The notes beneath the pieces were generated by a model. The model saw nothing but the letters and a program-made list of their open reading frames with translations. It did not search any database and had not been told where the DNA came from. A program made the position numbers and the translations under genes. From the NCBI RefSeq assembly GCF_003841465.1, contig NZ_REFZ01000005.1, positions 1 through 64,000 on the forward strand: a stretch of 64,000 nt of DNA. The letters run 5' to 3'. The stretch is from Natrarchaeobius oligotrophus (lineage in GTDB: Archaea; Halobacteriota; Halobacteria; Halobacteriales; Natrialbaceae). Each line of letters begins with the position of its first letter. The first letter of the stretch is position 1. Below, piece by piece: positions 1 to 64,000 of this stretch.

Positions 1-385
1 GCCTGCGTATCGGCAACTACTGGAGTGGGAGACCCTCTGGGAACGTCGGTTCGCCGCCCCACTCATACTTCATTTCCACCCCCCGACAGCAACCGCTGTC
101 GAGGGGTGGCTCACATTGCAACCGGGGTGTGGTGACGCTCCCTTCCGTCCTCGAGAGTGACAACCCGTCTCGAGAGGAATGGATCGCCCCGAGAGCGGAG
201 CAGTTCGAAGCGGACGACGGCGATGTACCGTCGAAGATCACGGTTCGAGCCGGTGGGAAGCGGAGTACTCGATCGCCGCGTCCCGATCACGAGGGTTCGG
301 TTTCGCGTCCGCACGCGTGATCACCTGCCACCGTTCCAAATATTTTTGGCATGAATATTATTCAACTGTGTCGTCAGGCTATACT
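1..385. other. Gene-free left edge
   Basis: I see no convincing gene here. The short ORFs in all frames are arginine- and serine-rich, unlike the acidic proteins of this genome. The stretch holds one strong GC-rich hairpin (listed separately) and, at its right end, an AT-rich patch at 336-361 that probably contains the promoter of the next gene. A gene ending just left of the window could extend its 3' untranslated region into it. Confidence 0.5.
76..109. terminator. GC-rich hairpin, possible terminator
   Basis: CCACCCC-C-CGACAGC and GCTGTCG-A-GGGGTGG form an inverted repeat with one internal mismatch around a 4-base AACC loop, giving about 14 paired bases. It is the strongest local structure in the gene-free edge. 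It may end or protect a transcript from a gene outside the window. There is no T-run right after it, so intrinsic termination is only an inference. Confidence 0.3.
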
Positions 386-739
386 ATGGACGAATGCGAC
401 GGCGAGTGGTTGAACACGGTTTTCGAGCTGTTGGCATCCTCGCGTCGACGGTGTCTGTTATACTACCTCAAGGACGTCGAGTACGCGACGGTCGACGAAC
501 TGGTTCACGAGATCGCGGTCGACGAGGAAGGGATGGTTCCCGAGTCCGTCGACGACACGAACGAAATAGAGCTGTCGTTGGTTCACAACCACCTTCCTCG
601 TCTCGACGCCCACGACGTCGTCGCATACGAAAACGACACGAGGTGCGTGGTCGTCGATGACGGATTCGACGACGTTCGAGAGACGATCGAACGGAGCATC
701 GCGATCGAGGACGGGAGCGTCGCCGCGTCCGAGTCGTAA
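386..739 (+). CDS. Small winged-helix protein (DUF7344-like)
   Basis: This 117-residue acidic protein has the layout of haloarchaeal winged-helix proteins of the DUF7344 type. A first helix (LASSRRRCLLYYL, about residues 11-23) is followed by TVDELVHEI and then a recognition-helix region (ELSLVHNHLPRLDAHDVVAYE) ending in a beta wing. Such proteins are presumed DNA-binding regulators, but few have a known target. I chose ATG 386 rather than the longer open frame because the AT-rich promoter patch at 336-361 sits about 25 bases upstream and the residues before it are basic and non-haloarchaeal in composition. It stands alone, so the neighbours give no hint of what it controls. Confidence 0.75.
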   Translation: MDECDGEWLNTVFELLASSRRRCLLYYLKDVEYATVDELVHEIAVDEEGMVPESVDDTNEIELSLVHNHLPRLDAHDVVAYENDTRCVVVDDGFDDVRETIERSIAIEDGSVAASES

Positions 740-1626
740 CCGGTCTCGGATCGGTGGCCGACTCGAGCGGTGTCTGCAACCCGTTCGGGCGGCCGAGAGT
801 AGTCGCGCGATAGCGAGAGTGACGGTGGACGGTCAGTCGGTTCGCCGCGATCCGTCGCTCGCCGATTCGCCCCGTTCGTTCGGCGATGGAGAAACGCCGT
901 CGAGCGACGCGGTCGCGTCGTCGGATCCGTCGTGACGTATGGCTCAGTTCGTCGCACGCGTCGGTCCGGGACAGGTGTTTTTCTTTCGATCGGAAACGAC
1001 CGGATGCGCCGATCGCCGCTTTCAGAATCGCCGTCGGCGTAGCGTCGGCTCCGTGACGAGGCCGGTTCCGGACGAAAGCGTAACGCGATCGCTCTCAGGT
1101 ATCGAAGGTGTCACCCGGAACACTAACGTCCAGCGTCATCCCGTGGCGGCGTGCCGCGTCGGCTGGCTAACCCTCGTGCCGGGCGGGGGAACTGATCGGT
1201 TCCCCGGCGATTGTGTCGCGCGCCCGGGTTCGCCGTGCCGTCATCGCACCCGAATGGGTCAGCTCGGACGGGGACTAGAGGCGCGCGTTCCCTCTAGGGA
1301 TGGGGTCCGTTTAACGCTTTCAGTCGCCGAAGGAATGCGATTCGAGGACGGTCCCTCCCGATCGGGCGAGTCACGGTATCGTCGACGCCTCGGGGTTGTC
1401 TTATCACGGTAAACGACTATACCGCCGCGGATAGTCCACTCGATTGGCGTGAGAGCCAGGCGGGGCGAACAACTCGCAGCCAGAGCGCACGTATCGAGTG
1501 TCGCCGACCCCGACGGCGGCGTTCGCCCTTTTCGCGTCGTCGTTTCGAAACCGACAGCGGGCGGGCCGTTCGAGTCCGGGGTTTATTCGGCTGGACGACG
1601 TACGACCCCATCTCGAGGTCATTTCC
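740..1626. other. Gene-poor stretch with several hairpins
   Basis: Nearly 900 bases carry no ORF with haloarchaeal composition. The longest plus-strand frame (939-1412) is arginine-rich and has no domain I recognise, so I left it out. Between about 1175 and 1300 several inverted repeats cluster: GGGGAAC/GTTCCCC around 1188-1206 and CTAGAGG/CCTCTAG at 1275-1297, whose arms both contain the tetranucleotide CTAG, normally rare in haloarchaea. A TATA-like T-rich patch lies near 975. The stretch could encode a structured RNA. It does not match the landmarks I know for 7S RNA or RNase P RNA. Confidence 0.4.
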
Positions 1627-1806
1627 GTGGACGGCGAGAACGAGCGCGCTGCGGCGAGATGTACGCGGTGTGGAGAGATCGGTATCGTACTGGTCGGTCC
1701 CGACGGGACGTTCGAGCCGATCGGTCAGCCCGAACTCTGTTCGTGTGACGGACGGACGCTCCGGATACTCGAGCGGACGCTGGACGATCCCGACGACGGT
1801 TCGTAA
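1627..1806 (+). CDS. Zinc-finger microprotein
   Basis: A 59-residue protein starting at GTG, rich in Asp and Glu. It has a CTRCGE knuckle near residue 12 and a CSC cluster near residue 40, which could bind one zinc ion. Very small CxxC proteins of this kind are common in haloarchaea and are mostly uncharacterised; some act as regulators. The GTG was chosen because residues before it lose the acidic character and because a TTTATT element lies upstream near 1580. It converges on the flavoprotein gene with its stop only 17 bases away. The exact start is uncertain. Confidence 0.55.
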   Translation: MDGENERAAARCTRCGEIGIVLVGPDGTFEPIGQPELCSCDGRTLRILERTLDDPDDGS

Positions 1807-1822
1807 TCCGAGCGAACGGGGG

Positions 1823-3208
1823 TCAGTAGACGTACTCGTCCTCCGCGAGCTGAACGTAGCGTCCCTTTCGGTACGCGAACTTCCGTCGCTTGTACGCGGC
1901 GAGGATCTTCGTCGCGTCGATGCCGGCGGAGTATCGCTTCGATACCAGGACGTTGTCCCCGTTGTCACCCTGCATGTCGTTGACGACGCCGAACGCCCAG
2001 TCCCAGTCGTCCGGCTCGTAGTCGGCGACGATGTCCGCGAAGGCGACGTTCCGGAGAACTTCGTCACCGATGGCCTCCTTCCAGCGGCGATTGTACCGTC
2101 CGATCGAATCGGTCGCCGCGAGTCTGCCCGCGATCTTCCCGGATCGAACGGCGACGTGATAGCCGCCCTCGTGAAACGCGGAGGTCGTCCCCATCGCGCC
2201 GCCGACGACCGCGATGTTCGCGCCGACGGGGGAGTCGATCGGTCGAGTCGAGGAGATCGGATAGGTTTCGGTGCCCCGTGATTTCCCGCGATCCTCGACG
2301 AGCGGAAAGTCCGTCTCGACGTCGTACTCGTCGCCGTACTCGAGTTCGAGAAGCCGGGAAACGTACTCGGAGCCGGACGGAATCCCGTCGTCGGTCGGCT
2401 CGAGGAGTTTGTAGGCGTCGGGGTTGTCGACGTCCGCCAGGTCCATGCCGATCGGCATCGTCAGGCCGACGCGGGCGACGGTGCCGTCGTTCGGAAACAC
2501 CCAGGGGTAGGCGGTTTCGCCGGGCATGTACCCCCACCAGAATTCGAGCCAGTCGGAGTCGAAGACCTCCTCGGGAAACTCCCGATACTCCTGGTAGGCG
2601 ATGTGGTTGGCCTCCGGGGGTGAGAGATAGTCGGAGACGCTCCGGCCGGGTGCCGTGAACTGATCGAGCGCCTCGAGCGTGATCCGTCGTTGCGGGCCGT
2701 CCGCGAGGACGACGTACTGCGCTTCGAGCTGGTCGCCGTTCGAGAGCGTCAGCGTGTGCGTCGGTCCCCGAGACCCGGAGGCGCGGAGATCGGTCTCGAG
2801 GTCGGAGACGCCGGTTCCGACGCGGAGGTCGGCTCCCGCTTCGGCCGCACGCTCGTGGAGCCAATCGTCCATCCGGGCGCGATGGAAGGTGTAGCCGAAG
2901 TTCGGATAGCTCGCGTCGATCCCGGTCGTCGTCAGTTCGACGGCGCTGTTGGGGCCGACGAATCTGGTCCCCTCGAGTTCCTGGAGGATAACGTCGTCCG
3001 GGATCTCCTCGTAGTCGAAGTCCATGATGTCGATCCAGTAATCGAGCATACCGGCGGCGTCGGTCGAATCCGGACCGAGTGCTTCCCGATCCTCTCGAGG
3101 GACGCCCTGTTCGAAGAGGACCGTCTCGGCACCGTAAGCGGCGGCCTGTTCGGCCGCCGACGTACCCGCCGGGCCGCCACCGACGATCGCGACGTCTACG
3201 CGTTCCAT
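1823..3208 (-). CDS. FAD-dependent oxidoreductase of the geranylgeranyl reductase family
   Basis: 461 residues. The N-terminus carries a dinucleotide-binding motif (VAIVGGGPAG, residues 6-15). The C-terminal half has the second FAD motif, VGANIAVVGGAMGTTSAF, followed by HEGGYH. This layout fits the geranylgeranyl/digeranylgeranylglycerophospholipid reductase family, which saturates isoprenoid chains of archaeal membrane lipids or of quinone and other isoprenoid side chains. Haloarchaea carry several paralogs and I cannot tell which substrate this one uses. The start at 3208 puts the FAD motif at the usual distance from the N-terminus; the frame stays open far upstream, but that stretch is antisense to the next gene. 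It is divergent from the dehydrogenase at 3356. Confidence 0.85.
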   Translation of the reverse strand: MERVDVAIVGGGPAGTSAAEQAAAYGAETVLFEQGVPREDREALGPDSTDAAGMLDYWIDIMDFDYEEIPDDVILQELEGTRFVGPNSAVELTTTGIDASYPNFGYTFHRARMDDWLHERAAEAGADLRVGTGVSDLETDLRASGSRGPTHTLTLSNGDQLEAQYVVLADGPQRRITLEALDQFTAPGRSVSDYLSPPEANHIAYQEYREFPEEVFDSDWLEFWWGYMPGETAYPWVFPNDGTVARVGLTMPIGMDLADVDNPDAYKLLEPTDDGIPSGSEYVSRLLELEYGDEYDVETDFPLVEDRGKSRGTETYPISSTRPIDSPVGANIAVVGGAMGTTSAFHEGGYHVAVRSGKIAGRLAATDSIGRYNRRWKEAIGDEVLRNVAFADIVADYEPDDWDWAFGVVNDMQGDNGDNVLVSKRYSAGIDATKILAAYKRRKFAYRKGRYVQLAEDEYVY

Positions 3209-3355
3209 ACACCGTGAGCACTCAGCCGGCCGTATTAAACCGCATGAAATTCGTGCCGGCTCACAGTTGCCGTTCGGCGAGGCTCGTGCGGCGGCCGATC
3301 GGACGCCGAACGCGCGGGACGAACGCTTTTGGCGCGTCCGCTCGAGGAGCCGAAC

Positions 3356-4375
3356 ATGACGGAACGCGAAGATCCCGTCGAGTCGGACCGGAACGCGAGA
3401 GCCGACGGCGGCGACGCTGGCGACGTGCTGGTGCTTCGAAAGGGAACGCACGGAATGCCGATCGAACGGTACGCGGACGCGCTTCGCGAGCGGCTTCCGG
3501 ATCAACGCGTTCGGCTCGCGCGCACGCCGGACGCGGAACGCGAAGCGATCGCGAACGCCGAGTTCGTCACCGGGATGGTACTCGAGGAGCGAGTCCTCGA
3601 GGAGGCGACGGAGCTTGCGGTGTTCGCGTGTGCCTACGCCGGCACGGGACACCTGCCGCTTGATCGGCTCGCCGAACGAAACGTAACGGTGACGAACGCC
3701 TCGGGGGTTCACGGACCGAACATCGGCGAACACGTGGTGGGGGCGATCCTGCGGTTCACTCGACGATTTCACGTCGGTGCGCGACGCCAGCGCCGCCGTG
3801 AGTGGCGACACTATCAGGCCAACGAACTCGAGGGCTCGACGGTTACGATCGTCGGACTGGGTGCGATTGGCCGCGCGGTCTGTGATCGGCTCGAGCCTTT
3901 CGGCGTCGAGACGATCGGCGTTCGGTACTCGCCGGAGAAGGGCGGTCCGACGGACGAGGTCATCGGCTTCGAGGACGATCCGTTTCACGCTGCGCTCGCG
4001 CGAACCGACTACCTGGTGCTCGCCTGTCCGCTCACGGAGACGACGCGGGGACTGGTCGACCGGGCGGCGTTCGTCACGCTCGACCCGGGCGCGGTGGTGG
4101 TGAACGTCGCGCGCGGGCCGGTCGTCGACACCGACGCGCTGGTCGACGCACTCCGGTCGAACTGGATTCGAGGCGCGTCGCTCGACGTGACCGACCCCGA
4201 ACCGCTCCCCGAGGAGCACCCGCTGTGGAACTTCGGGAACGTCCAGATCACACCGCACAACGCGGGCCACACGCCGATGTACTACGAGCGGCTGGCGGAC
4301 GTCGTCGCGGAGAACGCTCGCCGGTTCGCGGCCGAGGGTGCCGACGCGACCCTCGAGAACCGGGTTCGACTCTGA
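3356..4375 (+). CDS. D-2-hydroxyacid dehydrogenase
   Basis: 339 residues, NAD(P)-dependent oxidation or reduction of a 2-hydroxy/2-oxo acid. The Rossmann motif is VTIVGLGAIG (about residues 163-172). The three catalytic elements of the family follow in order: Arg in NVARGPVVD, Glu in DPEPLPEEHPLW, and His in ITPHNAGHTP. The first 20 residues are an acidic extension. Candidate substrates include glyoxylate, hydroxypyruvate and phosphoglycerate; the short length without a C-terminal ACT domain argues against a classical SerA. I took the internal ATG at 3356 over one 27 bases upstream because the extra nine residues are not acidic and a T-rich promoter element lies near 3327. Confidence 0.88.
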   Translation: MTEREDPVESDRNARADGGDAGDVLVLRKGTHGMPIERYADALRERLPDQRVRLARTPDAEREAIANAEFVTGMVLEERVLEEATELAVFACAYAGTGHLPLDRLAERNVTVTNASGVHGPNIGEHVVGAILRFTRRFHVGARRQRRREWRHYQANELEGSTVTIVGLGAIGRAVCDRLEPFGVETIGVRYSPEKGGPTDEVIGFEDDPFHAALARTDYLVLACPLTETTRGLVDRAAFVTLDPGAVVVNVARGPVVDTDALVDALRSNWIRGASLDVTDPEPLPEEHPLWNFGNVQITPHNAGHTPMYYERLADVVAENARRFAAEGADATLENRVRL

Positions 4376-4487
4376 GGCGAGTCGAGTTGCGCTCGCGTCG
4401 GTCGTACGACCGTTCGACACCGAAATCTCGCGCAACCGGCGGGGAGGCGGCGTACACTTTTTCAAGTGCTGTCCCGAATCGGCTCGC

Positions 4488-4571
4488 ATGGACGCGATGG
4501 ATTCGCACGCGCACACGCTCGAGTCGACGATCGACGATCGAACGACCCCGCTGACGGAGGGGGTACTGTGA
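4488..4571 (+). CDS. 27-codon ORF ahead of the universal stress protein
   Basis: ATG at 4488 opens a 27-residue acidic reading frame (begins MDAMDSHAH, ends TPLTEGVL). Its TGA stop overlaps the GTG start of the next gene as GTGA, a typical translational-coupling arrangement. A TATA-like element (TACACTTTTT) about 30 bases upstream would place the transcript start right at this ATG. It may be a translated leader controlling the stress protein, or a microprotein in its own right. It has no known domain. Confidence 0.5.
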   Translation: MDAMDSHAHTLESTIDDRTTPLTEGVL

Positions 4572-4993
4572 CGTTGACGTTCGACGGCACGGTGGTCGTT
4601 CCCGTCGCCGATCCGGACGACGGCGAACGGACGACGGCGTCGCTGGCTCCGTATCTCACCGAGACGAGCACCGTCGTCGTCGTCAACGTCATCGAGAAGG
4701 CGGGCGGTGGGATCGACAAAGCGCCGATGGGACAACGAAAGGAGTACGCCGAAAAGATCTACGAACGCGCACAGCGCTCGCTCGAGGAGTCGCCCGCGTC
4801 GGTCGAGTACGACACGCTGTACGGAACCGACGTCGTCGAGACGGTCTTCGACGAGGCGACCGACAGAAACGCCGATGCGGTCGCGTTCACCCCGCGCGAG
4901 GGAAACCGGCTGGCGGAACTGCTCACCGGAGACGTGGCACGCCGGATGGTGAAGGAGGCGACGATTCCGGTCGTCGCACTCCCACAGCAGTGA
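4568..4993 (+). CDS. Universal stress protein (UspA family)
   Basis: 141 residues with the UspA-type nucleotide-binding fold: an N-terminal strand FDGTVVVPVADP, a central DAVAFTPREG strand-loop, and a C-terminal strand TIPVVALPQQ preceded by RRMVKEA. The classic ATP-binding G-2x-G-9x-G(S/T) loop is not clear: the equivalent region reads REGNRLAELLTGDVARRM. ATP binding is therefore doubtful. The GTG at 4568 overlaps the stop of the upstream 27-codon ORF by GTGA, which fixes the start better than the upstream GTG at 4466. Confidence 0.82.
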   Translation: MTLTFDGTVVVPVADPDDGERTTASLAPYLTETSTVVVVNVIEKAGGGIDKAPMGQRKEYAEKIYERAQRSLEESPASVEYDTLYGTDVVETVFDEATDRNADAVAFTPREGNRLAELLTGDVARRMVKEATIPVVALPQQ

Positions 4994-5031
4994 CGACCGA
5001 AAACCGATTCGCGAGTCGAAAACGCGGGTAG

Positions 5032-6066
5032 CTAGAGGTAGCCGTTCTCGAGCAGCAACTCGCCGTTGAGCACGCTCGCGCCGGCTGCGCCGCGGATCGT
5101 GTTGTGTGCCAGACAGTTGTACTGGAGGCCGAACGTCGACTCGCGGAGGCCGCCCGCGGCGATCGCCATCCCGTCGCCCAGCGTCCGGTCCATCCGCGGC
5201 TGCGGGCGGTCGGGTTCGTCGAAGACGTGGATGAGTTGCTCCGGCGACGAGCGGAGGTCGAGCGACGGGTACGCCCGCATGGCGTCCGCCGCGTCGTCGA
5301 CGGAGAGGTCGTCTTCGGTCTCGACCCAGACGTTCTCGAGGTGGCCGTCGATCGTCGGAATCCGGTTACACGAGGCGGCGACCTCCACCTCGTCGTGGGT
5401 GAGAGATGCGCCGTCGAACTCGCCGAGTAGCTTCCGGGATTCGGTCTCGAGTTTGTCCTCCTCGCTGCCGATGTAGGGGATCGCGTTGTCGATGATCTCC
5501 ATCGACGTGACGCCGTCGTACCCCGCGCCCGACACCGCCTGGAGCGTCGCGACGTGGACCCGCTCGAGGCCGAACTCGGCCAGCGCCGCGAGCGTGGGGA
5601 CGAACGTGATCGTCGAACAGTTGGGATTTTTCACGAGCGCGCCGTCCCAGCCGCGCTCGTCGCGCTGGACCTCGAGCAGATCGAGGTGTTCGGCGTTGAC
5701 TTCGGGGATGACCAGCGGCACGTCGTCGGCCATTCGGCTGTTCGAGGAGTTCGAGGAGACGACGTAGCCGTCCTCGCAAAACGCCGGTTCGACCGCCGAT
5801 CCGACGCTCGAGGGAAGCGACGAGAAGAGGAGATCGACGTCGTCGGGAACCTCGTCGGGGTCGGTCGCCGTGACGGTCATCTCCGCGATTTCCTCGGGGA
5901 TGGGGCTGTCGACGCGCCACTTCGCCGCCTGTCCGTACGTCTTGCCCGCGCTCGATTCGCTCGCGGTCAGTGCAGCGATCTCGAACGCCGGGTGGGGCTC
6001 GAGAAGCTGAATCAGTCGTTGTCCAACGGCACCGGTTGCGCCGAGTACGCCTACTCGTACTGCCAT
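5032..6066 (-). CDS. asd: Aspartate-semialdehyde dehydrogenase
   Basis: 344 residues. It catalyses NADPH-dependent reduction of aspartyl phosphate to aspartate semialdehyde in the cytoplasm, the branch point to lysine, threonine, methionine and isoleucine. The N-terminus shows the nucleotide-binding VGVLGATGAVGQRL (residues 5-18). The catalytic cysteine is C150 in KNPNCSTITF. SGAGYDGV and the SCNRIPTIDGH segment that supplies the active-site His region follow. Length and motif order match the archaeal/fungal ASADH type. The ATG at 6066 gives the normal family N-terminus; the frame upstream is arginine-rich and open by chance. Confidence 0.95.
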   Translation of the reverse strand: MAVRVGVLGATGAVGQRLIQLLEPHPAFEIAALTASESSAGKTYGQAAKWRVDSPIPEEIAEMTVTATDPDEVPDDVDLLFSSLPSSVGSAVEPAFCEDGYVVSSNSSNSRMADDVPLVIPEVNAEHLDLLEVQRDERGWDGALVKNPNCSTITFVPTLAALAEFGLERVHVATLQAVSGAGYDGVTSMEIIDNAIPYIGSEEDKLETESRKLLGEFDGASLTHDEVEVAASCNRIPTIDGHLENVWVETEDDLSVDDAADAMRAYPSLDLRSSPEQLIHVFDEPDRPQPRMDRTLGDGMAIAAGGLRESTFGLQYNCLAHNTIRGAAGASVLNGELLLENGYL

Positions 6067-6380
6067 TTTCCGCCATTCGGAGGCGTGCGCGCAAAACCGT
6101 TTGGATTTCCGCCGAAACGCGACGACCCCCGCGTCGGCGCGACCGTCGGCCGGAACCGACCTCGATGCCGATACCGATTCCGACGGCGTTTCGGCGACCA
6201 CCATCGCAGGCGACGAGCGCCACGGCGCGGATAGAAGGGATTAAGAAAGCGGAGCGGAACATAGCGACCGATGATCACTCGACAGCTTCGACGGAGCGTC
6301 CGTTCGGAACCGGCCGAACGCGCCTCGACCCGAATCGCTCGTCGACCGCACGCCGTCGCCGACCGCACGGGGTGGACGCG

Positions 6381-6644
6381 ATGACGAGCACCGCAGCGAA
6401 CCCAGGCGAGTCGGAAACGGGACTGCTCGAGACGCGATTCAGCATCGGTGCCACGGTGCTGGCGGTGATCAGCGTCCTCGTCGCGATCCTCATGGCCTGG
6501 ACCGGCTTCCAGGGTGACGAACTCCTGATCGTCGGAACGGAGATGAACGTCGTCACCGGAATGGCCGGCTCGATGCTGGCGCTGTTCGTCGCCGTCGTCG
6601 CGCTCGTCGCCGCGGTGTACATGGAACCCGGCTTCGACCACTGA
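6381..6644 (+). CDS. Small two-TM membrane protein
   Basis: 87 residues with two membrane spans: SIGATVLAVISVLVAILMAW (about 22-41) and a second after a short loop containing TEMN, AGSMLALFVAVVALVAAVYM (about 60-79). The N-terminus is short, polar and Glu-containing. No enzyme motif is visible. Small two-span proteins of this type are frequent and uncharacterised in haloarchaea. A GTG three codons upstream is an alternative start. Confidence 0.6.
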   Translation: MTSTAANPGESETGLLETRFSIGATVLAVISVLVAILMAWTGFQGDELLIVGTEMNVVTGMAGSMLALFVAVVALVAAVYMEPGFDH

Positions 6645-6859
6645 TACGGCCTCCTGTAACGATGCACCGGTGGCCCCGCGCCCCGTCTGCGGCGTCACCG
6701 GCAACGTCGTACACTGGTCCGTGTGACCGACTCGTCCGACGTTCGTTCTCGCCGCGACGCACCGCCTAACGCCGAGTCGCGTCACTCGAGGCGGTCGCAT
6801 TCCGACGACGCGAACGCCGTCGCTGCTCGCGATCGACGAACTCGAGAGCAAGAGTCGTA

Positions 6860-7051
6860 CTACGCCGGAATCTGCGCGCTTTTCTTTCGGGTGACGTAGC
6901 CCGCGATCCGGTTGCGGACGCCCTTGGATTCGACGTTGGTGAGCTTGGATACGCTGTCTTTGTTCTGTTCGAAGTCGGTCGTGAACGCGTCCGGGTACCG
7001 CTCCAGGAGGAGGTTCCCGGTCTTTTTGACGTAGGCCGGTTTAATTGCCAT
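6860..7051 (-). CDS. rps17e: 30S ribosomal protein S17e
   Basis: 63 residues, a recognisable archaeal S17e. It has [20 protein letters not shown] at the N-terminus, then FTTDFEQNK and the conserved [16 protein letters not shown] near the C-terminus. It binds the small ribosomal subunit and has no bacterial counterpart. Its basic character stands out against the acidic neighbours, as expected for an rRNA-binding protein. It is transcribed towards the DUF447 gene and away from nothing obvious in its own operon. Confidence 0.97.
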
Positions 7052-7197
7052 ACAGAACGGTTCCGTCCAGAGGCTCTTAATCCCTTTCTCTTCGGCGTGC
7101 GCCCGCGAAGTCGCCCGAACGGTGTCGCCATCGTTCCGGCGGGCCGCGGTTCGCCGAGGACGGGGTAACGGCCCGACGTCCGTCCGATCTCACCACT

Positions 7198-7866
7198 TCA
7201 CCACTCGGCGTGCTCGCGCACGCGCTCGAGGGCCGTCCGTTCGCGCGGTCCGCCCGCCCGCTCGACGACGGACGCGCAGTACTCGAGACGATCGCGGAGG
7301 TGCGCGTCGTCGTAGCCTTCGACGCCGAGCCTGGAAGCCGCGACCGTCGCCTCGACGACGGCGCTGAACCCGCGGTCGATCGTCGGAACGCGCTCCGCGA
7401 CGACCGCGGTCTCGACCGGCTCGAGCGTCCACGTCTCCCACTCGGTCCCGTCCTCGCTCCCCGAGTCGATGGGGGAAACGGCGACGCGGACCCAGGCGCT
7501 CGCGCTCTCGAGAACCGGCTCGTCGACCTCGTGAATCGACAGCGCGGCGTCGGTGAAGGTGACGGGATCGTCGACGAACTGGACGAACCCCTCTCCCCGT
7601 CGGTGGAAGTTTCGCCGGGTGCGGGTGTTTCCCCACGTTCGCGCGGTGACGGGATCGCCGGCGAACACCCCGAGCGCGGCGGCGTTCCACCGGTCGTTGG
7701 GACCGAGCGTCGTCACCACGGTTTCGGTGACGCCCGAGAGCGCGACGGGCCACGCCACGGTCTCGGCGGCGTTCGTCCCGTCGGCCTCCCGTTCGTCGCC
7801 GGTTGCGACGTCGTCGTCGCTCCCGTCGCCGGTCCCCGCGTCGTCCTCGCGTGCGCCGCCGGTCAC
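7198..7866 (-). CDS. DUF447 family protein
   Basis: 222 residues. After an acidic linker, the core AAETVAWPVALSGVTETVVTT...WNAAALGVF resembles the FMN-binding split-barrel fold of DUF447. WGNTRTRRNF and FVQFVDDPVTF follow. The start is a GTG at 7866 that overlaps the stop of the upstream gene as GTGA, so the two are translationally coupled. From memory, DUF447 proteins and CitG-like proteins also occur together in C1-metabolism (tetrahydromethanopterin) gene clusters of methanogens and methylotrophs; the role in haloarchaea is unknown. An FMN- or pterin-linked function is inference. Confidence 0.75.
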   Translation of the reverse strand: MTGGAREDDAGTGDGSDDDVATGDEREADGTNAAETVAWPVALSGVTETVVTTLGPNDRWNAAALGVFAGDPVTARTWGNTRTRRNFHRRGEGFVQFVDDPVTFTDAALSIHEVDEPVLESASAWVRVAVSPIDSGSEDGTEWETWTLEPVETAVVAERVPTIDRGFSAVVEATVAASRLGVEGYDDAHLRDRLEYCASVVERAGGPRERTALERVREHAEW

Positions 7867-8714
7867 ACCTCGAGCACCTCGCGTTCGAGCGCGACGAACA
7901 GACCGGCGGCGGTGACGTCGGCCGTGGTTCCCGGGTTGATCCCGCGCTCGACGAGTTCGTCGGCGAACGACTCGACGGCCTCGCGATCGGTCCGGACGGC
8001 GTCGCGCTCGGACAGGTCCGCGGCCCGGCGGCTGACCTCTCGGGCGACGTCCCGGCCGTGCTGTTTCGCGACCAGCGTGTCGGGCCGATCCGCAAGCAGC
8101 GAGAGAAAGACCGCAGCCGACCGGTCGAGCGCCGTTCCGTCGGCCGACGCCAGCCGCTCCGCGGCGGTGAACGATCGCTCGAATCCGCGAACCCACTCGC
8201 GGGCGACGTCGTCGCCGGGCACGCCCGCCGCGAGGACGTCCAGCAGCGTCAGACCGCGCTCTTCGAGCGCCGGGATCGCGTCGGCCCCCCGTCGGACGTC
8301 GAGTGGCTCCATCTCCGCGGGCGGCTCCGAGACGAAGACGTCGACGCGTTCGAACGCGCTGTAGAACGCGGCCGCGTCCGCGACGGTCGTCCCCTCGACG
8401 ACGGACTCGACGACCGGCGGCGAGAGATCTTCGGCGGCGGCCCGGACCAGCGGAACGAGCAACAACAGCGCGCCGAACTGGGTGTTTCCGCCGCGCTGGT
8501 CCGCCATCCCCGCGACGGCTCGCTCGAACGCCGGTCCGACCGCCGCTCCGTTTTCGGCCATCTCGAGGCCTCGCTGTGTGCCGATCGTTCCGGCGAGGAA
8601 GTGTTCGAACCGCAGGTCCTCGAGGTCGCGCCGCCGGTCGACGTTTCCGGGTTTGGGCGTGCCCGCGACCTCGAGCAGAAGCGCCAGTTGCGCGTTCTGT
8701 GCTGGCGTTCGCAT
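7863..8714 (-). CDS. Triphosphoribosyl-dephospho-CoA synthase-like (CitG family)
   Basis: 283 residues. The N-terminus AQLALLLEVAGTPKPGNVDR (about 6-25) matches the family's nucleotide-binding PxPGNVD motif. GGNTQFGALLLLVPL (about residue 80) and DGTALDRSAAVFLS follow. In bacteria CitG makes the precursor of the citrate lyase prosthetic group. No citrate lyase genes are nearby, so in archaea the substrate is probably different. It overlaps DUF447 by GTGA. ATG 8714 was chosen because the longer frame adds residues antisense to the mutY promoter. Confidence 0.78.
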   Translation of the reverse strand: MRTPAQNAQLALLLEVAGTPKPGNVDRRRDLEDLRFEHFLAGTIGTQRGLEMAENGAAVGPAFERAVAGMADQRGGNTQFGALLLLVPLVRAAAEDLSPPVVESVVEGTTVADAAAFYSAFERVDVFVSEPPAEMEPLDVRRGADAIPALEERGLTLLDVLAAGVPGDDVAREWVRGFERSFTAAERLASADGTALDRSAAVFLSLLADRPDTLVAKQHGRDVAREVSRRAADLSERDAVRTDREAVESFADELVERGINPGTTADVTAAGLFVALEREVLEV

Positions 8715-8838
8715 GTGTACCAGTGGGATGGCGGGGGGCTTAGCGTTGGGGATGTACGCACCGGAAGCGACCGCCGCCGGCTCGTCGGGTCGACGCTCGA
8801 CCACCACGGCTAAAGGGTCGCCATCCCAACCACCGTCG

Positions 8839-9762
8839 ATGACCGACGACGGCGACGCGTGGGCGCTTCCGGACGACCTCGAGGCGGTGCGGGAGCGACT
8901 GATCGAGTGGTACGAGGACGACCACCGGGAGTTTCCCTGGCGTCGGACCGACGACCCGTACGCGATCCTCGTCAGCGAGGTGATGAGCCAGCAGACCCAG
9001 CTCGGCCGCGTCGTCGAGGCCTGGTCGTCGTTCCTCGAGCGCTGGCCGACCGCCGCGGCGCTCGCGGCGGCCGACCGGGCCGACGTCGTCGGCTTCTGGA
9101 CCGATCACAGCCTCGGGTACAACAACCGGGCGAAGTACCTCCACGAAGCGGCCGCGCAGGTCGAATCGGAGTACGACGGCACGTTCCCCGAGACGCCCGC
9201 GGAGCTCCAGGAGCTGATGGGCGTGGGACCGTACACGGCCAACGCGGTGGCGAGTTTCGCGTTCGACGCGGGCGATGCGGTCGTCGATACGAACGTCAAG
9301 CGGGTCTGCTACCGGGCGTTTTCGATCCCGGACGACGACGCGGCGTTCGAGACGGCGGCGAACGAGCTCATGCCGGAGGGGCGTTCGCGGGTGTGGAACA
9401 ACGCGATCATGGAACTCGGCGGCGTCGCCTGCGGACAGACGCCGCGCTGTGACGAGGCGGGCTGTCCGTGGCGCGAGTGGTGCGACGCCTACGCGAGCGG
9501 CGACTTCACGGCCCCAGACGTTCCCACCCAGCCCAGCTTCCAGGGGAGTCGACGGCAGTTTCGCGGCCGCGTGATCGGGACGCTCCGGGAGTACGACGAA
9601 CTCGAGATCGATACGCTCGGTCACCGAATCCGGGTCGACTACGCGCCCGACGGCGAGTACGGACGCGAGTGGCTCGAGGGGATGCTCGCGGACCTGGCCG
9701 ACGACGGCCTCGTCGACGTCGAAACGCGGGACGGCGAGACCGTCGCGCGGTTGCGACGGTAG
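8839..9762 (+). CDS. mutY: A/G-specific adenine DNA glycosylase
   Basis: 307 residues; removes adenine mispaired with 8-oxoguanine. REFPWRRTDDPYAILVSEVM places the catalytic Glu at residue 47. The helix-hairpin-helix LMGVGPYTANAVASF (about 127-140) is followed by catalytic Asp at 150 in VVDTNVKRV. Four cysteines at about 198, 204, 209 and 215 form an iron-sulfur loop with 5-4-5 spacing, not the 6-2-5 of E. coli MutY. The C-terminal 85 residues (GSRRQFRGRVIGTLREYD onward) look like a winged helix, not the NUDIX-like 8-oxoG sensor. It is divergent from the CitG-like gene. Confidence 0.88.
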   Translation: MTDDGDAWALPDDLEAVRERLIEWYEDDHREFPWRRTDDPYAILVSEVMSQQTQLGRVVEAWSSFLERWPTAAALAAADRADVVGFWTDHSLGYNNRAKYLHEAAAQVESEYDGTFPETPAELQELMGVGPYTANAVASFAFDAGDAVVDTNVKRVCYRAFSIPDDDAAFETAANELMPEGRSRVWNNAIMELGGVACGQTPRCDEAGCPWREWCDAYASGDFTAPDVPTQPSFQGSRRQFRGRVIGTLREYDELEIDTLGHRIRVDYAPDGEYGREWLEGMLADLADDGLVDVETRDGETVARLRR

Positions 9763-9817
9763 CCGCCGGTACGGTTCGAAGTCGGCGTGCAGAGACGCGA
9801 TCGAACGATCCGAGCGG

Positions 9818-10777
9818 TCAGACGAGGAGAAACGCCGCGATCGCGACGGCGATGAAGACGGCCTTCAGTCCGGTGTTGACGAGGATCACTTTTGTTCCGA
9901 ACTCGGCTCCCCAGATGCCGTACTGGAACGGAATCGAGCGTTTGACCGTTCCGACGGTCAGCGAGATCAGGCTCCCGATCAACAGCGTGACGACCGCCTC
10001 GGCGGGCGTGAACACGTCGCCGATCATCGGGGCGATCGCCACCGCGCCGCTGGTCGGGTCGACGGTCGCCACGAGAACTACCGCCACCGCAGCACCCGGC
10101 AGCCCCACGAGCGAGGTGAGCGGCTCAGCGACCGCCGTCATTCCCTCGAGATCGACGTACTCGAGGGCCAGAAAGACCAGCGAGTAGACGATCGCCAGCC
10201 GCGGCAGAATCGATCGAAGCCGGTCGACGGTCTTCTCGCCGGCGCGACGAAGCGTTTCGCGGTTCGTCCGGGACTCGTCCGCGGGTTCGTCCGGCTCGAG
10301 CGCGCCTGCGTCGTACTCGTACCCTCGCAACAACACCATCCCCGCGAGCAGACCGACGACCGAGATGGCCAGCGAGATGCCGGCTCTCGCGCCGACGTAC
10401 ATGAGTCCGGCGTGGAGGCCGAGGATCGGAATCAGAACCGGCCCGTAGTAGGTGAAGACGTGCTGGACGAACCCGAAGAACGTGTTGACGACGACGGCGA
10501 TCAGCGTCGCCCGATCGTCGAGCAGCCCGGACTCGCGAAACTCCGCGAGCATCCCGTAGCCGGCGGTGACCGAGACCGCGTTCGTGAGGATGGCCGTTCC
10601 GACCTCGTCCGGCAGGTTGGCCGGTTCGGTGAGGTATCGGCCGGCGCGGGCGACGGTCTCGACGAGTCCGAACGCCACCGCGACGTTGGCGATCCCGACG
10701 CCGATTCCGATCAGCGCGGAAATCGTCAGGATCCGGGGGACCGCCTCGGTCAACAGGACGGACGCGATCGACTCCAC
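9818..10777 (-). CDS. Nucleoside-recognition (Gate) domain membrane protein
   Basis: About 319 residues with roughly eight hydrophobic segments in two repeats. One has ILTNAVSVTAGYGMLAEF and the other ATVDPTSGAVAIAPMIGDVF. This is the inverted-repeat layout of the Gate/nucleoside-recognition family found in spore-maturation and nucleoside-transport proteins. Substrate unknown. A charged linker rich in Glu, Asp and Arg separates the halves near residue 180. The GTG at 10777 is preferred because a longer start at 10882 would overlap the promoter of the divergent gene and add 35 mostly basic residues. Confidence 0.7.
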   Translation of the reverse strand: MESIASVLLTEAVPRILTISALIGIGVGIANVAVAFGLVETVARAGRYLTEPANLPDEVGTAILTNAVSVTAGYGMLAEFRESGLLDDRATLIAVVVNTFFGFVQHVFTYYGPVLIPILGLHAGLMYVGARAGISLAISVVGLLAGMVLLRGYEYDAGALEPDEPADESRTNRETLRRAGEKTVDRLRSILPRLAIVYSLVFLALEYVDLEGMTAVAEPLTSLVGLPGAAVAVVLVATVDPTSGAVAIAPMIGDVFTPAEAVVTLLIGSLISLTVGTVKRSIPFQYGIWGAEFGTKVILVNTGLKAVFIAVAIAAFLLV

Positions 10778-10916
10778 GCGTTCCCGTTTCGATCGCCGAT
10801 CGAAAGATCCACCGACTCGTCGCCGACTCCCGTCGACTCGAGCCGATCGGCCGCGGTTCGATCCGCGGCGAGCTGACACCACCGGCGTTTTGTCGCTTCC
10901 CGTCGACGTCCGAGCT

Positions 10917-11504
10917 ATGACCGACGTTCACGTCGCCGCACTGTGTGGGAGCCTCCGAGACGACAGCGTCACGCGGACCGCGCTCGAGCGGGCGCTCGAG
11001 GCGGCCGACGACGCGGGAGCCAGCACCGAGTTGATCGACCTCCGGGAGTACGACATCCCGACGTTCGACGCCGACCGAAGCCGGGAAGACGCCGGCGAGG
11101 CGGCGGTGCTCGCCGAGCGTCTCCGGAAGGCCGACGCGATCGTCCTCGGCACGCCGATGTACCACGGCTCGTACGCCTCGCCGCTGAAAACCGCCCTGGA
11201 TTACTGCGGTTTCGACGAGTTCGAGGACAAGACGGTGGGACTGCTCGCGGTCTCGGGCGGTTCCTTTCCGGTGACCGCGCTCGAGCATTTGCGGTCGGTC
11301 TGTCGATCGTTGAACGCGTGGGTGCTCCCCCACCAGGCGGCGGTTCCGAACTCGAAGTCTGCCGTCGACGGCGACGAGTTCGCCGACGCGAAACTCGAGC
11401 AACGGGTCGTGACGCTCGGCCGACGGGCGGTCCAGTACGCCTCGATCGAGCCGGATCCGGACTCGTTCGAGAGCGACCAGAACGTCGGCGCGGCCGGCAA
11501 GTAG
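10917..11504 (+). CDS. NADPH-dependent FMN reductase family protein
   Basis: 195 residues, flavodoxin-like fold. The phosphate-binding loop is VAALCGSLRDDSVTRTAL (about 6-23). The flavin-contacting motif LGTPMYHGSYASPLKTALDY lies near 78-97, and LAVSGGSFP follows. The family reduces FMN, quinones or azo compounds with NAD(P)H in the cytoplasm. The ATG at 10917 has a T-rich promoter element (GCGTTTTGTC) about 25 bases upstream, as for a leaderless gene. The N-terminal extension of the open frame is antisense to the Gate protein and was rejected. Confidence 0.85.
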   Translation: MTDVHVAALCGSLRDDSVTRTALERALEAADDAGASTELIDLREYDIPTFDADRSREDAGEAAVLAERLRKADAIVLGTPMYHGSYASPLKTALDYCGFDEFEDKTVGLLAVSGGSFPVTALEHLRSVCRSLNAWVLPHQAAVPNSKSAVDGDEFADAKLEQRVVTLGRRAVQYASIEPDPDSFESDQNVGAAGK

Positions 11505-11544
11505 TCGCCGACGCGGAAGCCGCCCGGCGGCGGGCGGATCGCGG

Positions 11545-12189
11545 TCAGGTTTCGATCAACCGACGGAATCGCCGCTGATGAGCGACGAACGCGAGGAGTC
11601 CGAACACCACCGCGCCGAGCTGGACCGGCTCGATCCGGAGGACGACGGTCGTGATCTCGAGGGAGATCGGCGGCGAGACGATCGCCGCGTCGACGAACCA
11701 GACGGAGACGAGCAACACGGCTCCGCCGACGGCCAGCAACGTGGCCGAGAGCACCGACGCGACGGAGGGGCGGACGGGCGACCGGAGCTCGAAGACGCGC
11801 CGTTCGAAGACGAACTGGGTGGTGAGAACGCCGACGAGGATCAGCGTGGCGATCGCGACGCCGGGGACCCCGCCGATCCACTCCGCGACGTACAGCCAGA
11901 CGATCCACCCCGCGGTCAGCGCGAGCGCGGCGCCCAGCCGGTGCGGTCGCAGGAGATCGGCCGGCTCGTCGATCGCGACGCCGACGACGCCCGTTCTGAG
12001 CAGCGAGCCACAAAAGAGGATGCCGAGGCCGGCGAGAGCCGTCGACGTCGAGCGGGATCCGACGACGAGGCCGAACCACAGACCGACGGCGATCGTTTCG
12101 ATCAGCGCGGCCGTAAGCGCCACCGTGACCCCTACGACCCGGTGACGGGTGGTTCGGCCCATGATCCCTGGCTGTCGGATAACGCTCAT
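11545..12189 (-). CDS. Multi-spanning membrane protein, unknown
   Basis: 214 residues with about six hydrophobic segments, for example VVGVTVALTAALIETIAVGL near residue 20, VASVLSATLLAVGGAVLLVS near 145 and LGAVVFGLLAFVAH at the C-terminus. There is no transport or enzyme motif. The start at 12189 fits a TATA-like element on the minus strand near 12222-12229 (TTGCATAACG); a second ATG nine codons in is possible. It converges with the FMN reductase. Confidence 0.65.
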   Translation of the reverse strand: MSVIRQPGIMGRTTRHRVVGVTVALTAALIETIAVGLWFGLVVGSRSTSTALAGLGILFCGSLLRTGVVGVAIDEPADLLRPHRLGAALALTAGWIVWLYVAEWIGGVPGVAIATLILVGVLTTQFVFERRVFELRSPVRPSVASVLSATLLAVGGAVLLVSVWFVDAAIVSPPISLEITTVVLRIEPVQLGAVVFGLLAFVAHQRRFRRLIET

Positions 12190-12522
12190 TGGCGCGGTAT
12201 TCGCGCACGTACCGTTTCGTTATGCAATTCGTTACCAGTGCGAACTCCTCCCCTTCGTGACTTTATACCGCGTTAAGACCCTGTTTCTTCGCGCGCTCGC
12301 GCCGACGGCGATCGACTCGGCGTCGTTCGGCCGCAGCCGGAACCGAAGGGGCAGATCGCCCGCCTCGATCGGGTTCGGTCGCCAGCGCCGCGTCCGCGCG
12401 CGACGAAATACCGTATTTCTATCCGAAGCGTTCGGGTAACCGGACTATACTCCAGGCTGACAGGCGACGGTTCGTCGAAACGTTGGACAGAATTATGTAC
12501 GGCGATGTGGTCGTGGCGGATT
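12190..12522. other. Intergenic region with three TATA-like elements
   Basis: This divergent spacer of about 330 bases has no supported gene. It contains a minus-strand element near 12222 for the membrane protein at 12189 and a plus-strand element near 12487 (AGAATTATGT) for the gene at 12523. A third, CTTTATACC at 12260-12268, lies at no useful distance from either gene. Short frames across it have the wrong composition for this genome. Confidence 0.4.
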
Positions 12523-13092
12523 ATGCCCGAAACGGAACAACAGGACAAGACGCTGTCCGAGCTCATCGTAAAGGAAGCGGTCGGAAAAGGTCTCGACACG
12601 CCGCTGCGTGACTCCATTCTCGAGGCCGTCGAGGAGGAAGAGTCGGGTCGAGCCGGCGGTCGGCTGTCGATCGCGGGGGCGGTGTTCGGTCTCGGTGCGG
12701 CGATCGGATTCCTCGCCGGCCGGCACGCGCCCGCGCTCGAGGAGACCTCGATCGAGGAGATCGAGGAACCCGAGATCATCGAAACGATGGGCGGAGACGA
12801 CGAGAGCGAGGAGGTAACGGAGGTGTCGGACGAGAAAGCGGACGCCGACGTCGAAGACGACGCGGGCTCCTCGAGCCGCCTCGTCCGGCTGCTGGTCGCG
12901 CTGGGCGTTCTCGTCGGGATCGCGCTCGCCCGCCGCCGGCTGATGGGCGAAGAGGAAGACGAGTGGGAGCCGATCGAGGAGTTCGAGCCGGCGACGACGA
13001 TGGAAGCGGACGACGAGTCGGAGGCCGACGCGGAGTCCGAAACGGAAGACGAATCGGGAGCCGAAGCCGACGTCGAGACGGAAGAAGAGTAA
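12523..13092 (+). CDS. Acidic membrane protein with two hydrophobic segments
   Basis: 189 residues, extremely rich in Glu and Asp. A short cytoplasmic N-terminus (PETEQQDKTLSELIVKEAVG) precedes a first hydrophobic segment at about 47-66 (LSIAGAVFGLGAAIGFLAG). A Glu-rich linker follows, then a second segment (LVRLLVALGVLVGIALARRR, about 118-137) and a highly acidic tail. The layout matches a small haloarchaeal membrane-protein family of unknown function. ATG 12523 is 36 bases from the TATA-like element near 12487; a codon six residues upstream is less likely. Confidence 0.7.
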   Translation: MPETEQQDKTLSELIVKEAVGKGLDTPLRDSILEAVEEEESGRAGGRLSIAGAVFGLGAAIGFLAGRHAPALEETSIEEIEEPEIIETMGGDDESEEVTEVSDEKADADVEDDAGSSSRLVRLLVALGVLVGIALARRRLMGEEEDEWEPIEEFEPATTMEADDESEADAESETEDESGAEADVETEEE

Positions 13093-13170
13093 CCCGTTTT
13101 CGGATCGAGTCCGGGGAACTCGTCCCGTTTTTTCGCTTGAACCGTCGGACGGAATCCGGCGAAAACGACC

Positions 13171-13246
13171 CCTCGGTACCGGTGGCTGGAAACGAGCCGT
13201 CGGTACCGGAGGCTAACGAACTGTCAGTACCGGTGGGTATCGATCG
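13171..13246 (+). repeat. Short imperfect tandem repeat
   Basis: Three copies of a unit containing TCGGTACCGG (or TCAGTACCGG) begin at about 13173, 13200 and 13224, so the period is 27 then 24 bases. The copies lie between the acidic membrane protein and the methylase. They are in an unlikely frame for a protein and may be a decaying minisatellite or a set of binding sites. Confidence 0.45.
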
Positions 13247-13343
13247 AGCCGTTTCGACGCTCCGCTGGCGGTTTTTCGGCTCCGTCGCGAGCCGAATCCG
13301 CTGACGAAGGAGCTAAGGAGCCGACGCCGACAGTGTGAATCCA

Positions 13344-14405
13344 ATGGAGACGACCCATCGCGTCTTCGTCGAGGACTCGCGCGACCTCTCGACGCTCGAG
13401 GACGATTCCGTCGAACTCGTCGTCACGTCGCCGCCGTACCCGATGATCGAGATGTGGGACGACCTGTTCACCCGGCTCGATCCGGCCGTCGAAGACGCCC
13501 TCGAGGCGGGCGACGACCGCGGCGCGTTCGAGGCGATGCACGCCCAGCTCGAACTCGTCTGGGACGAGCTCGAGCGCGTGCTGGTTCCGGGCGGAATCGC
13601 GTGTATCAACGTCGGCGACGCTACCCGATCGGTCGACGGCAGCTTTCGCGTGTATCCGAACCACGCCCGCGTCCTCGAGGCGTTCGAGTCCCGCGGGTTC
13701 GATCCGCTCCCGGACGTCCTCTGGCGCAAGCCGACGAACAGCGCCGCCAAGTTCATGGGCAGCGGGACGCTGCCGCCGAACGCCTACGTCACCCTGGAAC
13801 ACGAGTACGTGCTCGTCTTTCGAAACGGCGGCGAGAGCCGGGACTTCGAACCCGGGGCGGACCGACGGTACGAGGCAGCCTACTTCTGGGAGGAGCGAAA
13901 CCGCTGGTTCTCCGACGTCTGGACCGACGTCCGCGGGGAGCTGCAGGACCTCACGGAGGACGCGACGGACGACCTGCGCGATCGATCGGGTGCGTACCCG
14001 TTCGAGATTCCCTACCGGCTGATCTGTATGTACTCGGCGTACGGCGACACCGTCCTCGATCCGTTCTGGGGCACCGGAACGACGACGCGTGCAGCCATCT
14101 GTGCGGCTCGAAACTCGGTCGGATACGAACTCGAGGAGGCGTTTCTCGAGGCGTTCGACGACGGCATAGGCGAGATCGCTGCGCTGTCGCGTTCGGTCGG
14201 CCGCGCTCGCCTCGAGCGCCACCGATCGTTCGTCGAGCGTCGACGCGAGGCCGGCGACGTACCGGGCTACGACGCGGAGCACTACGACACGCCGGTCGTC
14301 ACGAAGATGGAACGATCCCTGCGGCTTCGGGAAGTCTCGTCGATCGAGGGGGAGTCGGGACGCTACCGGGTCGAACACGAGCCGCTCTCGGTCTCGAGCG
14401 ACTGA
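13344..14405 (+). CDS. zim: DNA N4-cytosine methyltransferase, probably the orphan CTAG methylase
   Basis: 353 residues. Motif IV is TSPPYP (residues 28-33), the SPPY form typical of N4-cytosine enzymes. The S-adenosylmethionine-binding motif I, DPFWGTGTTT, is near residues 239-248. Motif IV before motif I is the beta-class order. Haloarchaea carry a conserved solitary methylase of this kind that modifies CTAG (Zim in Haloferax). Nothing resembling a restriction endonuclease lies beside it, which fits an orphan regulatory or genome-maintenance methylase. The ATG at 13344 is preferred to the GTG at 13335. The CTAG specificity is inferred from family, not read from the sequence. Confidence 0.82.
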   Translation: METTHRVFVEDSRDLSTLEDDSVELVVTSPPYPMIEMWDDLFTRLDPAVEDALEAGDDRGAFEAMHAQLELVWDELERVLVPGGIACINVGDATRSVDGSFRVYPNHARVLEAFESRGFDPLPDVLWRKPTNSAAKFMGSGTLPPNAYVTLEHEYVLVFRNGGESRDFEPGADRRYEAAYFWEERNRWFSDVWTDVRGELQDLTEDATDDLRDRSGAYPFEIPYRLICMYSAYGDTVLDPFWGTGTTTRAAICAARNSVGYELEEAFLEAFDDGIGEIAALSRSVGRARLERHRSFVERRREAGDVPGYDAEHYDTPVVTKMERSLRLREVSSIEGESGRYRVEHEPLSVSSD

Positions 14406-14533
14406 CGGCGGGGAGCCGGTTCGTCGAGGCGGTGGATACCGAAAAGGCGGTCGAGACGAACGGACGTCGTCGGAACGGTCGGGCGGACGATCGCACGCGA
14501 GCGCTTTTGTCGATCGGCGAGAGTAACGCGGGT

Positions 14534-16201
14534 ATGGACGATCCGTACGATCTCGACCGGTTCGACTCCCGACGCTCGACGGTGTACGCGAACCGGGGGA
14601 TGGTCGCGACGAGCCAGCCGCTGGCCGCGCAGGCGGGGGTGTCGATCCTTCGGGCGGGTGGAAACGCCTTCGACGCCGCCGTCGCGACGGCCGCCGCGCT
14701 CAACGTCGTCGAGCCGACCTCGACGGGACTCGGCGGCGACGTGTTCGCGCTGTATCGGACCGCCGACGGCGACGTCGGCGCGATGCGATCCAGCGGTCCA
14801 GCCCCGCAGGAGGCGACGATCGAGAACGTCACCCGGGCGCTCGAGGACGTGGACGATCCGGGGCGGTACTATCCCGACTCGCGCGGGTACGCCGTCGACG
14901 GCGACGATCCCGAGTCGTCTCTCGAAATGCCGTTTCTCGGTCCGCACGCGGTGACCGTTCCCGGTACCGCCCGCGGGTGGGAGGCGACCGTCGGCGAACT
15001 CGGGCGGCTGACGCTGGCCGAGGTGCTCGAGCCCGCGATCGAGTACGCGCTGGAAGGGTATCCGGTCTCGCCGGTGATCGCTCACTACTGGCGGACCGCC
15101 GAGGAGCTGTTCACCGACGAGAACGCCAGGGAAGCGTACCTGTTCGACGGGCGGTGTCCGAAGCCGGGCGAGACCGTGACGCTGCCGCTGCTGGGCAACA
15201 GTCTGCAGACGATCGCCGACGAAGGAGCCGACGCCGTCTACGAGGGCGAGATCGCGGACGAGATCGTCGAGACGATCAGATCGAGCGGCGGGTTCATGAG
15301 CCACGACGATCTGGCCGACTTCGAACCCGAATTCCTCGATCCCGTCAGCTCGAGCTACAACGGCGTCGAGGTGTACGAACTGCCGCCGAACAACCAGGGA
15401 CTGATCGCGCTCGAGGCGCTGAACGTCGCCGAAGCGATCGACGCGGGCGAGGAGGCCTACGACTCTCCCGAGCGCGTGCACGCCTTCGCCGAGGCGACGA
15501 AGCTCGCGTTCGTCGACGGCCACCACTACGTCGCCGATCCGGAGTACGAGACGGTTCCGCCGCTCGCGTCGAAAGCGTACGCTCGAGAGCGCGCGCGAGC
15601 GATCGGCGACGAGCCGATTCGAGATCCGCAAGTGGGCGTTCCGAACGCGAACGCCGAAGACGCGGACACCGTCCTGTTGACCGTCGGCGACGAGGAGGGG
15701 AACCTCGTCTCGTACATCAACTCCCGCTTTGCGGGCTTCGGCAGCGGGCTCGTCGCCGGCGACACCGGAATCGCGCTGCAAAACCGCGGCGCGTCGTTCT
15801 CGCTCGATCCAGACCATCCGAACAGCCTCGAGCCGGGGAAGCGGCCGTTCCACACGCTCGTCCCGGCCGTCGCGAAGCTCGCGGACGACGACTGGCTGGC
15901 CTTCGGCGTGATGGGTGGTTACATGCAGCCCCAGGGCCACGTCCAGGTGCTTTCGAACCTGATCGACTACGACATGAGCCTGCAGGCCGCACTCGACGCG
16001 CCGCGGTGGCGCTACCGCGAGGACGGCGCGCTCGCCGTCGAGGAACGCCTTCCGAACGCGGCGGCGCTCGCGCGGATGGGTCACGACGTCCGCGTCTCGC
16101 CGCCGGTCGTCTTCGGCGGCGCACAGGCCGTTCGCCGGCGCGACGGGACGCTCTCGGGGGCCACCGAGCCCCGAAAAGACGGCGACGTGATCGGCTACTG
16201 A
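14534..16201 (+). CDS. ggt: Gamma-glutamyltranspeptidase family protein
   Basis: 555 residues, an Ntn-hydrolase precursor that cleaves itself into two chains. The large-subunit start VATSQPLAAQAGVSILRAGG and NVVEPTSTGLGGDVFALY match the family. The autocatalytic nucleophile should be Thr 379 in DADTVLLTVGDEEGN. FHTLVPAV and GVMGGYMQPQGHVQVLSNLI follow in the small subunit. No signal peptide is visible, unlike periplasmic bacterial Ggt, so it may act in the cytoplasm on glutamyl-cysteine (the haloarchaeal thiol) or other gamma-glutamyl compounds; that is inference. ATG 14534 starts the conserved region; the frame is open for over 1 kb upstream only because it is antisense-like to the methylase. 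Confidence 0.92.
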   Translation: MDDPYDLDRFDSRRSTVYANRGMVATSQPLAAQAGVSILRAGGNAFDAAVATAAALNVVEPTSTGLGGDVFALYRTADGDVGAMRSSGPAPQEATIENVTRALEDVDDPGRYYPDSRGYAVDGDDPESSLEMPFLGPHAVTVPGTARGWEATVGELGRLTLAEVLEPAIEYALEGYPVSPVIAHYWRTAEELFTDENAREAYLFDGRCPKPGETVTLPLLGNSLQTIADEGADAVYEGEIADEIVETIRSSGGFMSHDDLADFEPEFLDPVSSSYNGVEVYELPPNNQGLIALEALNVAEAIDAGEEAYDSPERVHAFAEATKLAFVDGHHYVADPEYETVPPLASKAYARERARAIGDEPIRDPQVGVPNANAEDADTVLLTVGDEEGNLVSYINSRFAGFGSGLVAGDTGIALQNRGASFSLDPDHPNSLEPGKRPFHTLVPAVAKLADDDWLAFGVMGGYMQPQGHVQVLSNLIDYDMSLQAALDAPRWRYREDGALAVEERLPNAAALARMGHDVRVSPPVVFGGAQAVRRRDGTLSGATEPRKDGDVIGY

Positions 16202-16215
16202 CCGGGGCGAAGCTT

Positions 16216-17616
16216 TTACCGCTCTCCGAACGCAGCGGACGTATGAACCGCAGCCCCGGGACGTCCGAGCAGTCCCCGATTCGCGCGCTCGTCGTCGGCA
16301 CGCCAACGTGGGCGCGGGCCGTGACGACGACGCTCGAGGACGGTGCAGTCACGACGGACGGCGGAGTCCGGTCGCTTTCGGAACTCGGTCGCGGCGCACT
16401 CGAGTCTGCCGACTGTCTCGTCACCGACGACCGCGACGTTCTCGCGGCCCTCGACGGTCGCCTTCCGGTCGTCTACGCCGCCGACGAGCGCGAACTCGCG
16501 GACGAGGCGGAGTCCGGCGGCGTCGATCGGCTCGTCGACGCCGGGGCGGTCGAGATCGTTTCGGCCGAACCGGACGGTCGGCCGTTGCTCGAACACCGCA
16601 TTCGACGCGCGATCGAGTGTGCACCGGGAGGATCCGTCGCCGATCGCCGCGCCGACTGGTACCGGACGCTGCTCGGTCACTCGTCCGACGCGATCGTCGT
16701 TCTCGACGACGAGTACCGGATCACCGCGACGGGGCCGACGGTCGAGTCGGCCGGGCCGTACGGGGACGAAAAGCGAGTGGCGGTCGCGGTCGACCAGCTT
16801 GCCGTCCTCCGCGCGCAGCCGGGCGACGGTCGCGGACTCGCCCTCGATGGCGGCCCCCAGGACGTCGACGGCGCGCTCGTCGCCGACGGACTGGACCGCC
16901 TCGCCGCCCTCGCCGTGGAAGGCCTGGACGGCCTCGAGTCGGTCCCGGAGGTTCGCCGCTCGTTCGAAGTTCTGTTCCTCGGCGGCGGTCTCCATCGCCC
17001 GGCGAAGCGGATCGGATAGAATCCCCGTTTCGCCCTCGAGAAAGCGCTCGACCGCGGTGACATCCTCGCGGTAGCTCTCGCTGTCGATTTCGCCCGTACA
17101 GGGGGCGCTACACAGGCCCATCTCGTAGTCGAGGCAGGGCCGATCCCGGTTGGCGTACTTGTGGTCCGAACAGCCCCGAACTTCGTAGCTCTCCCGGAGG
17201 GCCTTCACGACCGTCTCGACCTGTCCCATGCTGGTGTAGGGACCGAAGACCGTCGCGGACTCGGCCGGATCGCGCGTCACCTCGATCCGCGGCGCGTCGT
17301 GGTCGGTGAGCTGGACCATCGGGTAGGACTTGTCGTCCTTGAGCCGGACGTTGTAGCGGGGCTGGTGGCGCTTGATCAGGTTCGCCTCGAGCAACAGCGC
17401 CTGCGTTTCGGTGTCCGTGACCGCGATCTCGAGGTCGTCCGCCCGGTCGACCATCCGCCCGATCCGCGCGCTCCGCGGGTCGGCGTACGATCGGACCCGA
17501 CTCCGGAGGTCGACGGCCTTCCCGACGTAGAGGGTGGTTCCGTCCTCCCGGAACTGGTAGACGCCGGGCTCTCGCGGCAGCGACCGTATCCGGTCTCGAA
17601 CCCCGTCGGCGTTCAT
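16216..17616 (-). pseudogene. uvrC: Excinuclease UvrC, N-terminal half only
   Basis: Residues 1 to about 281 are clearly UvrC: the GIY-YIG nuclease domain ([20 protein letters not shown]), [14 protein letters not shown]-type cysteines in [20 protein letters not shown], and the UvrB-binding UVR segment ([18 protein letters not shown]). The expected continuation after KLVDRDRHS, which carries the second nuclease (RNase H-like) and HhH domains of a protein of roughly 580 residues, is absent. From about 16773 the frame is antisense to the PAS gene and stays open by chance to 16216. The product could make at most the 3' incision. If real, nucleotide excision repair in this strain is impaired unless another copy exists. 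Confidence 0.8.
16243..17019 (+). pseudogene. PAS sensor gene cut off by the uvrC junction
   Basis: The first about 172 residues are a haloarchaeal sensor: a degenerate receiver-like domain ([28 protein letters not shown]), then the start of a PAS domain ([22 protein letters not shown]). Family resemblance stops at about base 16755-16773. After that the frame runs antisense through uvrC for about 85 codons and ends at 17019, so the PAS core and any kinase or HTH output are missing. ATG 16243 has a CTTTTACC element about 25 bases upstream and looks like a normal start. Either a deletion removed the 3' ends of two convergent genes or the assembly is chimeric here. Confidence 0.65.
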
Positions 17617-17642
17617 CGACGGCCCTAGGGCGTCGGCGGCTT

Positions 17643-18434
17643 TCAGCCTGACTCATCGCGGTCGGAGTCGAGTCGAGAGTCGGCAGGATTCGACTCGAGT
17701 CGGGAACCGTCGACGTCGGGGCTGGGGTCGGACGGCCCACGGAACTCGTCGGCCTCGCGTCCGGGCTCGAGTCGGTCTCCGCCTTCGCGTTGGAGTCCCG
17801 GGTCGTCGAACGGATCGTCGGAACTGCGCTCGTCGCTCGCGAGCGAATCGGCCGAGGGCTCCGGTCGGATCGCCTCGTCGAGTTCGATCGCGACCCCGCC
17901 GACGTCGTCGACGCGCGAGACGGGGAGTTCGACGTCGTCGTCGCCGTCCACCTCGATGACGAGACGGCGGGAACGCGAACGAACGTAGAGCGCGGCGAAG
18001 ACCGCGGCGAGCGCGAGGGCGAACGCGCCGACGAGGACGACCGCGAGATCGACCAGTGCGAGCGTCGCCTCGATCGTCTCGAGCGCGCCGCCGACGGGAC
18101 TCCCGTCGTCTCCGGTCGCACCGTCTCCGTTCTCGAAGCCGGCGTCGGGGACGAGGTCGGCGAAGCGAAACAGTCGGCTCACCGCGAGCGCGCCGATCCC
18201 GACCGCGCCGGTGACGACGGCCCGAATGAGGTGGCGTCGAGCCGCGACGGTTCTAACGGCCACCGTCCGCACGTTCGGCCGATCGATCGTTCGAAACGCC
18301 GGTCCGGAGCCACGGGGCGTGAACGCGAGCACGCGGTGGGTCGTGACGACGAGCGTCGCCGCGCCGCACTCGACCCGTCGCTCGACGGCCTCGCCGTCGT
18401 ACAGCAGCTGATCGACGCGGGCTGTCCAGGACAT
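17643..18434 (-). CDS. PH-like membrane protein with acidic tail
   Basis: 263 residues. The N-terminal part ([34 protein letters not shown], then [16 protein letters not shown]) has the beta-rich look of bacterial PH-type domains. Two hydrophobic segments follow: [20 protein letters not shown] and [27 protein letters not shown]. Next come another beta-rich block ([20 protein letters not shown]) and a long Asp/Glu/Ser tail likely disordered in the cytoplasm. ATG 18434 was chosen because the 39 residues upstream are Arg/Pro/Cys-rich. Function unknown. Confidence 0.65.
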
Positions 18435-18657
18435 CGGCTTCGCTTGCCGATCGGCGTTCGAACGACAAGTACGTCCGGGCCGACTCGAGGGGGCGGCGGG
18501 CGAGCAGACTCGAGGACAACTGGCGCGGGCCGACTCGAGGACGATCGTCACCGGGGCGACGGCTCGAGGGGACGGGCGACCGATCGGGGTCGAGGCCGCG
18601 GGTCGGCCCGACCGACTCGAGATCGCTCGATTCGGATCGAAACGGCGATCGGTTGGC

Positions 18658-19890
18658 TCACGGGCGTCGAACGACGGAGATGTTGTACAGCGTAAACCGA
18701 GCCCCGCCGTCGCGTCCGTCGACGACGTCGACAGTCCAGCCGTGGGCGTCGGCGATTGCTTCGACGATCGCGAGGCCGAACCCGGTTCCCTCCGTCGAAG
18801 TCGTGTAGCCGTGATCGAAGACGTCCTCGCGCTGGTCCGGATCGATGCCGGGGCCGTCGTCTTCGACGAAGAGGACTCCCTCGTCCCAGCCGATTCGGAT
18901 GGTCACGGTCGCGTCGTCGCGTCCGTGCTCGATCGCGTTCCGAATCAGGTTCTCGAACAGCTGACAGAGTCTGTCGCCGTCGGCTTCGATCGTCAGCTCC
19001 TGCGGGTACTCCTCGACGAGGCGCGCGTCGGTCGTGTCGACGTAGTGCCAGGCGTTCGAGACGACGGTTCCGAGCCGGACGGGGCAGGGGTCGTCGACTG
19101 TCCGGCCCTGACTGGCGAGCGTCAACAGGTCCTCGACGAGCGACTCCATGCGACGGTGTGCGGCCACGACCTCTTCGACGTGATCGGCGACCTCGGGGCT
19201 CGAGGCGAGCTCTCGCGCCAGCTCCGCGTTTCCCTGTGCGACGGTTAACGGATTGCGGAGGTCGTGAGAGACGACGCTGACGAACCGCTCGAGCTGTTCG
19301 TTCTGTCGGGTGAGTCGACGCTCGCGGCGTTTGCGATCGGTGATGTCGGTGTAGATGCCGTACCCTTCGACCGCGCCGTCGAAACTCGAGACGATGACCG
19401 GCTGAAAGATGAACGTTCGTCGCTCGCCGCCTGCGGTCAGCCGTTCGATCTCGACGCCGCCGTCGGCGTCGGACCGAAACCAGACGTCTGTCGCCTCCGA
19501 GCGCGCCTCCGCGGGGGCGATCAGTTCCGGCAGCGATCGGCCGATCGCCTCGTCGCCGTGGCCGAACGTCTCCGTGAACGCCGGATTGATCGCCGTGACG
19601 GTCGGCTCGGCCGCCTGGAACGAGACGGCGACCACCGGATCGGCGATCTCCTCGACGAACGTGTCGAACCGTCGCTGGGCTTTCTCTCGGACCTGAATCT
19701 CGTTGGCGACGATCTCGAGGTAGCCGTCGGTGTTCCGGGCGATCGTCTCGCAGATGTCGGCGATTTCGTGACTGGAGTACGACGCCGACGGCTCGATGTT
19801 CAACTCCGTCAACGCGTCGTCGACCAGCGACCGCGCTTTCTCGACGCCGACCGTCTGGCCAAACGTCGAGACGAGTTCGTCGTGATCCAT
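18658..19890 (-). CDS. PAS-domain sensor histidine kinase
   Basis: 410 residues, no membrane span. A helical N-terminus (1-70) leads to a PAS domain (about 75-186: DTFVEEIADPVVAVSF to GYGIYTDITDRKRRE). Then come the phospho-acceptor helix FVSVVSHDLRNPLTV (His 209) and the ATPase domain with LFENLIRNAIEHG (N box), VEDDGPGID (G1) and GTGFGLAIVEAIAD (G2). Its start codon overlaps the stop of the FIST gene by one base (TGATG), so the two are a coupled operon and the FIST protein is probably the sensory input or a partner. No response regulator is adjacent. Confidence 0.9.
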   Translation of the reverse strand: MDHDELVSTFGQTVGVEKARSLVDDALTELNIEPSASYSSHEIADICETIARNTDGYLEIVANEIQVREKAQRRFDTFVEEIADPVVAVSFQAAEPTVTAINPAFTETFGHGDEAIGRSLPELIAPAEARSEATDVWFRSDADGGVEIERLTAGGERRTFIFQPVIVSSFDGAVEGYGIYTDITDRKRRERRLTRQNEQLERFVSVVSHDLRNPLTVAQGNAELARELASSPEVADHVEEVVAAHRRMESLVEDLLTLASQGRTVDDPCPVRLGTVVSNAWHYVDTTDARLVEEYPQELTIEADGDRLCQLFENLIRNAIEHGRDDATVTIRIGWDEGVLFVEDDGPGIDPDQREDVFDHGYTTSTEGTGFGLAIVEAIADAHGWTVDVVDGRDGGARFTLYNISVVRRP

Positions 19891-21080
19891 CACTCCGGAA
19901 AGAGGAGGGCGACGGTCGTCGTGTTGTGGTAGCCGCTGAACTGGCCCGGACCCATACAGATCTCGCCGTACGTTTCGAACCCGACGAACGGCAGCGAGAG
20001 TTCGGTCGCCATCTCCTCGACGGCCGCGTCGAACTCGTCGCCGAGGACGATCCGCCGGCACGCACAGTCGTAGATGAAGCCGCCGGCCATCGTCACGTCG
20101 CCGGCGTCGGCGAGCGCGCGTCGAATCGTCTCGCCGGCGGACTCGATCTGGGCCTCGGGACGTCCGTGCATCACGCGCAGAACCGTTCCTTCGGGAACGT
20201 CGACGGTGAAGTGCATCGCGCCGTCTTCGTCCTCGATCCACGGCCAGCGCATCTTGTACTGCGTTCCCTGATTGATGCCGAACTCGAACTCACAGAGGAT
20301 CTCCTGTAACAGCGTCTCGCTGGCGTCGAGTTCGTCGATCTCGAGATCGAACTCCGACCGAACGGTCTCGCGGACGGCGTCCTTCCAGACCTCGAACGCC
20401 GGCTCGCCGTCGAGTTCGTAGACGGTTGCCCCGTCCGCACGCGTGACCTCGACCGGCTCGGAGAGCGGTTCGTGTCCGTGTGCCACCGCGACCGCGGGCC
20501 GTTCTTCCGCGCCGATCAGCCCCAGGACGACGCCGTCCTCGACGACCTCGTCGTCGTGAAAGACGTACGTCGCCTCGAGCTTGTGGTCGTCGGCCGCGGA
20601 GCCGCCCGCGATGGACACTTCGGGACCGAGCTTCTGCTGGCTGATCAACGCGAGCTTCTCGCCGACGCCGCTCAACCCGTCGTGGAGCGTAATCGCGGCG
20701 GCGTACGGATGATCGTCGAGCGCGTCCGGCAGCTCCCCGATCGCCTCGCGGACGGCTCGAGAGACGTTCTCTCTGAGTCCGGTTCCGAGCCCGGTGTAAA
20801 ACGAGAGCGTCTCGCTCGCGACGAGTCCGACGGCGACGCCGTTGCCGACGGCGTTCTCGGTGAACGAGCCGTTGGCCGAACAGCCGATGAGCTTCGCGTC
20901 GGGGCCGATCACGGAACGCACGTCCGCGAGCACCCGATCGAAGTCGTAGTCGACCGGACAGAAGACCTGGCAGAAGTCCACCCGTCCCCCCGGAAGTTGT
21001 GCCAGTGCCTCCGTCGCGGCCCGTTCACCCGGATTTCCTTCCGAGTCAGTTACCAGTGCGGTACCAACGGATGTGGACAT
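19890..21080 (-). CDS. FIST-domain signalling protein
   Basis: 396 residues. The N-terminal FIST domain includes VIGPDAKLIGCSANGSF and later VSIAGGSAADDHKL. The C-terminal FIST_C domain includes YELDGEPAFEVW and ends near FVGFETYGEICMGPGQFSGYHNTT. FIST domains are proposed sensors of small ligands, possibly amino acids, and are usually fused to or encoded beside signalling enzymes. Here a separate kinase follows with a one-base overlap. ATG 21080 is favoured over a GTG two codons upstream. An AT-rich promoter patch (AATTAGC on the minus strand) lies at about 21100-21115. Confidence 0.88.
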   Translation of the reverse strand: MSTSVGTALVTDSEGNPGERAATEALAQLPGGRVDFCQVFCPVDYDFDRVLADVRSVIGPDAKLIGCSANGSFTENAVGNGVAVGLVASETLSFYTGLGTGLRENVSRAVREAIGELPDALDDHPYAAAITLHDGLSGVGEKLALISQQKLGPEVSIAGGSAADDHKLEATYVFHDDEVVEDGVVLGLIGAEERPAVAVAHGHEPLSEPVEVTRADGATVYELDGEPAFEVWKDAVRETVRSEFDLEIDELDASETLLQEILCEFEFGINQGTQYKMRWPWIEDEDGAMHFTVDVPEGTVLRVMHGRPEAQIESAGETIRRALADAGDVTMAGGFIYDCACRRIVLGDEFDAAVEEMATELSLPFVGFETYGEICMGPGQFSGYHNTTTVALLFPE

Positions 21081-21233
21081 GACCACAATTGGGTCGGCTC
21101 GCTAATTGAATGTTTGGTTGGTAGACAACTTGATCGAAACGATGAACGTCAGGGCCGCGTTACAGCGGTAGCGAGAGATCCCGCCTCGAGTCGACGCGGT
21201 ACTTTCTCGGCGATCGCCGTCCAACGACCGGCT

Positions 21234-21503
21234 ATGAGCGACTCGACGGAGCGATGCTGGCTCGTCGAACGCGAGTTCGGCCAGCGGAACGTGGTGAGGA
21301 TCGTGTACGCGACGACCGACGGCTCGCGCTATCACCGCCGGGAGCGATCGACGACCGCGCTGCAGACCGGGTCACCCGTCACCGCCGCGGTCGACGTTTC
21401 CGAAGCCGACCTCCAGCCGGTGGAAGACGACGACACCCGGGACCGGTACGCGACGGAGGCCGAACGAACCGCCCGACAGTACGATCCCGACGAGCCGATC
21501 TAG
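21234..21503 (+). CDS. Small conserved-looking hypothetical protein
   Basis: 89 residues, acidic. RCWLVEREFGQRNVVRIVYATTDG reads as a beta-hairpin. RYHRRERSTTALQTGSPVTAAVDV and an acidic C-terminus (RYATEAERTARQYDPDEPI) follow. Codon use is fully haloarchaeal and the ATG at 21234 has a TACTTTC element about 30 bases upstream, so it is probably real. I do not recognise a domain. It ends 90 bases before the ABC transporter genes but a separate promoter seems to serve those. Confidence 0.6.
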   Translation: MSDSTERCWLVEREFGQRNVVRIVYATTDGSRYHRRERSTTALQTGSPVTAAVDVSEADLQPVEDDDTRDRYATEAERTARQYDPDEPI

Positions 21504-21592
21504 CCGATTTCGGTTTCTTCCCCCGCCCGAAAGACGTATATTATCGAGCGCGAGTGACAAACCTTATCGGGAAACGGCGTGTCCTCACAGCC

Positions 21593-22519
21593 ATGCCCGC
21601 TATTCGAGTCGACGGACTGACCAAATCGTACGGTCAGACGCTCGCCCTCTCGGACCTCTCGTTCGAGGTGCACGAGGGCGAGGTGTTCGGATTTCTCGGA
21701 CCGAACGGTGCCGGAAAGTCGACGACGATCAACGCGATCCTGGATTTTATCCGCCCGACGGCCGGTCGGGTGGAAGTGCTCGGAATGGACGCCCAGAGCC
21801 ACAGTCGCGACATTCGCGCGCGAACCGGCGTCCTCCCCGAGGGAGTCGAAACGTACGACCGCCTTACCGGTCGCGAACACCTCCAGTTCGCGATCGATTC
21901 GAAAGGGGTCGGCGACGATCCCGAAGCGCTCTTGGAACGGGTCGGTCTGCTCGACGCCGCCGACAAGAAAGCCGGGGGCTACTCGAAAGGGATGTCCCAG
22001 CGGCTCATGCTGGCGATGGCGCTCGTCGGCCAGCCGGAGCTGTTGATCCTCGACGAACCCTCCACCGGACTCGACCCCAACGGCGCACGCGAGATGCGAC
22101 GCATCGTCAGCCAGGAGAACGAGCGAGGCGCGACCGTCTTCTTCTCGAGTCACATCATGGAACAGGTCGAGGCGGTCTGTGACCGCGTCGGTATCCTGCG
22201 CGACGGCGAGATGGTCGCCGTCGACTCCGTCGAAGGCCTGCGAGACTCCGTCGGCGGTGGCGAGAGCCTCCGGGTGACGGTCGATCGAATCGACGACGAC
22301 GCCGTCCAGGCCGTCCGATCACTTTCCGACGTCTCGAGTGCCGCCGTCGACGGGAAGGAGCCGCCGACGCTCGTCGTCCAGGTCGACGGCTCGAAGACGG
22401 CCGTCCTGAGCGAACTCGAAGAGCGCGGCCTCGAGGTGCGGGACTTCTCGACGACCGAAGCGTCGCTCGACGACGTCTTCCAGTCGTACACCACGGATCG
22501 GGAGGTGAAAGCGCGATGA
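21593..22519 (+). CDS. ABC transporter ATP-binding protein
   Basis: 308 residues of the NatA/CcmA type. Walker A is LGPNGAGKST (about 35-44), the Q-loop region follows, the signature is YSKGMSQR and Walker B is LLILDEPSTGLDP. An H-loop follows in FFSSHIM. A C-terminal about 80-residue accessory domain with FSTTEASLDDVFQSYT is typical of exporter subunits. The stop overlaps the next gene's ATG as ATGA, so ATPase and permease are made together. Substrate unknown; drug, sodium or lipid export and copper-enzyme maturation are family possibilities. Confidence 0.92.
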   Translation: MPAIRVDGLTKSYGQTLALSDLSFEVHEGEVFGFLGPNGAGKSTTINAILDFIRPTAGRVEVLGMDAQSHSRDIRARTGVLPEGVETYDRLTGREHLQFAIDSKGVGDDPEALLERVGLLDAADKKAGGYSKGMSQRLMLAMALVGQPELLILDEPSTGLDPNGAREMRRIVSQENERGATVFFSSHIMEQVEAVCDRVGILRDGEMVAVDSVEGLRDSVGGGESLRVTVDRIDDDAVQAVRSLSDVSSAAVDGKEPPTLVVQVDGSKTAVLSELEERGLEVRDFSTTEASLDDVFQSYTTDREVKAR

Positions 22520-23490
22520 GTTCCGAAACCGAAACGGGAGCGGCCGCCGGATCGACGGCGGACTCGCCCTCGAGTTCGATCAACCTCGAGAGCGTCCGCA
22601 CCGTCGCGAAGAAGGACTTCCAGGACTCCATGCGGTCGTGGGTGTTCTGGGGCCTGAGCGTCTTCTTTTTCACGCTTTTGGTGACGATCACGGGCGTCAT
22701 CGCCTACTTCGGGGAGGACATCGCCGCCCAGGGTGCAACGACGGACGTCCTCGTGGGCCTCGTCAGCGAGATCACCAGGCTCATCATCCCGCTGATCGCG
22801 CTGGTGCTCGGCTGGAAGGCCATCGCCGGCGAGCGCGAGACCGGCAGTATCAAGATCCTCCTCTCGCTTCCCCACTCCCGAAAGGACGTCCTCCTCGGGA
22901 AGCTGATCGGCCGCTCGGCGGTGTTGGCGATCTCGCTGACCGTCGGCTTCGTCCTCGCCGCCGTCGTCGTCGCCGCGTTGCTCGGCCAGTTCGACGTCGC
23001 GGACTACGCCGGCCTGCTCGCGATGTCGATCCTCTACGGAATCGCGTACACGAGCATCGCCGTCGCCCTCTCGTCGCTGACGCGCTCGACGACGATCGCC
23101 GGCGCGGCGATGTTCGGCGTCTTCGTCCTGTTTTACGTCGTCTGGAACACCCTGTCGAACGTCGTCTGGCTCCTGGCCAGTCGGGAGATCCTGTTTTTCG
23201 ACACCGTCACCTACACCACCGAGATCCAGGGCCAGTCGGTCGAAGTCGAACGCCACCAGGACTGGGTGTACTTCCTCGTCAACATGGACCCCGGCGAAGC
23301 GTTCCGGAGAACGCTGACGCTGATCACCGACGCCGACCTCATCGAGCTCCAGGTCGAGCTAAACGCGGAGATGTTCGGCGGCGAGTTGCCGTTTTTCCTC
23401 CAGGACTGGTTCTCGTTTCTCATCCTGCTGTTCTGGATCGTCGTTCCGATCGCGATCGCGCTCTACCGGTTCGATCGCGTCGACCTCTGA
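22516..23490 (+). CDS. ABC-2 type permease
   Basis: 324 residues with about six spans. The N-terminus is an acidic cytoplasmic stretch, then VRTVAKKDFQDSMRSWVFWG leads into the first span. The ISP-like permease loop GWKAIAGERETGSIKILLSLPHSRKDVLLGKLIGR is the coupling motif of NosY/ABC-2 permeases. A large loop of about 80 residues (EIQGQSVEVERHQDW to AEMFGGELPFF) faces outside before the last span. It partners the ATPase whose gene overlaps by four bases. Confidence 0.9.
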   Translation: MSSETETGAAAGSTADSPSSSINLESVRTVAKKDFQDSMRSWVFWGLSVFFFTLLVTITGVIAYFGEDIAAQGATTDVLVGLVSEITRLIIPLIALVLGWKAIAGERETGSIKILLSLPHSRKDVLLGKLIGRSAVLAISLTVGFVLAAVVVAALLGQFDVADYAGLLAMSILYGIAYTSIAVALSSLTRSTTIAGAAMFGVFVLFYVVWNTLSNVVWLLASREILFFDTVTYTTEIQGQSVEVERHQDWVYFLVNMDPGEAFRRTLTLITDADLIELQVELNAEMFGGELPFFLQDWFSFLILLFWIVVPIAIALYRFDRVDL

Positions 23491-23740
23491 GGAGCGCGAT
23501 CTCGGATCGAACCTCCGTGATTTCGACGTGACCGAGATGTCGTACGTCGTCGCCGGTGCGACCGCGGACGGGCGCGGCCACACCGAGAACCAGCGGTAGC
23601 GTTCCGTACGAGAGGACGCGACGACCGGTCGTACGCGGCATCGACGCGCGATTCGACGGAGACGACGATCGAGGCGACCGAACGGTCACGAACGGCGACC
23701 GGTGGTGAGGAATTTACGGCCGCGCCTCGAGTGGACGCCC

Positions 23741-24700
23741 GTGACCGACTGCATCTTCTTCGGCGGCAAAGGCGGCGTCGGGAAGACGACCTGCGCGGCG
23801 GCGACCGGAGTTTCGCTCGTCCGGTCGGGCGACGAGACGCTCGTCGTCTCCACCGATCCGGCGCACTCGCTCGCCGACTCGCTTTCCGTCGCCGTCGGGT
23901 CGGAGCCCACGAACCTCGAATTCGACGACCAGTTCGGGACGGACTCCGACGGCGAACTGTGGGCCGTCGAAATCGATCCCGAGACGCGCCGAGACCGCTA
24001 CGAACGGCTGGCACGGGCGTTCGCGGCCGACCTCAGGAGCGCCGGCGTGCGTCTCGAAGACGCCGACGTCGAGCGTCTCTTCGACACCGGAACGCCGGCC
24101 GGCGGCGACGAACTCGCGGCGCTCGATCTCCTCGTCGAGTACGTCGACGACGGTCGCTGGGACGTCGTCGTCTTCGACACCGCGCCGACCGGCCACACGC
24201 TCCGGCTGTTCGAGACGCCGGCGGTGATGGGGTCGACGCTCGAGACGCTCCGCTCGCTCGGCGGACAGGCGCGGCGAATCGGAAACGCGGCTCGGACCGC
24301 GGTGTTCGGTCCGATGTCGATGGTTCGCGGACGCGACGACGACCTCGCCGACTTTCAGGCGCGTCTCGAGCGCGCCCGCGAACTGCTCGTCGATCCCGGG
24401 CAAACGGAGTTTCGCGTCGTCACCGTCCCCGAACGAATGGCGATCGCCGAGACGGAGCGCCTCGTTGCCCGTCTCGGCGAGGCGGGCGTTCCCGTCGAGC
24501 GCCTGATCGTAAACCGGGTGTTCGAGGGGCCGGCGGACGGCTGCTCGCGGTGTGCGTCGCGTCGCGACCGCCACGAGCACCGCGTCGGCGAGATTCGGGA
24601 GTCGTTTTCCGATCTTGAGATCCAGACGCTCCCGGACCTCGAGGGGGAAGCGCGAGGAATCGAAGCGGTCGCGACGATCGCCGATCGGCTGGCGACGTAG
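23741..24700 (+). CDS. Get3/ArsA-family ATPase
   Basis: 319 residues. The deviant Walker A is FFGGKGGVGKTTCAAATG near the N-terminus. STDPAHSLADSL is the switch I region and VVFDTAPTGHTLRLFETP is switch II/A-loop. A CxxC pair (GCSRCASRR) near residue 268 matches the zinc-binding site that dimerises Get3/TRC40 proteins. Archaeal members are thought to deliver tail-anchored membrane proteins rather than arsenite. It starts at GTG 23741, about 25 bases after the TATA-like AATTTACGG, a leaderless arrangement; an ATG 13 codons upstream would lie inside the promoter. Confidence 0.85.
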   Translation: MTDCIFFGGKGGVGKTTCAAATGVSLVRSGDETLVVSTDPAHSLADSLSVAVGSEPTNLEFDDQFGTDSDGELWAVEIDPETRRDRYERLARAFAADLRSAGVRLEDADVERLFDTGTPAGGDELAALDLLVEYVDDGRWDVVVFDTAPTGHTLRLFETPAVMGSTLETLRSLGGQARRIGNAARTAVFGPMSMVRGRDDDLADFQARLERARELLVDPGQTEFRVVTVPERMAIAETERLVARLGEAGVPVERLIVNRVFEGPADGCSRCASRRDRHEHRVGEIRESFSDLEIQTLPDLEGEARGIEAVATIADRLAT

Positions 24701-24738
24701 ACGCCGGAACGTTTCGTCCGTTCACCGGCGACGGCCAC

Positions 24739-26874
<2,136 letters not shown>

Positions 26875-26908
26875 TTAACGTTACCGTCGTTCGCCGCCGC
26901 CGCGACCG

Positions 26909-27283
26909 CTATCTCCACGGGCTGTCGCCGACTTCGGCACGGATCGTCGGCCCGACCGCGATCCGGCAGTCGGCTCGAGGCACCGCGATACACAGCAGGA
27001 CGTAGCCGTCGGCCCGCTCGCCGTCCGTGAGTGCCTCGGGCTGGCGTCGGTAGTCGAACGCCGCTGCGGCGTCGATCGGTTCGGCCGACTCGCGACCGTC
27101 AGGAGCGTCACCTCCGACGGCAATCACCCGACCCACGCAGGTCGTACAGGTACCCTTCCGGCAGTCGGAGGGGAGTCGGATTCCCTCCCGGAGAGCCGCG
27201 TCGAGTACCGTCTCCCGGGGATCGACCGCGACGGCGTCGGTTCGGCCGTCCGGCCACTCGAGGGTCGCGTCGTATCGGGTCAT
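26909..27283 (-). CDS. 2Fe-2S ferredoxin
   Basis: 124 residues, plant-type fold with the cluster ligands at C41, C46, C49 (DCRKGTCTTC) and C98 (YVLLCIAVP). The N-terminal beta strands (ATLEWPDGRTDAVAVDPRETVLDAAL) and the acidic insertion around residues 60-90 fit the haloarchaeal ferredoxins that carry electrons for 2-oxoacid oxidoreductases and other redox enzymes. It lies between ligA and the divergent rio1; no redox partner gene is adjacent. Confidence 0.88.
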   Translation of the reverse strand: MTRYDATLEWPDGRTDAVAVDPRETVLDAALREGIRLPSDCRKGTCTTCVGRVIAVGGDAPDGRESAEPIDAAAAFDYRRQPEALTDGERADGYVLLCIAVPRADCRIAVGPTIRAEVGDSPWR

Positions 27284-27462
27284 TTCGACGTCCCCGCCGT
27301 CGGTCGTCGGTCGTTTGGTCGATCCATACCGGTGTTACGACGGACGGCACAAAAAGTCCGTTCCGAGCGATCGCGTCCACCCCAACCCGATCGTGCCGTC
27401 TCGTCCGAACGGAAACGCCGACACCCAGTATTTACCCGCCCCCACCACGTAGGGGCGAGTAG

Positions 27463-28332
27463 ATGGGACAGGGAACGGAGTACGGGCTGGTCGATCTCGA
27501 GGAAGTCGACACCCCCGGCGACGAGTGGGAGGAGATCGACGTTTCGGACACCGAGGCCGACCGGATCGCCCGCAAGCGCGACCGGGAGTTCGAGCAGTTC
27601 GAGAAGCGGATCAAGGACGCAGACCAGTTCAAAGTCGAGCAGTCGGTGTTCGACGATGCGACCTTCGCCGCGCTCTACAAACTCGTCCAGGACGGCTACG
27701 TCGAGGCCTTCGGCGGGCCGCTCTCGACGGGCAAGGAGGCAAACGTCTACCACGCGCTGGGCGACGACCGCGAGGTCGCCGTGAAGGTCTACCGGATCAA
27801 CGCCTCGAACTTCCGGCAGATGCGTGACTACTTGGAGGGCGACCCACGGTTCGAGGGGCTGGGGGGCAAGAAGAAAGACGTCGTGCTCGCCTGGACCAAA
27901 AAGGAACTGGCGAACCTCGATCGCGCGAGGAAAGCCGGCGTCCGCGTTCCGGAGCCGATCGCCGCCGAGCGCAACGTCCTGGTGATGGAGTACATCGGCA
28001 ACGAGGAGGGCCGCGCGCGACGGCTCGGCGAGGTCCACATCGAAAATCCCGAGACCGCCTACGAGGTCATGCGCGAGTACATGCGCCGGCTCTACTCCGC
28101 CGGGATCGTCCACGGCGACCTGAGCGAGTACAACGTCGTCTTCGACGAGGGACAGCTCGTCATCATCGACGTCGGCCAGGCCGTCACGGTTCACCACCCA
28201 AACAGCCGCGACTTCCTGGAGCGCGACTGCGAGAACGTCGCGAATTTCTTCTCGCGGCAGGGACTGGACGCCGACCCCGACGAGCTGCTCGAGTTCGTCA
28301 CGAGTCCGGAGCCGGACCCGTCGCGAGGGTGA
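27463..28332 (+). CDS. rio1: Rio1 atypical serine kinase/ATPase
   Basis: 289 residues. The nucleotide-binding loop is GGPLSTGKEANVYHA (about 85-99). The catalytic loop is VHGDLSEYNVVF and the metal-binding motif IIDVGQAV, in the RIO1 order. The N-terminus is an acidic, charged helix. Rio1 acts in late maturation of the small ribosomal subunit. The Dim2-like KH protein at 30805, a known functional partner in archaea, is about 2.5 kb downstream on the same strand, with a kinase gene and a phosphoesterase in between. A region of hypothetical TATA lies near 27430. Confidence 0.95.
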   Translation: MGQGTEYGLVDLEEVDTPGDEWEEIDVSDTEADRIARKRDREFEQFEKRIKDADQFKVEQSVFDDATFAALYKLVQDGYVEAFGGPLSTGKEANVYHALGDDREVAVKVYRINASNFRQMRDYLEGDPRFEGLGGKKKDVVLAWTKKELANLDRARKAGVRVPEPIAAERNVLVMEYIGNEEGRARRLGEVHIENPETAYEVMREYMRRLYSAGIVHGDLSEYNVVFDEGQLVIIDVGQAVTVHHPNSRDFLERDCENVANFFSRQGLDADPDELLEFVTSPEPDPSRG

Positions 28333-28365
28333 CGCGTCGGTGCGTCCACGCCGCGATTTTCGGCC

Positions 28366-30066
28366 CTAGTCGGCGAGCGAGAGGACGATAACCGCTCGCG
28401 TTCCACCGAGGCTCGGGTCGGCGTCGATCCTGAACGTACCGCCGGACTTTCGGACGACGAGGTCGACCATCCAGAGCCCGATGCCGGAGCCGTGCTGGAG
28501 GTCGGTCTCCTCGCCTGCGTCGAGCGCATCGATCTCGTGGCCGTCGATGCCGGGACCGTCGTCCGCGACGACGATCCGGACGCGGTCGTCGACCACGCGC
28601 GAACGGAGTTCGATCCGGAGTGGACGAGAGGCAGCGCCGTGGACGATCGCGTTCTGTAACAGCTCCTCGATCGCCCGCTCGAGGCTCGGGTGGGCGACGA
28701 CGGAGAGGTCGGACGGCACCTCGTTGTCGATCGCGACGTCCGATCGGGCGTCGTAGCGTTCGGTGTGTCGCTCGACGATCCGGCCGAGTCGGATCGGCTC
28801 GTCGACCGTCTCCGTGTCGATGACCGACTCGAGTTCTTTCGCCTTCTCGCTGTGGCTGAGGAGACGATCCGCGTCGGCCAGGATCGCGTTCGCTCGCGCC
28901 GCGAGGCGGTCGTCGTCCGCGCGGTCGCGGATGAGCTCGGCGTTTCCGCGGAGGGTCGTCAGCTCGTTTCTGATGTTGTGTCGGAACACCCGCGACAGCA
29001 CCTGCTTGAGCAGGTCGAGCTCTTGCTCTCGTTGTTTGAGTTCGGTGACGTCCCGCAGGACGAGCAGCGAACCGGTGACGACGCCTCCCTGTTCGATCGG
29101 GCGGACGTCCATCGTGAAGTGTCTCGTCTGTCCGTCGTCGTCGATCGACACCGGCGTTCCGCTCGCTCGCCCGCGCTCGTACTGCTCGAGGACCGACGGA
29201 TACTCGCGACAGAACGTCGAGAGCGGCGTTCCGATACAATCGCGCTCGGGTCCGAACAGTCGACGAGCGGCCGAGTTGGCGTCGACGATCGTTCCCCGGG
29301 CGTCCACCGAAATCATCGCGTCGGGCATCGTCTCGACGGCCGTTCTGCGGCTGACCGGAGCGAGCGCGAACAGCTGGTATCGAAAGAGCGCGAGTCCCCA
29401 GAGTCCGGTCGTGACGAGAAACAGAAGCGGCGTCAGGTCGACGTACGCGGGGATCGCGTCCACGTTCCGAAAGAGGTGGGTGTTGAGCGCACCGGGAAAG
29501 CCGATAGCCCATCCGGCCAGCAGCAACAGGATCTGGCGTCGATGATTACCGACGGCGGAACGCAGGTCCTGTGCGAGGACGCCGGCGGGGATCATCACCA
29601 GCGTGACCGCGAATCCGATGTGGACGATGTACCACGGACCCAGCACGAACTCGCCGATTCCGGCGGGGTTCGCCGGCGTCTCCGGCGCGAGCACGAGGTG
29701 GTGCCAGGGGTTCGTCGCGGTGAGGACGACCGTGAGCGCCGGGACGAGCAACACCGCCGCGAGGTGCGAGCGTTTCAGCGAAATCCGTCCCCGTCGAGTG
29801 TACTCCCAAACGAGCAACGGCCAGCCGAGCATCACGAAAATCTGGAACAGGTGGCGGATCGTCGTGTTGACGAACACGGGCATGACCGCCGTCGGCCAGG
29901 TGATCAGCGCGAGCTGGATCGACCAGCCGACCATGCCGATCTCACAGAGGAAGAAGCCTCGGGCGCCGGGTTTCCCCCGGTTTCGAAACGCGTAGGCTGC
30001 TACCCCCGCGATCGGCACGGCACAGATCACCATCAGAAACGTCATCGACTGCGCCGCGCTGGGCAT
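28366..30066 (-). CDS. 7TM-input sensor histidine kinase with PAS domain
   Basis: 566 residues. Seven hydrophobic segments fill the first about 225 residues (from MTFLMVICAVPIAGVAAYAF to PLLFLVTTGLWGLALFRYQL), the N-terminal 7TM input type. A PAS domain follows (TVETMPDAMISVDARGTIV-like, here AVETMPDAMISVDARGTIV, about 240-345). Next comes the phospho-acceptor helix VFRHNIRNELTTLRGNAEL (His near 362), then the ATPase with LLQNAIVHG, VADDGPGIDG and GSGIGLWMVDLVV. A small ligand or membrane state is the likely input. No response regulator gene is adjacent. It converges with rio1. Confidence 0.92.
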   Translation of the reverse strand: MPSAAQSMTFLMVICAVPIAGVAAYAFRNRGKPGARGFFLCEIGMVGWSIQLALITWPTAVMPVFVNTTIRHLFQIFVMLGWPLLVWEYTRRGRISLKRSHLAAVLLVPALTVVLTATNPWHHLVLAPETPANPAGIGEFVLGPWYIVHIGFAVTLVMIPAGVLAQDLRSAVGNHRRQILLLLAGWAIGFPGALNTHLFRNVDAIPAYVDLTPLLFLVTTGLWGLALFRYQLFALAPVSRRTAVETMPDAMISVDARGTIVDANSAARRLFGPERDCIGTPLSTFCREYPSVLEQYERGRASGTPVSIDDDGQTRHFTMDVRPIEQGGVVTGSLLVLRDVTELKQREQELDLLKQVLSRVFRHNIRNELTTLRGNAELIRDRADDDRLAARANAILADADRLLSHSEKAKELESVIDTETVDEPIRLGRIVERHTERYDARSDVAIDNEVPSDLSVVAHPSLERAIEELLQNAIVHGAASRPLRIELRSRVVDDRVRIVVADDGPGIDGHEIDALDAGEETDLQHGSGIGLWMVDLVVRKSGGTFRIDADPSLGGTRAVIVLSLAD

Positions 30067-30242
30067 GCGGGATCACTCGAACGACTATCATACGCACAAT
30101 TATAGGTATGGGCCGGTCAGTCCGCGCGAGACCGCGTTCGGTCGATCCTCGCGAGGACGCCGTCGGTCAGCCATCGGCGTCCCGACCGGTCGGCCGCCGC
30201 CGTCCCCGAACGCATTAGTGGCTCGCTCTCGCGCACTCTCCC

Positions 30243-30779
30243 ATGAACATCGGAATCATCGCGGACACCCACGACAACGTAGCGGCGGTCGAGCGCGCGA
30301 TCGAACTGTTCGACGCGGCGGGCGTCGAGGTCGTCGTCCACTGTGGCGACTTCGTCGCGCCGCCGGTGATCCCGCACTTCGAGGGGTTCGAACTCCACGG
30401 CGTCCTCGGAAACAACGACGGCGAGATCGCCGGCCTCGAAGCAGCGTTCGACTCGCTGGGCGGCGAGAGCGAACTCCACGGGCGGTTCGCGAACCTCGAG
30501 TTCGACGGCCTCTCGTTTGCGGTGTTACACGGAGAATCCAAAGCCGAGGTCGAAACGCTCGCGGCGGCCGAGACCTACGACGTCGTCTGTTACGGCCACC
30601 ACCACGAACGAGAGTGCACGGAACGCGGCCGGACGACGCTGGTCAATCCTGGCGGGCACTTCCCCTCGATCCCCGCCGATCACCGGACGGTGGCGATTCT
30701 CGACACGCTCTCGGAGAGCGTCCGGTTCCGATCGGTGCTCGAGGCCGAAGGCGACGCGGCGGGCGGACCAAGCGCTTAA
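30243..30779 (+). CDS. YfcE/MJ0936-type metallophosphoesterase
   Basis: 178 residues with the complete calcineurin-like motif set: IADTHDN (metal I, Asp 8 and His 10), VVHCGDFV, GVLGNNDGE, VLHGES and YGHHHERE, ending NPGGHF. Members hydrolyse phosphodiesters in vitro, with unclear natural substrates. The start at ATG 30243 is compact. It ends 25 bases before the KH-protein ATG and may share its transcript, which hints at a role in RNA metabolism; that link is inference. Confidence 0.88.
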   Translation: MNIGIIADTHDNVAAVERAIELFDAAGVEVVVHCGDFVAPPVIPHFEGFELHGVLGNNDGEIAGLEAAFDSLGGESELHGRFANLEFDGLSFAVLHGESKAEVETLAAAETYDVVCYGHHHERECTERGRTTLVNPGGHFPSIPADHRTVAILDTLSESVRFRSVLEAEGDAAGGPSA

Positions 30780-30804
30780 CCTCGCCGAGCGAGTACCGGA
30801 GCGT

Positions 30805-31362
30805 ATGCAGCACGTGAAGATTCCGCAGGAGCGAATCGGCGTTCTCATCGGGGAGGGCGGCGAGACGATGCGCGAGATCGAGGCGGAGGCCGAGGTGCGA
30901 CTCGACATCGACTCGGAGAACGGCTCCGTCGCGGTCGAAACCGTCGGCGATCCGGTCCGCGGCCTGAAAGGCCCCGAAATCGTCCGCGCGATCGGTCGCG
31001 GCTTTCCGCCCGAGGACGCATTGCGGCTGCTCGACGACGAGATGATGCTGTTCGACGTCGTCGACATCGACGCCGCATCGCGCAACAAAAACGACATGAA
31101 ACGCCAGAAGGGCCGTCTCATCGGCGAAGCGGGCCGAACCCGCGAGCTGATGGAAGAACTTTCGGGTGCGTCGGTCGTCATCTACGGCTCTACGCTCGGC
31201 ATGATCGGCACCCCAGAACAGGTCGAGGCGGTTCGCAGCGCCGCCGAAATGCTCTTAGACGGCGCGCCCCACGGCGCAGTCTACTCGTTCCTCGAGGAGC
31301 GCCACAACGAGATGAAACACCAGGGGATGGAGTACCACCGGTTCCCCGGCAGTCAGTCTTGA
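30805..31362 (+). CDS. KH-domain rRNA-maturation protein (archaeal Dim2/Pno1-like)
   Basis: 185 residues with two KH domains: VKIPQERIGVLIGEGGETMR (first, with the GxxG loop GEGG) and RQKGRLIGEAGRTRELMEEL (second, loop GEAG). DIDAASRNKNDMKRQKGR is a conserved basic patch. The archaeal Dim2 protein binds the 3' end of 16S rRNA and works with Rio1 and initiation factor 2. It follows the phosphoesterase by 25 bases. Confidence 0.92.
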   Translation: MQHVKIPQERIGVLIGEGGETMREIEAEAEVRLDIDSENGSVAVETVGDPVRGLKGPEIVRAIGRGFPPEDALRLLDDEMMLFDVVDIDAASRNKNDMKRQKGRLIGEAGRTRELMEELSGASVVIYGSTLGMIGTPEQVEAVRSAAEMLLDGAPHGAVYSFLEERHNEMKHQGMEYHRFPGSQS

Positions 31363-31473
31363 CCGTCGCGACGCGTCTCGTTTCGAGCGGGTTCCGATCG
31401 AGTTCGAGAACCATCCGGGCGAGGACTTCGCTCGAGCCCCCCTTTCCCGTCTTGCGATTATCGGTAGCCCACT

Positions 31474-31490
31474 CCGAAACACTTATATAG
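31474..31490 (+). promoter_or_regulatory. Strong promoter of the thermosome gene
   Basis: CCGAAAC immediately before ACTTATATAG forms a textbook archaeal BRE plus TATA box. It sits about 26 bases before the likely transcript start and about 35 bases before the ATG at 31516. It is the clearest promoter in the window, as expected for a highly expressed heat-inducible chaperonin. Confidence 0.75.
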
Positions 31491-31515
31491 AATAGCAATC
31501 AATCTTTCCTTGACT

Positions 31516-33192
31516 ATGGCACAACAGATGGGTAACCAGCCCCTCATCGTTCTCTCGGAGGACAGCCAGCGTACCTCCGGCAAAGACGCGCAGTCGATGA
31601 ACGTCCAGGCCGGAAAGGCCGTCGCCGAATCCGTACGGACCACCCTCGGTCCGAAGGGAATGGACAAGATGCTCGTCGACTCGACGGGCAACGTCGTCGT
31701 CACGAACGACGGCGTCACGCTCCTCTCGGAGATGGACATCGACCACCCGGCGGCCGACATGATCGTCGAAGTCGCCGAGACCCAGGAGGACGAGGTCGGC
31801 GACGGGACGACGAGCGCCGTCGTCGTGGCCGGCGAACTCCTCAGCCAGGCCGAGGACCTCCTCGAGCAGGACATTCACGCGACGACGCTCGCACAGGGGT
31901 ACCGCCAGGCCGCCGAGAAGGCCACCGAGGCCCTCGAGGAGATCGCGATCGACGTCGAGGAGGACGACGACGAGATCCTCCACCAGATCGCCGCCACCGC
32001 GATGACGGGCAAGGGCGCAGAGAGCGCCCGCGACCTGCTCGCCGACCTCGTCGTCAACGCGGTCCAGTCGGTCGCTGACGAGGACGGCATCGACACGGAC
32101 AACATCAAAGTCGAGAAAGTCGTCGGCGGCTCCATCGAGAACTCCGAACTCGTCGAGGGCGTCATCGTCGACAAGGAACGCGTCTCGGAGAACATGCCGT
32201 ACTTCGCCGACGACGCGAACGTCGCGATCATCGACGGCGATCTCGAGATCAAAGAGACCGAGATCGACGCCGAGGTCAACGTCACCGACCCCGAACAGCT
32301 CGAGCAGTTCCTCGAACAGGAGGAAGCTCAGCTGCGCGAGATGGCCGACGCCATCGCCGACGTCGGCGCCGACGTCGTCTTCGTCGACGGCGGCATCGAC
32401 GACATGGCCCAGCACTACCTCGCCCAGGAAGGCATCATCGCCGTCCGTCGCGTCAAATCCAGCGACCAGTCCCAGCTCGCCCGCGCGACCGGTGCCCGTC
32501 CGGTCTCGTCGGTCGACGACCTGAGCGAGGACGACCTCGGATTCGCCGGCAGCGTCGCCCAGAAGGACATCGCCGGCGATCAGCGCATCTTCGTCGAGGA
32601 CGTCGAGGACGCGAAAGCCGTCACGCTCATCCTCCGGGGTGGCACCGAGCACGTCATCGACGAGGTCGACCGCGCCATCGAGGACTCACTCGGCGTCGTC
32701 CGGACGACGATCGAAGACGGCAAGGTGCTCGCCGGCGGCGGCGCACCCGAAGTCGAGCTCTCGCTCGCCCTGCGCGACCACGCCGACTCCGTCGGCGGCC
32801 GCGAGCAGCTCGCGGTCGAGGCCTTCGCGGACGCACTCGAGGTCATCCCGCGAACGCTCGCCGAGAACGCCGGGCTCGACCCCATCGACTCGCTCGTCGA
32901 GCTCCGCGCCGACCACGACGGCGGCAACGAGGCCGCCGGACTCGACGCCTTCACTGGCGACACGATCGACATGGCCGAGGAGGGCGTCTACGAACCCCTC
33001 CGCGTGAAGACCCAGGCGATCGAATCCGCCACCGAGGCGGCCGTTATGCTGCTTCGCATCGACGACGTCATCGCCGCCGGCGACCTCGCGGTCTCCGACG
33101 ACGACGATGACGAGGACATGCCCGCCGGCGGTGCCGGTGGCATGGGCGGCGGCATGGGCGGCATGGGCGGCGGCATGGGCGGCATGATGTAA
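31516..33192 (+). CDS. thsA: Thermosome (group II chaperonin) subunit
   Basis: 558 residues, ATP-driven folding chamber subunit. Conserved elements include [15 protein letters not shown] (about 41-55), VTNDGVTLL and the ATPase motif [15 protein letters not shown] (95-109). The C-terminus is a Gly-Met repeat ([16 protein letters not shown]) that lines the closed chamber in this family. Haloarchaea have two or three paralogs; which one this is cannot be told without comparison. The start is ATG 31516, two codons after a TTG. It stands alone with its own strong promoter. Confidence 0.96.
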
Positions 33193-33439
33193 GCCCGGCC
33201 GAGACCACCCAGCCACTCAGCGTCGATTTTCACCCTCTCGACTCGGTTCCCGAGATCGAATCAGTTTTTGCGGCGATGCCCGACCCCAGCGAGTGGGATC
33301 GCCGTACCACGCCGTCTCTCGAGTGTCCGTCCACAGCGCGGGTGACGGAGCGTCGATGTCACGTCCGCCGCCTGACCGGGGACCAGGGAACCGCACTCGC
33401 TCAATTACACCTAAGTGAACTCCCGAAAAATTCGTCCGC

Positions 33440-34447
33440 ATGAACACGCTCCTCCTGGACAGCGGTGCCGTCGACGAACACGCCGACACGGCGGCCGTCA
33501 TCGACGCCGTCGAACGCGCGTTCGAGGCGTTCGAACGAGGCCGAACGCAGATGCCCGCGAAATCGTACGTCGACCTGCCGCAGTACAACGGCGACTTCCG
33601 GTCGATGCCCGCGTATCTCGAGACCGACCGGTGGGACGCGGCCGGACTCAAGTGGGTCAACGTCCACCCCGACAACCCCGTCGATCACGGCCTCCCGACC
33701 GTCCTCGGAACGATGATTTACTCCGACCCCGAGACGGCTTTTCCGCTCGCGATCATGGACGGCACGACGCTGACGATGAAACGGACCGGCGCGGCGGCCG
33801 CGGTCGCGACCGACTACCTCGCGGTCGAAGACGCCGCGTCGCTCGGCATCGTCGGCGCGGGCGTCCAGTCGTACACCCAGCTCGAGGCGATCGGCGAAGT
33901 GCGACCGATCGAGGAGGTCGTCGTCGCCGACAAAGACGACGGTCGCATCGAACGGTTCGTCGAGGCGTTCGGCGACGTCTACGACGTCCGCGCCGGCACA
34001 ATCTCCGAGGCCGGCCACTGCGACGTGCTCTCGACGGTGACGCCCGTCGAAGAACCCATCGTCGGACTCGAGGACGTCGGTGCGAAGACGCACGTGAACG
34101 CGATCGGTGCCGACGCAGCGGGCAAACACGAACTGGCCGACGAACTGTTGACGGCGGCGACGATCGTCATCGACGATCACGAACAGTGCACCCACTCCGG
34201 CGAGATCAACGTTCCGTACGGTGAGCGAGTGCTGACGGACGCGGACATTCACGCCGAAATCGGCGAACTCGTCGTCGGATCGAAGCCCGCGCGAACCGAC
34301 GAGACCGGGATCACGGTGTTCGACTCGACCGGGCTCGCGATCCAGGACGTCGCCGCCGCACACGTCGTCTACGAACGAGCCAGCGACGCGGGCGGCGGTC
34401 TCGAGTTCGATCTCGTCGGCGTCGGACGGCCGTCGGAGTCGAACTAA
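33440..34447 (+). CDS. Ornithine cyclodeaminase/mu-crystallin family dehydrogenase
   Basis: 335 residues. The dimer/substrate region has MPAKSYVDLPQYNGDFRSMPAY and GLKWVNVHPDNP, with the catalytic-type Lys in LKWVN. The NAD-binding motif is SLGIVGAGVQSYTQLEAI (about 134-151). DSTGLAIQDVAAAHVVY near the end is a family signature. Archaeal members include alanine dehydrogenase of Archaeoglobus, so ornithine, alanine or a related imino acid are candidates. Its promoter is probably the AT-rich patch near 33415. Confidence 0.88.
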   Translation: MNTLLLDSGAVDEHADTAAVIDAVERAFEAFERGRTQMPAKSYVDLPQYNGDFRSMPAYLETDRWDAAGLKWVNVHPDNPVDHGLPTVLGTMIYSDPETAFPLAIMDGTTLTMKRTGAAAAVATDYLAVEDAASLGIVGAGVQSYTQLEAIGEVRPIEEVVVADKDDGRIERFVEAFGDVYDVRAGTISEAGHCDVLSTVTPVEEPIVGLEDVGAKTHVNAIGADAAGKHELADELLTAATIVIDDHEQCTHSGEINVPYGERVLTDADIHAEIGELVVGSKPARTDETGITVFDSTGLAIQDVAAAHVVYERASDAGGGLEFDLVGVGRPSESN

Positions 34448-34506
34448 CTCCGGTGGCTCCACCCTCTACAGCCTCGTCGAACTCGAGGTCGCGATCGATC
34501 GATACG

Positions 34507-35274
34507 CTACAGCCACCGGGGAATCGATCCCGTCATCGCGAGTTCGTCGCAGTAGTGGACGATCGGCTCGTCGGCCGGCACAGGCAACCCGTTCGCCTCG
34601 AACATCGTGTTCTCGTAGATCGTCGCGTCGGCCGGTTGAAGCGGCCACGGATCGTGTGCGATCTCGCCGGTGAGAACGGTCCCGTCTCCGGGCGCGTAGA
34701 AGCGCCGGCGCTCCGTGAGCCAGTACTCGAGCGTCCCGGGTTCCGGACGGAAGACGCCACCAGTGGGTCGGTACGTCGCTGAAAACCGGACGGGCGCGTC
34801 GACGTGGCCGCCAGCACCGCGGACGTTCCCTCCTCGCGTACTCGAAAACGCGACCTGCGTTTCGTCGGAACCGACTCGTATCCTGGCGGAATGAACTGGC
34901 AATCGCGTCGATCGACCGACCAGCGACGCGATCAGCGGACTGGCCACGTCGACGCTGAAGAAAAACAGTCCCGGATCGCCGCGGTATCTCACGTACGTTC
35001 GGACGTTGAGCTCGGGAAACGCGGCTCTGAACGCCGACGGCGATCCGCGAATTCCGGCGTTCGTGAGCACGAACGGCACGACGCCGATCCAGGCCCGCCC
35101 ATCGCGCGTCTCGAGCGTCAGTCGACCGGGAACGTGCGGTCGAACGGCGTCCGGGTCGACCGGCCAGTGAGCGAACAACCCGTGTCGCCACGTCATCGAA
35201 GCGACGTGGGGCGTCCTGGAGAGCGCTCGTTCGTCCATCCTCTCTCGAAACTGATCCGTACGTTGCTCGGTCAT
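34507..35274 (-). CDS. DUF2071 (YqjF-like) protein
   Basis: 255 residues with the family layout: ASMTWRHGLFAHWPVDPDAV at the start, GRAWIGVVPFVLTNAGIRG, ELNVRTYVRYRGDPGLFFFS, and a C-terminal LTERRRFYAPGDGTVLTGEI. The fold resembles acetoacetate decarboxylase, but the catalytic lysine is not evident, so an enzymatic role is unknown. The ATG at 35274 was chosen because a TATA-like ATTTTATGCG on the minus strand lies at about 35315-35325; the earlier ATGs at 35331-35334 would precede it. Confidence 0.82.
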   Translation of the reverse strand: MTEQRTDQFRERMDERALSRTPHVASMTWRHGLFAHWPVDPDAVRPHVPGRLTLETRDGRAWIGVVPFVLTNAGIRGSPSAFRAAFPELNVRTYVRYRGDPGLFFFSVDVASPLIASLVGRSTRLPVHSARIRVGSDETQVAFSSTRGGNVRGAGGHVDAPVRFSATYRPTGGVFRPEPGTLEYWLTERRRFYAPGDGTVLTGEIAHDPWPLQPADATIYENTMFEANGLPVPADEPIVHYCDELAMTGSIPRWL

Positions 35275-35416
35275 CTCGAGTAGTAGCGCGTCTATCCGTC
35301 GTACACCGAGCAGACGCATAAAATGGTTCATCAACTATCAGATTCGATGGAGGTTCGACGGTCCGAAAATCGGAGACGAGAATCGACGCATCGTAGTTAA
35401 TATTGTAGCGTTAGAG

Positions 35417-35430
35417 TTTAAATATAATAG
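35417..35430 (+). promoter_or_regulatory. AT-rich promoter of the TFB gene
   Basis: The segment TTTAAATATAATAG is a TATA box. It is about 35 bases before the GTG start at 35464 and embedded in a very AT-rich 120-base spacer. This supports the GTG start, since no ATG lies nearby in frame. Confidence 0.65.
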
Positions 35431-35463
35431 CGGGTTTAGTGGTTCTATAGGTAATAACCAGCA

Positions 35464-36357
35464 GTGAAGAGTAGTACGCTCGCGAGCTGTTCGGAGTGTG
35501 GCGGGAGGGTACGGAAATCAGGGACTGAGACCGTCTGCGAAGACTGCGGCCTCGTGGCGGGGGAGGACGCCCTCGACCGCGGTCCCGAGTGGCGGTCGTT
35601 CGACGACGCCGATACCGACAAACGACGAACCGGCGCACCGCTCACTCGCTCGAGACACGATCGAGGACTCTCGACCGAGATCGGGTACGGATCCGGATCC
35701 AGTTCGTACGACGCACGGCTAACCGGCCGAAAACGACGCCAGATCGCTCGCCTCCGACGCGAACACAATCGCGCACGAATCTCCTCGAAGGTGGAACGAA
35801 ACCAGATCTACGGCTTCGCAGAAATCAGGCGGATACACGCGTTGCTCTCGCTTCCCGACGACAACAGGGAACAGTCCTGTGCGCTGTTCGAGTCCGCACA
35901 GTCGGAAGGCCTATTCCAGGGCCGATCGCTCGAGGGGTTCGCGGCCGCGTCGGTTTATGCGATCTGTCGGATCCGCTCGATCGCCAGAACGATCGACGAA
36001 ATCGCGGGCGTCGCCCGGGCCGACGAGGACGAACTCAAAGTCGCCTACGACGCGCTGAATCGGGAACTCGGCCTTCCAACCGGCCCGATCGATCCCGCAC
36101 AGTACCTTCCGCGGTTCGCCTCGAAACTCGACCTCGAAACGGACGTCGAACGACGCGCTCGCGAACACGTAGCGGCGTTGCTCGAGGAGGGACTGATCGG
36201 CGGTCGAAATCCGGGCGGCGTCGCCGCCGCCTGTCTCTACAAGGCGGCCCGCGACCGTTCGGAGTGGCCGTCGGTCACACAGGCCGACGCCGCGGACGTA
36301 GCCGACGTCTCCCCGGTGACGATCCGTTCGACGGTGACCGAACTCGACGAGCGGTGA
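35464..36357 (+). CDS. tfb: Transcription initiation factor TFB
   Basis: 297 residues, the archaeal TFIIB that recruits RNA polymerase to TATA/BRE promoters. The zinc ribbon is C9-x2-C12 and C25-x2-C28. The B-finger/linker region has LTRSRHDRGLSTEIGYG. Two cyclin repeats follow, the first ending with GFAAASVYAICRIR and the second with GGVAAACLYKAAR. Haloarchaea keep many TFBs that pair with different TBPs to steer programmes. The N-terminus here is short and starts at GTG, and the core is more diverged than a housekeeping TFB, which suggests a specialised paralog (inference). Confidence 0.95.
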   Translation: MKSSTLASCSECGGRVRKSGTETVCEDCGLVAGEDALDRGPEWRSFDDADTDKRRTGAPLTRSRHDRGLSTEIGYGSGSSSYDARLTGRKRRQIARLRREHNRARISSKVERNQIYGFAEIRRIHALLSLPDDNREQSCALFESAQSEGLFQGRSLEGFAAASVYAICRIRSIARTIDEIAGVARADEDELKVAYDALNRELGLPTGPIDPAQYLPRFASKLDLETDVERRAREHVAALLEEGLIGGRNPGGVAAACLYKAARDRSEWPSVTQADAADVADVSPVTIRSTVTELDER

Positions 36358-36408
36358 CCGATCGGCGGGCGGGACGATGACGGTGTTCGAGCGGTGGCTC
36401 CGCGTCGA

Positions 36409-39400
36409 CTACGTCGTCCGCAGGGCGTCGGTACTCGGTTCGTACACCTCGCCTTTCTGTTTGAGTTTCTCGATCTCGTGTTCGGCTTTCGACTGGTCCA
36501 TGCCGACTTCCTCGGCCCGCTCGAGGACGATGTCGACCGGCGCACCCTCGTCGTACTCCTCTTCGATGTCGGCGATGAGTCCTTTGAGGTTCTTGATCCG
36601 GTCGCGCTGGGACTTCGAAGTGCCCGCCTCGACGATGTCCGCGTCGAACTCGCCGGTTTCGGGATCGACGCCGATATCCTGCAGGCACGAGCGGACGATC
36701 TCGACGACGTGCTCGGCGTCGGACTGTTCGACCGTATCGGACAGGCGAATCCGAGCGCTCGCCTCCGAGAGCCGAACCAGCGCCTCGAGTTTTCGCGCCG
36801 TAACCGGAATCGGCGCGTCCTCGTCGGTCCCCTTCGAGCGCAGGTCGACGTAGAAATCACGGATGGTCTCGCGGGCCTCCTCGGTCATCCGCGGATGACA
36901 GTTCTGTTTCGCGAACGCGATGTACTTCCGCAGGAGGTCCGCGTCGATGTCGGGATCGACCGTCTCGGTCATCTCGTCGATCTCGTCCTGGCTCACGTCG
37001 AGCGAGGCCATCTGCTCACGCTGGGTCGTCAACTCGCCCGCGTAGTTGGTCGTCAAGATGTGTTCTGCGAGATTTCTGTCTTTCTCCTCGTCGGGCTGGT
37101 CGGTCACCGTAAAGATCAGGTCGAACCGCGAGATGAGTGCCGGCTCGAGGTCGATCTGCTCGCTGATCGGCTCGTAGTGGTCGAACCGGCCGTACTTCGG
37201 ATTGGCCGCCCCGAGCAGCGAACAGCGGGACTTCAGCGTCGCGTTGATGCCGGCCTTCGAGACCGAAATCTTCTGTTGTTCGAGGGCCTCGTGCATGGCG
37301 GAACGATCTTCAGAGTTGTGGACGACCATGCCGTTCGCGATGAAGTTGTGGGTCCCCTCTACCGTGAGGTCGTACACGTAGTCGAAGTCGTGGTCATCGT
37401 CCCGTCGAACGCTGACTATTTCGCTGGGTTCGACGTCACGGAGGCCCGGATTCGCTGGGTTAGTGGTTGCGGTACCGCCGTCTGCGGCAATCGAGGGCGT
37501 GCCACAGGGCACGAGCGTTCGGTCACCTGCCTCGAGACTCGAAGCATCCCGCTCGACAATCGATCCGTTCTGGTAGACGAAAAACGGGTGATCGGGAGTC
37601 GATCGGAGTCGCTCTCCGCTTTCAGTGGTAACGTCGATCAGCTCTGTCGGTGTTTCGTACTGGTGGACAGCAGTTACGGGCCGGTCGACGATCGCTCCGG
37701 TCTCAGTCATCGTTCGAACGGAGAAATCCACGTCCCGGATCGTCCGGCCGTTCTCGAGTTCTTCGATCGAACCGTCTGCTACCGCATCATGTGCTAATTC
37801 CCGGATTGGTTTGATTCCATTACCAGCATGTACTAATGTATCTCCAGTGACACACCGCATCTTATCCAGCTCGTCGACCGCCGCGATCCCCTGATCCGCG
37901 AGAACTAACGCGCCTGCCTCGAGGGTCCACTGCTGTCCGTCGCCGAAGTCGTCCCGGACAGCAGCGGCGGTAAGCCCCGCCGAGGACGAACCCTTCCCGG
38001 AGGTGTAGACGGATCGAGGTGCAATATTCTGGATATACCCTAGCATCTGAGAGTTGTGCGAGATAACACCGTTCGAGACGTAGTTGTGGGTTTCCTCGAC
38101 CTCGAGGTCGTACACCCAGTCGTCATCGGGTTCGAGCGTCTCCAGCGACGCAATTCGATCAGTACCAGCGGCGGCCGCAACCGTGATTCCGCCGTCAGGG
38201 CGGACACGTTCCGCCGAACGAGTGTGTGGGTCTATAGCCGGCGCAGCGACAGCAATCGCATCACCGATGTCGAGTTCCTCTGCACGGGTCGCTTGAAAGC
38301 CCCCAGCAGCATCGACGAACAGTGGATGCGATGGCGTCACCTCGAGTTCGCGGCCGCTCGAAGTTCGTATTCGATACATCTGTTCGGGCGCTTCTCGCTT
38401 CCACACTTTGATCGCACGCTGGGGAGCAATCGAACCGTCTTTCTGGAGAGACGGAACCTCGAGATCGACCTCGTCCCACCAGCCGTCATCGATCGGTTTC
38501 GGATCGTCGAGGTTCGACTCGACGAGCTCTCGAATCGGAACGGTTTTTCCGTCTGCGAGGGTGACCTTCGTGTCCCCGCGAACACACTTACCAGTACCCG
38601 GATCACCGATAAGGAGCATGTGCAGATCCCCGCGGATCCTCGAGCCGTCGGGCAACTGTTTCGTAACCCCCGAAAAGAGCTGGAAGATCATGGCGAGTTT
38701 CTCCTGTTCGTAGCCGTAGATCGAGGGGGCGATAGAGCCGACCATCCGCTCGTAGACGTCGTCCTGATTGGAGATCTCGTAGATCTTCTTTTTGTCCTCG
38801 TCGGTGATGTTCATGTCCTCGAACTGCTCTTCGTCGACTTCGACGGAGATCCCCTCCATGTAGAAATCGAAGACGGGAGATTTGTCCTGGCCGTCGCTCT
38901 GTTGCTCGAGGCGTAACACGCCGGTCGCGGAGACGTTGTCGCCGGGCGTGACCTCGCCGGTGATGTCGTCTTCGACGTGGACGTCGAGCGACTGTGGCGT
39001 CTCGCCGCCGCGAAGCCCCTCGGGACTTTCCTGAATGCGGAGTTTCTGGGAGTCGACGAACTCGGACTGGTCGAAGTTCACGCGAAACGGTCCCTGTCGT
39101 TCACAGCCCTGACACTCGTGGGGTTCCTGGAAGTTACCGCTGGACTGAGGGACGCGCGTGAGGGTGCCACAGAGCTGGCACTCGAAGGCGGCCTCCTCGA
39201 TTTTGGGACGGACGTCGGTCGCCTTGCGGACGATACCACGCACCTGAACCAGGGAGTTCATATCGCGTGCGCGAATCTCCCGGATTTCGGGCGACTCCGT
39301 CTCGGGGAGATTTCGAATGCGGACGTGCGCCTGACCGAGGCTGACGTCGATCGGGAGGTCGTAGAGTCGAAGCGCTTCTTCGGCGTAGCGCTGGAGCTGT

Positions 39401-39585
39401 TCCGGCTGGTTCAGAAAGTCGTCCGCCAGATCGGGATCGAAGCGGTAGAGGTCTTGCCAGTCGATCGAAAGCGAGCGTTGCTCGTTTGGATATCGCTGGG
39501 CAAGCTGTTTGATCGCGTTGTCGTAGTAGTTCCGGAAGAACTGCTCGAACGCATCGACGAGTTCAGAATTTCCCGCTTGCGCCAT
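36409..39585 (-). CDS. mcm: MCM replicative helicase precursor with two inteins
   Basis: 1058 codons. Removing two inteins of 178 and 180 residues leaves a normal 700-residue MCM. The N-terminal DNA-binding part includes zinc-finger cysteines (CQLCGT and CQGC). Walker A is GDPGTGK, with the first intein right after the lysine. Walker B is LVLADQGIAAVDELDKM, with the second intein just after the following Arg. SRFDLIFTV holds the arginine finger and a C-terminal winged helix ends the protein. MCM unwinds DNA as a hexamer, so both inteins must splice out before the ATPase is active. ATG 39585 follows a TATA box on the minus strand at 39611-39619 (CCATTTATAC). Confidence 0.97.
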   Translation of the reverse strand: MAQAGNSELVDAFEQFFRNYYDNAIKQLAQRYPNEQRSLSIDWQDLYRFDPDLADDFLNQPEQLQRYAEEALRLYDLPIDVSLGQAHVRIRNLPETESPEIREIRARDMNSLVQVRGIVRKATDVRPKIEEAAFECQLCGTLTRVPQSSGNFQEPHECQGCERQGPFRVNFDQSEFVDSQKLRIQESPEGLRGGETPQSLDVHVEDDITGEVTPGDNVSATGVLRLEQQSDGQDKSPVFDFYMEGISVEVDEEQFEDMNITDEDKKKIYEISNQDDVYERMVGSIAPSIYGYEQEKLAMIFQLFSGVTKQLPDGSRIRGDLHMLLIGDPGTGKCVRGDTKVTLADGKTVPIRELVESNLDDPKPIDDGWWDEVDLEVPSLQKDGSIAPQRAIKVWKREAPEQMYRIRTSSGRELEVTPSHPLFVDAAGGFQATRAEELDIGDAIAVAAPAIDPHTRSAERVRPDGGITVAAAAGTDRIASLETLEPDDDWVYDLEVEETHNYVSNGVISHNSQMLGYIQNIAPRSVYTSGKGSSSAGLTAAAVRDDFGDGQQWTLEAGALVLADQGIAAVDELDKMRCVTGDTLVHAGNGIKPIRELAHDAVADGSIEELENGRTIRDVDFSVRTMTETGAIVDRPVTAVHQYETPTELIDVTTESGERLRSTPDHPFFVYQNGSIVERDASSLEAGDRTLVPCGTPSIAADGGTATTNPANPGLRDVEPSEIVSVRRDDDHDFDYVYDLTVEGTHNFIANGMVVHNSEDRSAMHEALEQQKISVSKAGINATLKSRCSLLGAANPKYGRFDHYEPISEQIDLEPALISRFDLIFTVTDQPDEEKDRNLAEHILTTNYAGELTTQREQMASLDVSQDEIDEMTETVDPDIDADLLRKYIAFAKQNCHPRMTEEARETIRDFYVDLRSKGTDEDAPIPVTARKLEALVRLSEASARIRLSDTVEQSDAEHVVEIVRSCLQDIGVDPETGEFDADIVEAGTSKSQRDRIKNLKGLIADIEEEYDEGAPVDIVLERAEEVGMDQSKAEHEIEKLKQKGEVYEPSTDALRTT
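37315..37854 (-). mobile_element. MCM mini-intein 2, after DELDKMR
   Basis: 180 residues from Cys (CVTGDTLVHAGNG) to the C-terminal Asn (GMVVHN), followed by Ser of the extein (SEDRSAMHEALEQQ). Block B is RSTPDHPFFV. The C-terminal blocks are VYDLTVEGTHNFIANGMVVHN-like, with the terminal His-Asn. No LAGLIDADG motif and no room for a homing endonuclease, so it can splice but not home. Base use is visibly less GC-rich than the extein. The insertion is adjacent to Walker B, a highly conserved site that also hosts inteins in other archaeal MCMs. Confidence 0.92.
38053..38586 (-). mobile_element. MCM mini-intein 1, in Walker A
   Basis: 178 residues from Cys (CVRGDTKVTLADG) to Asn (GVISHN), then Ser of the extein (SQMLGYIQNIAP). 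It is inserted directly after the Walker A lysine, GDPGTGK. Block B is EVTPSHPLFV and block F begins VYDLEVEETHNY. It lacks endonuclease motifs, so it is a mini-intein. It shares only the general splicing blocks with intein 2, so the two are separate acquisitions or old copies. Confidence 0.92.
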
Positions 39586-39959
39586 TGCACTGTTGTTCGG
39601 CTCTCATCGGGTATAAATGGTGGCAAAGCGGGACGAAACTGAACGGATCGAGTTCGGGCCACGTCGAACTCGCCGCTCGTCGTCACCCGAACCGATCGGG
39701 GACGAACACGCCGTTTGCTGTATCCCTGTCGAGTACCGTGGCCACGACGGAGACGTTCGATTTCAATCCGTATGTATCTACACCCAAGCTGATTTGGTCT
39801 TCACAACTGACAATCCCGACCGGGCGGTGAGAGATTCCGCTCGGGGCGACTTCGAGTGCAAAGCGAGAGGGCCGGAATCGTCTGCAGGGGAAGTCCCGTC
39901 GCAGCGACTGCGCCGTCGGTCGAAACCGGCGTTGGATCCGGAACAGAACGCGCGTTCGA
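39586..39959. other. Spacer upstream of mcm
   Basis: It contains the minus-strand mcm promoter (TATA at 39611-39619). Beyond that I see no supported gene. Plus-strand frames in it start inside or next to the mcm promoter and their composition is not haloarchaeal. Base composition is mixed, which may mark the edge of the accessory island to the right. Confidence 0.4.
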
Positions 39960-40175
39960 TCAGTGACTCGCGTAGCCGGCGTCGGTTCGGCGAACGAGGT
40001 TCTTCGAGGTGAGCGACGTGAGTATCGGCAAGAGCGTAAGCTTCGAAAGGCCGAGAAGCTGTTGCAGGTCGGTTACGGTCGCTTCGTCCGTCACGAGAAG
40101 CGTCAGGTAGACGAGTTTCGCCTGCGGTGACTCGAGATCGTCCGGCACCGCTATGGATTGTTCAGTCGTGGACAT
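39960..40175 (-). CDS. Mini winged-helix DNA-binding protein, paralog of 52306
   Basis: 71 residues. A short N-terminus (STTEQSIAVPDDLESPQAKL) leads into a winged helix: LVYLTLLVTDEATVTDLQQL, the recognition-helix LSKLTLLPILTSLTSKNLV, then a wing RRTDAGYAS. The protein at 52306 shares the pattern (LDSPQGKLVYLYL and MSKLSILSVLNSLTSEELV). Such single-domain wHTH proteins may bind DNA as dimers. ATG 40175 follows a TATA-containing element, AACATTTATGTGC on the minus strand at 40203-40215. A second ATG one codon earlier is possible. Confidence 0.7.
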   Translation of the reverse strand: MSTTEQSIAVPDDLESPQAKLVYLTLLVTDEATVTDLQQLLGLSKLTLLPILTSLTSKNLVRRTDAGYASH

Positions 40176-40202
40176 CATCGCACACGAGACGCCAACGACG
40201 GA

Positions 40203-40215
40203 GCACATAAATGTT
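40203..40215 (-). promoter_or_regulatory. 13-base promoter element shared with 41080
   Basis: On the minus strand the sequence AACATTTATGTGC lies 28 bases before the ATG of the wHTH gene at 40175. The identical 13-mer is on the plus strand at 41080-41092, ahead of the exported-protein gene. Both copies contain the TATA core. Whether the identity beyond TATA is regulatory or chance is open. Confidence 0.4.
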
Positions 40216-41079
40216 GGATGAGAAACGTGTGCACACACCAGTCCGCTCGAGGACGATCGAACTCGTCCCGAGGGCGTTTCCGCGGTACGCCGTGTGAGAG
40301 AAAACCACTTTCAAGAAAACCCTCACGAGTGAGGCAGTGTGCCTTTCACGGTGAGTTCATAACTGCCGACTGGTCTCACGGCAACCTGTGCCTCTGACAC
40401 ACCATTCCAGTGGGACCACTTCTTGCGGGCCGCGCGTTCTCGGCTCTCCACCACCGAACTCTCCACCTCGAACCGAGACGGAAAGAGACGTCACCAGATC
40501 CGGTTACGAAACCGCCACCTCGAGTGCAAGCCGGGCGAGGTGGGACGGCACTACCGGCGACGGTAGACGTGTGGAGTACGAGGCGACCGGGACGAAGGAG
40601 CTGGCGTCGCTCACGGAGTTACTCGCGACGAACCGGATAGAACCGCCCGAAATTCGAACCACGTTTGAGAACTGCGCTTCGCGCAGAACCTCTCTCTGTC
40701 TCAATCCGGTCACTTTCCAGTAGCTGGCGCTCGCGAATGTGCTCGCAGTAGCAATATGGGATCTCCCGGCATTGAATTAGGCTGTTTTCACGGTGCAGTA
40801 CGGCGTAGATACAGAGGAAGGTGGCGCGGTACATCCAGACGCGTAGCGTACCCGGTTTCGGACGACCCTGCAGCGACGAGAACAGCGGTTGTCGACCGTG
40901 TTTATCTTGCTTATTGTGACGGATGATCTGGACGAACGTCGAGATCGTCTCGCACACGCGTTCGTTCGACGCGACGACTCGCTCAGCATCTGGTTTGTTC
41001 TTCAGCACTGTATTGAACAAGCAGGAATTCAAACAGTAGAGGCAGGTTGATTCGGACACCAACATGGGAAATATTAAAA
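40216..41079. other. Left part of the accessory island, no intact gene
   Basis: About 860 bases with no intact gene that I can support. The left half (to about 40720) has haloarchaeal GC, and one plus-strand frame after 40400 reads PFQWDHFLRAARSRLST and then meets a stop, suggesting a decayed coding sequence. The right half is AT-richer, and a minus-strand frame of about 154 codons (40619-41083) reads in part like a gene (listed separately). No inverted terminal repeats could be identified by eye. Confidence 0.35.
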
Positions 41080-41083
41080 ACAT
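40619..41083 (-). pseudogene. Possible remnant ORF in the island
   Basis: A 154-codon frame. Its middle (KPGTLRVWMYRATFLCIYAV) has codon third-position bias typical of real haloarchaeal coding DNA, but the ends do not, and no start with a promoter precedes it. I do not recognise a domain. It may be a relic of a mobile-element protein, or chance. Low confidence. Confidence 0.2.
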
Positions 41084-41092
41084 TTATGTGCC
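41080..41092 (+). promoter_or_regulatory. Promoter element of the exported-protein gene
   Basis: AACATTTATGTGC, the same 13 bases as the element at 40203-40215 in opposite orientation. The TATA core is about 40 bases before the ATG at 41131, so the transcript would carry a short leader. The surrounding 60 bases are strongly AT-rich. Confidence 0.45.
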
Positions 41093-41130
41093 CATATGAT
41101 AATTATCCAATTGGTATAGATTTCAATAAT

Positions 41131-41790
41131 ATGAGTCGTCGAAGAATAATATCGCCAAGTGCATCTGCCATCGCCGCTGGCGGGTTGTTTTCTGGCTCTG
41201 CACTCGCATCAGATAGTCCGGAAGAAGAACCCACACTTTCTGAGTTGTATAAGGCGGTCACAATCAACGATGGAAAAGCAAAGGTGAAAGCAAATACTAC
41301 ACACGAAGGAATCACCATCCGAGGACAGGACGGTACGGTAGCAGCTGAAATCACTCCCCAGTACCTTGTGGAGGAAATTAATAAAGCCATAGATGACGGT
41401 TATCTAAAAGCAAGGGAGAAGGCTGGAGAGATCATGTTCGAAACTACCAATAAAGGAAACCAGATGATCGAGAAATTCGAACAGAAAGCGTCCCGAAGTA
41501 CTACACAATCTTGTGGTGTTAGTAAGGTGGACGACGAGCATGTATATCTAAACAACACCGACACCAACGAGATCCAGTTTGGTCTGCAAATGGGGTCTGG
41601 GACGGGCGTGATCGCTGCCGCAATCGCTGGATATGCGGGTACTGGGATAGGTGCCGTAATTTTAGCCGTCGCTGCAGTCCTCGTCTCCTTAGGGGCCTCG
41701 CGTGTAGGCACGAGAAACCATGGGTGTGGTATCATAGTTGACGGTGAAGATGAATTCATAGAGCCGCAAGACTGCCTGGAACCATGCTGA
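41131..41790 (+). CDS. Tat-exported precursor with hydrophobic Gly/Ala-rich C-terminal domain; candidate archaeocin
   Basis: 219 residues. MSRRRIISPS plus a short hydrophobic stretch ending GSALA|SD is a Tat-type signal peptide with cleavage near residue 27. A polar, Lys/Glu-rich middle (30-125) follows. The C-terminal domain begins QSCGVSKVDDEHVYL, continues NNTDTNEIQFGL, then has a Gly/Ala/Val-rich amphipathic or membrane-active block at about 150-190 (AAAIAGYAGTGIGAVILAVA). It ends GCGIIVD and CLEPC. Cysteines at 128, 199, 215 and 219 could form two disulfides. Pre-pro-peptide layout plus Cys-bounded hydrophobic C-terminus recalls the halocin C8 precursor, though its sequence is different. 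The AT-rich codon use points to transfer. An antimicrobial role is inference; a secreted structural or pilus-like role is the alternative. Confidence 0.75.
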   Translation: MSRRRIISPSASAIAAGGLFSGSALASDSPEEEPTLSELYKAVTINDGKAKVKANTTHEGITIRGQDGTVAAEITPQYLVEEINKAIDDGYLKAREKAGEIMFETTNKGNQMIEKFEQKASRSTTQSCGVSKVDDEHVYLNNTDTNEIQFGLQMGSGTGVIAAAIAGYAGTGIGAVILAVAAVLVSLGASRVGTRNHGCGIIVDGEDEFIEPQDCLEPC

Positions 41791-41886
41791 AGGGATAGCA
41801 ATATACACTACATAGACACCAAAATGTCGTTATGATCTCTTCTGGAATTGTAACAATCTATATGACATCACCAGCATTTCGCCAGC

Positions 41887-42822
41887 ATGTCAAATGATAA
41901 AAGGGAGTTTCTCCAGAAACCGGAACGGCTGGATACGTCTTTTCGCGTAATAGCTGGTGCGTACGTGGCAGCGCTGATCACCCCGACACTGTTGCTCAGT
42001 ATCGTAGAGCAGTTCAGGTTGAGCAATGAATTACTCGTGATCGGTGTATTCGGAGCAATTGGAACAACCATAGCTGCTGGCGTAGCTTGGCAAGTCGCTC
42101 ACTTGGGAAAGATAGTTATCTTGCTCAACAGGAGTTGGATGAGCTGGCTACTTCCTCTGATAGGCATCGTACCGGTATTTGTATACTTTTCTGATGTGAT
42201 TCGGTATCCTGCGTATATAATCGTCAATCCCGAAGCCACAACTGTAGAGAGTCTCATCGGATTTCTCGGATTCATTTTTGGGCTAGCCACTGTATGCCTG
42301 GGAGAGTTGCTTGTCAGCATGGCCCGCAATCGAGTGGCGAACGCGATGATTGACGACAAAGCAATCGATATCGAGTGGAAGGCCGGTTGGACGTGGATCG
42401 ATCAATTCAAATTGCTGTCTGGAATGGTCGTTTGTACCAGTTTCTTCGTTGTGATGATTATCGGTTATTTCGGATGGGTTGAAGCCACTTTCTCCAGGGC
42501 CGTAATTGTTCCCGTCGGTATGTTACTCGTTGTACTAATCCTGATTGCTAACAATACATCCTCGAAGCGAACCTATCGTATCACGTCTGATGGACTAGAA
42601 CAGCGTGGATCAGTTCAGTCACGTCTGTTCACACCATGGGAAGACATTGACGGGTTCACCGTAACCAACCGCACAATTGTTCTCCACCGAAAAGGACTTC
42701 GGCCCAATATTCGATTCTCCCGGCGGGATGTCAGACTTGATGAACAAAAGATAATCACAAAGTTACAAAAATATACCAAGCAGCGGAATGCATCGCACAA
42801 CGCTGTTCAATTTGAAGATTGA
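41887..42822 (+). CDS. Six-TM protein with PH-like tail; candidate immunity protein
   Basis: 311 residues. Six predicted spans: about 20-41, 49-71, 87-105, 122-145, 177-198 and 206-224. A cytoplasmic beta-rich tail (KRTYRITSDGLEQRGSVQSR, then FTPWEDIDGFTVTNRTIVLH) resembles bacterial PH-type domains. It follows the exported-protein gene by 96 bases and has its own TATA-like ATCTATATG at 41856-41864, about 25 bases before the ATG. Polytopic membrane proteins beside bacteriocin genes commonly give self-protection, so immunity or export is the leading guess. Codon use is AT-rich like its partner. Confidence 0.75.
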   Translation: MSNDKREFLQKPERLDTSFRVIAGAYVAALITPTLLLSIVEQFRLSNELLVIGVFGAIGTTIAAGVAWQVAHLGKIVILLNRSWMSWLLPLIGIVPVFVYFSDVIRYPAYIIVNPEATTVESLIGFLGFIFGLATVCLGELLVSMARNRVANAMIDDKAIDIEWKAGWTWIDQFKLLSGMVVCTSFFVVMIIGYFGWVEATFSRAVIVPVGMLLVVLILIANNTSSKRTYRITSDGLEQRGSVQSRLFTPWEDIDGFTVTNRTIVLHRKGLRPNIRFSRRDVRLDEQKIITKLQKYTKQRNASHNAVQFED

Positions 42823-43178
42823 AGGAGCGAGGTGGCCTATCGGGCGACCTCACGGATCGTGTCAGCCGTGATCGTCGTCAGTAGATCGGGGGCTTCTCAA
42901 GTACCTCGGCCCAGAACGCGAGCGTCGTCTGGAACCACCCCTCACCGAGCGCTCGAACCATACCTCGTGACATCGAAACCATACACTTCCCAATTGTTTG
43001 TCAAGAATGGGCGAGAGACCGCACCGTCGGACGTACCCCCGTCGATAGCCGCGACTGATCGGTCCGGCTACTCGAGATCGTCCGACCTCGAGAAATCACC
43101 GGGAATCACCTCCCGAACGAGGCGGTGTCTGGACGGGGTTGTGCCGAACCGGTTTGATGGTCTGAGTAAAACTGCCGC
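42823..43178. other. Right part of the island
   Basis: About 350 bases between the membrane-protein gene and the palindrome. The only candidate gene is the 34-codon frame on the minus strand listed next. The remainder has short frames only. GC content rises again here, so the island boundary may lie inside this stretch or at the tRNA. Confidence 0.35.
42878..42982 (-). CDS. 34-codon Trp/Phe-containing ORF
   Basis: ATG at 42982 opens 34 codons with normal haloarchaeal codon bias from residue 8 on. The middle reads GEGWFQTTLAFWAEVLEKPP, an amphipathic segment with two Trp and two Phe, and the frame ends Tyr-stop. An AT-rich patch (ACAAACAATTGGG on the minus strand) lies just upstream. It could be a membrane-active microprotein or the tail of a lost gene. 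No domain recognised. Confidence 0.3.
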   Translation of the reverse strand: MVSMSRGMVRALGEGWFQTTLAFWAEVLEKPPIY

Positions 43179-43200
43179 ATAAGGGTTGCGCAACCCTTAT
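43179..43200. repeat. Perfect 22-base palindrome beside tRNA-Pro
   Basis: ATAAGGGTTGC followed directly by its reverse complement GCAACCCTTAT, with no loop or mismatch, eight bases beyond the 3' end of the tRNA-Pro gene. On the minus strand it could form a hairpin that ends the tRNA transcript. A perfect no-spacer palindrome is also the form of a dimeric repressor or recombinase site at the island boundary. Confidence 0.6.
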
Positions 43201-43208
43201 TTTCGCTA

Positions 43209-43281
43209 TGGGATCGCCCGGATTTGAACCGGGGTCACGGGCACCCAAGGCCCGAAGTATACCAGGCTAACCCACGATCCC
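43209..43281 (-). tRNA. tRNA-Pro (TGG)
   Basis: Minus-strand cloverleaf. The acceptor arms are GGGATCG and CGATCCC, the anticodon stem is CGGGC/GCCCG around loop CTTGGGT (anticodon TGG), and the T arm has GGTTCAAATCC. The discriminator is A. CCA is not encoded. A TATA-like TTTATGAC on the minus strand at about 43303-43311 is its promoter. Its 3' end borders the AT-rich island, a typical integration position for archaeal elements. Confidence 0.93.
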
Positions 43282-43362
43282 GTATCATCCGTTTCGGGCG
43301 CACGTCATAAAGGGTTTCGTTCCGGTCCGAACGGTTTTGGCTCTCGGCGCGAAATCTCCGGT

Positions 43363-43620
43363 ATGGTTACGGGACTCGAGATTCTGCTGTTGGTCCTCGT
43401 CCTCGCCGCCGTTCTCGGTGCGTCGACGCTCGTCCAGACCGTCAGACCCTTCATCGTCAACGCGGTCGTCGGCCTGATCGTGTTGTTCGTCGCACAGGCA
43501 GCGTTCGGACTGCCGATCGCCGTGACGCCGGTCGCGCTCGTGATCGTCGCGATCGGCGGCTTCCCCGGCTCGCTGCTGGTCATCCTGCTGGCGCTGTTCG
43601 GTATCGCGTTCGTTCCCTGA
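43363..43620 (+). CDS. BofA-like small membrane protein
   Basis: 85 residues, almost wholly hydrophobic: LEILLLVLVLAAVLGASTLV, PFIVNAVVGLIVLFVAQAAF and VALVIVAIGGFPGSLLVILLALFGIAFVP. The PFIVNAVVG and GGFPGSLLVILLAL segments match the BofA family (pro-sigma-K processing inhibitor in Bacillus). Archaea lack sigma-K, so the haloarchaeal role is unknown, perhaps regulating a membrane metalloprotease. It is divergent from tRNA-Pro. Confidence 0.8.
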   Translation: MVTGLEILLLVLVLAAVLGASTLVQTVRPFIVNAVVGLIVLFVAQAAFGLPIAVTPVALVIVAIGGFPGSLLVILLALFGIAFVP

Positions 43621-43784
43621 TCGGTTCACAGGGAGCGTCGTCCGTCAGGTTCGTACAACCGTCCGGCCGCGATCCCACGCACGTCGGGACGACAGCCCGG
43701 CTCATACGGTTTACTGTACGTCAGTACCGGCGCACCCGCCGCCCGGGTCGCAGGTGCGCCGGTACATCGGTACAGCAATCCGTA

Positions 43785-45851
43785 TCACAGGTCGGCGTCG
43801 CGCAACTCGATGTCCGCGACGAGGTCGTAGGGGTGGGCGTCCTTCCGGATGCCGTCGAGGAGCGCGAACGCCTCGCCGGGCTCCAGGAAGTGCTCCGTCA
43901 CGACGCGCCCCAGCGGCGTCGGTTCGAAGCCGTCGATGAACTCGTACTGGAGCAGTTTGCCGACGGCGTGTTTCGTCGGAACGTCGCCCAGCATCCGGTC
44001 GTTGAGCGCCTTCGCGGCTTTGCCCCCGACCGTCACGTTCGCGAGCGTCTCCTCGACGGCCGCGGCCTCGTCGTAGTGGGTCATCACCGACTCCATCTCG
44101 CCTTTCAGGAGCGTGAACGCGACCTCGTCTTCGGTCATCTCCATCGAGTTGTGGTACGAACAGTCCGGTTCGACGAGGACGTACACTTTGCCCTCGTCGT
44201 GGTAGTCGGGACGACCCGCGCGACCGAGCATCTGGTGGAACTCCTGGACGGAGAGCCACTCGATGCCCATCGCCAGCGAGTCGAAGACCACCTGCGAGGC
44301 CGGAAAGTCCACCCCGGCCGCGAGCGCCGCCGTCGTCACGACGGCGGCGAGGTCCTGTTCGCCGAACCGGCGTTCGACGCGCTTGCGTCGCTTGTAATCC
44401 AGCCCGGCGTGGTACGGCGCGGCGTCGTACTCGAGCTTGCGCGAAATCTCGTGACACCGCCGACGCGAGTTGGTGAAGATGATCGTCTGTCCGCGATATC
44501 CCTTCGAGGATTCGGTGTCGAACTCGCGTTTGACGAGTTTGTTCGCGACGCGGACTTTCTCCTGGCCGTCGGCGAAGGTGACGTGGCGTTCGATCGGGAC
44601 CGGCCGTTCTTCGAACTCGATGAGCGTCGACTCGAGTGCGCCCGCGAGCTGTTCGGGGTTGCCGACGGTCGCCGACAGGTAGATCCACTGGGCCCCATCG
44701 TAGCTCTCGACGCGTCGTGCACGTCGTTCGCAGGTGTACTTCAGCCGCGAGATGAGTCCATCGAGGCGGTGGCCCCGTTCGTCCTCTTTGAGGGTGTGGA
44801 CCTCGTCGATGACGACCGTTCCGACGTCGCCCATCTCCTTGCCGGTCCGGAGGGCGTGGTCGATCCCCTCGTACGTGCCGACGATGACGTCGGCACCGGG
44901 ATCGAACTGTGCGCCGTCGTCGTTGATCCGGCTCGCGCCGACGCGGATGGTGACGTCGACGAGGTGGCCGTACTCGTCCCGGAAGTCCTCGTACTTCTGG
45001 TTGGCGAGTGCGACGAGCGGGACGAGAAAGAGCATCTTCCCCTTTCCCTTCAGGACGCGGTCGAGACCGGTCATCTCCCCGACGAGGGTCTTTCCGGTCG
45101 CCGTCGCGGAGACGACGAGCTGATCGGTGCCCTCGAACAGCCCGTTCTCGACCGAGAGACTCTGGACCGGCAGCAGCGTCTCGAATCGGTCCTCGAGCAA
45201 CTCCTGTAGGTCGGGGTGGACGTCCAGCGAGTCGACGCGGACCGGATCGACCTCGTCGACCGTCGCCGAGATCGTATCGAACTTCGTGAGGTCGGGATCG
45301 AGCCGTCCTTCGAGCAGGTTGACGATCCGATCCAGGTCCTGGACTTCGAGCATGAGCTCCTCCAGTCGCTCTTTGGCCGCGCCGGTGACCTGGCCGCCGC
45401 CGCTGTAGGAAAGCTGGCGCTCGAGTTCCGTCCGGGCGCAGTCCCGACAGATCCAGTCGCGATCGTCTTTGATCGCGGTGTCGGTCGTGATCGGCGAGTA
45501 CCGCCCGGCGGAGGCGCAGTACCGACACGTGCGGACGGTCTTGGTCTTGTCCTCGAGTTGGTATCCCGAGAACATCTCCGTGAGTTCGCGCCGGGCTTCG
45601 GGGGAGGTCTGCTCGGACAGGCGAATCCGGCGCGCGCGGCGGGCGAGTTCGACGAACTCGTCGGGCTGGCGCGGCTCCTCGCTCGAGTCCTGTTTGAGCC
45701 GGAACTTGGCGGGGCGGGGGCCCGCCGACGTCTCGGAGAGACCGAGTTTCGCACGGAACAGCCGCTCGCCGTCACGCATGACGACCACGAGGTAGTCGTC
45801 GCCGGTCTCGTGACAAAAGATCGTCTCGACCTCTTGGACCTGCTTCGACAC
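43785..45851 (-). CDS. DEAD/DEAH-box superfamily 2 helicase with zinc-finger N-terminus
   Basis: 688 residues. The N-terminal 200 residues hold a four-cysteine zinc site (CRYCASAGRY and CRDCAR). The helicase core has VVSATATGKTLVGEMTG (motif I), VIDEVHTL (motif II, DEVH), YLSATVGNPEQL (motif III) and MLGRAGRPDYHDEGKVYVL (motif VI). Overall it is Ski2/Hel308-like in motif pattern but lacks the long Hel308 C-terminus. It is widespread in archaea with RNA or DNA unwinding presumed. It has no obvious operon partner. Confidence 0.88.
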   Translation of the reverse strand: MSKQVQEVETIFCHETGDDYLVVVMRDGERLFRAKLGLSETSAGPRPAKFRLKQDSSEEPRQPDEFVELARRARRIRLSEQTSPEARRELTEMFSGYQLEDKTKTVRTCRYCASAGRYSPITTDTAIKDDRDWICRDCARTELERQLSYSGGGQVTGAAKERLEELMLEVQDLDRIVNLLEGRLDPDLTKFDTISATVDEVDPVRVDSLDVHPDLQELLEDRFETLLPVQSLSVENGLFEGTDQLVVSATATGKTLVGEMTGLDRVLKGKGKMLFLVPLVALANQKYEDFRDEYGHLVDVTIRVGASRINDDGAQFDPGADVIVGTYEGIDHALRTGKEMGDVGTVVIDEVHTLKEDERGHRLDGLISRLKYTCERRARRVESYDGAQWIYLSATVGNPEQLAGALESTLIEFEERPVPIERHVTFADGQEKVRVANKLVKREFDTESSKGYRGQTIIFTNSRRRCHEISRKLEYDAAPYHAGLDYKRRKRVERRFGEQDLAAVVTTAALAAGVDFPASQVVFDSLAMGIEWLSVQEFHQMLGRAGRPDYHDEGKVYVLVEPDCSYHNSMEMTEDEVAFTLLKGEMESVMTHYDEAAAVEETLANVTVGGKAAKALNDRMLGDVPTKHAVGKLLQYEFIDGFEPTPLGRVVTEHFLEPGEAFALLDGIRKDAHPYDLVADIELRDADL

Positions 45852-45908
45852 GGTACTCGATAGTGCGGTACCGTACTTGAGCGGTTCGGACTCGGTCGAC
45901 GATCGCGT

Positions 45909-46628
45909 TCACGGAGCCTGTGCGGCCGGCGGACGAGGAACGATCTCGTCGGCTTTCGCTCCGAAGGTCGCCTCGAGTCGACGGCGGGCGACCGACCGTT
46001 CGGCCGCGCCGTAGGAGTCGAAGTGCCACTGAGCCCACAGTCGCGCCGCCCACTCGTCGTCGACGTACAGACAGTGACAGGGGATCGACTCGAGGCCGGC
46101 GACGTGGCTGGCCCATATTCGTTTGTGGCCGTTGAGGACCTCGAACCGGTCGTCGCAGTCGCGGACGAGCGGGATCGGATCGGGGCGTCCGCGGTCGCGG
46201 ATCTCCTCGATGAACGCCCGGTTCTTCGATTCGACGAAGTTCCGCGCGTGGTACGGCGACGGATCGATCTCGGACAGCGGGAGTTCGGTCGGTTGCATCG
46301 TGTCGACCGTCCGGAGCCGACGCGACGGAAACGCGTAGTACGGAACGCCGTCCCGGTTCAGCCAGTCCACCAACATCGGGTATCCGCCGGAGTAGTTCGG
46401 GTACTCCCGCGTGAGGGTTTCGCGGTAGACGACGATGACGACGCGGTCGTCGTCGGGATACGCCGGATTGTCCGACGCGAGCGTTCCCCTGCCGCTGACT
46501 ACCCACTCCGTCGCCGCCATCGGCGGAACGTTGATCACGACGGCCTCGTTCGGAGACGGGTCGTCCCTGTCGACGACGACGTCGCCGTTGTCGAAGGGTG
46601 GGTCGTCGAACCGATCTCCGGCAGGCAT
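45909..46628 (-). CDS. ParB-like nuclease-domain protein
   Basis: 239 residues. A ParB N-terminal-type core is visible in TELPLSEIDPSPYHARNFVE, IEEIRDRGRPDPIPLVRD and FEVLNGHKRIWASHVAG, where GHKR replaces the GxRR box. No HTH follows and no ParA is adjacent, so it is not a partition pair. Stand-alone proteins of this fold include CTP-using or nuclease-like enzymes and modification proteins. The N-terminal half (NEAVVINVPPMAATEWVVSG) is a separate unknown domain. The upstream spacer is AT-rich (promoter near 46665). Confidence 0.72.
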   Translation of the reverse strand: MPAGDRFDDPPFDNGDVVVDRDDPSPNEAVVINVPPMAATEWVVSGRGTLASDNPAYPDDDRVVIVVYRETLTREYPNYSGGYPMLVDWLNRDGVPYYAFPSRRLRTVDTMQPTELPLSEIDPSPYHARNFVESKNRAFIEEIRDRGRPDPIPLVRDCDDRFEVLNGHKRIWASHVAGLESIPCHCLYVDDEWAARLWAQWHFDSYGAAERSVARRRLEATFGAKADEIVPRPPAAQAP

Positions 46629-46741
46629 TTATTACCCACCTATTCGAGTAGATTTCAATAAAGCTTTTTGATTCACTATGTCGAAACCCACTCCATCGAA
46701 AGGCGGCTGCGGACGACGGAATCCGTCGGCGAGAACGGCCG

Positions 46742-47137
46742 TTACCGGGAATCGTCCGCCAGGAGTTCGATCTCGTCGTCGCCGTTCGGGACGGCACAGA
46801 GGAAGGCAGCCGCCCCCTCGCCATCGTTGCGGTACCAGTGGACCGTCCCCGCGGGAATCAACAGCGAGTCGCCGGCCTCGATCTCGTACTCCTCGTCGCC
46901 GATGCCGACGACGTACTCGCCGGAGAGGACGTACTGTTCGTGTTCGACGGCATTGGTATGCTTTGGAACCTCACAGCCGGACTCGAGGACGAACCGGCGG
47001 ATCGCGAAGTTCGGCGCGCCGTGATCCTCGTTTACGAGAACGCCCTTCTCGAGGCCGTCGGCTGCGTCGACGGGTTCGTACTCGATCTCGTCGCCGAAGC
47101 GGATCAGCGGCTCGGGCTCCGTACCGGAGTCTGTCAT
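46742..47137 (-). CDS. Cupin-domain protein
   Basis: 131 residues, one beta-barrel. Motif 1 is CEVPKHTNAVEHEQYVLSGE, with the His-x5-His-x-Gln/Glu metal ligands. Motif 2 is GDSLLIPAGTVHWYRN. It can bind a metal, and small cupins of this type act as dioxygenases, isomerases or ligand-binding regulators. The specific reaction cannot be named. It is not clearly in an operon. Confidence 0.85.
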   Translation of the reverse strand: MTDSGTEPEPLIRFGDEIEYEPVDAADGLEKGVLVNEDHGAPNFAIRRFVLESGCEVPKHTNAVEHEQYVLSGEYVVGIGDEEYEIEAGDSLLIPAGTVHWYRNDGEGAAAFLCAVPNGDDEIELLADDSR

Positions 47138-47246
47138 GCTCGTACGTGGGTGACGACGGCTACTAAACGTTCGCTGCTCGAGAGCGCCGTCGCTGATCGG
47201 TGTAAAATACTGCAGTCAAGTGCCGATACCGCTGTACGAATCCGCC

Positions 47247-47441
47247 TTACAGGCGCTCGACGTTCGTCGCGCGCGGGCCCTTGGGGGCCTGCTCGATGTC
47301 GAACTCGAGCTCCTGCCCTTCTTCCAGGTCCGGACCGCCGATGTCTTCCATGTGGAAGAACACGTCGTCGTCCGCGTCCTCAGTCTCGATGAATCCGTAG
47401 CCGCCAGTGTCGTTGAAGAAATCAACGGTTCCTTTCGCCAT
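47247..47441 (-). CDS. cspA: Cold-shock protein
   Basis: 64 residues, a single OB-fold. MAKGTVDFFNDTGGYGFIET holds RNP-1 (GYGFIET) and DVFFHMEDI holds RNP-2. It binds single-stranded RNA as a chaperone. Haloarchaeal CspA proteins are acidic, as here. The ATG at 47441 follows a strong minus-strand TATA box. Confidence 0.95.
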   Translation of the reverse strand: MAKGTVDFFNDTGGYGFIETEDADDDVFFHMEDIGGPDLEEGQELEFDIEQAPKGPRATNVERL

Positions 47442-47467
47442 TGCTTCTAAAGAGAGTTGCTGGACAC

Positions 47468-47476
47468 GTATAAATA
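47468..47476 (-). promoter_or_regulatory. cspA promoter
   Basis: On the minus strand AGTATTTATACGTG contains a TATA box 27 bases before the cspA ATG, so the mRNA is essentially leaderless. Confidence 0.65.
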
Positions 47477-47555
47477 CTCCGACTTTGCCTCGCCGTGTCG
47501 ACCGATCGTCGCTCGAAAGCGCACTCGAGACGGCCCGAGACCGTCGATAGAGACG

Positions 47556-47774
47556 TTAGACGTCTTCGCTCTCCTCGAGTCGATGGACGGTGATCGAAAC
47601 GAAATACACCAGCATAAACAGGACGAAGCCGCCGACGAGACCGGCGAGTTCCCTCGTTCCGACGCCGCTCGGACCGACGGCAGCGAGCGCCGCGACGGCG
47701 GCGACGAACACGCCGATCGTAAAGGCGCCGACCGCGTAGTAGAATCCGGTGTCGGACTCGAAGTACGATCGCAT
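47556..47774 (-). CDS. Two-TM small membrane protein
   Basis: 72 residues. A first span, FYYAVGAFTIGVFVAAVAAL (about 11-30), and a second, LAGLVGGFVLFMLVYFVSI (about 43-61), flank a short Gly-rich loop. The C-terminus is acidic. No motif points to function. It lies between cspA and the carbonic anhydrase gene with a Cys-free sequence and normal codon use. Confidence 0.65.
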   Translation of the reverse strand: MRSYFESDTGFYYAVGAFTIGVFVAAVAALAAVGPSGVGTRELAGLVGGFVLFMLVYFVSITVHRLEESEDV

Positions 47775-47865
47775 CTGAACGGACGACTGTTTTTCGAGCG
47801 GGGGTAAAACGGTACCGAGAATCGGCGGTCGCGGGCGGGAACCGTCGGCTCTCGAGGAGGGTCGA

Positions 47866-48594
47866 TCAGTACAGCAGGCTGTGGACGGTCGTCTCGTAGC
47901 CGTCCGGCAACAACTCGGCGATCGCGTCGGGGTCGGTCTCGCCGTTGACGTTGACCAGATAGGCCCGACCGTCCTCGTTCCCGTAGACGCCCTGAAAGTC
48001 GTAGACGAATCCGTAGACGTCGACGGCGTCGGGAACGTCGTCCGAGGCGCGAAGAAACGAGGCCTGGCGGTCGACGTTGTACTCGACGAGCTGGTTGATC
48101 ACCATCTCGTCGTCCGCGTCGGCGTCGACGAGCCCGCTCTCGAGGCCCTCCTCGACGACCGGGACGAGCATGTCGACCCACTTGTCGACGCCTCGCGGTC
48201 CCGGCGGTTCGTCTCCGGTCGCCACACGGTAGGCGGCGGTGACGGCACCGCATCCGGTGTGGCCGACGACGGCCGCGGCGTCGGTCCCCGCGTGGTGGAT
48301 CGGGTACAACACGCCGCCGTCGACGATCCGCGTCCCGTCGTCGTCGTCCCAGACCTGGTTGCCGATGTTGCTCGGCGTGAACACCGTACCGGGATCGTCG
48401 ACGCCCCACATCCGCTCCTGTGGAACGCGGGAGTCGGAACAACAGACCGAGACGACGTCGGGATGCTGGCCGGTCTTGACCGACGAGAAGTACGCCGACG
48501 GGAGCTCGTCGACGTGGCGTTCGTTGCCGGCGAGTAACTCGGAGAGAACGTCGCGGTCGTCGCGGTCGGAGTCGTGGTCGTCGTTCGCGTCCAT
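47866..48594 (-). CDS. Beta-class carbonic anhydrase
   Basis: 242 residues. Zinc ligands are C52 (VCCSDSR, with the Asp54-Arg56 dyad) and His 112 / Cys 115 in VVGHTGCGAVTA. The acidic N-terminus and the inserted stretch (about 130-175) are haloarchaeal. It interconverts carbon dioxide and bicarbonate in the cytoplasm. ATG 48594 sits at the start of the family homology; the longer open frame is basic and was rejected. No carboxylase or transporter is adjacent. Confidence 0.92.
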   Translation of the reverse strand: MDANDDHDSDRDDRDVLSELLAGNERHVDELPSAYFSSVKTGQHPDVVSVCCSDSRVPQERMWGVDDPGTVFTPSNIGNQVWDDDDGTRIVDGGVLYPIHHAGTDAAAVVGHTGCGAVTAAYRVATGDEPPGPRGVDKWVDMLVPVVEEGLESGLVDADADDEMVINQLVEYNVDRQASFLRASDDVPDAVDVYGFVYDFQGVYGNEDGRAYLVNVNGETDPDAIAELLPDGYETTVHSLLY

Positions 48595-48713
48595 ACGTAC
48601 ACACGGATGGACCGCGATCAAAACAGTTACTTTTCCGTGAGACGGTCCGATTCGGATCGGTTTTCCAGGTCGAATCGCATCGAACGGCACGCTCGAGGGG
48701 TGGGAGCGGCCTC

Positions 48714-49511
48714 TCAGTCCGTCAGTCCGTAACCGATCTTGAACAGGTAGACGTCGATCGCGAGCACGACGGCCGTCAGCGCCGTGAGAACGGCGAGCGA
48801 AAGTAGCGGGGCAACCGCCGCGTAGGCCGCGGGTGCGATCTCGAGCATGTCGGAGTAGCCGAGCAGCCCGTACCGGACGCTGTCGACCATGTAGACCATC
48901 GGATTGAGGAGGGAGACGTACTGCCAGAGGGGATCGAGCATGGTCAGCGAGTAGAAGACGGCGCCGAAAAAGACCAGCGGGCGAAGGATGAACTGGTTCA
49001 TCACGGTCAGATCGTCGAAGTCGCGCGCGACGAGTCCGCCGATTATGCCGAGCCCGGAAAACAGCGCTGCGACGACGATCATCGTTGCGACGAGAAACAG
49101 GCCGTTCTCGACGCTGATGGGAACGAACAGCCGGCCGATGATGGCGATGATGACGCCGACGATCAGCCCGCGAACTGCACTGGCAGCGACGTAGGCGAAC
49201 ACCATCTCCACGTACGAAAGTGGCGAGGTGAGCGTCTCGTGGATGTACTCGTTCCAGCGGCCGTGAAAGATCGAAAACGAGGCGTTTTCGAACGCGTTCG
49301 AGATCGTTCCGAGAACGACCAGTCCAGGGATGAGAAAGAGGATGTAGCCGATGCCGGGCACCGGCTCGTCGATCCGGCCGCCGAGGATGACCCCGAAGAC
49401 GGCGAAGTAGAGGACGTTCGTGATCGCCGGCGGCATGAACGTGTTCTTCGGCCGGCGGACGAACCGCAACAGTTCGCGACGGAACAACGACCGGAAGCCG
49501 ACCGAGAACAT
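48714..49511 (-). CDS. ABC-2 type permease
   Basis: 265 residues with about six spans. It starts with RELLRFVRRPKNTFMPPAIT, then LYFAVFGVILGG. The permease-type loop includes FHGRWNEYIHETLTSPLSYVEMVFAYV. It belongs to the drug/polysaccharide exporter group. Its start codon overlaps the ATPase stop by one base (TGATG), which fixes it at 49511. Confidence 0.9.
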   Translation of the reverse strand: MFSVGFRSLFRRELLRFVRRPKNTFMPPAITNVLYFAVFGVILGGRIDEPVPGIGYILFLIPGLVVLGTISNAFENASFSIFHGRWNEYIHETLTSPLSYVEMVFAYVAASAVRGLIVGVIIAIIGRLFVPISVENGLFLVATMIVVAALFSGLGIIGGLVARDFDDLTVMNQFILRPLVFFGAVFYSLTMLDPLWQYVSLLNPMVYMVDSVRYGLLGYSDMLEIAPAAYAAVAPLLSLAVLTALTAVVLAIDVYLFKIGYGLTD

Positions 49512-50551
49512 CAGGCGATCCCCTCCTGTTCGCGCTCGGCGCTCTCGTTGCGTCCCCGTCCCGACGACTCTCCGTTCCGTCCCGCGCCGGCGTCGCCGGA
49601 TTCGTCGCTCGAGGCGTCCGACCGCGTGACCGATCGGTCCTCGCGTTTGGTCAGATCGACGAAGATCTCCTCGAGCGACGTCCGCGTGATCTCGAGGTCG
49701 GCGATTTCGTGGCCGGCCGCCTCGAGGTCGTTGAGCAGTTGCGGTGCCGTCGACCCGCCGTCGTCGACGCGCACGTCGAGACGGTCACCGACCACCGACG
49801 CCTCGTGGGCGTACGGGCCGACGTCGGGCGTCGTCGTCGGCGGCGACTCGAGGGTGACGGAGATCGTATCCGTCCCCCGTCGTTTCAGTTCGTCCGGCGT
49901 CGCGACGGTGACTTTCCGGCCTTCGTTCATGATCGCGACGCGGTCGCAGAGTCGTTCGGCCTCCTCGATGTAGTGGGTCGTCAGAAGGATCGTCGTCCCC
50001 TCGTCGTTGAGTTCGGTGACGAGCTCCCAGAGGTCGTGGCGGAGCTGGACGTCGACGCCCGCCGTCGGCTCGTCCAGGATGAGCAGATCGGGCTCGGTGA
50101 CGAGCGCTCGCGCGAGCAACAGTCGTCGCTTCATCCCGCCCGAAAGCCAGTCGAAGCGTTCGTGGCGCTTGTCGTAGATACCGACTCGCTTGAGAACCTC
50201 GTCGGCTCGATCCGAAGCCTCGTCCTCGGGGACGCCGTGGTAGCCGGCTTTGTGCATCAGCACTTCCTTGATGGGGAAAAAGCGGTCGACGTTGAACTCC
50301 TGGGGAGCGAGCCCGATCGCGTCGCGGGCCTCGCGGTACTCCGTCTCGACGTCGGCGCCGAAGACCCGCGCCTCGCCGTCGGTCTTGCGGACGAGACCGA
50401 CCAGCGTGTTGATGAACGTCGTCTTGCCCGCGCCGTTCGGCCCGAGTAGCCCGAAGAACTCACCTTTCTCGACGGTCAGCGACAGCTCCTGGAGAGCGCG
50501 CAACTCGCCGTAATCCTTCACGAGATCGACGGTCTCGATGGCCGGTGGCAT
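49511..50551 (-). CDS. ABC exporter ATP-binding protein
   Basis: 346 residues. Walker A is LGPNGAGKTTFINTLVGL and the signature is WLSGGMKRR. Walker B is LLILDEPTAGVD, with the H-loop in TTHYIEEA. A C-terminal accessory domain ends TSLEEIFVDLTKR, and then there is a long Ser/Asp/Glu/Arg tail that may be disordered. The pattern is that of DrrA/NodI-like exporters. It forms an operon with the permease. Confidence 0.9.
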   Translation of the reverse strand: MPPAIETVDLVKDYGELRALQELSLTVEKGEFFGLLGPNGAGKTTFINTLVGLVRKTDGEARVFGADVETEYREARDAIGLAPQEFNVDRFFPIKEVLMHKAGYHGVPEDEASDRADEVLKRVGIYDKRHERFDWLSGGMKRRLLLARALVTEPDLLILDEPTAGVDVQLRHDLWELVTELNDEGTTILLTTHYIEEAERLCDRVAIMNEGRKVTVATPDELKRRGTDTISVTLESPPTTTPDVGPYAHEASVVGDRLDVRVDDGGSTAPQLLNDLEAAGHEIADLEITRTSLEEIFVDLTKREDRSVTRSDASSDESGDAGAGRNGESSGRGRNESAEREQEGIA

Positions 50552-50632
50552 CGACGGATTCTCGGCTTCCGCCGCGGTTAAGAATGTTGATCCCGGCACT
50601 CCGGACGCCGGTTCAGAACCGATCGTCGACGA

Positions 50633-51814
50633 TCAGTCGGCGGTTCGGGGCTGGCCGGTAAGTCCGACGGCACCGCTTTGCTGGACGATGTTGAACGCGG
50701 TCATCAGATCGGACCGCGAGATCAGACCGACCAGATCGCCGTCCTCGACGACGAGCAGCCGGCCGATGTTGTCCGACTGCATCTGTTCGATCGCAGTCAT
50801 CGCGTCGGTGTCGGGCGAGATCGTCTTCAGATCCGTCGTCATCACCTCCTCGACGGTGTAGGCGTCGCGCTCGACCGGCTTGATGTCGCGGGCGTCCGAC
50901 AGCGTGACCAGTCCGACGAGCCGTTCCTCGAATCCGGAGCTGTCGATCACCGGGTAGCCGGTGTGGCGCTCGGAGAACATCCGCCGGACGAGTTCCGCGA
51001 CCGACGTCTCGGGCCCGACGGTGTGGAGATCGCTCGCGGGCGTCATGACGTCGGCGACGGTGACGTCCTGGAAGGCGGCTTTCATCGTCACCTGCTGGGC
51101 CTCGCTCGAGGCGGCGATGTAGACGAAGAAGGCGACGCCGATGAGGATGATGTTGATCGGCGGAATCAGCCCGAACAATCCCATGACGACCGCGAGGAAC
51201 TTTCCGACGCCCGCGGCCTGCTGGGTCGCTTTCGCGTACGGTCGCGAGCGCGCGAGAAACGCCCGCAGAACCCGGCCGCCGTCCATCGGAAACGCCGGCA
51301 GCATGTTGAACCCGGCGAGTGCAACGTTCAAAATCGCCAGGTACGCGAGGACGAACCGCGTTCCGTCGAGGGCCTCGGGCGTGACGAGAAACAGCGCGTA
51401 CGAGACGATGCCGACCAGCACGGAGACGATCGGGCCGGCGATGGCGATCGTGAACTCCTGTCGCCAGTCTTCGGGCATCTCGGAGAGTGCGGCGATCCCG
51501 CCGAACAGCCAGAGCGTGATCGAGTCGATCGGAAATCCGTAGTGCTGAGCGGTCAGCGAGTGGCCGAGTTCGTGGAGGACGACCCCCACGAACAGCCCGA
51601 TCGCTGCGGCCAACCCGACGGCGTACGGAATCCACCACTCGGCGGTGAGCGCGTCGACGTCGATCCCGGCGTTCATACTCGCGTTGAGAATCCCGATGAC
51701 GGGCTCGAGCTGTATCCCGATGAGATACGCGAACAGCGGGAGCACCAGCAAGAACGTGAGATCGAGTTTGATCGGTATCCCGAACAGCGACCCGATCCGG
51801 AAACTCTTCATCAT
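50633..51814 (-). CDS. Site-2 protease family metalloprotease with CBS domains
   Basis: 393 residues. Membrane zinc protease with HELGH at residues 81-85 and the second catalytic motif FNMLPAFPMDGGRVL near 170. Six or so spans surround them. Two CBS repeats fill the C-terminus (VADVMTPASDLHTVGPETSV and VEEVMTTDLKTISPDTDAM), a ligand-sensing module. It cleaves membrane-anchored regulators inside the bilayer. The M50 substrates in haloarchaea are mostly unknown. ATG 51814 fits a TATA-like TGTTTAAG on the minus strand near 51840. Confidence 0.92.
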   Translation of the reverse strand: MMKSFRIGSLFGIPIKLDLTFLLVLPLFAYLIGIQLEPVIGILNASMNAGIDVDALTAEWWIPYAVGLAAAIGLFVGVVLHELGHSLTAQHYGFPIDSITLWLFGGIAALSEMPEDWRQEFTIAIAGPIVSVLVGIVSYALFLVTPEALDGTRFVLAYLAILNVALAGFNMLPAFPMDGGRVLRAFLARSRPYAKATQQAAGVGKFLAVVMGLFGLIPPINIILIGVAFFVYIAASSEAQQVTMKAAFQDVTVADVMTPASDLHTVGPETSVAELVRRMFSERHTGYPVIDSSGFEERLVGLVTLSDARDIKPVERDAYTVEEVMTTDLKTISPDTDAMTAIEQMQSDNIGRLLVVEDGDLVGLISRSDLMTAFNIVQQSGAVGLTGQPRTAD

Positions 51815-52305
51815 ACGAAGTCCTTCCGGTGGAACGACCTTAAACACGCCGCCGATGCGCTTGCGGTGGCGCCCGCGAGCGACGCGAAAGAAGTCCGATC
51901 CAAACGTTCGGCCGAACTGCCGGTCCGTTTCGATCCACAACGAAACGGACACACTGATCGGCCGGGCCGTTCTCGGGATCGTTTCGACACCAGATATTAA
52001 TACACCTTATATCGAGTTTCGATCGTCGTGACTCGAGGAAAGCGGTCACTCGAAAGACAGTTGTTCGCAATCGCGAGTCGCGTGATTCGCCGGGCACGGG
52101 CCAATCGCCGAACGGGATTCGCGTCCGACGCGAAGAACGTATCGAGCGGGTACGGCGGGCTATGCGAAGGGATGGCGTACACCACGGGCGAACGATCCGT
52201 CGTGCGAACGCTAATCAATACATATAATGCCAATTAAACAGATTAGTCAACATCTATTCTATCCCCCATAGAGTTATACGTGAGGTTCTCGTCGATACTG
52301 CTATC
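51815..52305. other. Spacer with an unassigned strong promoter
   Basis: Nearly 500 bases with no supported gene. A plus-strand TATA element (CTTATATCG, 52006-52014) in an AT-rich patch would start transcription at about 52038. The only frame there, 52028-52237, begins upstream of that point and is basic, so it is unlikely to be translated. This could be a non-coding RNA. A second TATA (GTTATACG, about 52272) serves the gene at 52306. Confidence 0.4.
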
Positions 52306-52536
52306 ATGGCAGAAGGGCAACTCGCGACCGACCAAATCGGTGTGCTCCCGTCCGAACTCGACTCACCGCAGGGGAAACTCGTCTACCTGTACCTCGATGC
52401 GACCGAGGGTGCGACGGTGAGCGATCTCAATCAGACGCTGGCGATGAGCAAGCTATCGATTCTGAGCGTGCTCAACTCGCTGACGAGCGAAGAGCTCGTC
52501 GAAAAGCGCGGACGCGAGTACGTCGTCGTCGGATGA
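52306..52536 (+). CDS. Mini winged-helix protein, paralog of 39960-40175
   Basis: 76 residues. The N-terminus EGQLATDQIGVLPSEL leads into LDSPQGKLVYLYLDATEGAT, then VSDLNQTLAMSKLSILSVLN and a wing with VEKRGREYVVV. It matches the other mini winged-helix protein at 39960-40175 along almost its whole length. Such proteins are likely dimeric DNA-binding regulators. ATG 52306 is about 30 bases downstream of TATA GTTATACG. It precedes the L10e gene by 150 bases. Confidence 0.75.
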   Translation: MAEGQLATDQIGVLPSELDSPQGKLVYLYLDATEGATVSDLNQTLAMSKLSILSVLNSLTSEELVEKRGREYVVVG

Positions 52537-52685
52537 ACTCGCGTCGGCTCTCGCCGGGACTCGAGTACGCACTCGGACGTCCGCTCGCGTCGCGACGCGC
52601 CCGATTCCGGCGGTCGAACGCCGCGTACGCGGTTCGAAGGCTTTATCCGCACGGTAGGCTTCCGTTTTCGTAAGTAATCACAACC

Positions 52686-53216
52686 ATGTCCGACAAACCC
52701 GCCTCGATGTACCGGGACATCAGTAAACCGGCCTACACGCGCCGCGAATACATCACTGGAATCCCCGGTTCGAAGATCGCACAGCACAAGATGGGCGACA
52801 TCAGCGCAACGCCCGACGACTACCCGATCCAGATCAGCCTCGTCACCGAAGAGGAGGTCCAGATCCGCCACGGCAGCCTCGAGGCCTCGCGGCTGTCGGC
52901 TAACCGACACATGCTGAAAAACGCCGGCGAGGGTAACTACAAGATGATCCTGCGCAAGTTCCCCCACCACGTCATCCGGGAGAACAAGCAGGCGACCGGC
53001 GCAGGTGCAGACCGCGTTTCCGACGGAATGCGCCAGTCGTTCGGCAAGATCGTCGGCACCGCGGCACGAATCGACAAGGGCGATCGTATCTTTACGATCT
53101 GGTGTGACGTCGACGACGCCGACTTCGCCAAGGAGGCGTTCCGTCGCGCGTACAACAAGATCACGCCACCGTGTCGCATCGTCGTCGAGAAGGGCGAAGA
53201 AGAGCTGATCGCCTAG
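52686..53216 (+). CDS. rpl10e: 50S ribosomal protein L10e (L16 family)
   Basis: 176 residues. [31 protein letters not shown] and [20 protein letters not shown] are the archaeal L10e signature. It contacts 23S rRNA near the peptidyl-transferase centre. A leading basic segment and the Lys-rich C-terminus are normal. The TATA element GCTTTATCC lies near 52642. Confidence 0.97.
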
Positions 53217-53409
53217 AAACCGGCTTTTACACCCGTTCGTTTCGCGCCGACAGCAGCGAAGCGGCCGTCCGAGCGTCGTCACTCGAGAGAGGATCGGAAC
53301 GCACTCGCGCGTCTTTTTGGAGTCGTGGACTCGGTCACCGGACGCGGATCGGGTGGGTGCCTCGGCCGTCTCGGGCAGCTTTTTACCGCTCCCCTGCCGA
53401 CTCCCGGGT

Positions 53410-54297
53410 ATGATCGATCTCGCGGTCGCCAACGCGAAGCAGACGTTCCGGCGGATGCGCGAGCCGCTCGCAGAGCGCGGCGTCCGCGTTCACCACGTGC
53501 CCGCGAGCGAGCGCACGGTGGATCTGACCGATCCGCCGTGGTCGCCCGGGGAGTTCGACGTCGGCTTCGTCTATCCGGGGCGGCTCATGGAAGGTGGCGT
53601 CGCCGACGCCTTCCTCGAGGTTCCGTGGCTCAACGACCACGACGCCGTCCTGACCTCGCGGAACAAAGCGGAAGTGCTGGCACGACTCGAGCGGGCCGAC
53701 CTCCCGATCCCGTCGTCCGTCTACGTCTCGAACGACGTCGACGAGTCGGCGCTGTCGGCGGTCTTCGAGCGGTTCGAGCCGCCCGTGGTCGTCAAGCCGA
53801 ACTCGACGACCCGCGGCGTCGGCGTGGCGAAGGCCCACGACCTCGACTCGTTTCTGGGGATCTGTGACTACCTCTCGCTGGTTCACGACTACCGCGCGAC
53901 CGGCGACCGATCGTTTCTCGTCCAGGAGTACCTCCCCGACGCCGTCGACTACCGGGTGATGGTCCTCGAGGGTGAGTGCGTCGGCGCGGTCGAGCGTCGC
54001 CTCCCCGACGAGGCCGTCGCGGACGGACAGTGGAAACACAACGTCCACCGCGGCGCGGAGGCGACCGGCGTCTCCCTGCCCGAGACACACCGCGAACTGG
54101 CCGAAGCGGTCGCCGCCGAACTCGAGATCCCGCTGGTCGGCGTCGACCTCCTCGAGACGGACGATCGGCTGGTCGTCAACGAGACGAACGCCCGGCCGAC
54201 GATCGACGACGAGACGAAGTACGAGCCGGGATTCTACGATCGGCTCGCGGGCGCGATTCGATCGGCGGCGGCCTCGGACGACCGAGCGCCACCGTAG
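53410..54297 (+). CDS. ATP-grasp ligase, RimK-like
   Basis: 295 residues. An N-terminal domain (VANAKQTFRRMREPLAERGV) precedes the ATP-grasp core: VVKPNSTTRGVGVAKAHDL for the glycine-rich loop, VQEYLPDAVDYRVMVLEGE, and LVGVDLLETDDRLVVNETNARP with the metal-binding Glu and Asn. RimK-like ligases join an amino acid, often glutamate, to a peptide or cofactor. Archaeal relatives make the glutamyl side chains of coenzyme F420 or methanopterin, or the LysW carrier; the present substrate is unknown. A TATA-like CTTTTTACC precedes ATG 53410 by about 25 bases. Confidence 0.82.
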   Translation: MIDLAVANAKQTFRRMREPLAERGVRVHHVPASERTVDLTDPPWSPGEFDVGFVYPGRLMEGGVADAFLEVPWLNDHDAVLTSRNKAEVLARLERADLPIPSSVYVSNDVDESALSAVFERFEPPVVVKPNSTTRGVGVAKAHDLDSFLGICDYLSLVHDYRATGDRSFLVQEYLPDAVDYRVMVLEGECVGAVERRLPDEAVADGQWKHNVHRGAEATGVSLPETHRELAEAVAAELEIPLVGVDLLETDDRLVVNETNARPTIDDETKYEPGFYDRLAGAIRSAAASDDRAPP

Positions 54298-54499
54298 CAT
54301 CTCGTGCGAACAGTGTGGGAGGGTTCGGTCGCCGGATAGTCACAGGGGGCGTGCGAACTGTCTCCGATACGTTTTCAGTGTGAAAGCCGGAGCCGATCGG
54401 TTCCATCGGGCCGCGAGAAAGCGAGTCGGCGGTGCGATCGTCAGGGGCCCGGCTCGTCGCGATTAGGAACGGAAAACGACTGTGACCGCGACGGTCGGG

Positions 54500-54901
54500 T
54501 TACTCGAGGCTGATGTCGGACGATTCCTCGGCGGATTCGAAGACGACCTCGAGGACGCCGTTGTTGAAGGTCGCGGAGGCGGTGTGTTCGTTGACGCGCT
54601 GGGGCAGCGAGAGGCGCTCGTCGTACTGGTGGTGTTCGCCGCCGGCGGAGATCGTCAGGGTCGTGCCGTCGCACTCGAGGTCGATGTGGTCTTTCGCGAC
54701 GCCGGGAAGGTCGGCGACGACGCGGATCTCGTCGTCGGTTTCGTGAATGTCGATGTGCGTGTCCATTCCGAATCCCGTCTCGACGCTGCTCGAGGAGTCG
54801 AAGTCGACGTTCGTATCGGCTCCGCTCATCATCTCGTTCATCATTCGCTCGATCTCGCGGAAGAGATCGTCGAAGGGTTCGTCGCGGTCGTCTCGTCGCA
54901 T
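54500..54901 (-). CDS. hsp20: Hsp20/alpha-crystallin small heat-shock protein
   Basis: 133 residues. A Met-rich N-terminal helix (DLFREIERMMNEMMSG) leads into the alpha-crystallin domain, with EIRVVADLPGVAKDHIDLEC and a late NGVLEVVF, where the G-V-L motif closes the fold. It holds unfolding proteins in the cytoplasm. The upstream element AAAGCTTTTGC on the minus strand (about 54926-54936) is the promoter, 25 bases from ATG 54901. Confidence 0.92.
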   Translation of the reverse strand: MRRDDRDEPFDDLFREIERMMNEMMSGADTNVDFDSSSSVETGFGMDTHIDIHETDDEIRVVADLPGVAKDHIDLECDGTTLTISAGGEHHQYDERLSLPQRVNEHTASATFNNGVLEVVFESAEESSDISLE

Positions 54902-55019
54902 GGGTGTGGGTAAGGAGGGGAGGTGCAAAAGCTTTCCCCGAGCGAACCCGCCGGGGAATCGAGCGAGCGCGATCGACGCCCGTGCGAGTTCGGAGTTCGC
55001 CAGTCAGCGGTCGACCCGG

Positions 55020-56345
55020 TGAACTACCCCGGCCTACTCGGCGACTTGCGCCGTCTCCTTGAGGCAGGAGCTTCCTATTTCGACGACGCGACTTGCAGAC
55101 ACCGAAAGCGTGTCCACAGCGGTCGCAGTCTCCGCAGGCGTGTCTTCGGAGTGAACCACTCCTAGGCGGTTCCAACCGCGTTGTTGGATGTTGAGTGCCG
55201 CGTTCCAGTCCCGATCAAGTTCGAAACCGCAACTCGGGCACGAATGCTCGCGGGCCCACAGCGGCTTCGCGGTTTCCGCGCCGCATTCAGCGCATTCTTT
55301 CGTCGTACCTCGGGACTCGACTTCCACGACGTGACAGCCGTTCTTCTCGCCGTGGTGTTCGAGGATGGTGAGGAAATCGTGCCAACCGACCTCGTGCTTG
55401 TTCCGAGCGTTCTGCGGGGATTCGAGCATTCTCTTCACGTTGAGGTTCTCGACGAACACCGCGTCGTACTCTGTCGTGTAAAAATGCGCAAGCTTGTGCT
55501 TGAAATCCCGCTTCTTGTTCGACATCCTCGCATGGATTTCAGCGACGCGGCGGCGCTGTTTCTCCCAATTGTTCGAACCTTCCTGCTTCCGCGACAGCGA
55601 CCGCTGTTCGCGTTCGAGGCGCTCGCGGTCACCGGACAGGGCGAGCCGCTTTACCAACCGCCCATCGCTGTCGTGGATGAAATTGAGGACGCCGAGGTCG
55701 AGCCCCACTGTGTCTTCGGCGTCAATGTCGCCGGGCTCGGGTTTGGCTGGCGTGTCGGTTTCGATGGTGAACGACGCATACCACACGCCCGTTGGGTCTT
55801 TCTTCAGCGTGACTTCCTTGATGGTGTCGTGGTCAGGAAGGTCGCGGTGCATCCGAACTGGAATCGTTCGGGTTTCACCTTCGAGTTTCTTCAGCCTCAG
55901 GAGTGCGTGTCCGTCTGGGCCACTCTTCTTGTCGAGTTCGAAGCCCGATTGCCGGTACGTGAAACTCCTGGACTCACGCGGTGACTTCCAGTTCAACGAC
56001 CCCACGTCGTAACCTTTCGCTTTGAGCTCGCCGAGGCTGTTGATGTTGTCGCGGATTCGTTCGACGGCTTTCTGCAAGACGGTGGAGTACACTTTGGTTA
56101 GGTCAGTCCACCAGTCTTTCAGCGCAGGGAGCGTGTCGCGGACCATCCAGACGCGTTGTCGGAGCGTGCCAGCGTCTTCGGGAATCTGGTTGAACTCGCG
56201 GAGCGCGTGGTTGTAGAGTTGCCATACAGTGTCGCGTTGCCAGTCCATCGCATCCCGTTGCTCTTCAGTAGGAAAGAGTCGGTAGCGTGGACTGTACTTC
56301 ATGCGACGTGGCTCTTGCTACGAGTTATCGATAGTCAAGGACTCT
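55020..56345 (-). mobile_element. IS1341-type element (TnpB only)
   Basis: The element contains an intact tnpB and no tnpA. Its right end, downstream of the tnpB stop on the minus strand, includes CCTCAAGGAG (55055-55064) and GAGTAGGCCGGGG (55027-55039) and probably ends with TAGTTCAC at about 55020. This 3' segment, overlapping the last tnpB codons, is where the guiding omega RNA of TnpB systems is encoded. The left end is near the upstream spacer, but I could not fix it. Both outer limits are approximate. Confidence 0.6.
55034..56302 (-). CDS. tnpB: RNA-guided nuclease TnpB (IS200/IS605 OrfB)
   Basis: 422 residues, intact. The RuvC catalytic residues are D202 (VGLDLGVLNF), E285 (VFVENLNV) and D365 (DRDWNAALNI), with a zinc ribbon C337-x2-C340 and C355-x2-C358. 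An N-terminal WED-like part (MKYSPRYRLFPTEEQRDAMD) starts the protein. TnpB proteins cut DNA with an omega RNA made from the element's right end. The intact catalytic triad suggests it is active. No TnpA is present, so movement would need a related transposase supplied elsewhere. Confidence 0.95.
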   Translation of the reverse strand: MKYSPRYRLFPTEEQRDAMDWQRDTVWQLYNHALREFNQIPEDAGTLRQRVWMVRDTLPALKDWWTDLTKVYSTVLQKAVERIRDNINSLGELKAKGYDVGSLNWKSPRESRSFTYRQSGFELDKKSGPDGHALLRLKKLEGETRTIPVRMHRDLPDHDTIKEVTLKKDPTGVWYASFTIETDTPAKPEPGDIDAEDTVGLDLGVLNFIHDSDGRLVKRLALSGDRERLEREQRSLSRKQEGSNNWEKQRRRVAEIHARMSNKKRDFKHKLAHFYTTEYDAVFVENLNVKRMLESPQNARNKHEVGWHDFLTILEHHGEKNGCHVVEVESRGTTKECAECGAETAKPLWAREHSCPSCGFELDRDWNAALNIQQRGWNRLGVVHSEDTPAETATAVDTLSVSASRVVEIGSSCLKETAQVAE

Positions 56346-56381
56346 GATTGAAGTCGCTTGCAACTCGTGCGGGCGCTGTAT

Positions 56382-56447
56382 CCCCGCCCTACTCGATCGG
56401 CTCCACCTCGCTCCTTGAGGACGGGGGCTTAGCGCCCTCTCTTTCAG
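56382..56447 (-). mobile_element. Solitary right-end remnant of a second TnpB element
   Basis: Just behind the gapB stop, the minus strand has CCTCAAGGAG (56411-56420), then 16 bases later GAGTAGGGCGGGG (56382-56394). The active element's right end has CCTCAAGGAG, then 15 bases, then GAGTAGGCCGGGG. The frame reads a tail-like peptide (KPPSSRSEVEPIE, then stop TAG) where a second tnpB would end. It is therefore likely a fragment of another insertion, perhaps with its omega RNA. The rest of that element is gone. Confidence 0.5.
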
Positions 56448-57515
56448 CTAATCCGCGGTCTGGCGATCGAGGGTCAGATCCTCGCGGCCCCGAAGTCGAC
56501 CGAGACCGATGCCGAGCGTCTCGTTCGTGAGCGTTCGGCTCTCCGGACCGGTGAGGTGGCCGGAGATCGCACGGAGCGCGTCGACGTTCTCCGGCACGAC
56601 GTCGGACTCCTGGTGAATCGCCTGCATGCAGTAGAGATCTCGTCCCTCGAGCGTGATCGACTCCTCCCAGATGCAGTTCTCCCAGACGTCGCCGCGGGGA
56701 CGCCCGGCGTCGAGTGCGAGATCCTTGAGCGTTCCCGCGCCGTCGATGCCCGCGTAGTCGGGGATCAACAGCAGGCGGTCCTCGGCCCGGAGTCGGTCGC
56801 GAACGTCGGAGACGTCGTCGGGAACGTCGTCGAGGGTGACGTTGACGGCGTGGACGTGCATCATCGTCGTCGGAACCTTCAGCCCGATCGTGTCGATATC
56901 GAGTTCGGGGTAGACGGTCTGGACGTCGGGACCGTGGTGGGAGGGGATCGAGACGGGATCCGGCAGCGCGTCGTTGATCGGACCGCGGCCGGTCTGGTTC
57001 GGATCGCCGCCGCGGCGAACCAGCGTCGCGCGGACTTTCTCGATGCCGTAGTTCTCCTCGAGCGGGGCGACGAACCGCGAGAGGCCGGTCGTGTTGCACG
57101 AAACGACGCGAACGTAGTCGGCGTCTGTAGCCTCGTCGAAGTTCGCGCGGGCGTTGAAGCTGACCTCGGCGACGGTCGCGTCCTCGCCGCCCTGAAAGAG
57201 CGCGGGGGTGTCGTGGCGTTCGTAGAGCGGGCGGTTGTCGGCACCGACCCCGGACGGAGTCGCATCGACCACCACGTCGCTGGCTGCGACGAGTTCGTCG
57301 ACGGTTCCGGCGAGGTCGATACCGATCGAGCGGAACTCGTCGGCGCGATCCGCGTCGACGGCGTAGACGGGGTATCCCGCTTCGGCCGCACCCACGGCGA
57401 CGTAGTCGGGGCTGACCTTCGCGACGCCGCAGACCTCCATATCGGGCTGTGCACGAATCGCATCGGCGACGCGTTTGCCGATGGTTCCGTACCCGTTGAC
57501 TCCGACCCGTAACAT
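56448..57515 (-). CDS. gapB: Type II glyceraldehyde-3-phosphate dehydrogenase (archaeal)
   Basis: 355 residues of the archaeal GAPDH type. [20 protein letters not shown] is the nucleotide-binding start and the catalytic cysteine is C140 ([11 protein letters not shown]). [20 protein letters not shown] and the C-terminal catalytic helix follow. Type II enzymes serve gluconeogenesis in haloarchaea that also carry type I. Placing it beside and divergent from gapA/pgk allows opposite control from one spacer. Its promoter TATA (GGTTATGAG on the minus strand) is at about 57541-57548, and a TrmB-like site lies just upstream of it. Confidence 0.95.
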
Positions 57516-57573
57516 ACGATTCACCATCCACCGTCAACACTCATAACCGTTTCGCAAGAATTTTACAGATGTT

Positions 57574-57589
57574 AACTCGAAATCGAGTA
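57574..57589. promoter_or_regulatory. TrmB-like operator between the two GAPDH genes
   Basis: AACTCGAAATCGAGTA on the plus strand is [A]ACT-N7-GAGTA and differs by one base from the published Halobacterium TrmB consensus TACT-N7/8-GAGTA. It is partly palindromic (ACTCGA/TCGAGT). It lies about 25 bases upstream of the TATA box of gapB, the activating position for TrmB sites at gluconeogenic genes. Confidence 0.5.
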
Positions 57590-57713
57590 ACTTAGATAAA
57601 ACCGACACACGTGAAGCAGGTATTCTAAAAATTGACCGATATTCCACACATAACGAATGTGTCAATTGGTGCCCAAGACCGTGGTCGGCCCGTGCTGAGG
57701 AGAGTCTATGTGT

Positions 57714-57755
57714 AACGTTCATCAACGTTTCGGATGGGGCAACGATTTTAACGTT
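57714..57755 (+). promoter_or_regulatory. gapA promoter region with three AACGTT hexamers
   Basis: The palindromic hexamer AACGTT occurs at 57714-57719, 57724-57729 and 57750-57755. The first two are ten bases apart, one helical turn. The last overlaps the downstream edge of the TATA-like element ATTTTAAC (57745-57752) that precedes the gapA ATG by about 25 bases. A regulator binding here could block TBP. Confidence 0.4.
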
Positions 57756-57775
57756 GGGGAGCATACAACTCGAAT

Positions 57776-58849
57776 ATGAGTGAACATTCATACGGGAGTG
57801 ACGACGGAGCGGACGAACCCTTGCGGATCGGGCTCAACGGGTTTGGACGAATCGGCCGAAACGTCTTGCGCGCGTCGCTTGCGTACGACGGCGTCGAGAT
57901 CGTCGCAATCAATGACGTGATGGACGACGACGACATGGAGTATCTACTCCGGTACGATTCGGTCCACGGCCGACTCGAGGACGTCTCTCGGGACGGCGAC
58001 ACGCTTTCGGTCGAGGGTCGAGAGATCGAGTTACTCTCCGAGCGAGATCCCACCGACCTGCCGTGGGACGACCTCGAGGTCGACGTCGCGTTCGAGGCGA
58101 CCGGCTTGTTCCGGACGTACGACGACGCCGCCCAGCACCTCGAGGCCGGCGCCGAGAAGGTGATCATCTCCGCGCCGCCGAAAGGCGAGAAGGACGTCCA
58201 GACGATCGTCTACGGCGTCAACCACAACGAGTACGAGGACGCCGACGTCGTCTCGAACGCCTCCTGTACCACGAACAGCGTCGCGCCGGTCGTCAAGGTG
58301 CTGGACGAGAAGTTCGGCATCGAGTCCGGCCTCCTGACGACCGTCCACGCCTACACCGGCACGCAGAATCTGATCGACGGCCCGCTGGGCAAGCGCCGCC
58401 GTGGGCGCGCCGCCGCCGAGAACATCATCCCCACCTCGACCGGTGCCGCCATCGCCACCACCGAAGTGCTCCCCCAGCTCGAGGGGAAACTCGACGGCAT
58501 GGCGATGCGGGTCCCCGTCCCGAACGGCTCGATCACCGACCTCACCGTCGACCTCGAAGCCGACGTCACCGAGGACGAACTCGCCGACGCGATCCGCGAC
58601 GCCGCCGACGACGAGCTGGCCGGCGTCCTCGGCTACACCGACGAGGAGATCGTCTCCCGGGACATCGTCGGCCTGCCGTTTTCCTCCTACGTCGACCTCG
58701 AGTCGACGATGGTGCTCGAGGGCGGCCTCGTGAAGGTGCTGACCTGGTACGACAACGAGTTCGGCTTCTCGAACCGGATGCTCGATCTCGCGACGTACGT
58801 CGCCGCCGAATCCGAAAACGTCGGCTCCGAAGAAGCGCTCGCCCCCTAG
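57776..58849 (+). CDS. gapA: Type I glyceraldehyde-3-phosphate dehydrogenase
   Basis: 357 residues, the bacterial-type enzyme. LRIGLNGFGRIGRNVLRASL binds NAD. The active-site cysteine is C164 in NASCTTNSVAPV, and HAYTGTQNLIDGP and WYDNEFGFSNRM are further signatures. In haloarchaea this type works in the glycolytic direction. An acidic N-terminal extension of about 15 residues precedes the fold. pgk follows 130 bases downstream on the same strand, so both lower-glycolysis genes are together. Confidence 0.96.
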   Translation: MSEHSYGSDDGADEPLRIGLNGFGRIGRNVLRASLAYDGVEIVAINDVMDDDDMEYLLRYDSVHGRLEDVSRDGDTLSVEGREIELLSERDPTDLPWDDLEVDVAFEATGLFRTYDDAAQHLEAGAEKVIISAPPKGEKDVQTIVYGVNHNEYEDADVVSNASCTTNSVAPVVKVLDEKFGIESGLLTTVHAYTGTQNLIDGPLGKRRRGRAAAENIIPTSTGAAIATTEVLPQLEGKLDGMAMRVPVPNGSITDLTVDLEADVTEDELADAIRDAADDELAGVLGYTDEEIVSRDIVGLPFSSYVDLESTMVLEGGLVKVLTWYDNEFGFSNRMLDLATYVAAESENVGSEEALAP

Positions 58850-58979
58850 TACTCTTCCGACCGTTGAGCGAAATCGAGCTCCCACAGGGGAGTTTCGCTC
58901 ACCAGTTGGGCTCGGAACCCGCTCGCTCCGTTCTGTCACCTTTAAGCGATTTCACCACACCCGTTCGATACGAGAATCC

Positions 58980-60191
58980 ATGACGACGTTCAAGACGATC
59001 GACGACCTCGAGCCGGCACAGCGACTGCTCGTCCGCATCGACGTCAACGCCCCCGTTTCCGACGGGGTCGTCCAGGACAACCGCCGGTTCGCGCGCCACG
59101 CGGAAACCATCGCAGAGCTGCTCGCCGACGATCACGCCGTTGCCCTCCTCGCCCACCAGGGGCGGCCGGGCCGTGACACGTTCGTCACCCTCGAGGGACA
59201 CGCCGACGTGCTCGCCGACCATCTCGGTCGGAACGTCGAGTACGTCCCCGACACCTTCGGCGAGGAGGCCCTCGAGGCGATCCGTAACCTCGAGGCGGGA
59301 GACGTGCTCGTCCTCGAAAACGCCCGCATGTGCGAGGAGGAACTGCCCGAGGAAGCGCCCGAGGTGAAAGCCGACACCGAGTTCGTGCAAACGCTCGCCC
59401 CCGAGTTCGACGCCTACGTGAACGACGCCTACTCCGCCGCCCACCGGTCGCACGCCTCGCTCGTGGGCTTTCCGCTCGCGATGGACGCCTACGCCGGTCG
59501 CGTGATGGAGACCGAGTACACCGCGAACTCCGCGATTCGAAAGCGGGAGTTCGACGGCACCGTCACGATGGTCCTCGGGGGGACCAAGGCGGAGGACCTC
59601 ATTCCCGTCATCGAGCGGGTCGACGACACCGTCGACCGGTTCTGTCTCGGGGGCATCGTCGGCGAACTCTTCCTCCGTGCGGACGGCCACGACGTCGGCT
59701 ACGACGTCGACGGAACGGAGTTTTTCGACCACCAGTGGGACGACCACCGGGAGACGATCGAACGCGTTCTCTCGGAGTACGGCGACCGGCTGCTGCTGGC
59801 CGAGGACCTCGCCTCCGAGGACGGGGCCGGCGAGCGCGCGGAAACCGCGGTCGGCGAAATCGAGAAGGAGACGTCGTACCTCGACGTCGGCTCCGACACC
59901 GCCGAGCGGTACGCCGACCTCGTCCGCGAGTCGGAGGCCGTCTTCGTCAAGGGAGCCCTCGGCGTCTTCGAGGACGAGCGCTTCGCCACCGGCACGGTCG
60001 AGGTCCTCTCGGCCATCGCCGAGACCGACTGCTTCTCGGTCGTCGGCGGCGGCGACACGGCCCGCGCGGTCGACATGTACGACCTCGAGGCCGAGGACTT
60101 CTCGCACGTCTCCGTCGCCGGCGGCGCGTACGTCCGCGCGCTCACCGGAGAGGAGCTGGTCGGCGTCGACGTCCTCGAGCGGGCGGCCTGA
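58980..60191 (+). CDS. pgk: Phosphoglycerate kinase
   Basis: 403 residues. LVRIDVNAPVSDG is the substrate-binding start. HQGRPGRDTFVTLEGHADVL and LENARMCEEE follow. Then GTKAEDLIPVI, with the expected lysine in FVKGALGVFEDERF, and CFSVVGGGDTARAVDMYDL near the end bind ATP. It converts 1,3-bisphosphoglycerate to 3-phosphoglycerate, or the reverse. ATG 58980 is about 30 bases from the CCTTTAAGC TATA-like element. It is followed by the aminopeptidase gene. Confidence 0.97.
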   Translation: MTTFKTIDDLEPAQRLLVRIDVNAPVSDGVVQDNRRFARHAETIAELLADDHAVALLAHQGRPGRDTFVTLEGHADVLADHLGRNVEYVPDTFGEEALEAIRNLEAGDVLVLENARMCEEELPEEAPEVKADTEFVQTLAPEFDAYVNDAYSAAHRSHASLVGFPLAMDAYAGRVMETEYTANSAIRKREFDGTVTMVLGGTKAEDLIPVIERVDDTVDRFCLGGIVGELFLRADGHDVGYDVDGTEFFDHQWDDHRETIERVLSEYGDRLLLAEDLASEDGAGERAETAVGEIEKETSYLDVGSDTAERYADLVRESEAVFVKGALGVFEDERFATGTVEVLSAIAETDCFSVVGGGDTARAVDMYDLEAEDFSHVSVAGGAYVRALTGEELVGVDVLERAA

Positions 60192-60303
60192 GCTCGAAGA
60201 GGGCGATTGCACGCCCACTTTGAGAACCACGGTTCGACGACGCCAGTCGGGACCGTTTCACCCGATAGCAAGACCTTTCGGTCGCTCCGACGGAAGGGCA
60301 CGT

Positions 60304-61248
60304 ATGACCCAACTCCGTTCTGCCGCCGAGACGGCCGTCCGACAGTGTCTCGCGCTCGCAGAAGACGAGTCCTGTGCGATCGTCACCGACGACGAACGCC
60401 AGCCGATCGGCGAGGCGCTGTACGGGGTCGCACGGGAGATTACCGACGACGCGACGATCGTTCGCTACCCGCCGGGCGAGCAACACGGCGCGGAGCCGCC
60501 GGCCCCGGTCGCGGCCGCGCTCGGCGGCGCGGACGCCTTCCTCGCGCCGACGACGAAGAGCCTGAGCCACACCCGAGCGCGGTCGGACGCGACCGACGGC
60601 GGGGCGCGCGGGGCCACCCTTCCAGGGATCACCGAGGAGGTGTTCGTCACCGGTCTCGACGCCGACTACGACCGGATTCGTGAGGAGTGCAAGCGCACCC
60701 TCGAGCGGGTCGCGGACGCCGACGAGGTGCGGGTCACCACCGACCGGGGAACCGACGTCACGTTCGCGATCGGCGACCGGGAGTGGCTCGACGACACCGG
60801 CGACGTGAGCGAGCCGGGATCGTTCTCGAACCTGCCGGCCGGCGAGGTGTTCGTCAGCCCCGAGTCGGCCGACGGACGCTACGTCGTCGACGGCACCATG
60901 CGCCCGCACGGCCTGCTCGAGGGACGGGAACTCGAGTTCGTCGTCGAGGACGGCTACGTCACGGAGATTTCGGACGACGAGATCCGCCGACAGGTCGAAG
61001 CGGCGGCCGAGGAGGCAGGCGACGCGGCGTACAACCTTGCCGAGCTCGGCATCGGAACGAACGTCGGCGTCACCGACCTCGTCGGCTCCGTCCTGTTAGA
61101 CGAGAAGGCCGCCGGAACGGTTCACGTCGCCATCGGCGACGACGCGGGAATCGGCGGCGACACCGAAGCGCCGATCCACCAGGACGGCATCATCCGCGAT
61201 CCGACGGTCTTCGTCGACGGCGAGGAACTCGAGCTCCCGTCGGCCTGA
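60304..61248 (+). CDS. Aminopeptidase T-like (M29-type) metallopeptidase
   Basis: 314 residues. A fold with LAPTTKSLSHTRARSDATDG and LPAGEVFVSPESADGRYVVDGT, and metal ligands suggested by NLAELGIGTNVGVTDLVGSVLLDEKAAGTVHVAIGDDAGIGG and the His in EAPIHQDGIIRDP. Leucyl aminopeptidases of this group trim N-terminal residues from peptides with a dimetal centre in the cytoplasm. ATG 60304 starts the homology. The start region overlaps a long upstream open frame that is antisense-like. Confidence 0.82.
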   Translation: MTQLRSAAETAVRQCLALAEDESCAIVTDDERQPIGEALYGVAREITDDATIVRYPPGEQHGAEPPAPVAAALGGADAFLAPTTKSLSHTRARSDATDGGARGATLPGITEEVFVTGLDADYDRIREECKRTLERVADADEVRVTTDRGTDVTFAIGDREWLDDTGDVSEPGSFSNLPAGEVFVSPESADGRYVVDGTMRPHGLLEGRELEFVVEDGYVTEISDDEIRRQVEAAAEEAGDAAYNLAELGIGTNVGVTDLVGSVLLDEKAAGTVHVAIGDDAGIGGDTEAPIHQDGIIRDPTVFVDGEELELPSA

Positions 61249-61566
61249 CCCGCGTTTCTCGTCCGGCCTGCTGTGCCGACGGACCGGTACGGCCGTGGAT
61301 CGGACGCGGTCAACCGGGACCGACGAACGGCAGGCCGTAGCAGCCTACCGGTTCGCCGACGGACTCGCGTTCCGGCGACTCGAGTCAGTCGACGACCGTC
61401 GGTACTCGGGTGAGCCGTCGTCGTCTGCGACGACTTCGTGACGAGCGTCCGCCGCGGGGGCCGAAGCGGCAGGTGGCCACGCTCGTACCGTCGGCCGGAG
61501 AGTAGCGCCATTGCCACCGAATCGCGGTCCAATCGCCTTTTACGGACGTAGCGTCTACGACGCGGT
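61249..61566. other. Spacer with no gene seen
   Basis: 318 bases between the aminopeptidase and the HVO_0476-family gene. Frames here are short and arginine-rich, or are upstream extensions of neighbours. The only promoter-like feature is CTTTTACGG near 61538, about 25 bases before ATG 61567. Confidence 0.4.
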
Positions 61567-62226
61567 ATGACTGACATTCCGGACCGCGTTCCGACGCCGT
61601 GTCCCTCGTGTTCCCCGGAGCTCGAGACGGTCCACGAGGTGCTGACCGTGACCGAGGGCGGGGGGACGCTCACCGTCCGCTGTGGCGAGTGCGGACACGT
61701 CCACAAGGTACAGCCCGAACGCCAGCGCGAGGTCACCCTCGACGTCGTGGTCTCCCAGGAGGGCGAGTCGTTCACGGCGAACGTCACCGTTCCCGAAGAG
61801 GAGACGGTCGAGGTCGGCGACGAGTTCATCCTCGAGACCCAGGAAGTGCTCTCGACGGTTCGCGTCACCAGCGTCGAACTCGACGGCCAGCGACGGACCG
61901 AGACGTCCGCCGCCGACGAGATCGAAACCGTCTGGAGCCGCGAGGTCGACAACGTGGCGGTCAACGTCACCGTCCACCCGAAAGACGGTTCGAGAGACGA
62001 CAGCCGCGGAATCACGGTGTACGTCCCCGGCGACTACGAGTTCACCGTCGGCGAGGTCGAGGAGTTCGGCGACGACGAGTTCGAGATCGACGCGTTCGTC
62101 GTCCGCGACGACGCCAGCGGTTACGAGCGCGACCGCTACGAGATGGACGGCGACACGGTGCTCGCGAAGGACGCAAAGCGCGTTTACGCCTACGACCAGA
62201 CGAGTAGCGCCTGGTCGGCCTGGTAG
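61567..62226 (+). CDS. HVO_0476-family zinc-finger protein
   Basis: 219 residues. The four zinc ligands are CPSCS (residues about 12-15) and CGECGH (near 39-42). The remainder is beta-rich and strongly acidic (VTLDVVVSQEGESFTANVTV, VYVPGDYEFTVGEVEEFGDD). This is a recognised haloarchaeal family of unknown role, found beside isoaspartyl methyltransferase genes, and the two are likely functionally linked. ATG 61567 has a promoter-like CTTTTACGG upstream. Confidence 0.88.
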   Translation: MTDIPDRVPTPCPSCSPELETVHEVLTVTEGGGTLTVRCGECGHVHKVQPERQREVTLDVVVSQEGESFTANVTVPEEETVEVGDEFILETQEVLSTVRVTSVELDGQRRTETSAADEIETVWSREVDNVAVNVTVHPKDGSRDDSRGITVYVPGDYEFTVGEVEEFGDDEFEIDAFVVRDDASGYERDRYEMDGDTVLAKDAKRVYAYDQTSSAWSAW

Positions 62227-62317
62227 CGCTCGAGGCACCGCCTCACCGTCCGGACCCGACCGGTGGATCGAGCCGGCCGACAGTATATTTTCGCTCGTCC
62301 CGTACTACCCACGAGCC

Positions 62318-62947
62318 ATGTCCGACGGCTACGAGGCCGCCAGAGAGCGGATGGTCCGAACGGTCGCCCCGCGCGTGGACGACGATCGCGTCCTCGCGGC
62401 GCTCGAGGCGGTGCCGCGTCACGCGTTCGTCCCGCCGGATCGACGCGACGACGCCTACGCGGATCGGCCGCTGCCGATCGGCGACGGCCAGACGATCAGT
62501 GCGCCCCACATGGTCGCGATCATGGCCGACCACCTCGACGTCGGTCCCGGCGACCGCGTCCTCGAGATCGGAACCGGCTGTGGCTATCACGCCGCCGTCA
62601 CGGCGGAACTCGTCGGCGCGGAGTGCGTCTACAGCGTCGAGTTCGGCGAGGGACTCGCCGAGCGGGCCCGACGGCTGCTGGCCGAGACGGGGTACGGCGA
62701 CGTCAGCGTCCGGGTCGGCGACGGGCGCGAAGGGTGGGACGAACACGCGCCGTACGAGGCCGCGTACGCCACCTGCGCGACGGCGTCGCTTCCCGATCCG
62801 GTCGTCGAGCAGATTCGTCCCGGCGGAACGGTGCTGGCCCCGATCGGACGCGGTCGCCAGACGCTCGTCAGCGCGAGCAAACGCGAGGACGGCACGCTCG
62901 AGCGCGACGAACACGGCGGCGTTCGCTTCGTCCAGATGCGCGGGTAG
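62318..62947 (+). CDS. pcm: Protein-L-isoaspartate O-methyltransferase
   Basis: 209 residues with the full set of motifs. VPRHAFVPPD and DGQTISAPHMVAIMADHL (active-site Ser/Thr region) come first. RVLEIGTGCGYHAAVTAEL binds S-adenosylmethionine, and VRVGDGREGW and PGGTVLAPIGRG follow. It repairs isoaspartyl residues in aged proteins. The TATA-like AGTATATTTTC at 62282-62292 lies about 26 bases before ATG 62318. Confidence 0.94.
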   Translation: MSDGYEAARERMVRTVAPRVDDDRVLAALEAVPRHAFVPPDRRDDAYADRPLPIGDGQTISAPHMVAIMADHLDVGPGDRVLEIGTGCGYHAAVTAELVGAECVYSVEFGEGLAERARRLLAETGYGDVSVRVGDGREGWDEHAPYEAAYATCATASLPDPVVEQIRPGGTVLAPIGRGRQTLVSASKREDGTLERDEHGGVRFVQMRG

Positions 62948-63121
62948 CGAATTCGGGTTCGCTCGCGTCGATCGTCGCCTCTCGAGGGCCCCTGTCACCT
63001 CGACCGACGCTCGAGGCCGCCCGAACGAGAACGGGGGACTGCGCCCGGAGTCGGTATCGCGGCCGGGCGGATCGAGTCGGACAAGCGCGTCATTGATATC
63101 CGCCGAGCGGGTAGCCCGGAT

Positions 63122-63877
63122 ATGGATCCCGCGGTACTGCGAGAGGACATGGTCGACGGGCTCGAGTCTCCGCCCAGAGACGTCCTCTCGGACGACGCCG
63201 TCGCCATCGCCATGCGCGACGTGCCCCGTCACGAGTTCGTCGACGACGAGCGGACGGCCTACGCCGACCGCGAACACGACGTCCTCGGAACGCGCGTCCT
63301 CGCACCGAGCACCGTCGCCCGACTGTTCGAAGCGCTCTCGGTCGCGGAACTCGAGGGGGACGGGACGGTCCTGATCGTCGGCGCGGGCGTCGGCTATACG
63401 GCCGCCGTCGCGGCCGAACTCGTCGGCGCGAGAAACGTCCACGCCGTCGACATCGCCCGTCCGCTCGTCTTCGAAGCGCGGGAGAATCTGGACGGCGCCG
63501 GCTACGGGGAAGTGCTCGTCGACCGACGCGACGGGGCCGACGGGCTCCCGGAGTATGCGCCGTTCGACCGGATCCTGCTCGAGGCCGCCGTCGTCGACCC
63601 ACCGCGAACGCTGTGCGAGCAGTTGAGCGACGACGGCCGCCTCGTGTTCCCCCGGGGAACGGGAAAGCAGCGACTCGAGGCGGTGTCGGCCGACGGGGAA
63701 CGGGAGCGGTTCGGAGCCGTCTCGTTCGACCCGTTGCTGATCGACGGCGAGCAGTCAGGCACCGTCGAGCGCAACCGGACGGCCAGGGAGGATCGAGAAC
63801 ACGCCCACCGCGCAGCGAGATCGCGCCGCGGCTGGGAACAGGAGTGGATCGAGTGGGAGGACGCGATCGACGGCTGA
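63122..63877 (+). CDS. Divergent isoaspartyl-methyltransferase-like protein
   Basis: 251 residues. The fold is the same as Pcm: VPRHEFVDDERTAYADREHD, then VLIVGAGVGYTAAVAAELVG for the S-adenosylmethionine site and FPRGTGKQRLEAV. But the position of QTIS-x-P is LGTRVLAPSTVA here, and the Ser/Thr cluster needed for catalysis of isoaspartyl repair is not preserved. It may methylate another substrate or have lost activity. The C-terminal extension (RTAREDREHAHRAARSRRGW) is extra. It lies about 170 bases behind pcm. Confidence 0.8.
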   Translation: MDPAVLREDMVDGLESPPRDVLSDDAVAIAMRDVPRHEFVDDERTAYADREHDVLGTRVLAPSTVARLFEALSVAELEGDGTVLIVGAGVGYTAAVAAELVGARNVHAVDIARPLVFEARENLDGAGYGEVLVDRRDGADGLPEYAPFDRILLEAAVVDPPRTLCEQLSDDGRLVFPRGTGKQRLEAVSADGERERFGAVSFDPLLIDGEQSGTVERNRTAREDREHAHRAARSRRGWEQEWIEWEDAIDG

Positions 63878-63968
63878 ACGTCTCGAGTCGGCGAGAGAAC
63901 CTGCGGTATCGGACTGACGACGGTTCGGATCGCGAGAGACGACGCTGGTGTGCGGTAGGTCCGGAAAG

Positions 63969-63993
63969 TGGGGGGTGGGGGGATTGGGGGTGG
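63969..63993 (+). repeat. G-run, quadruplex-capable
   Basis: Consecutive G runs of 6, 6 and 5 bases, with single-T and ATT spacers, then a short GG. The pattern allows a G-quadruplex on the plus strand. It lies in the gene-free right edge, after the last methyltransferase gene, where it might pause or end a transcript. It could also be an artefact of a low-complexity edge. Confidence 0.35.
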
Positions 63994-64000
63994 CGACAGT

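What the first reader, a model, noticed from the sequence alone, without database searches (positions are those of the whole stretch)
41131..42822. Candidate archaeocin operon: exported Cys-bounded hydrophobic peptide precursor plus six-TM PH-tailed membrane protein
Seen: a Tat-like signal peptide, a polar propeptide, a C-terminal domain with four Cys and a 40-residue Gly/Ala/Val block, then a polytopic membrane protein with its own TATA box, all in AT-rich DNA beside a tRNA. Established: halocin C8 is a Tat-exported precursor whose C-terminal Cys-rich peptide kills haloarchaea. The sequence here is not C8-like, but the layout C-G-x2-K, V-Y-L, Gly/Ala block, G-C-G-I recalls, from memory, small secreted proteins of Gram-positive bacteria. 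Inference: a new archaeal antimicrobial peptide with immunity or export protein.
Basis: partly seen in the sequence, partly recalled or inferred. Interest (0 to 1): 0.8.

Follow-up and report, generated by a model that had tools for sequence, protein, structure and literature searches.

The report
Haloarchaeal secreted toxin-immunity gene pair
Two neighbouring genes in a salt-loving archaeon most likely make a secreted membrane-damaging peptide and the membrane protein that protects its maker; they belong to a previously unnamed family, found in about one in twenty haloarchaeal species, whose members sit beside at least three kinds of small membrane protein.

Summary
Window 41131-41790 (+) encodes a 219-aa precursor: twin-arginine signal, folded prodomain (36-122), and a C-terminal domain with four Cys (128, 199, 215, 219) around a Gly/Ala/Val/Ile/Leu-rich block. 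Window 41887-42822 (+) encodes a six-TM protein with a PH-fold tail. Both lie in AT-rich accessory DNA (46-49% GC against about 65%), in a variable site beside tRNA-Pro that holds other genes in two same-genus genomes.

The precursor belongs to a coherent haloarchaeal family with strong matches in 20 of 391 genomes and no Pfam, NCBIfam or PDB family. Homologues sit within 500 bp of a small multi-TM gene in 27 of 32 loci, against 30 of 110 control genes (p about 1e-8). The partners are of at least three dissimilar kinds: 2-TM, 3-4-TM, and 6-TM with PH. The 6-TM-PH partner is tied to one supported precursor clade (100/99), marked by an extra C-terminal Cys pair. One cell can hold several pairs, precursors are sometimes broken, and orphan partners exist. 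This is how bacteriocin and immunity genes behave.

It is not halocin C8 (only the Tat signal aligns) and only resembles geobacillin-26 in layout. No activity has been shown. New family of a known kind.

The parts
41131..41790 (+). P1: 219-aa exported toxin precursor. Residues 1-27 RR (Tat) signal with A-x-A site; 36-122 folded prodomain; 128-219 C-terminal domain with Cys 128/199/215/219 around a G/A/V/I/L-rich block
41512..41787 (+). Proposed mature toxin domain (residues 128-219): Cys, V-Y-L, hydrophobic helices 142-153, 158-166, 174-195, G-C-G-I, Q-x-C-x3-C tail
   Evidence: alignment and AlphaFold2 model; the cleavage point is inferred
41858..41864 (+). CTATATG, candidate TATA box for P2, 29 bases upstream of its ATG
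   Evidence: position only, not tested
41887..42822 (+). P2: 311-aa six-TM membrane protein with C-terminal PH-fold tail (228-301); proposed immunity protein
   Evidence: next to precursors of the same clade in six other loci
40239..43206 (.). Accessory insert, AT-rich over the gene pair, between a conserved wHTH gene and tRNA-Pro; replaced by other genes in same-genus genomes G002 and G003
43209..43281 (-). tRNA-Pro (tgg) bordering the variable site
   Evidence: same order of genes in L215 and L217

Best explanation
A two-gene toxin-immunity pair of a new haloarchaeal bacteriocin (archaeocin) family. P1 is folded and exported by the Tat pathway as an inactive precursor. Outside the cell its N-terminal prodomain is removed or displaced, plausibly by a secreted subtilisin-like protease. 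This frees a C-terminal peptide of about 90 residues whose hydrophobic helices are held between cysteines (C128-C199, and C215-C219 in this clade). The peptide inserts into and damages the membrane of related haloarchaea. P2, six TM helices with a PH-fold tail, stays in the producer's membrane and blocks the peptide. Shown by sequence: the signal, the domain layout, the family, the linkage, the partner diversity and the accessory location. Inferred: proteolytic activation, disulfides, membrane killing, and immunity by P2.
For: Family of P1 homologues in haloarchaea (E 1e-13 or better in 20 of 391 genomes, further ones to about 1e-6). RR, the prodomain N and G, the N-x-G-C-G motif and a near-terminal Q are conserved. 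P1 lies within 500 bp of a small gene with at least 2 TM in 27 of 32 loci, 21 of them downstream on the same strand, against 30 of 110 control genes (Fisher p 1.2e-8). Partners are of at least three kinds: 2-TM (60-69 aa), 3-4-TM (about 118-161 aa) and 6-TM-PH. The 6-TM-PH partner is tied to one supported clade (100/99); partner types cluster on the tree (6 changes, 0 of 200 shuffles as low). All seven 6-TM-PH-linked precursors end in an extra Cys pair, which no other aligned precursor has. The Cys at 128 and 199 are both present in 17 and both absent in 3 of 23 rows. One genome can carry several P1s with different partners (window genome, G149). Broken P1 beside an intact partner: in-frame TGA in G042, damaged reading frame in the Natrinema versiforme plasmid; close P2 relatives without P1. 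Variable insertion site. The genome has five S8-family protease matches, and published halolysins activate a haloarchaeal precursor (PMC12893001).
Against: No experimental activity for any member. The control rate for a nearby small membrane gene is not low (27%), and genes and TM segments were called by simple scoring. P2 belongs to a broad haloarchaeal family (151 of 381 genomes at E 1e-5 or better), most without a detected precursor, so P2-like proteins have other roles too. In one pair (L064) the 6-TM gene lies about 540 bp upstream, and five of 32 loci have no partner within 500 bp. The mature domain has no detectable homology to a proven toxin. The P1 model is only moderate (mean pLDDT 70; hydrophobic part about 60-70).
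Confidence: 0.72

Rival explanations
1. P1 is a secreted antimicrobial precursor, but P2 is mainly an export or maturation factor rather than immunity; the PH tail couples it to release of the peptide.
For: Deleting the PH-domain proteins DdE and DdF blocks export of enterocin DD14 and leaves it toxic inside the producer (PMC8657885). P2 is polytopic with a PH fold.
Against: P1 has its own Tat signal, unlike leaderless bacteriocins. Homologous precursors manage with 2-TM or 3-4-TM partners, which would not be expected of a shared export machine. Orphan P2 relatives exist.
Confidence: 0.12
2. P1 is a cell-surface or signalling protein (surface structure, mating or biofilm factor) anchored by its C-terminal hydrophobic segment, and the membrane partners are assembly or receptor proteins.
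For: One long hydrophobic segment could anchor the protein. No activity is shown for the family.
Against: Patchy accessory distribution, exchange of dissimilar partners, disrupted copies and several diverged copies per genome do not suit a structural role. RR plus A-x-A signal, with no lipobox or prepilin motif seen (inspection of the alignment).
Confidence: 0.1
3. P1 is an archaeal branch of the geobacillin-26 class III bacteriocin family, acting as a whole secreted protein without proteolytic activation.
For: Same layout: signal, polar region, C-terminal hydrophobic G/A block, and a small downstream ORF at three Geo26-family loci (49 and 54 aa with 2 TM; 131 aa with at least one TM). Two haloarchaeal members hit NF035925 weakly over the same region. 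Recombinant Ali24, without its signal peptide but otherwise whole, is active (PMC13176240).
Against: Scores are far below the 40-bit cut-off (10.9 and 13.3). The same model hits unrelated stretches of haloarchaeal and control genomes at similar E-values. Profile-profile E 0.033, probability 1.5%.
Confidence: 0.15

Closest known systems
Halocin C8 precursor family (NCBIfam TIGR04449)
   Same: Haloarchaeal, RR signal, polar prodomain, C-terminal Cys- and Gly/Ala-rich hydrophobic peptide
   Different: Only the Tat signal aligns between profiles; no TIGR04449 match for P1; C8 peptides have many more Cys and their prodomain is unrelated in sequence
Geobacillin-26 class III bacteriocins (NF035925; Geo26, Ali24)
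   Same: Secreted protein of about 235-245 aa with a C-terminal hydrophobic segment and a small ORF downstream, membrane-spanning where checked
   Different: Sec rather than Tat signal, bacterial, no significant sequence similarity, no GCG motif
PH-domain proteins of leaderless bacteriocin clusters (DdE/DdF of enterocin DD14)
   Same: Protein with a PH domain encoded in the cluster of a membrane-active peptide (PMC8657885)
   Different: Shown there to act in export of a leaderless peptide; P2 accompanies a precursor with its own signal. No sequence homology was tested
HapP (HFX_0892), halolysin-activated antagonistic precursor of Haloferax mediterranei
   Same: Secreted haloarchaeal precursor activated by S8 proteases (PMC12893001)

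Membership tests
Halocin C8 (TIGR04449) | Match to the C8 domain model over its 24-bit cut-off | tested here: not met
   No match listed at E<=1; hhalign aligns only the Tat signal
Halocin C8 (TIGR04449) | Tat signal plus C-terminal Cys-bounded hydrophobic peptide | tested here: met
Geobacillin-26 family (NF035925) | Score over the 40-bit cut-off | tested here: not met
   10.9 bits; best family member 13.3 bits
Geobacillin-26 family (NF035925) | Profile-profile homology of the C-terminal domain | tested here: inconclusive
   E 0.033, probability 1.5%, with only three Geo26 sequences
Bacteriocin-immunity gene pair | Exported precursor linked to a membrane protein in many genomes | tested here: met
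   27 of 32 loci against 30 of 110 controls
Bacteriocin-immunity gene pair | Partner type follows precursor type, with partner diversity | tested here: met
   Tree with 6 changes, 0 of 200 shuffles as low
Bacteriocin-immunity gene pair | Killing by the product and protection by the partner | not testable with these tools
   -
PH-fold membrane proteins | PH-superfold domain behind transmembrane helices | tested here: met
   AlphaFold2 and Foldseek; no Pfam PH model matches by sequence
Halocin H4 | Sequence homology to HalH4 | not tested
   The HalH4 sequence could not be reached

The most novel reading that the evidence does not exclude
A large, unnamed family of Tat-exported haloarchaeal bacteriocins in which one conserved precursor design is combined with at least three unrelated classes of membrane immunity protein, and which has a convergent or distantly related counterpart in the geobacillin-26 bacteriocins of Gram-positive bacteria; the precursor is kept inactive by a winged-helix-like prodomain.
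Probability: 0.35. Interest if true: 0.75.

Novelty: new variant of a known kind. Interest (0 to 1): 0.62.

Why it matters
Few archaeal antimicrobial peptides are known at sequence level, and dedicated immunity proteins for halocins are hardly documented (own knowledge). A family in about 5% of haloarchaeal species, with identifiable partner genes of several kinds, gives a direct list of toxin and immunity candidates to test, and a way to ask whether archaea and Gram-positive bacteria reached the same weapon design by descent or by convergence.

Tried and rejected
tblastn in plasmids found only chance-level hits with P1 itself, and Natrinema plasmids with its homologues; phages gave nothing. 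Pfam, NCBIfam and PDB gave no family. The weak geobacillin-26 hit was checked with a control and found unspecific. Relation to C8 was tested and rejected. Distant P2-like genes 2-3 kb from two C8 genes (L145, L147) are separated from them by other genes and were not used as evidence. That the C. difficile Geo26 neighbour (131 aa, L112) has a PH-like tail is my reading only; hhalign did not support it, nor relatedness of the bacterial and archaeal 2-TM proteins. No tRNA-derived attachment repeat was found at the site. The upstream stretch 40230-41125 matched no plasmid. HalH4 could not be retrieved. The 2019 mBio survey of archaeal antimicrobial peptides and toxins that I know of (doi 10.1128/mBio.00715-19) is not held, so part of this family may have been listed there.

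Full report
WHAT IS THERE. The two ORFs are real and at the stated coordinates. P1 (41131-41790, +, 219 aa) begins MSRRRIIS...SALA, an RR-type signal. P2 (41887-42822, +, 311 aa) follows after 96 bp, with CTATATG 29 bases before its ATG. The pair lies in DNA of 46-49% GC, while the rest of the window is 58-72%, next to tRNA-Pro. In two genomes of the same genus the flanks are conserved in order: MCM, then a wHTH gene or its trace, then a variable stretch, tRNA-Pro, a small membrane protein and a helicase. The variable stretch holds other genes there. The pair is therefore accessory.

STRUCTURE. AlphaFold2 with 21 natural sequences gives P1 a disordered signal region, a fairly confident prodomain (residues 36-122, block means 71-92) and a C-terminal domain with helices 142-153, 158-166 and 174-195 and flanking strands. 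Confidence in the hydrophobic part is low to moderate. The prodomain weakly resembles winged-helix proteins (AspA, F93; E 0.4, prob 0.93; the same region is hit by sequence at E 0.17). P2 is modelled with six membrane helices and a PH-type module; its Foldseek matches are PH-superfold domains.

FAMILY. A profile from five sequences found strong matches (E about 1e-13 or better) in 20 of 391 haloarchaeal genomes, and further diverged members. In a sample of 295 genomes of the phylum all strong matches were again in the window's own order. The alignment shows RR near the start, an A-x-A region, a prodomain with invariant N84 and nearly invariant G90, an aromatic/hydrophobic-D-D/N strand, a hydrophobic G/A block, N-x-G-C-G-V/I-x-I/V and a near-terminal Q. 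The Cys before the block and the Cys in GCG are both present in 17 of 23 rows and both absent in 3, which suggests a disulfide across the block; three rows have the first alone.

PARTNERS. In 27 of 32 loci a small gene with at least two predicted TM segments lies within 500 bp of P1, 21 of them downstream on the same strand. Among soluble control genes in the same loci the figure is 30 of 110 (Fisher p 1.2e-8, or 1.4e-7 after removal of near-copies). Partners are 2-TM proteins of 60-69 aa, 3-4-TM proteins of about 118-161 aa, and the 6-TM-PH protein. The 6-TM-PH partner accompanies P1 in the window, G042, G344, G336, G062, G149 and Natrinema versiforme pNVE414. These seven precursors alone carry the extra C-terminal Cys pair. 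On a maximum-likelihood tree the 6-TM-PH-linked rows fall in one set of seven (100/99), of which one member has no partner; the partner labels need 6 changes, a number that none of 200 shuffles reached. The window's genome has a second P1 at G000:C1:433117-433791 with a divergent 3-TM gene.

DECAY AND ORPHANS. The G042 precursor has an in-frame TGA. The Natrinema versiforme plasmid copy has a damaged N-terminal reading frame, while its 6-TM-PH partner is intact. Close P2 relatives occur without P1. An intact partner outliving its precursor is expected of immunity genes, but P2-like proteins as a broad family (151 of 381 genomes) must also have other roles.

MECHANISM. The best reading is a Tat-exported precursor, activated outside the cell, whose C-terminal hydrophobic peptide damages membranes, with P2 as immunity protein. 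The genome has five S8 protease matches, and S8 halolysins activate a secreted haloarchaeal antagonistic precursor (PMC12893001). Activation, disulfides, killing and immunity are inferred.

KNOWN SYSTEMS. It is not a halocin C8: only the Tat signals align, although that family is common in the same group and present in this genome. It resembles geobacillin-26 bacteriocins in layout, down to small ORFs downstream at three Geo26-family loci, one of them unannotated beside the characterised Ali24 (PMC13176240). But the sequence evidence (10.9 bits against a cut-off of 40; hhalign E 0.033) does not establish descent, and the weak model hits are unspecific. PH-domain proteins are known in leaderless bacteriocin clusters, where they act in export (PMC8657885).

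VERDICT. Observation confirmed; the interpretation of an antimicrobial precursor with immunity partner is well supported by comparative genomics but untested by experiment. New family of a known kind.

Noticed in passing
G000:C24:24000-24960 (L161 4319-5260): The same genome encodes a halocin C8-domain precursor (36.6 bits, over the TIGR04449 cut-off), preceded by a 204-aa protein with 4 predicted TM and a weak HTH match.
   Followed up: partly
window 36409-39585 (-): The 1058-aa MCM helicase frame carries what look like two inteins (splice-like blocks CVRGDTKV... and CVTGDTLV...); the same-genus genome G002 has an 882-aa version, so intein content seems to vary.
   Followed up: no
P1 residues 72-122 (window 41344-41496): The prodomain of an exported protein resembles a winged helix (AspA, F93) by weak sequence and fold matches; its role is unexplained.
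   Followed up: partly
L098 30951-31100 (-): An unannotated 49-aa two-TM ORF lies downstream of the bacteriocin gene Ali24 on the Alicyclobacillus acidoterrestris plasmid, a candidate immunity gene; a 54-aa counterpart exists in A. fastidiosus (L111 3272-3436).
   Followed up: partly
L024 818-2371 (Natrinema versiforme pNVE414): Damaged precursor beside an intact 6-TM-PH gene, with a transposase-like ORF upstream: an apparent immunity-only remnant.
   Followed up: partly
L081 2906-4420: In G195 the P1-like C-terminus lies in one open frame with a long upstream stretch that overlaps a predicted permease ORF, possibly a degenerate or fused copy.
   Followed up: no
window 43179-43200: A perfect 22-bp palindrome just downstream of tRNA-Pro, possibly a terminator.
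   Followed up: no
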